In this document: in pieces, positions 1-18,549 of the stretch
Position numbering within the stretch: position 1 is the stretch's first letter
Layout of the letters: every line of letters starts with the position of its first letter
Assembly (NCBI GenBank): GCA_002320935.1
Contig: DCLG01000084.1
Location: 243,891 to 262,439 of the forward strand
DNA: 18,549 bases
Origin: Pedobacter sp. UBA1654
GTDB taxonomy: Bacteria; Bacteroidota; Bacteroidia; Sphingobacteriales; Sphingobacteriaceae
Direction: 5' to 3'
The notes under the pieces: model-generated
Seen by the model: the letters and a program-made list of their open reading frames with translations, nothing else
What the model was told of the DNA's origin: nothing
Databases searched by the model: none
Made by a program: the position numbers and the translations under genes

Positions 1-1225
1 CATCTCTGAACGTTTAAATTATGACCCGGAGATTTTCCCCAATTTCCTCCAGTATAACGACGAACAGTCGAAGGAGCAAACCATTCAGGCCGACTATGTA
101 CATCCGGTAGGGAAGAAGCTGAATATCGAAGGCGGTATTAAGGCCATACTTCGGGACAATAACAGTATGTTCGAATATCAGGGACAAAATGCTGGTGGCG
201 CGTATGTGATCGATTCACTTAGAACAAATAACTTTAACAATAATCAGAACGTCTACGGTATTTACAACACTTACCAATACAATGTCAAGGATTGGGGCTT
301 CAAGGCAGGTGTAAGGCTTGAATTAACCGATATCAAGGCAGATTTCATTTCGCAGTCTTCAAATCTGGATCAAAGCTTTTTCAATGTAATACCTTCTTTA
401 TCTATCAATAGAAAGTTTAAAAACATGAGTAGCTTGAACTTTGGCTACACGCAGCGTATTGAGCGTCCAGGCATCTGGCAGTTGAACCCCTTTGTACAAC
501 GTCAGCCTAACTTCGAGTCGAGCGGTAACCCGGACCTGGAGCCGGTTTTGAACAATAGTTTTGAATTGAACTATAACAAGTTTAAGAAAGGTTCTATCAA
601 TATTGGCCTAAACTATTCCTTTGCAAACAACACCATCCAGCGGGTTAGTAGCTATATTCCTGAGTTTGAGATTACCAGATCTACTTTTGTTAATACTGGT
701 AAAGACAAAAAGCTGGGTACCAACTTCAACATTAATTATCCGATTCTGCCCACCTTAAACCTGACTTTAGGTGGTAATATGAATTACATCTGGCTGGAAG
801 GCTTTGTAAACGACGTAACAGTTAGTAACGACGGTTTAACGGGATATATGTATGGGTACCTGAATTACAGACTTAAATCGGGATGGCGCCTGGGTAGCAA
901 CTTCTCTTATAGCAGTGCCTGGATTACTTTGCAGGGTAGCTCCAGATCCCGATGGAATACGGCTTTTTCACTCGGTAAGGACATTATAAAAGATAAATTA
1001 ACGTTCTCAGGAAGTGTGAGTAACCCGTTTCAGAAATTTATGCCCTGGGAAAATGAGATTGAAGGCCCTAACTTTAGCCAGCGAAGCTACAGTGAAACTT
1101 ATTACAGACGTTTCAACTTAAGTCTGAACTGGCGCTTTGGTAAATTAAAAGAATCAATTAAAAAGAACAGAAGAGGAATCAGCAACGACGATGTTAAATC
1201 AGGCGGTTCATCAGGATCAAATTAA
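1..1225 (+). CDS. Outer-membrane beta-barrel family protein, 3' part (5' end outside window)
   Basis: The frame is open from base 2 to the stop at 1223-1225, giving about 407 residues. An ATG at 167 is internal, because the frame continues upstream with the same barrel-like composition. The product alternates aromatic and polar residues as in transmembrane beta strands. It contains an ERPGIWQLNPF segment followed by GNPDLEPVLNNS, the pattern I associate with the C-terminal barrel of TonB-dependent-receptor-like OMP_b-brl_3 proteins (PF14905) of Bacteroidota. The last strand ends in WRFG and is followed by a polar Lys/Arg/Ser/Gly-rich tail of about 28 residues, common in this family. The plug and any carboxypeptidase-regulatory N-terminal domain would lie upstream. 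The substrate cannot be told. The stop is 5 bp before the next gene, so the two are probably co-transcribed. Confidence 0.88.
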   Translation, partial: ISERLNYDPEIFPNFLQYNDEQSKEQTIQADYVHPVGKKLNIEGGIKAILRDNNSMFEYQGQNAGGAYVIDSLRTNNFNNNQNVYGIYNTYQYNVKDWGFKAGVRLELTDIKADFISQSSNLDQSFFNVIPSLSINRKFKNMSSLNFGYTQRIERPGIWQLNPFVQRQPNFESSGNPDLEPVLNNSFELNYNKFKKGSINIGLNYSFANNTIQRVSSYIPEFEITRSTFVNTGKDKKLGTNFNINYPILPTLNLTLGGNMNYIWLEGFVNDVTVSNDGLTGYMYGYLNYRLKSGWRLGSNFSYSSAWITLQGSSRSRWNTAFSLGKDIIKDKLTFSGSVSNPFQKFMPWENEIEGPNFSQRSYSETYYRRFNLSLNWRFGKLKESIKKNRRGISNDDVKSGGSSGSN

Positions 1226-1230
1226 AGACA

Positions 1231-1584
1231 ATGATTAAAGTATACGGAATTCCTAATTGTAATTCAGTGAAAAAAGCCATAACCTGGCTTAAGGACAATG
1301 ACCTCGAATATGAATTTCACGACTTCAAAAAAGAAGGTGTAAACGCAGACCAGCTGAAAAGCTGGTCTGTGGTGTTTGGATGGGAGCATGTCCTGAATAA
1401 GAAAGGAACCACCTGGCGTAAACTGGATCCTGCGCAGCAGTCAGCAGTTCAAGATCAGGAGTCTGCAATTACGACCATGCTTGCAGCAACAAGTGCCATT
1501 AAACGCCCGGTAATTGTACAAGACGAACAGCCCATATTGCTGGGTTTCGATGAGGCACTATATGCCCAAAAGCTTAAATCGTAA
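1231..1584 (+). CDS. ArsC/Spx-YffB family thioredoxin-fold protein
   Basis: This 117-residue protein has the length and layout of the ArsC-like (PF03960) family. It starts with a beta strand and the loop YGIPNCNSVKKA, which holds the only cysteine (Cys10) in a Cys-x-Ser arrangement. Near the C-terminus IKRPVIV carries the conserved Arg-Pro of the fold. Having one active-site cysteine and no resolving cysteine resembles YffB-type proteins more than classical arsenate reductases, and no ars genes are nearby. Glutathione- or thiol-linked reductase activity is known or proposed for relatives; arsenate reduction here is not supported. It starts 5 bp after the barrel gene stop and probably shares its transcript. 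The family call is firm, the function is not. Confidence 0.85.
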   Translation: MIKVYGIPNCNSVKKAITWLKDNDLEYEFHDFKKEGVNADQLKSWSVVFGWEHVLNKKGTTWRKLDPAQQSAVQDQESAITTMLAATSAIKRPVIVQDEQPILLGFDEALYAQKLKS

Positions 1585-1615
1585 ACCCTTGTTATTGTTT
1601 GTTGTTATCCTAAGA

Positions 1616-1639
1616 CCGGTGCAGACTAAGCTGTACCGG
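1616..1639 (+). repeat. 9-bp inverted repeat just upstream of the 1648 gene
   Basis: CCGGTGCAG (1616-1624) pairs with CTGTACCGG (1631-1639), with one G-T wobble and a six-base loop ACTAAG. The hairpin starts 31 bp after the ArsC-like stop and ends 8 bp before the ATG at 1648. No T-run follows, so it is not a typical intrinsic terminator. It could be a transcript-end hairpin, a 5'-UTR structure near the start codon, or a protein-binding dyad. Confidence 0.5.
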
Positions 1640-1647
1640 AACACACT

Positions 1648-2373
1648 ATGATAAAGAAGCTTCTACTACTATCGCTATTTGTGCTCCCGCTAAAGCTGGC
1701 GGCACAATCGACAATAACCGGTCGTGTTTATGATTTTGAGAATAAACTGCCGCTTGCACAGGTTGAAGTGCTAAATCTGAGCAACAAACAATCGTCAAAA
1801 ACCGCTGCAGCCGGCCAGTTTTCTGTAACTGCAAAGCAAGGTGATCTACTAACCTTCACTTTGAAGGGATACCATGTGGATACGCTATATCTGACCAGCA
1901 TGCGTCCAGTAGCCATCTATCTCCCAAATTCTTCCATTAGTCTGAATGAGGTGAAGATTCAAAGCGCTAAACTATCACCCTATCTGGATATTGAAAATAT
2001 TAATGCCGGTATCACGCCGACTAAACGTATTGAAGGTGATGATCTGGCAGGTAAGAAAAATAATGACCGGGCAGGTGGGATCGTCCTCAACCTGGGTTTC
2101 GACAAGATGAAAGCGCAAAGAGAGAAGGAGCAGCGCCTGACAGAAAATGAAGGGGTTGAAAATGAGATCCGGCTGAACTTCAATGAAACAACTGTAGGGA
2201 ACATCACGAAGTTGAAAGGGGATGAATTGAAGGCTTTCCTTTCCATCTACCAGCCCAACGTAGAACGTGTAAAAAGCGAAGCGCCTTTCAACTACACTTT
2301 GTACATTGCACAAGCGTATCAGGCATGGCTGAAATTGCCGCCTGCACAACGGAAAGTACCAAAATTTAAATAA
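1648..2373 (+). CDS. Secreted carboxypeptidase-regulatory-like domain protein
   Basis: The 241-residue product starts with a signal peptide (MIKKLLLLSLFVLPLKLAAQ, cleavage near residue 19). Residues about 21-95 (STITGRVYDFENKLPLAQVEV...) match the CarboxypepD_reg-like/CNA-B Ig-like fold (GxVxD...PLxxVxV, then GxFSV and LTFTLKGY) that also forms the N-terminus of many Bacteroidota TonB-dependent receptors. Here it is not followed by a plug or barrel. The remaining ~145 residues are polar and helix-rich, with many Lys and Glu, and I recognise no domain in them. The protein is probably periplasmic. The stop lies 5 bp before the M1 peptidase start, so the pair forms a short operon and may work together. 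An alternative is a receptor-like fragment, but the frame is intact and ends cleanly. Confidence 0.75.
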   Translation: MIKKLLLLSLFVLPLKLAAQSTITGRVYDFENKLPLAQVEVLNLSNKQSSKTAAAGQFSVTAKQGDLLTFTLKGYHVDTLYLTSMRPVAIYLPNSSISLNEVKIQSAKLSPYLDIENINAGITPTKRIEGDDLAGKKNNDRAGGIVLNLGFDKMKAQREKEQRLTENEGVENEIRLNFNETTVGNITKLKGDELKAFLSIYQPNVERVKSEAPFNYTLYIAQAYQAWLKLPPAQRKVPKFK

Positions 2374-2378
2374 TAATT

Positions 2379-4358
2379 ATGATTAAGAACTGCAGTAAAA
2401 AACTTCTGCTTTGGGTTGGCTTTTTGGCCGCAGGGTTAAGCCTGCAGGCACAGGAAAGTGCCAGTCCACAAACGGGTAAATACAATTCACATGAGGCTTT
2501 CCGTCCGATGTTTTACACCTCGAATGGTAATGAATATCGATCAGCAAGCGGCTATCCGGGACCAAAGTACTGGCAGAACCGTGCGGATTACAACATCACC
2601 GCTAATCTTGATGAGCAGGCACATACCATTTCCGGGACAGTAACCATTACCTATAAGAATAATAGTCCTGATCAGCTGCCATTCCTTTGGTTGCAATTGG
2701 ATCAGAACTTGTTTGCAAAGAACTCACGTGGCAATGCCGTAATCGCTAAAGGCAGTCGTTATGGTGCCCGTGGTGAACAGATAGACGGTGGGTATAAGAT
2801 CACCAACCTTGCCGTTTCGCAGAAGTCTAAAGCAGTAAAGTTCAACTCCCTGATTGAGGACACCAGAATGCAGATTCAGTTGGATCAGCCCATGGCAGCA
2901 AATGGGGATTTGATTACCATCAAAATGGACTATTCCTTCCCGATTCCGGTAAATGGATCGGATAGGTTGGGGCACCTGACCACCAAAAATGGTGAAATCT
3001 ACAGCATAGCGCAATGGTTTCCACGAATGAGCGTATATGACGATATACATGGATGGAATACCCTCCCGTACTGGGGTGCAGGTGAGTTTTATCTGGAATT
3101 CGGCGATATCACCTACTCCATCACTGCGGCGGCGAATCAGGTAGTTTTGGGATCAGGTGAGCTTTTAAACCCTCAGGAAGTATTCACCGCTGAAGAATTG
3201 AAGCGTTGGAATGCTGCGAAAAACAGCGATAAGACGGTGATCATCCGTTCTGAAGCTGATGTGTTAAACCCCGCTTCAAGACCATCGAAATCCAAACTAA
3301 CCTGGAAATACAGGATGAACAATACCAGGGACGCTGCCTGGGCTTCCTCAAAAGCATTTGTGGTTTCCGGTGCAAGGATCAACCTGCCAAGTGACAAGAA
3401 GTCTTTTGCGGTAGAAGCGCACCCGGTAGAGAGCAATACACCTGACGGTTATGCACGTGGTGCCGAATATGTGAAAGGCAGCATTGAGCACTATTCAGAA
3501 AAGTGGCTGGAGTATCCTTATCCAATGGCCATCAATATCGCTTCAAACATCAGTGGTATGGAATATCCAGGCATTGTGTTCTGCGGCTGGGAAGCGAAAG
3601 GTGAAGATGCATGGGGCGTTATCGACCATGAATTTGGACATACCTGGTTCCCGATGATTGTAGGTAGCAATGAGCGTAAATACGGCTGGATGGATGAAGG
3701 TTTCAATACATTTATCAACAACATCTCTAAAACCGTATTTAATAACGGTGAATTCAACAAAGGCCGGATGGATTATCAGGCGATTGGAAAATACCTGGCC
3801 AGACCTACAAATGAAATAGTTATGCTTGAACCGGATGCAATGCGCGAAGCGAATATCGGGATCAACCTTTATTACAAGCCGGCAATTGGTTTGGAGATCC
3901 TGCGCAAGCATGTACTGGGAGAGGCAAGATTCGACTACGCTTTCCGTAATTACATCAAGCACTGGGCATACAAACATCCTACACCAACTGATTTCTTCCG
4001 GTCTATGGAGAATGCAGCAGGTGAAGATCTGTCCTGGTTCTGGAGAGGCTGGTTTATGGAAGACTGGACCATGGATCAGGCTATTGCCAGCGTTAAGGAA
4101 GCTAAGAGTAATGCCGGACAACGTGAAGGATACGAGATTGTGGTGAACAACCTTGGCCGTTTACCGATGCCGATCCTCCTTGGTGTGGAAACTGCTAGCG
4201 GTAAAAAGGAATTGGTGAAAGTGCCCGTTGATGTCTGGATGCGCAACAGCAGCTGGACAGTACATTTCCCGACAACGGAAGAAGTAGTATCAGTTACCAT
4301 CGATCCGGATCATGAACTGCCGGATACTAATGCAGAGAACAACAGCTGGAAAAAATAA
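2379..4358 (+). CDS. Secreted M1-family zinc metallopeptidase
   Basis: The 659-residue protein has a signal peptide (residues 1 to about 24, ending LSLQAQ). It has the M1/gluzincin zinc site HEFGH at His417, Glu418 and His421, with the third ligand Glu440 in GWMDEGFN, which gives the HExxH-x18-E spacing of M1 aminopeptidases. The substrate-binding motif, usually GxMEN, appears as SGMEYPGIVF, with Tyr in place of Asn, a variant I associate with Bacteroidota M1 homologs. The N-terminal part (TANLDEQAHTISGTVTITYKN) is the typical M1 beta-saddle. It is likely periplasmic or surface-exposed and trims N-terminal residues from peptides; substrate preference is not visible. It is the second gene of the unit with the 1648 gene and is followed by a strong terminator. 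Complete, with no missing catalytic residue. Confidence 0.93.
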   Translation: MIKNCSKKLLLWVGFLAAGLSLQAQESASPQTGKYNSHEAFRPMFYTSNGNEYRSASGYPGPKYWQNRADYNITANLDEQAHTISGTVTITYKNNSPDQLPFLWLQLDQNLFAKNSRGNAVIAKGSRYGARGEQIDGGYKITNLAVSQKSKAVKFNSLIEDTRMQIQLDQPMAANGDLITIKMDYSFPIPVNGSDRLGHLTTKNGEIYSIAQWFPRMSVYDDIHGWNTLPYWGAGEFYLEFGDITYSITAAANQVVLGSGELLNPQEVFTAEELKRWNAAKNSDKTVIIRSEADVLNPASRPSKSKLTWKYRMNNTRDAAWASSKAFVVSGARINLPSDKKSFAVEAHPVESNTPDGYARGAEYVKGSIEHYSEKWLEYPYPMAINIASNISGMEYPGIVFCGWEAKGEDAWGVIDHEFGHTWFPMIVGSNERKYGWMDEGFNTFINNISKTVFNNGEFNKGRMDYQAIGKYLARPTNEIVMLEPDAMREANIGINLYYKPAIGLEILRKHVLGEARFDYAFRNYIKHWAYKHPTPTDFFRSMENAAGEDLSWFWRGWFMEDWTMDQAIASVKEAKSNAGQREGYEIVVNNLGRLPMPILLGVETASGKKELVKVPVDVWMRNSSWTVHFPTTEEVVSVTIDPDHELPDTNAENNSWKK

Positions 4359-4371
4359 GTTGACTACAATT

Positions 4372-4409
4372 AAAAAAGGGCTGCTATCTTAAAAATGGCA
4401 GCCCTTTTT
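4372..4409. terminator. Bidirectional intrinsic terminator
   Basis: GGGCTGC (4378-4384) pairs with GCAGCCC (4398-4404); weaker pairs extend inward. A run of A precedes the stem (4372-4377) and five T follow it (4405-4409), so it works as a stem plus U-run on both strands. It lies between the converging M1 peptidase gene (+) and hydrolase gene (-) and can end both transcripts. Confidence 0.85.
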
Positions 4410-4424
4410 GTATTTAGAGATTGT

Positions 4425-5267
4425 TTATTTCATAGTCACTTCCGCCAGGATCGGGAAGTGGTCTGATACGAACTTGCCGCGGTAAGTGTCTGTTAAAATA
4501 CCCCAGCGTGTTGCGCTGAAGTGTTTGGTTACGAAGATGTGATCAATTACACCGGTGCTTTCCAGTTGTTTACCCCAGCCATTGAAAGAGGCGTTATTTA
4601 CATACGGATTCTCTACCTGGTCATAGGTATCATAGAGAAAGCCGGAGTTTTTGAGGGTCAGATACCATTCACTCTGGTGATCACCGTTTAAGTCGCCGGT
4701 AAATACCGCCGGAGCGTTTCCTGCAATTTCCTTGATTTTCTTAATCATGAGCTTGCTGCTTTCTACCCGTGCAATTTTCCCCTGATGATCGAAATGTGCA
4801 TTGAAGAAAAAGAACTTCTTGCCGGTTTTCAGGTCCTGTAATTGAACCCAGCTTGCAATACGGTTACAGCAGGTTGCATCCCATCCAAGCCCGGGTTTGT
4901 CGGGCGTCTCGGATAACCAGAAATCACCCTTGTTCAATAACTTAAATTTGTCTTTCTTGTAAAAAATGGAAGAGTGTTCTCCGCCTGACTGCCCATCATC
5001 GCGGCCTGCACCATGATTTGCATATTCTGGTAAGTAAGTGCCAAGGTCATCAATCTGGTTTTTCTTGGCTTCCTGGGTTCCAAACACGTCGAACTGGTGG
5101 AAGCGCATGACGTTAGCTGCGAACTCCTTTCGTTGCGACCATAGATTCCCCGCGTCACCGCTGTTGTCATTTCTAACATTGAAGCTTCCAAAGATATAGG
5201 TCTGTGCATAAGCACCGCAGCTGATGCACACTAGCAGCGCTGCGGTTAAAAGGTTTTTTATTTTCAT
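4425..5267 (-). CDS. Secreted endonuclease/exonuclease/phosphatase (EEP) superfamily hydrolase
   Basis: The 280-residue protein has a signal peptide ending CGAYAQ (about residue 22). The EEP (DNase I-like) motifs appear in order: FNVR (Asn30), QEA (Glu66), NAHFDH (His158), GDLNGD (Asp192, Asn194), IDHIF (Asp242) and SDHFPI (Asp269, His270). The set is complete, so metal-dependent phosphoester hydrolysis is likely. In Bacteroidota such secreted EEP proteins often lie beside SusC/SusD genes, and their substrates (sugar phosphates, phospholipid head groups, nucleic acids) are mostly unassigned. An apparent SusD C-terminus lies just upstream on the same strand, and its stop is 26 bp before this start. 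The gene therefore seems to be the survivor of a former nutrient-uptake operon and may now depend on an upstream promoter. Confidence 0.9.
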   Translation of the reverse strand: MKIKNLLTAALLVCISCGAYAQTYIFGSFNVRNDNSGDAGNLWSQRKEFAANVMRFHQFDVFGTQEAKKNQIDDLGTYLPEYANHGAGRDDGQSGGEHSSIFYKKDKFKLLNKGDFWLSETPDKPGLGWDATCCNRIASWVQLQDLKTGKKFFFFNAHFDHQGKIARVESSKLMIKKIKEIAGNAPAVFTGDLNGDHQSEWYLTLKNSGFLYDTYDQVENPYVNNASFNGWGKQLESTGVIDHIFVTKHFSATRWGILTDTYRGKFVSDHFPILAEVTMK

Positions 5268-5293
5268 TTATAATTCAGGTTTGTGATTACATT

Positions 5294-5365
5294 TTACCAA
5301 CCGGGATTCTGACCAAGTTCCGGATTAAACAAGCGGTCGGTCTCCGGGATTGGATAAAGGTAGTT
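5294..5365 (-). pseudogene. Remnant of a SusD/RagB-family gene (last ~22 codons)
   Basis: Read on the minus strand, 5362 to 5294 encodes YLYPIPETDRLFNPELGQNPGW followed by TAA. The NPxLxQNPGW ending preceded by YPIP is the usual C-terminus of SusD-like nutrient-binding lipoproteins of Bacteroidota. An in-frame TAA at 5366-5368, two codons upstream of the first of these residues, means no longer protein can be made. Everything upstream of the tail (normally about 450-600 residues plus a SusC gene) is gone. The fragment ends 26 bp before the EEP hydrolase start, the place a SusD gene would occupy in an operon. It is too short for a database hit to be certain, but the match to the family ending is strong. 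Confidence 0.72.
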
Positions 5366-5377
5366 TTAGCTGATTGA

Positions 5378-5497
5378 CTAAGCTGTAAATTTTATGTTAC
5401 CGATGTACTTGAATACCAGTGCTGTTAACGTATACTTAACATAGCCTGAGCTGGATCCAGAGACATGATTCGCTTCCAGCTTCATTGTAGCAGCGTT
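5378..5497 (-). other. 39-codon open stretch after the VF530 stop, possible gene-tail fragment
   Basis: Minus-strand reading directly after the VF530 stop, in the same frame, gives NAATMKLEANHVSGSSSGY, then a hydrophobic/polar alternating stretch ending NIKFTA and TAG at 5378-5380. The composition looks like a beta-strand-rich C-terminus rather than random sequence. There is no convincing ribosome-binding or promoter signal for an independent small gene starting at the internal ATG. It could be the tail of another deleted gene, joined to the SusD remnant 9 bp further on, or a chance open frame. I recognise no family. With the SusD remnant it fills the 230-bp gap between the EEP and VF530 genes. 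Confidence 0.3.
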
Positions 5498-5719
5498 TTA
5501 ATGGAAAGTATTCAGATAAAGCTTCTCTACTTTCTTCCTTGCCCAGTCTGTTTTGCGTAAAAACTTGAGGCTGGAGCTCATTGTAGGGTTGTTCTTAAAG
5601 CAGTCTATCTTAACGTAAGTAGACAATTCCTCCCAACCATAGTGCCATACAAGCTGTTTTAGTATAAACTCGAGGGTTTTACCGTGCAGGGGATTGTTGA
5701 CTTGTTCTTTAATGGTCAT
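5498..5719 (-). CDS. VF530 family (DUF2132) small protein
   Basis: The 73-residue product matches the short VF530/DUF2132 family along its whole length. [41 protein letters not shown] and [10 protein letters not shown] are the conserved blocks as I know them. The family is described as DNA-binding on structural grounds (the Vibrio fischeri VF530 structure); its biological role is not established. It is small, basic and without membrane or signal segments, so probably cytoplasmic. It is divergent from the DUF2027-like gene with only 35 bp between the two start codons, and a TAATTTTG (-7-like) element sits 4 bp before its ATG. The stop is followed by the remnant-rich gap. Confidence 0.9.
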
Positions 5720-5723
5720 ACTA

Positions 5724-5731
5724 CAAAATTA
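5724..5731 (-). promoter_or_regulatory. -7 promoter element for the VF530 gene
   Basis: TAATTTTG on the minus strand matches the Bacteroidota -7 consensus TAnnTTTG exactly and ends 4 bases before the ATG at 5719. Transcription would start at or very near the start codon. No clear -33 TTG was found at the usual distance. Confidence 0.5.
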
Positions 5732-5742
5732 GGAAGATTAAG

Positions 5743-5750
5743 TAAATTTG
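5743..5750 (+). promoter_or_regulatory. -7 promoter element for the DUF2027-like gene
   Basis: TAAATTTG matches TAnnTTTG exactly and ends 4 bases before the ATG at 5755, mirroring the element on the other strand. It implies a leaderless or nearly leaderless mRNA. No clear -33 element is visible. Confidence 0.5.
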
Positions 5751-5754
5751 AGCT

Positions 5755-6390
5755 ATGCAAATAAACTTAGGCGATTTTGTCCGTTTTGTAGACGAAAACA
5801 TAGAAGGGTATGTAACCCGCATCATCGATAAAGACACTATTGGTGTTACGGATGCCAACGACTTTGAAATTCCGGTGCTCGCATCGAAGGTTACGCTGGT
5901 ACATGGCAGTATTCCTGATGATGATACCGTGGTCGGTAACCGCCCTGCTGCGGTGATTCCAACGGCAGAGTTTATTAAAGACGGAGTTTTTCTGGCACTT
6001 GTTAGTGATCAGCACAGCAACTCTGTGGCACATTTTCATGTTGTCAACGATACGTCCTACGACCTGCTGGTTGCTTTTACAACAGAAAGAAGCGAACACT
6101 TCAAAGGTGAGTTTGCAGGAATGGTAGGAGGTAAATCATCCAAGCGAATCTATTCCGCAAACATGACCGATATACAGATCTGGCCGAAGTTCCGGTTAGA
6201 AGCATTGTTTCACACTGCAGCGAACTTTGAACCGAAAGCAGCAATATCTTTCCATCAGCATCTAAAAGGGAAAGATCTTTCTGTTGCCAAACAGGAGATT
6301 CCATTGTTAAAAGCTAAAGGCTGGCTCATCCAGCTGGATCAAAAAGAAGAAGCTTTGGACCTGGATAAACTAAAGGCACGATTCAAATAG
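5755..6390 (+). CDS. DUF2027-like protein without a C-terminal Smr domain
   Basis: The N-terminus (INLGDFVRFVDENIEGYVTRI...DTIGVTDANDFEIPVL, residues 2-46) resembles the small beta-barrel start of DUF2027 proteins of Bacteroidota, which begin IGDxVRFL...G.V..I and DxDGFEIPVL. Residues 70-180 form a mixed beta region (GVFLALVSDQHSNSVAHFHVVND...). Many DUF2027 proteins I know run to about 340 residues and end in an Smr (MutS2-related) domain. This one stops at 211 after a Lys/Asp/Leu-rich tail (ALDLDKLKARFK), with no Smr motif. There is no signal peptide or membrane segment. The molecular role is unknown. It is divergent from VF530 and lies 36 bp before the histidine kinase. Confidence 0.65.
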   Translation: MQINLGDFVRFVDENIEGYVTRIIDKDTIGVTDANDFEIPVLASKVTLVHGSIPDDDTVVGNRPAAVIPTAEFIKDGVFLALVSDQHSNSVAHFHVVNDTSYDLLVAFTTERSEHFKGEFAGMVGGKSSKRIYSANMTDIQIWPKFRLEALFHTAANFEPKAAISFHQHLKGKDLSVAKQEIPLLKAKGWLIQLDQKEEALDLDKLKARFK

Positions 6391-6426
6391 TATTTCCAGG
6401 TCATAAAACATACGCTGTATACGCAC

Positions 6427-8055
6427 ATGCTCAATACATTTAACAAAAACATCCTCCTATCTAACGAGCAGCAACGACTTGATGCATTGCGCAGATACAG
6501 GATCTTCAATACTGAGGCGGAGAAATCTTTTAAAAATATCGCGCGCTTAGTCGCTGAGATCTTCAATGTTTCCATCGCCATGATCTCGCTTGTCGATGAT
6601 CAGGAGGTTTCTTTTCAGTCCAACACTGGCATGGTAAACACAATGGTCCCCAGAGGGGAAAGCTTTTGTTCGCTAACCGTGCTTAGTCCTGAAGTGAATG
6701 TTGTTGAAGATGCACGTATGGATCCGGTAGTTGCAGATAATCCGCTGGTTTGCGGCGAATTCGGCTTACGGTTCTATGCTGGAGCACCATTGATCACACC
6801 TGATGGCTTCATGATTGGAACCGTGTGTGTCGTAGATACGAAACCTAGGGCCTTCAGTGAGCATGATAAACGCATCTTAGCCGGGATGGCAGGGCTGGTA
6901 ATGGATAAGATTGAGCTCCACCTGACTAATATGCAGAATGCTGAACGCCAGCAGGAAATCAATCGGGAACTCTTGGAGAGCAATGAAAAGTTAGGTGCCA
7001 GTGAACAGAATTTTCAGAACATCCTAAATACCATGGCAGAAGGTGTTGGTATTATTGATGCTACCGGCCAATTGGTTTATGCGAATGCTATGGCTCAGCA
7101 GATTCTTGGCCTGACGCATAGTAAAATTAAAGAAAGGACATTTGACGACCCGCGTTGGCAGAACCTTCGGGTCGATGGTGCTCCACTCCCGGAAGAAGAG
7201 CATCCTATGGCAATAATGATGCGCAGCGGAGCGCCTGTTTTTGATCATGAGATCGGCGTGCAGCCACCTGACCGTGAACGCTTCTATATATCTATTAATG
7301 CCGCGCCGATTATCGACCCCAAGACTGGCGAACTTACGGGAGGTATCGGCACTTTTATGGATGTTACCAACCGCCGACGCGTGCTTCAACAGAAAGATGA
7401 GTTTATCAATGTTGCAAGCCATGAGCTGAAAACACCGGTTACCAGTTTGAAGGCTGCAATACAGGTGATGGAACGCATGAAAGACAAGCCGAATCCGGTG
7501 ATGTTCGATAAGATGCTGAACCAGGCAAGCAGAAGCCTTAATAAACTTAACCGGCTTATTATAGACCTGCTGGACAGCAACCGAATCTCGGAAGGGCAGC
7601 TGCAATTACGTAAGGTGCGCTTTAACGTTGGCGAACTGGCAGCAGAATGTGGCAATCATATTCGTACCTCCGGTAAATTCGACCTGGTCGTGGAAGGTGC
7701 TACCGATACGATGGTACATGCAGACGAACAGCAGATTGAGCAGGTGCTGATAAATTATCTGAACAATGCTGTAAAGTATGCACCAGATTCGAAAGTGATC
7801 AGGATTGTTTGTGAAAATCTAGAGGATACCTTAAAGGTTTCTGTAGTAGACCAGGGTCCGGGTATACCAGCAAAGCTGATCCCGCATGTCTTTGATCGAT
7901 ACTACCGCGCGGATTACAGCGGTCACCGTTTTTCCGGACTGGGTTTAGGTTTATACATTTGTGCCGAGATCATTAAAAAGCATGACGGCCAGATAGGTGT
8001 GGAATCTGAACTTGGTGAAGGCAGTAGTTTCTGGTTTACCTTGCCGATGAGCTGA
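6427..8055 (+). CDS. Soluble GAF-PAS sensor histidine kinase
   Basis: The domains in order over 542 residues are a GAF domain (about 10-170: VAEIFNVSIAMISLVDDQEVSFQS, FYAGAPLITPDGFMIGTVCVVD), a short coiled segment, a PAS domain (about 192-315: ILNTMAEGVGIIDATGQLVYANAMA), HisKA (about 322-388) and HATPase_c (about 430-542). The phospho-accepting His332 lies in ASHELKTP. The N-box is LNNAVKYAP (Asn447), the G1 box DQGPGIP (Asp475), and a later glycine box is FSGLGLGLYI. No membrane span is present, so it is a cytoplasmic kinase that senses an internal signal through GAF and/or PAS. The ligand cannot be told. Its 3' end overlaps the convergent response regulator by 20 bp; the two are plausible partners, but this is inferred from proximity. 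Confidence 0.93.
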   Translation: MLNTFNKNILLSNEQQRLDALRRYRIFNTEAEKSFKNIARLVAEIFNVSIAMISLVDDQEVSFQSNTGMVNTMVPRGESFCSLTVLSPEVNVVEDARMDPVVADNPLVCGEFGLRFYAGAPLITPDGFMIGTVCVVDTKPRAFSEHDKRILAGMAGLVMDKIELHLTNMQNAERQQEINRELLESNEKLGASEQNFQNILNTMAEGVGIIDATGQLVYANAMAQQILGLTHSKIKERTFDDPRWQNLRVDGAPLPEEEHPMAIMMRSGAPVFDHEIGVQPPDRERFYISINAAPIIDPKTGELTGGIGTFMDVTNRRRVLQQKDEFINVASHELKTPVTSLKAAIQVMERMKDKPNPVMFDKMLNQASRSLNKLNRLIIDLLDSNRISEGQLQLRKVRFNVGELAAECGNHIRTSGKFDLVVEGATDTMVHADEQQIEQVLINYLNNAVKYAPDSKVIRIVCENLEDTLKVSVVDQGPGIPAKLIPHVFDRYYRADYSGHRFSGLGLGLYICAEIIKKHDGQIGVESELGEGSSFWFTLPMS

Positions 8056-8425
8056 TCATCTGATCAACAATGTTTAACAAATCGTCCAGATCAAATGGTT
8101 TAGCTAAATAGGCTTCGGCTCCGGCCTGCTCACTGAGCTTTTCAATATCGCTATTCGCCGAAAAATAGATCACAGGTATACTTTTTAGTTCTTCAGACTG
8201 CTTCAGTAATTGGGTAGCCACAATGCCACCTTCTTCAGGAATCCAGTTGTCCATCAGGATAACGTCGGGCCGAATGGCAGTAACCTGTTCTACAACCTCA
8301 CTGCAGTTGGTAAAGGTATGAACCTGCCAGCCTTTTTCTTCAAGAACATAACTGCATATGGATAGGATGTCTTCGTCATCATCGAAGATCATCACCTTTC
8401 TTGTGGTGACTTCAGTTGTCTGCAT
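8036..8425 (-). CDS. Single-domain response regulator (REC only)
   Basis: The 129 residues are one complete receiver domain with no output domain. Acidic pocket residues are in FDDDED (Asp16, Asp17), the phospho-acceptor is Asp59 in ILMDNWIPEEGG, the switch Ser is at 89 in YFSANS, and Lys109 is in AYLAKPFD. Such stand-alone receivers act as phosphorelay intermediates or through protein-protein contacts. Asn60-Trp61-Ile62-Pro63 replaces the more usual Met/Leu-x-x-Pro after the acceptor Asp, within normal variation. The gene faces the histidine kinase and shares its last 20 bp. It could instead belong with the hydrolase gene behind it, which reads in the same direction and ends 30 bp upstream. 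Confidence 0.93.
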   Translation of the reverse strand: MQTTEVTTRKVMIFDDDEDILSICSYVLEEKGWQVHTFTNCSEVVEQVTAIRPDVILMDNWIPEEGGIVATQLLKQSEELKSIPVIYFSANSDIEKLSEQAGAEAYLAKPFDLDDLLNIVDQMISSSAR

Positions 8426-8431
8426 AGGTCG

Positions 8432-8439
8432 TAAAGGTA
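8432..8439 (-). promoter_or_regulatory. -7-like element for the response regulator
   Basis: TACCTTTA on the minus strand matches TAnnTTTG except for the last base and ends 6 bases before the regulator ATG. A TTTTG lies about 22 bases upstream, inside the end of the hydrolase gene, as a possible -33. Weak support. Confidence 0.3.
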
Positions 8440-8455
8440 AGTTTTTATGAAGAGT

Positions 8456-9307
8456 TTATTTCAAAATCAACTTTTTCAGTTCCCCAACTTCTTTCAGTAG
8501 TAGTGGGAATGCAGGCTGTGCCATGCCACCGTGGTCAAAACCTTGCAGTTCAAATAACCTCGTTGTTTTATGTCCGGCCAGCTTCATCATTCGATTCAGG
8601 TATGCATTTTCTTCATACCTGCCCAATAGTTCCATTTCACGATCACCTGTAATCAGCAGCATGGGCGGTGCATCTGACCTTACATGGTATAACGGTGCAT
8701 ATCTATCAATAGTGGGCTGAATATCTTTAATGCCCATCTCCTGACGGACCGTAAAATGTGTAATGGCTTGACCGCTAAATGGTATAACACCGGCGATATC
8801 ATTTGCATCAACTTTATACTTCGCCAGATATTGTTTGTCGAGGCTGATCATAGCACCCAGATAGCCGCCTGCGGAATGTCCCGAGACAAAGATCAGCTTG
8901 TTACTGCCACCATAAGTTGCGATGTGCTTGAATGCCCAGGCCACTGCTGCCGCTGCATCCTCAAGGTATGCCGGTGCTTTCGCTTTTGGTGACAGGCGAT
9001 AACCCACCCCAATTACAGCTACACCTTTGTCCAATAATGCTGCGGGGATTTCACGATGGCCGCCAGTAATGCCTCCGCCATGAAACCACACAACCGTTGC
9101 AAAGTTCTTTACGTTTTTTGGGTAATATATGTCAAGCCTGCACTGCGATTTGATATAGCTGTCGCTGATTGAATTGGAGTCCGGATAGTAGAAGATGTTG
9201 TTCTTTCTTGTGCCTGTTTGCTGCCCGAAACCATGAAAGCTGATGCATACAAAAGCAATCATCATCAATAATCGACTAATATGCTGGGGGCTGAATTTCT
9301 GTCTCAT
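8456..9307 (-). CDS. Secreted alpha/beta-hydrolase, esterase-like
   Basis: The 283-residue protein has an N-terminal signal or anchor segment (LLMMIAFVCISFHGFGQ, about residues 13-29). The alpha/beta-hydrolase features are the oxyanion-hole motif FHGGG (His76-Gly79), the nucleophile elbow GHSAGG with Ser145, Asp222 in LLITGDRE and His259 in FDHGGM. This is the HGGG-containing layout of the hormone-sensitive-lipase/BD-FAE (Aes-like) group, so carboxylester hydrolysis, perhaps deacetylation of sugars or peptides, is likely; the substrate is not visible. All triad residues are present. It sits between the single-domain regulator and the thiC terminator, as the first gene of a possible two-gene minus-strand unit with the regulator (30 bp gap). 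Confidence 0.87.
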   Translation of the reverse strand: MRQKFSPQHISRLLMMIAFVCISFHGFGQQTGTRKNNIFYYPDSNSISDSYIKSQCRLDIYYPKNVKNFATVVWFHGGGITGGHREIPAALLDKGVAVIGVGYRLSPKAKAPAYLEDAAAAVAWAFKHIATYGGSNKLIFVSGHSAGGYLGAMISLDKQYLAKYKVDANDIAGVIPFSGQAITHFTVRQEMGIKDIQPTIDRYAPLYHVRSDAPPMLLITGDREMELLGRYEENAYLNRMMKLAGHKTTRLFELQGFDHGGMAQPAFPLLLKEVGELKKLILK

Positions 9308-9392
9308 ACGTTAGTAGGTATGATGCAAGTTAAACAGTATTGACCCAATCAGTTTAAGGAAGAGGGTAACAATTTTGCAGGAATATCTAGAA

Positions 9393-9434
9393 GATCAACA
9401 GCGGAACATCCATCTGACTGTTCCGCTGTTGATC
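9393..9434. terminator. Perfect 16-bp stem-loop between thiC and the hydrolase gene
   Basis: GATCAACAGCGGAACA (9393-9408) pairs perfectly with TGTTCCGCTGTTGATC (9419-9434) around a 10-base loop. It starts 9 bp past the thiC stop on the minus strand. The T content after the stem is modest (TTCTAGATATT on the minus strand), so this is a strong hairpin with a weak U-tract. It is most likely the thiC transcript end or an RNA-stabilising 3' structure. Confidence 0.65.
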
Positions 9435-9443
9435 AATATAGTT

Positions 9444-11339
<1,896 letters not shown>

Positions 11340-11397
11340 TTACACCTCAGGGAAGCACCTGTACAAGGAATGGCAAACAACATGGACATGTCGTCTC

Positions 11398-11468
11398 ACT
11401 TTTCCCTTCGGCAGTACTAACTGCATCAGGTTCAAAGGGTATATCTCAGCACAAGGCACCCCTAAAGT
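11398..11468 (-). promoter_or_regulatory. TPP riboswitch (thi-box) aptamer upstream of thiC
   Basis: Read on the minus strand, the conserved TPP aptamer parts appear in order: GGGGTGCC, GCTGAGAT, ACCC, TTTGAACCTGAT and GAAGGGAA. P1 closes with ACTTT (11468-11464) against AAAGT (11402-11398). P5 is GCAG-TTAGTA-CTGC. The aptamer ends 70 bases before the thiC ATG. No U-tailed hairpin lies in that spacer, so control may act at translation or by another route. Binding of thiamine pyrophosphate is expected to repress thiC. Confidence 0.95.
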
Positions 11469-11474
11469 TTTTTT

Positions 11475-11482
11475 TAAAGCTA
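11475..11482 (-). promoter_or_regulatory. -7-like element for the thiC riboswitch transcript
   Basis: TAGCTTTA on the minus strand matches TAnnTTTG except for the last base and lies 6 bp upstream of the aptamer P1 stem, the position expected for a promoter starting just before the riboswitch. No clear -33 partner. Confidence 0.35.
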
Positions 11483-11569
11483 TAAAATCTGTTGTTAATT
11501 CCATATTAATTTGACCTTCATCTGTAAAAATTAATCAAAATTCTATAAGCAATTCCGCGGGAGATGCCT

Positions 11570-11577
11570 TAGCTTTG
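11570..11577 (+). promoter_or_regulatory. -7 promoter element for the metal-efflux operon
   Basis: TAGCTTTG matches TAnnTTTG exactly and ends 9 bases before the ATG at 11587. It is the best promoter candidate for the HYC_CC_PP gene and possibly for the whole efflux operon. A -33 TTG is not evident, which would fit a need for an activator, but that is inference. Confidence 0.5.
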
Positions 11578-11586
11578 TGCTTAAGC

Positions 11587-11988
11587 ATGAAAAGGACACT
11601 ATTGATTTTACTTGCCTTTGTTTACCTTGGGTTCTCTCAAGGGCCAACGGTGTATCTTCATTATTGCATGGGAGAACTGGTCCAGATGGGACTGGAGCAT
11701 CCTGGCGAGTCTGGTGCTTGTTCGTTCTGTGGTATGAACAAAGAGGCTTCTGATCGGGAAGCTTGCTGTCAGGAAGACACCAAAAGCATAAAGGTTGATA
11801 ATGTCCAGAAGATTGTCAAAAGCGAGTTCCAATTCGAACAAGCGCCAGTACTGCTGCCCAGAACCCTCATCGAACAATTTCTCCAATCTACCCCCCAACA
11901 AGGAATACAAGCTGTCTTTTCTGAAAAAGAGCAGCCCCCACTACAGGATATTCCCGTTTTCATACGGAACTGTACCTATCGCATTTAG
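11587..11988 (+). CDS. HYC_CC_PP family protein
   Basis: The start is taken at 11587 because it gives a clean signal peptide (MKRTLLILLAFVYLGFSQG); an upstream in-frame TTG at 11575 lies in the promoter element. The 133-residue product has the three hallmarks the family is named for: HYC (His25-Tyr26-Cys27), CC (Cys60-Cys61) and PP (Pro117-Pro118). It also has a CSFCGM pair (Cys45, Cys48) and a C-terminal NCTYRI (Cys129). This small exported Bacteroidota family has no established function. Its Cys/His/Met content and its place directly before a CusA-type pump suggest a periplasmic copper or silver binding role. A gap of 161 bp separates it from the pump gene on the same strand. Confidence 0.85.
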   Translation: MKRTLLILLAFVYLGFSQGPTVYLHYCMGELVQMGLEHPGESGACSFCGMNKEASDREACCQEDTKSIKVDNVQKIVKSEFQFEQAPVLLPRTLIEQFLQSTPQQGIQAVFSEKEQPPLQDIPVFIRNCTYRI

Positions 11989-12082
11989 TACCATCGCGCA
12001 TCATTTTACACCTTCGTGTAATGGCAACAGGCTGGCCTGAATACTGCCTGAAACTTATTAGAATATTTCGTTAATCCCGGTT

Positions 12083-12100
12083 TAAAGCGTTTTTGCTTTA
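12083..12100 (+). repeat. Inverted repeat upstream of the pump gene (1)
   Basis: TAAAGC (12083-12088) and GCTTTA (12095-12100) form a perfect 6-bp dyad around GTTTTT. It lies in the 161-bp gap between the HYC_CC_PP and pump genes. It could be an operator or an RNA hairpin; the stem is short. Confidence 0.35.
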
Positions 12101-12117
12101 TGCAGGATCATCATTTC

Positions 12118-12134
12118 CAATGCAATATGCATTG
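12118..12134 (+). repeat. Inverted repeat upstream of the pump gene (2)
   Basis: CAATGCA (12118-12124) and TGCATTG (12128-12134) form a perfect 7-bp dyad with a 3-base spacer, ending 15 bp before the pump ATG at 12150. The compact symmetry fits a regulator-binding site better than a terminator, and no T-run follows. No regulator gene is visible in the window. Confidence 0.45.
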
Positions 12135-12149
12135 TTAGCGCAAGCATAA

Positions 12150-13445
12150 ATGGTACATAAAATTATTGAATGGTCCCTTCGTAACCGATGGATCGTGCTC
12201 CTCCTGGCAACAGGCTTGTTTATCTGGGGCATATTCGCGGTAAAGAAGAACCCTATTGATGCAATACCCGACCTTTCTGAAAATCAGGTGATCGTCTATA
12301 CAGAGTGGATGGGCAGATCGCCGCAACTTATCGAAGATCAGTTGACATATCCGCTGGTTACCAACTTACAAGGTCTTCCAAAGATCAAATACGTGCGTGG
12401 CTCCTCCATGTTCGGCATGAGTTTCATTTATGTGATCTTTGAAGATGACGTTGATGTATACTGGGCCAGGGAACGGGTGTTGGAACGTTTAAGCACCATC
12501 AGCAATACCTTACCTGGCGGAGCAAACCCACAACTCGGCCCTGATGGTACCGGCGTGGGGCATGTACTCTGGTATACCCTGGATGCGCCAAACCTGGATC
12601 TGGGCGAACAGCGCGCCATACAGGACTGGTATGTTAAATTCGCCCTGCAAAATGTACCTGGTGTAAGTGAAATTGCATCCTTCGGGGGCTTCCAGAAGCA
12701 GTACCAGATTGCTGTAGATCCCAATAAACTCCTTTACTATAAACTGTCGATCCCTGAAATCATCAGTGCCGTGCGCACCAATAACAATGAATCCGGGGGT
12801 AGGAAATTTGAAATGAGCGGTATTGGCTACATCATCAAAACCTCCGGATACCTCAAATCACTTGAGGAAATTTCGAATATTCCTGTGAAAAACCAAAATG
12901 GAACGGCCATTAAGGTCTCCGATGTCGCAACCGTGCAGATGACAGGTGAAACACGACTGGGCATCTTCGATCAGGACGGCGAAGGTGAACGCGTAGGTGG
13001 AATTGTAGTCATGCGCTATGGAGAAAATGCTGCCGAAGTGATCGACCGGGTGAAATCTAAGATGAAGGAGGTTTCTAAAGGTCTGCCGGAGGGTGTCAAG
13101 TTCGACATCGTATATGACCGTGGTGAACTGATCCAGGAATCGGTGGACTCAATCACAACGACCCTCATTGAAGAGATGATTGTAGTTTCGCTGGTGGTGA
13201 TCGTTTTTCTTTTTCATTGGAGAAGTGCAGTCAGCATCATCATCCAAATTCCCATTACCATCGCAACCAGCTTTATCCTGTTAAACGCATTTGACATATC
13301 ATCGAACATCATGTCGCTTACCGGAATCGCACTTGCCATTGGTGTCATTGTAGACAATGGTATTGTGATGAGTGAAAATGCCTACAAGCATCTTTCAGAA
13401 AAATATGAAAACTGGCAGGAACAACAAAATACGAAGCACTTATGA
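12150..13445 (+). CDS. CusA/CzcA-type heavy-metal RND pump, N-terminal half (TM1-TM4)
   Basis: The 431 residues match the first part of a heavy-metal RND pump. TM1 is at about 14-31, then NPIDAIPDLSENQVIVYTEW, the periplasmic porter region (about 40-340) and TM2-TM4 at about 343-408. Asp402 in VDNGIVMSEN corresponds to the proton-relay Asp405 of E. coli CusA. The frame ends at TGA 13443-13445 in the cytoplasmic TM4-TM5 loop, just after NWQEQQNTKHL, and the rest of the pump continues in another frame from an ATG at 13442 that overlaps this stop (ATGA). Family members are normally a single chain of about 1040-1070 residues; the two parts sum to 1076. So this is either a one-base frameshift or sequencing error, or a pump made as two polypeptides. 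Family call firm, split status unresolved. Confidence 0.88.
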   Translation: MVHKIIEWSLRNRWIVLLLATGLFIWGIFAVKKNPIDAIPDLSENQVIVYTEWMGRSPQLIEDQLTYPLVTNLQGLPKIKYVRGSSMFGMSFIYVIFEDDVDVYWARERVLERLSTISNTLPGGANPQLGPDGTGVGHVLWYTLDAPNLDLGEQRAIQDWYVKFALQNVPGVSEIASFGGFQKQYQIAVDPNKLLYYKLSIPEIISAVRTNNNESGGRKFEMSGIGYIIKTSGYLKSLEEISNIPVKNQNGTAIKVSDVATVQMTGETRLGIFDQDGEGERVGGIVVMRYGENAAEVIDRVKSKMKEVSKGLPEGVKFDIVYDRGELIQESVDSITTTLIEEMIVVSLVVIVFLFHWRSAVSIIIQIPITIATSFILLNAFDISSNIMSLTGIALAIGVIVDNGIVMSENAYKHLSEKYENWQEQQNTKHL

Positions 13446-15379
13446 GAAGCTGGTTTAAAAGAAAAGTGAACAGAGATGCAAACTGGATCTCTGAAGAAGA
13501 TAGACTTAAGGTCATCGAAAAATCCAGTAAGCAGGTGTCACGGGGCGTTTTTTTCGCAACAGTGATTATCATTACCTCATTTCTTCCGGTTTTTATGTTG
13601 ACCGGGCAGGAGGGTAAAATGTTCCATCCACTGGCATTTACCAAAACTTTCATCATGATTGTTGACGCTGTGCTGGTGCTAACACTTGCACCGGTGCTGA
13701 TATCATTTTTCATGAAAGGAAAGTTCAGGCCTGATCATGCGAACCCGGTAAACCGCTTTTTGGAACGCTATTATGAACCTGTAATCCGTGGCGTCTTGAA
13801 TTGGCGCAAAACAACCATTGCGGTCAATGTTATAGCCCTGCTGATTACCATTCCGCTGCTTAAAAATCTGGGTACGGAGTTTATGCCTGCTCTTGATGAG
13901 CAAAGCATCCTCTTTATGCCGGTTACCTTACCGGATGTTTCCAACAATGAGGCAAAACGCATCCTGCAGGTGCAGGACAAGATCATCAAGTCGGTGCCAG
14001 AAGTAGATAAGGTGCTCGGAAAAGCAGGACGTGCAAGTACAGCTACAGATAACTCCCCGATCAGTATGATTGAAACCATCATCATGCTTAAACCCAAATC
14101 GGAATGGCGGGAAGGACTTACTAAAAAGGACATCATCAATGAGCTTGATCACAAGTTACAGATTCCTGGTGTGGTAAACGGCTGGACACAACCCATCATA
14201 AACCGCATTAACATGCTTGCAACCGGCATCCGTACAGATGTGGGTGTAAAGATCTATGGACAGAATCTGGATACCATTGCCAAGGTTTCAGAGCGGGTAA
14301 AAAGGGCACTTGAAGGTACAAGCGGGGTTACGGACCTCTATGTTGATCCGATAACAGGTGGTAAATATCTGGCGATCGATGTAAAGCGTAATGAACTTGC
14401 CAGGTATGGCTTAACCGTTGATGATGTAAATCAGGTGGTGGAGTCTGCACTTGGTGGTGCTCCCGTTGGTAATACCATTGAAGGGCGGCAGCGGTTCTCC
14501 ATCAGCGTTCGGCTTGGTCAGGCTTTCAGAAGCAGTGTAGAAGGCATTAAGCGCATTCCATTAACATCTCCGAGCATGGGCGAGATTCCACTGTCTGCAG
14601 TTGCGGATGTTCGTTTTGAAGATGGACCACCAATGATCAACTCCGAAAATGCCATGTTACGCGGTGCCGTAATGTTCAATGTACGTGATCGCGATCTTGG
14701 CAGCACGGTTGAAGATGCAATTGCCAGGATCAATGAAAGCAGGGGGATCCTGCCTGAAGGCTACTTTCTGGAATGGAGTGGGCAGTATGAGAATCTCATA
14801 CGCGGGCAGAAAACATTAACCTGGATTGCGCCAATTGTCCTCCTGGTAATCTTTTTCTCCTTGTACTTCGCGTTCAATTCGCTTCGGGAGGCATTCCTCA
14901 GTCTTATTACGGTGCCTTTTGCACTTATTGGCGGTGTCTACCTCATTTACGTTTTCGACGTAAACCTGTCCATTGGCGTTGCAGTGGGCTTTATTGCCTT
15001 GTTCGGGATTGCGGTAGAGACCGGGATCGTCATGGTGATCTACCTGAATGATGCCATGCACCAGCTGGTGAAGTTGAAAGGTAATTCCAGCGCAACCATC
15101 ACCCGGGAAGACTTACGCGAATACGTGGTTAGAGGCGCAGCCAAGCGACTTCGACCTAAGCTAATGACCGTATGTGTATCCCTGTTTGGCTTGATCCCTG
15201 TACTTTGGGCGACCGGGGTAGGCAGTGATGTGATGCAGCCTATTGTGTTGCCGATGATTGGTGGCGTACTTACTTCTTCTACCCACATTCTGCTTGTTAC
15301 ACCCCTCATCTTTCTGATGAGCAAAGAATATGAATTGAAAAAATATGGAAAACTGGAGGTCAGTAATGCGAACCATTAA
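13442..15379 (+). CDS. CusA/CzcA-type heavy-metal RND pump, C-terminal half (TM5-TM12)
   Basis: The 645 residues continue the pump: TM5 (about 35-53, FFATVIIITSFLPVFML), TGQEGKMFHPLAFTKTF, TM6, TM7, the second periplasmic domain and TM8-TM12. The CusA methionine triad is present at matching spacing: Met159 (LFMPVTLP), Met209 (SMIETI) and Met258 (NMLATGI), separated by 50 and 49 residues as in E. coli Met573/623/672. The relay residues Glu526 (AVETGIV) and Lys573 (LRPKLMT) are also present. This points to Cu(I)/Ag(I) rather than Zn/Co/Cd transport. The frame is open upstream only to about 13406, so the junction with the first half lies within some 40 bases. It is translated from the overlapping ATG or by frame-shifting if the split is real. 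It overlaps the TolC-like gene by 14 bp. Confidence 0.9.
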   Translation: MRSWFKRKVNRDANWISEEDRLKVIEKSSKQVSRGVFFATVIIITSFLPVFMLTGQEGKMFHPLAFTKTFIMIVDAVLVLTLAPVLISFFMKGKFRPDHANPVNRFLERYYEPVIRGVLNWRKTTIAVNVIALLITIPLLKNLGTEFMPALDEQSILFMPVTLPDVSNNEAKRILQVQDKIIKSVPEVDKVLGKAGRASTATDNSPISMIETIIMLKPKSEWREGLTKKDIINELDHKLQIPGVVNGWTQPIINRINMLATGIRTDVGVKIYGQNLDTIAKVSERVKRALEGTSGVTDLYVDPITGGKYLAIDVKRNELARYGLTVDDVNQVVESALGGAPVGNTIEGRQRFSISVRLGQAFRSSVEGIKRIPLTSPSMGEIPLSAVADVRFEDGPPMINSENAMLRGAVMFNVRDRDLGSTVEDAIARINESRGILPEGYFLEWSGQYENLIRGQKTLTWIAPIVLLVIFFSLYFAFNSLREAFLSLITVPFALIGGVYLIYVFDVNLSIGVAVGFIALFGIAVETGIVMVIYLNDAMHQLVKLKGNSSATITREDLREYVVRGAAKRLRPKLMTVCVSLFGLIPVLWATGVGSDVMQPIVLPMIGGVLTSSTHILLVTPLIFLMSKEYELKKYGKLEVSNANH

Positions 15380-16613
15380 GATCATAGCCCTGCTGTGTGG
15401 CTTGCTGCCTTTGCAACTATGTGCACAGCAACATACAGTATCGCTGGATACCATTTTAAACAAGATCGATCTGAATAATCCGATGCTGCAGACCTATGCA
15501 CTGAAAGCAGAAAGTTATCGGCACAGGGCGGAAGCGGGCAGCGCCTGGATGGCCCCGATGGTCGGTGCCGGAACGTTCATGACACCCTATCCGGGGCAGC
15601 AGACTATGAGCGATAGTGACAAAGGATCTTTAATGTTACAGCTCGAACAGGAGATACCAAATCCTGCAAAACTCCGGGCACAAAAGGTGTTTGAAGCCTC
15701 CAAAGGCGATGTGGAACTCGCAGGGCGGGCAATTGTCTTAAATGAGCTGAAAGCACGTGCTAAAAACATTTATTACGGTTGGATCATCGCCAGTCAGCGT
15801 GTAAAAGTGCTGCAGGAGAATGAAAAGATTATGCAAATGATGCGCAAGATTGAGGAGATCCGGTATCCCTATAATCAATCTGCGTTATCCGGTGTATACC
15901 GCGCTGCTGCAAAGATTGAAGAGAATCAGAACATGATCCGCATGCAACATGGGGAAATTGCAAAAGCTAAAGCCTGGTTAAACAGCCTCATGAATTTACC
16001 AGCGAATCAACCGCTGGTCATTGACACCACCAGGCTCCCTGTTTTTACTGCAGAACTGAGCCTGGATACTGCAGTACTTGCGGGACAGCGCAAAGACATC
16101 CTGCAGATGGAGCAGAACATTCGTTCCATGCAGCTTGGTGTAAAAGCCATGCAGAGTCAGGCAAAGCCGGACTTCAAGTTGCGCGTAGACCACATGTCGC
16201 CGCTGGGCAGCATGATGCCGAAAGCCTACAGCGTGATGGGTATGATCAGCATTCCTGTAGCGCCCTGGTCTGCAAAAATGTACAAATCGGAAGTCAAGGC
16301 CATGAACTATGATATTCAGGCCATGGAAAAAGAACGTGTCGGCATGCTGCAGGAAAGCCAGGGGATGTTAACCGGCATGCAGTACGAAATCCAGTCTATG
16401 CAGAAGCGTATTGCTGCAATGGAAGAAAAGATCCTTCCCGCATTGAAGAAAACACTGGAGGCAGATTTCGTCAACTACCAGGAGAATAAGCTTGAAGTGA
16501 GGGCTGTCATCAACAGTTGGGAAGCACTTACGATGATGCAGGGGAATGTGCTGGATGAGAAAATGAAATTGTATACCATGATCGTTAATTATGAAAAAGA
16601 ACTGTATCGTTAA
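15366..16613 (+). CDS. Methionine-rich TolC family outer-membrane efflux protein
   Basis: The start at 15366 is preferred over an in-frame ATG at 15345 because it begins directly with a signal peptide (MRTIKIIALLCGLLPLQLCAQ). The 415-residue product has the helical-repeat pattern of TolC/CusC-type channels, e.g. LQLEQEIPNPAKLRAQK and PDFKLRVDHMSPLG, with long coiled segments near 120-200 and 300-370. It would form the outer-membrane duct of the tripartite pump. By hand count it holds about 33 methionines (about 8 percent), far above usual, in clusters such as EKIMQMMRK and SPLGSMMPKAYSVMGM, in keeping with Cu(I)/Ag(I) handling. It overlaps the pump gene by 14 bp and the first adaptor by 23 bp, so translation is likely coupled. 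Confidence 0.88.
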   Translation: MRTIKIIALLCGLLPLQLCAQQHTVSLDTILNKIDLNNPMLQTYALKAESYRHRAEAGSAWMAPMVGAGTFMTPYPGQQTMSDSDKGSLMLQLEQEIPNPAKLRAQKVFEASKGDVELAGRAIVLNELKARAKNIYYGWIIASQRVKVLQENEKIMQMMRKIEEIRYPYNQSALSGVYRAAAKIEENQNMIRMQHGEIAKAKAWLNSLMNLPANQPLVIDTTRLPVFTAELSLDTAVLAGQRKDILQMEQNIRSMQLGVKAMQSQAKPDFKLRVDHMSPLGSMMPKAYSVMGMISIPVAPWSAKMYKSEVKAMNYDIQAMEKERVGMLQESQGMLTGMQYEIQSMQKRIAAMEEKILPALKKTLEADFVNYQENKLEVRAVINSWEALTMMQGNVLDEKMKLYTMIVNYEKELYR

Positions 16614-17802
16614 GGTATTTTTCCTTCTGCTGCTTACTGCAACTGTGCTTGCCTGTAAGCAAAAAGCGCAGGAGCGCGGTATTGCCGCAAGCACTGAAAG
16701 GCCGGAGGGAACGCTTGGTGCGATTGTTAAGCCCGCCAATGAGCAGGTGCTTGCACGTACGCCGGTTATACAGGCTAAAAAAGGCTCCAGACTGTATGTA
16801 CAGGATGTGCAGGGCCGGATTACCTATGATTCCCGCAATCAGCGTGCACTCGCAAGCCGCGTATCCGGACGCATAGAAAAGCTTTACGTAAAATACAATT
16901 ATCAGCCAGTGAAAAAAGGACAGCTGATCATGGAGATCTATTCGCCTGACCTTGCCGCCGCCCAGCGTGAACTGCTGCTGATACAACAGCACGGAAATGA
17001 GTCGAATATGCTCGAACCAGCCAGGCGCAGGTTGATGCTGCTGGGCATGGATCCTCTGCAGATCAGCAAAGTGCTGCGTACCGGGCAGGTTGCTTATCGC
17101 ATTCCGGTATATAGCGCCGCAAATGGGTACATTTTAGAGCAAACGACTGCTGTGCAAGCGCCGCAACAAGCTGCAGCAGCTAGCTCTGGCAGTAATTCAG
17201 GTATGGCCGGTATGAATCCCGCATCCCCGGGTGCCACTACCGCAACAGTACCGGCCGCTCAACAAAATACACCGGTGCTATTGCGTGAAGGACAATATCT
17301 GAAAGCTGGTCAGCAGGTGTTTACCATTTATCAGACTGGCGATCTGCTTGCGGAATTCTCCCTGAACCCTCAGGTTGCTTCGCAAATAAATAAACAGGAG
17401 AAGGTGCTTATTAAACGTATTGCGGATGAATCAGAAACGATTTCAGGGAAGATCGGTATGATCCAACCGGTACTTAATGCAGGCGAAAACTTTGTCCTGG
17501 CCAGGGTCTATCTCCAAAAAAGTAACCTGAAACCCGGAGAACTGGTAACAGGTCAGTTTCCCTTTCTTGCGGAGAACAGCTACTGGCTTCCGCAGGCTGC
17601 GGTATTGTCATTAGGCAATGAAAGTGTTGTCTTTAAAAAGGAAGGAAAGGTATTCATGCCAACTAAAGTCAGAACAGGTGTGGTGCAAAACAGCGAAGTG
17701 CAGGTGCTTGACGAGATTGGCGAATGGCAGCTTGCCGGCAATGCACAGTATCTGGTTGATAGTGAAAGTTTCATTAAAACAGCAAAAATACAATCACCAT
17801 GA
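16591..17802 (+). CDS. RND efflux periplasmic adaptor, lipoprotein (CusB-like, first copy)
   Basis: The 403-residue protein has a lipoprotein signal with lipobox VLAC (Cys22). It has the membrane-fusion-protein layout: a first lipoyl half (ASRVSGRIEKLYVKYNYQPVKKGQLIM, then YSPDLAAAQRELLL), a helical hairpin, a second lipoyl half (VYSAANGYILEQ ... LREGQYLKAGQQVFTIYQTGDL), then beta-barrel and C-terminal domains. A low-complexity Ala/Gln/Ser/Thr/Pro loop at about 188-227, with GMAGMNP at 204-210, is inserted in the second lipoyl half; Met-containing loops there are common in Bacteroidota copper adaptors. There is no heavy-metal-binding domain, unlike the next gene. It probably links the pump to the TolC-like channel. 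The start overlaps the channel gene by 23 bp and the stop overlaps the next ATG by 4 bp (ATGA). Confidence 0.87.
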   Translation: MKKNCIVKVFFLLLLTATVLACKQKAQERGIAASTERPEGTLGAIVKPANEQVLARTPVIQAKKGSRLYVQDVQGRITYDSRNQRALASRVSGRIEKLYVKYNYQPVKKGQLIMEIYSPDLAAAQRELLLIQQHGNESNMLEPARRRLMLLGMDPLQISKVLRTGQVAYRIPVYSAANGYILEQTTAVQAPQQAAAASSGSNSGMAGMNPASPGATTATVPAAQQNTPVLLREGQYLKAGQQVFTIYQTGDLLAEFSLNPQVASQINKQEKVLIKRIADESETISGKIGMIQPVLNAGENFVLARVYLQKSNLKPGELVTGQFPFLAENSYWLPQAAVLSLGNESVVFKKEGKVFMPTKVRTGVVQNSEVQVLDEIGEWQLAGNAQYLVDSESFIKTAKIQSP

Positions 17803-18549
17803 AAACATTATATCTAATCCTCCTGCTGCCTTTATTTACACTGATGGGCTGTTCGGAAGAAAAAAGCACATCATCAGCAGCAAGCACGGTAAATGAAAAG
17901 ACCTATACCTGTCCGATGCACCCGCAGGTGCTGCAGCAGCAAATGGGTACTTGCCCGGTTTGTGGTATGGATCTGGTACTTTTTGATAAAAGTGGCGAAG
18001 ATGGGGGATTACAGCTTAATGAACGGCAGAAAACATTAGCCAATGTAAATACAATGACCATTGGAGGTAGTGGCACGGCGAGTGCTAAGCAGCTGAATGG
18101 CAGGCTTGTTTCCAATCCGGAACAAACTTCGTTTATCTCCAGCAGGGTGGCCGGGCGGCTGGACCGGCTGTTCATCCGTCAAACCGGAGAGCAGATAAAA
18201 AAGGGGCAGCCCTTATACCAGATCTACTCCGAACAACTCGCAACACTACAGCAGGAGTTCCTGTTGGCACTTGAGCAGTCCGCGCAATTTCCAGACGATA
18301 AAACCTTTGCGCAAATCCTAAGCGCTGCGAGACAAAAGCTTAGTTTATACGGACAATCAAACGGCCAGATCAAAGCATTGCAACAAAACCGGAAAGTTAG
18401 TCCGAACATCACCTTTTTTGCCACCGAAAGTGGAACAGTTGCAGAACTTTCCGTAGCCGAAGGTCAATATGTTGCCGAAGGAAGTCCGCTGTTGCGTTTA
18501 GAAGGTTATCAGTCGCTCTGGGTAGAAGCTGATATTTATGCTTCCGAAC
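17799..18549 (+). CDS. RND efflux periplasmic adaptor with heavy-metal-binding domain, 5' part (second copy)
   Basis: The frame starts at ATG 17799, overlapping the previous stop as ATGA, and is open to the end of the window (250 codons). It begins with a lipoprotein signal (MKTLYLILLLPLFTLMGC, Cys18). Next is a heavy-metal-binding domain of the CusB/CopA-associated type at residues 36-61: YTCPMHP, then GTCPVCGMDLV, with Cys38, Met40, His41, Cys52, Cys55 and Met57. The adaptor core follows with the first lipoyl half (SSRVAGRLDRLFIRQTGEQIKKGQPLYQIYSEQLATLQQEF), a helical hairpin and the second lipoyl half (ESGTVAELSVAEGQYVAEGSPLLRLEGYQSLWVEADIYASE). The rest is outside the window. The domain probably captures Cu(I)/Ag(I) in the periplasm and feeds the pump. 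It is the second adaptor in the operon and differs clearly from the first. Confidence 0.9.
   Translation, partial: MKTLYLILLLPLFTLMGCSEEKSTSSAASTVNEKTYTCPMHPQVLQQQMGTCPVCGMDLVLFDKSGEDGGLQLNERQKTLANVNTMTIGGSGTASAKQLNGRLVSNPEQTSFISSRVAGRLDRLFIRQTGEQIKKGQPLYQIYSEQLATLQQEFLLALEQSAQFPDDKTFAQILSAARQKLSLYGQSNGQIKALQQNRKVSPNITFFATESGTVAELSVAEGQYVAEGSPLLRLEGYQSLWVEADIYASE

Follow-up and report, generated by a model that had tools for sequence, protein, structure and literature searches.

A probable copper and silver pump of the CusA (RND) type in Bacteroidota, encoded in two halves and divided in the TM4-TM5 loop

Is a cusA gene that stops just after the fourth transmembrane helix and resumes in another frame a damaged gene, or does it encode a pump made in two pieces? 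The question is raised by an 18,549-nucleotide stretch of Pedobacter sp. UBA1654 (assembly GCA_002320935.1, contig DCLG01000084.1, positions 243,891 to 262,439), referred to here as the window. A sequence-only reading of this DNA had preferred the loss of one base, whether real or an error of sequencing, and had offered a true two-polypeptide pump, broken in a tolerant loop, as the alternative. We consider it highly probable that the locus specifies an RND pump of the CusA type, for Cu(I) and Ag(I), that underwent an ancient fission in the TM4-TM5 loop, its two chains assembling as heterodimer protomers. The features on which the argument draws are the following.

11575..11988, + strand: small protein of the HYC_CC_PP family, upstream of the operon (NF047658)
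12150..13445, + strand: CusA N-half, 431 aa, with TM1, the first periplasmic part and TM2-TM4 (matches to TIGR00914 and E. coli CusA)
13386..13442, + strand: C-terminal tail of the N-half past TM4, residues 413-431 (as in split N-halves)
13442..13445, + strand: ATGA stop-start overlap between the N-half and C-half genes (ORF coordinates)
13442..13510, + strand: basic N-terminal head of the C-half, 23 residues, lacking in one-chain kin (head comparison)
13442..15379, + strand: CusA C-half, 645 aa, with TM5-TM12 and the second periplasmic part (matches to TIGR00914 and CusA)
15345..16613, + strand, start codon provisional: CusC-like outer membrane factor (OMF), TolC family (PF02321)
16591..17802, + strand: CusB-like periplasmic adaptor (PF16576, PF16572; NCBIfam adaptor models including CusB match below their cut-offs)
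17799..18548, + strand, open-ended, running off the window: second adaptor with a heavy-metal-binding domain (PF16576, PF19335)

The break in the cusA reading frame is confirmed. ORF1 ends at the TGA of 13443-13445 and ORF2 begins at the ATG of 13442, in the -1 frame relative to ORF1, exactly as the sequence-only reading had described the junction; that reading had the second frame open from about 13406, and while the short overlap stands, a stop at 13406-13408 moves the opening to 13409. Alignment to E. coli CusA places the break at CusA residues 425-430 or thereabouts, between TM4 and TM5, in the cytoplasmic loop where that reading had put it. The claim that every later junction in the operon overlaps also holds, as the frame of the OMF overlaps ORF2, the OMF ends at 16613 with the adaptor beginning at 16591, and the adaptor ends at 17802 with the second adaptor beginning at 17799. 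Against the 1051 positions of TIGR00914, the N-half matches 1-431 with 455 bits and the C-half 427-1036 with 633 bits; each alone lies below the cut-off of 701 bits, and the two together supply the whole-model match. Since the family is defined by a single chain with 12 TM helices and the window has two ORFs, we regard the pump as a two-chain variant of the CusA/CzcA family and not as a standard TIGR00914 member.

In E. coli, CusA is a single chain of about 1047 residues, and its operon includes CusB and CusC. The window pump resembles this protein (HME-RND, TIGR00914; PDB 3k07, 3ne5, 7kf5) over its whole length and shares its Cu(I) methionine triad, Glu625 and the relay D405/E939/K984, differing in that one chain is replaced by two, of 431 and 645 aa. 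By alignment, Met159, Met209 and Met258 of ORF2 correspond to M573, M623 and M672, Glu526 to E939 and Lys573 to K984, and Asp402 of ORF1 to D405 (the chain numbering of E. coli CusA runs 7 ahead of the CusA numbers), which bears out the statement that these functional residues are kept; Glu211 of ORF2, accompanying the triad, corresponds to Glu625. Of the four methionine pairs of CusA, three (M403-M486, M410-M501 and M271-M755) do not survive as pairs in the window. The N-half carries the proton-relay Asp402 together with the TM4 methionines 388 and 407. The cryo-EM study of CusA, in its passages on the relay, locates D405, M391, M403 and M410 on TM4, regards this helix as likely critical in coupling the import of protons to the export of metal, and has the relay require residues of both halves (PMC8092243). 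As the chain break follows closely on TM4, both the relay D405-E939-K984 and the M391-M1009 pair would become contacts between two chains.

Conservation of these residues extends across the relatives. Among non-identical rows matched over more than 550 (C-half) or 370 (N-half) query residues, all 118 split C-halves have the Met159/209/258 triad with Glu211, and all have Glu526 and Met598, while Lys573 is present in 114 and lacking in four; Asp402 is found in 113 of 113 split N-halves, and Met388 and Met407 in 112 each. Copper and silver pump function thus looks retained in the split members. One could suppose instead that the halves have parted in function, working alone or with other partners, and that one-chain paralogues do the pumping. 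Such paralogues are at hand, in that a whole-genome search of five genomes found in every one a split pair and several one-chain CusA/CzcA-type relatives (a coexistence which also argues that reading frames are not generally broken in those assemblies), but all 26 one-chain paralogues examined, from seven genomes with a split pump, are without the methionine triad. The residues of the relay, which draws on both halves, are kept, and the halves remain in one operon and appear to have been re-fused twice, so we judge a separation of function very improbable.

Whether the two frames might be joined during translation is best judged from the junctions of relatives. We took as the start of each C-half the ATG nearest the conserved part, so that start codons are inferred and some heads are shortened by the rule (L051, for one, has a further ATG upstream, at -4, from which its head would be basic). 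A start was assigned in 116 C-halves, and four of these have no reachable N-half: L064 at a contig edge, L123 and L167 in the two reversed operons, and L154, whose N-half is itself in two frames. The remaining 112 junctions range from a 14-base overlap to a 686-base gap and comprise 55 overlaps, 48 spacings of 0-12 bases, 5 of 13-100 and 4 of more than 100; the 4-base overlap of the ATGA type is the commonest (36/112). The halves stand in the -1 register of the window in 73 cases, in another phase in 31 and in the third in 8. In Chitinophaga japonensis (L009) the 686-base gap holds a methyltransferase gene (PF08241). In two genomes (G213 and G197; loci L183 and L184) the order is reversed, reading C-half, OMF, two adaptors, N-half; there, neither frameshifting nor read-through can yield one chain, and two polypeptides are made.

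A -1 programmed frameshift in the overlap, giving one full-length pump and possibly a short N-half beside it, would suit the register of the window and of those junctions that share it. The sequence-only reading had doubted this for want of a slippery heptamer in frame, and indeed none of the form XXXYYYZ occurs in 13380-13445. The doubt is deepened by the relatives, in which neither a fixed frame relation nor adjacency is kept: the junctions fall in all three phases, and gaps of 94-686 bases and the reversed order exclude frameshifting where they occur. The inserted gene, the long gaps and the reversed order leave frameshifting unable to explain the clade, for which we reject it, and in the window itself we think it very improbable.

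The split is a stable arrangement common to many related soil and water bacteria, and it is neither an error nor a null mutation. When ORF2 was scanned against GTDB species genomes and the best 80 of at least 579 relatives were retained, the N-half and C-half lay in separate ORFs in all 78 loci having both regions, and none of the 78 was one-chain; in the remaining two the contig starts just before the C-half. The same division in every relative that could be checked means that the split in the window is not a matter of chance. One of the 80 loci comes from a metagenome bin labelled Williamsia, the other 79 being Bacteroidota by name. The C-half homologues come from many assemblies, and among the best 120 a length of exactly 645 aa is shared by 117, in a search for which one-chain pumps were eligible by size; the best 120 N-half homologues all measure 415-445 aa, 90 of them 432 aa, in a search unable to return one-chain pumps. 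C-halves 60-80% identical occur on complete plasmids (12 records, all Bacteroidota by name). On three of the four plasmids inspected RefSeq annotates the halves as two separate permease genes; on the fourth, from Spirosoma linguale, no gene is annotated over either half, and both frames are open.

The order of the operon is kept as well. Of the five genes tested, it is the OMF gene that follows the C-half in 79 of the 81 loci that include the window, the contig ending first in the other two, and the order N-half, C-half, OEP, MFP is found in 75 of the 81, the other 6 being cut by contig ends. A HYC_CC_PP protein occupies the same place in 45 of these 81 loci, window included, and the second adaptor lies downstream in related plasmids too. 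Relative to three relatives, dN is 0.08-0.13, a figure given for dN only since silent sites are saturated. Some copies carry further breaks: the N-half of L154 is in two frames, the C-half of L158 is broken, and in G548 one stop falls within the match.

A one-base deletion, real or artefactual, that broke a single cusA in this strain only would account for frames overlapping by a mere 12 codons or so, and the phylum sample described below has more one-chain forms than split ones (71 genomes against 18), but with 78 of 78 relatives split (among the best 80), at junctions that bear spacers, an inserted gene and reversed order, and with C-halves so uniform in length, we give this account practically no credence. 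The sequence-only reading had allowed for an error or a null mutation should close relatives have an intact frame; the aligned relatives have the split frame instead, and it is the two-polypeptide alternative that the 78 loci and the reversed gene order strongly support.

Censuses with ORF2 as the query show how far the arrangement extends; each scored 4 or 5 candidates per genome (up to 8 for the order of G012), so that all counts are lower bounds, the sampled groups overlap, and the criterion was frame length, the N-half being sought in fetched loci only. At E<=1e-150 there were matches in at least 89 of the 296 genomes sampled from the phylum: in at least 18 of these, 23 places have frames 643-728 aa long that are 53-85% identical, and the other 75 places, in at least 71 genomes, all have at most 54% identity and frames of at least 913 aa. 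Within the order of Pedobacter (E<=1e-190) at least 83 of 250 genomes matched, with 89 places, of which 86 are split-sized (632-735 aa), 2 one-chain and 1 broken; the order of G012 gave at least 21 of 149 genomes, with 22 of 23 places split-sized and 1 one-chain, and the order of Flavobacterium at least 10 of 246, every place being split-sized. The genomes G258, G151, G266, G443, G468, G609, G619 and G664 each have two or three split operons. We also considered whether Bacteroidota have no Cu-type CusA other than the split form, and had to reject this. When 20 of the 75 one-chain places from the phylum (40-52% identity) were sampled, all 20 had the methionine triad; 6 of them have another residue for the relay lysine and 1 for the glutamate. 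The portion of a paper on copper in Bizionia that concerns its pump describes one that bears the triad and is seemingly a single chain (PMC11213822). The split form is therefore one lineage of Cu-type CusA.

That lineage appears to have a simple history. For the C-half tree, 160 different rows were reduced to 82 by leaving out any that shared at least 88% with a row already kept; 21 names (the one-chain L109, paralogues, and a second, partial copy in L053) were then removed and six loci restored, which gave 67 rows. Twelve one-chain Bacteroidota kin (L129-L140) are 52-54% identical to the window pump and share its triad and relay residues; they differ in having one chain of about 1049 aa with no added head. 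Four of them were used in the trees as the sister group, and these, L129, L130, L133 and L139, are sister to a group of 56 rows, of which 53 are split. The one-chain members found within the split clade are L144, L156 and L157, with L156 and L157 together and L144 apart, each position on strong branches; they are 69-70% identical to ORF2 and differ from the split pumps in being one chain, 1052-1067 aa between stops, with the head lost. Supported branches force at least three changes, and a quick N-half tree (64 regions) needs three as well, which indicates that the halves share the main lines of one history. Most simply, there would have been one fission in the Cu/Ag CusA of Bacteroidota followed by two independent re-fusions. 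That the split arose only once is moderately supported, the node uniting all split rows having values of 95/53 in the C-half tree and 94 in the N-half tree.

The split members have a longer loop region, and their C-halves have gained a mostly basic head. The TM4-TM5 loop measures 17 aa in the 12 intact sisters, 16, 16 and 19 aa in the re-fused three (L144 having 19), and 14-24 aa in 21 paralogues, five paralogues having been skipped for a gap at the reference column and one C-half for having no ATG. The split pumps have instead a tail with a median of 18 aa (113 N-halves) and a head with a median of 22 aa (116 C-halves). The net charge of the first 12 head residues is at least +1 in 111 of 116 and at least +3 in 86; over the whole head the sum is lowered by an acidic second part, and 95 are net positive, 14 neutral and 7 negative. 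By the positive-inside rule, basic residues favour the cytoplasmic side. We suspect on this ground that the basic head probably holds the new N-terminus of the C-half in the cytoplasm (N-in), although 5 of the 116 heads are not positive even in their first 12 residues, and a role in topology may not be general.

Taken together, the observations suggest the following picture of a pump in two chains. The permease gene would have been split anciently in the TM4-TM5 cytoplasmic loop, and two polypeptides would be made, in the window most likely by stop-start coupled translation at the ATGA, a mode suggested by the spacing there and by the overlap of the later junctions. The N-half and C-half would insert separately into the membrane, the basic head probably setting the N-in topology of the C-half, and each protomer would most likely be a heterodimer of the two. 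Three such protomers, as in CusA, would form a trimer of heterodimers and work with the CusB-like and CusC-like proteins encoded next to them. For the halves taken singly, AlphaFold models (mean pLDDT 53.5 and 65.2) were too poor to use. Since the separation lies behind the coupling helix TM4, halves could mix in genomes with two or three split operons, and we mention as an outside chance that halves from different operons form hybrid protomers, or that the limiting half sets the number of pumps, which would make this a modular RND pump.

Transporters of the RND fold made in more than one piece have precedents of other kinds. SecD and SecF are two chains, fused as SecDF in some bacteria, and they divide between the two internal repeats, after TM6; the cut in split CusA differs in falling inside the first repeat, between TM4 and TM5. 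MdtB and MdtC are two full-length permeases, where split CusA has two pieces of one. The MdtBC heterotrimer, as outlined in one account, is an RND pump from two different gene products (PMC8277102). A related transporter is said in part of the NPC1 paper (eLife 2018; PMC6062155) to work from two fragments; there, unlike in split CusA, the cut frees the lumenal domain. We found no description of a split CusA, or of any other split HME-RND permease, in the open-access literature, and the relevant portions of PMC9283347 and PMC6062155 hold nothing that bears on one; the kind of pump is known, and the two-chain build is a variant for which that literature yielded no account. The 2024 survey of HME pumps, by the thresholds given in its methods, required 852 aa and more than 80% alignment, its length step removing 6 sequences (PMC10872679), and split halves would be left out by such thresholds.

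Annotation is one place where the finding matters. Neither half reaches the cut-off of the CusA/CzcA model, and the names in use suggest two pumps: one annotation source lists N-halves as CzcA family pumps and C-halves as CusA/SilA, and entries under the two names (e.g., P0134 and P0020) apparently share contigs, to judge by the matching lengths of these. In a larger context, RND pumps have been treated as one-chain protomers, and here a lineage of Cu/Ag pumps is, by the signs in its sequences, seemingly two-chain. The cut comes immediately after the helix that is held to link proton flow with the export of metal, and it appears to have been undone twice in evolution. The one-chain, split and re-fused sets may therefore serve as natural material for asking what role the continuity of TM4 and TM5 plays in coupling, folding and topology.

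In several of the split CusA relatives, the N-half (TM1-TM4) and the C-half (TM5-TM12) of the pump are physically parted, by a methyltransferase gene in Chitinophaga japonensis (locus L009) and by spacers of approximately 94-307 bases, with no long ORF, in the related loci L018, L036 and L065, the last of these spacers consisting of a short tandem repeat. The intervening segments are:

L009 5319-5978, methyltransferase gene (PF08241)
L018 5690-6000, inter-half spacer
L036 5767-6000, inter-half spacer
L065 1798-1900, inter-half spacer

In two further loci (L183 and L184) the gene order is permuted, running from the C-half through the outer membrane factor and two adaptors to the N-half at the end.

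One sub-branch of split pumps (L154, L155, L162 and L163 [3950-5911]) has the proton-relay lysine, Lys573, replaced by Leu or Ile but retains the methionine triad (Met159/209/258). Extra breaks occur in the N-half of L154 and the C-half of L158, and a single stop lies within the match in genome G548 (L159); these may reflect decay or assembly error. On the Spirosoma linguale plasmid pSLIN01 (L211 4461-7934) both halves are open, yet the annotation lists no gene there, and the split may therefore have been taken for a pseudogene.

Many one-chain paralogues (L081, L083, L084, L086 and others) have frames of about 1450-1480 amino acids, exceeding permease length by some 400 amino acids, and are possibly fusions with another pump component. 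Within the split clade itself, three one-chain pumps (L144, L156 and L157) have short loops and lack the basic head, the N-terminal extension of split C-halves; these pumps are natural re-fusions.
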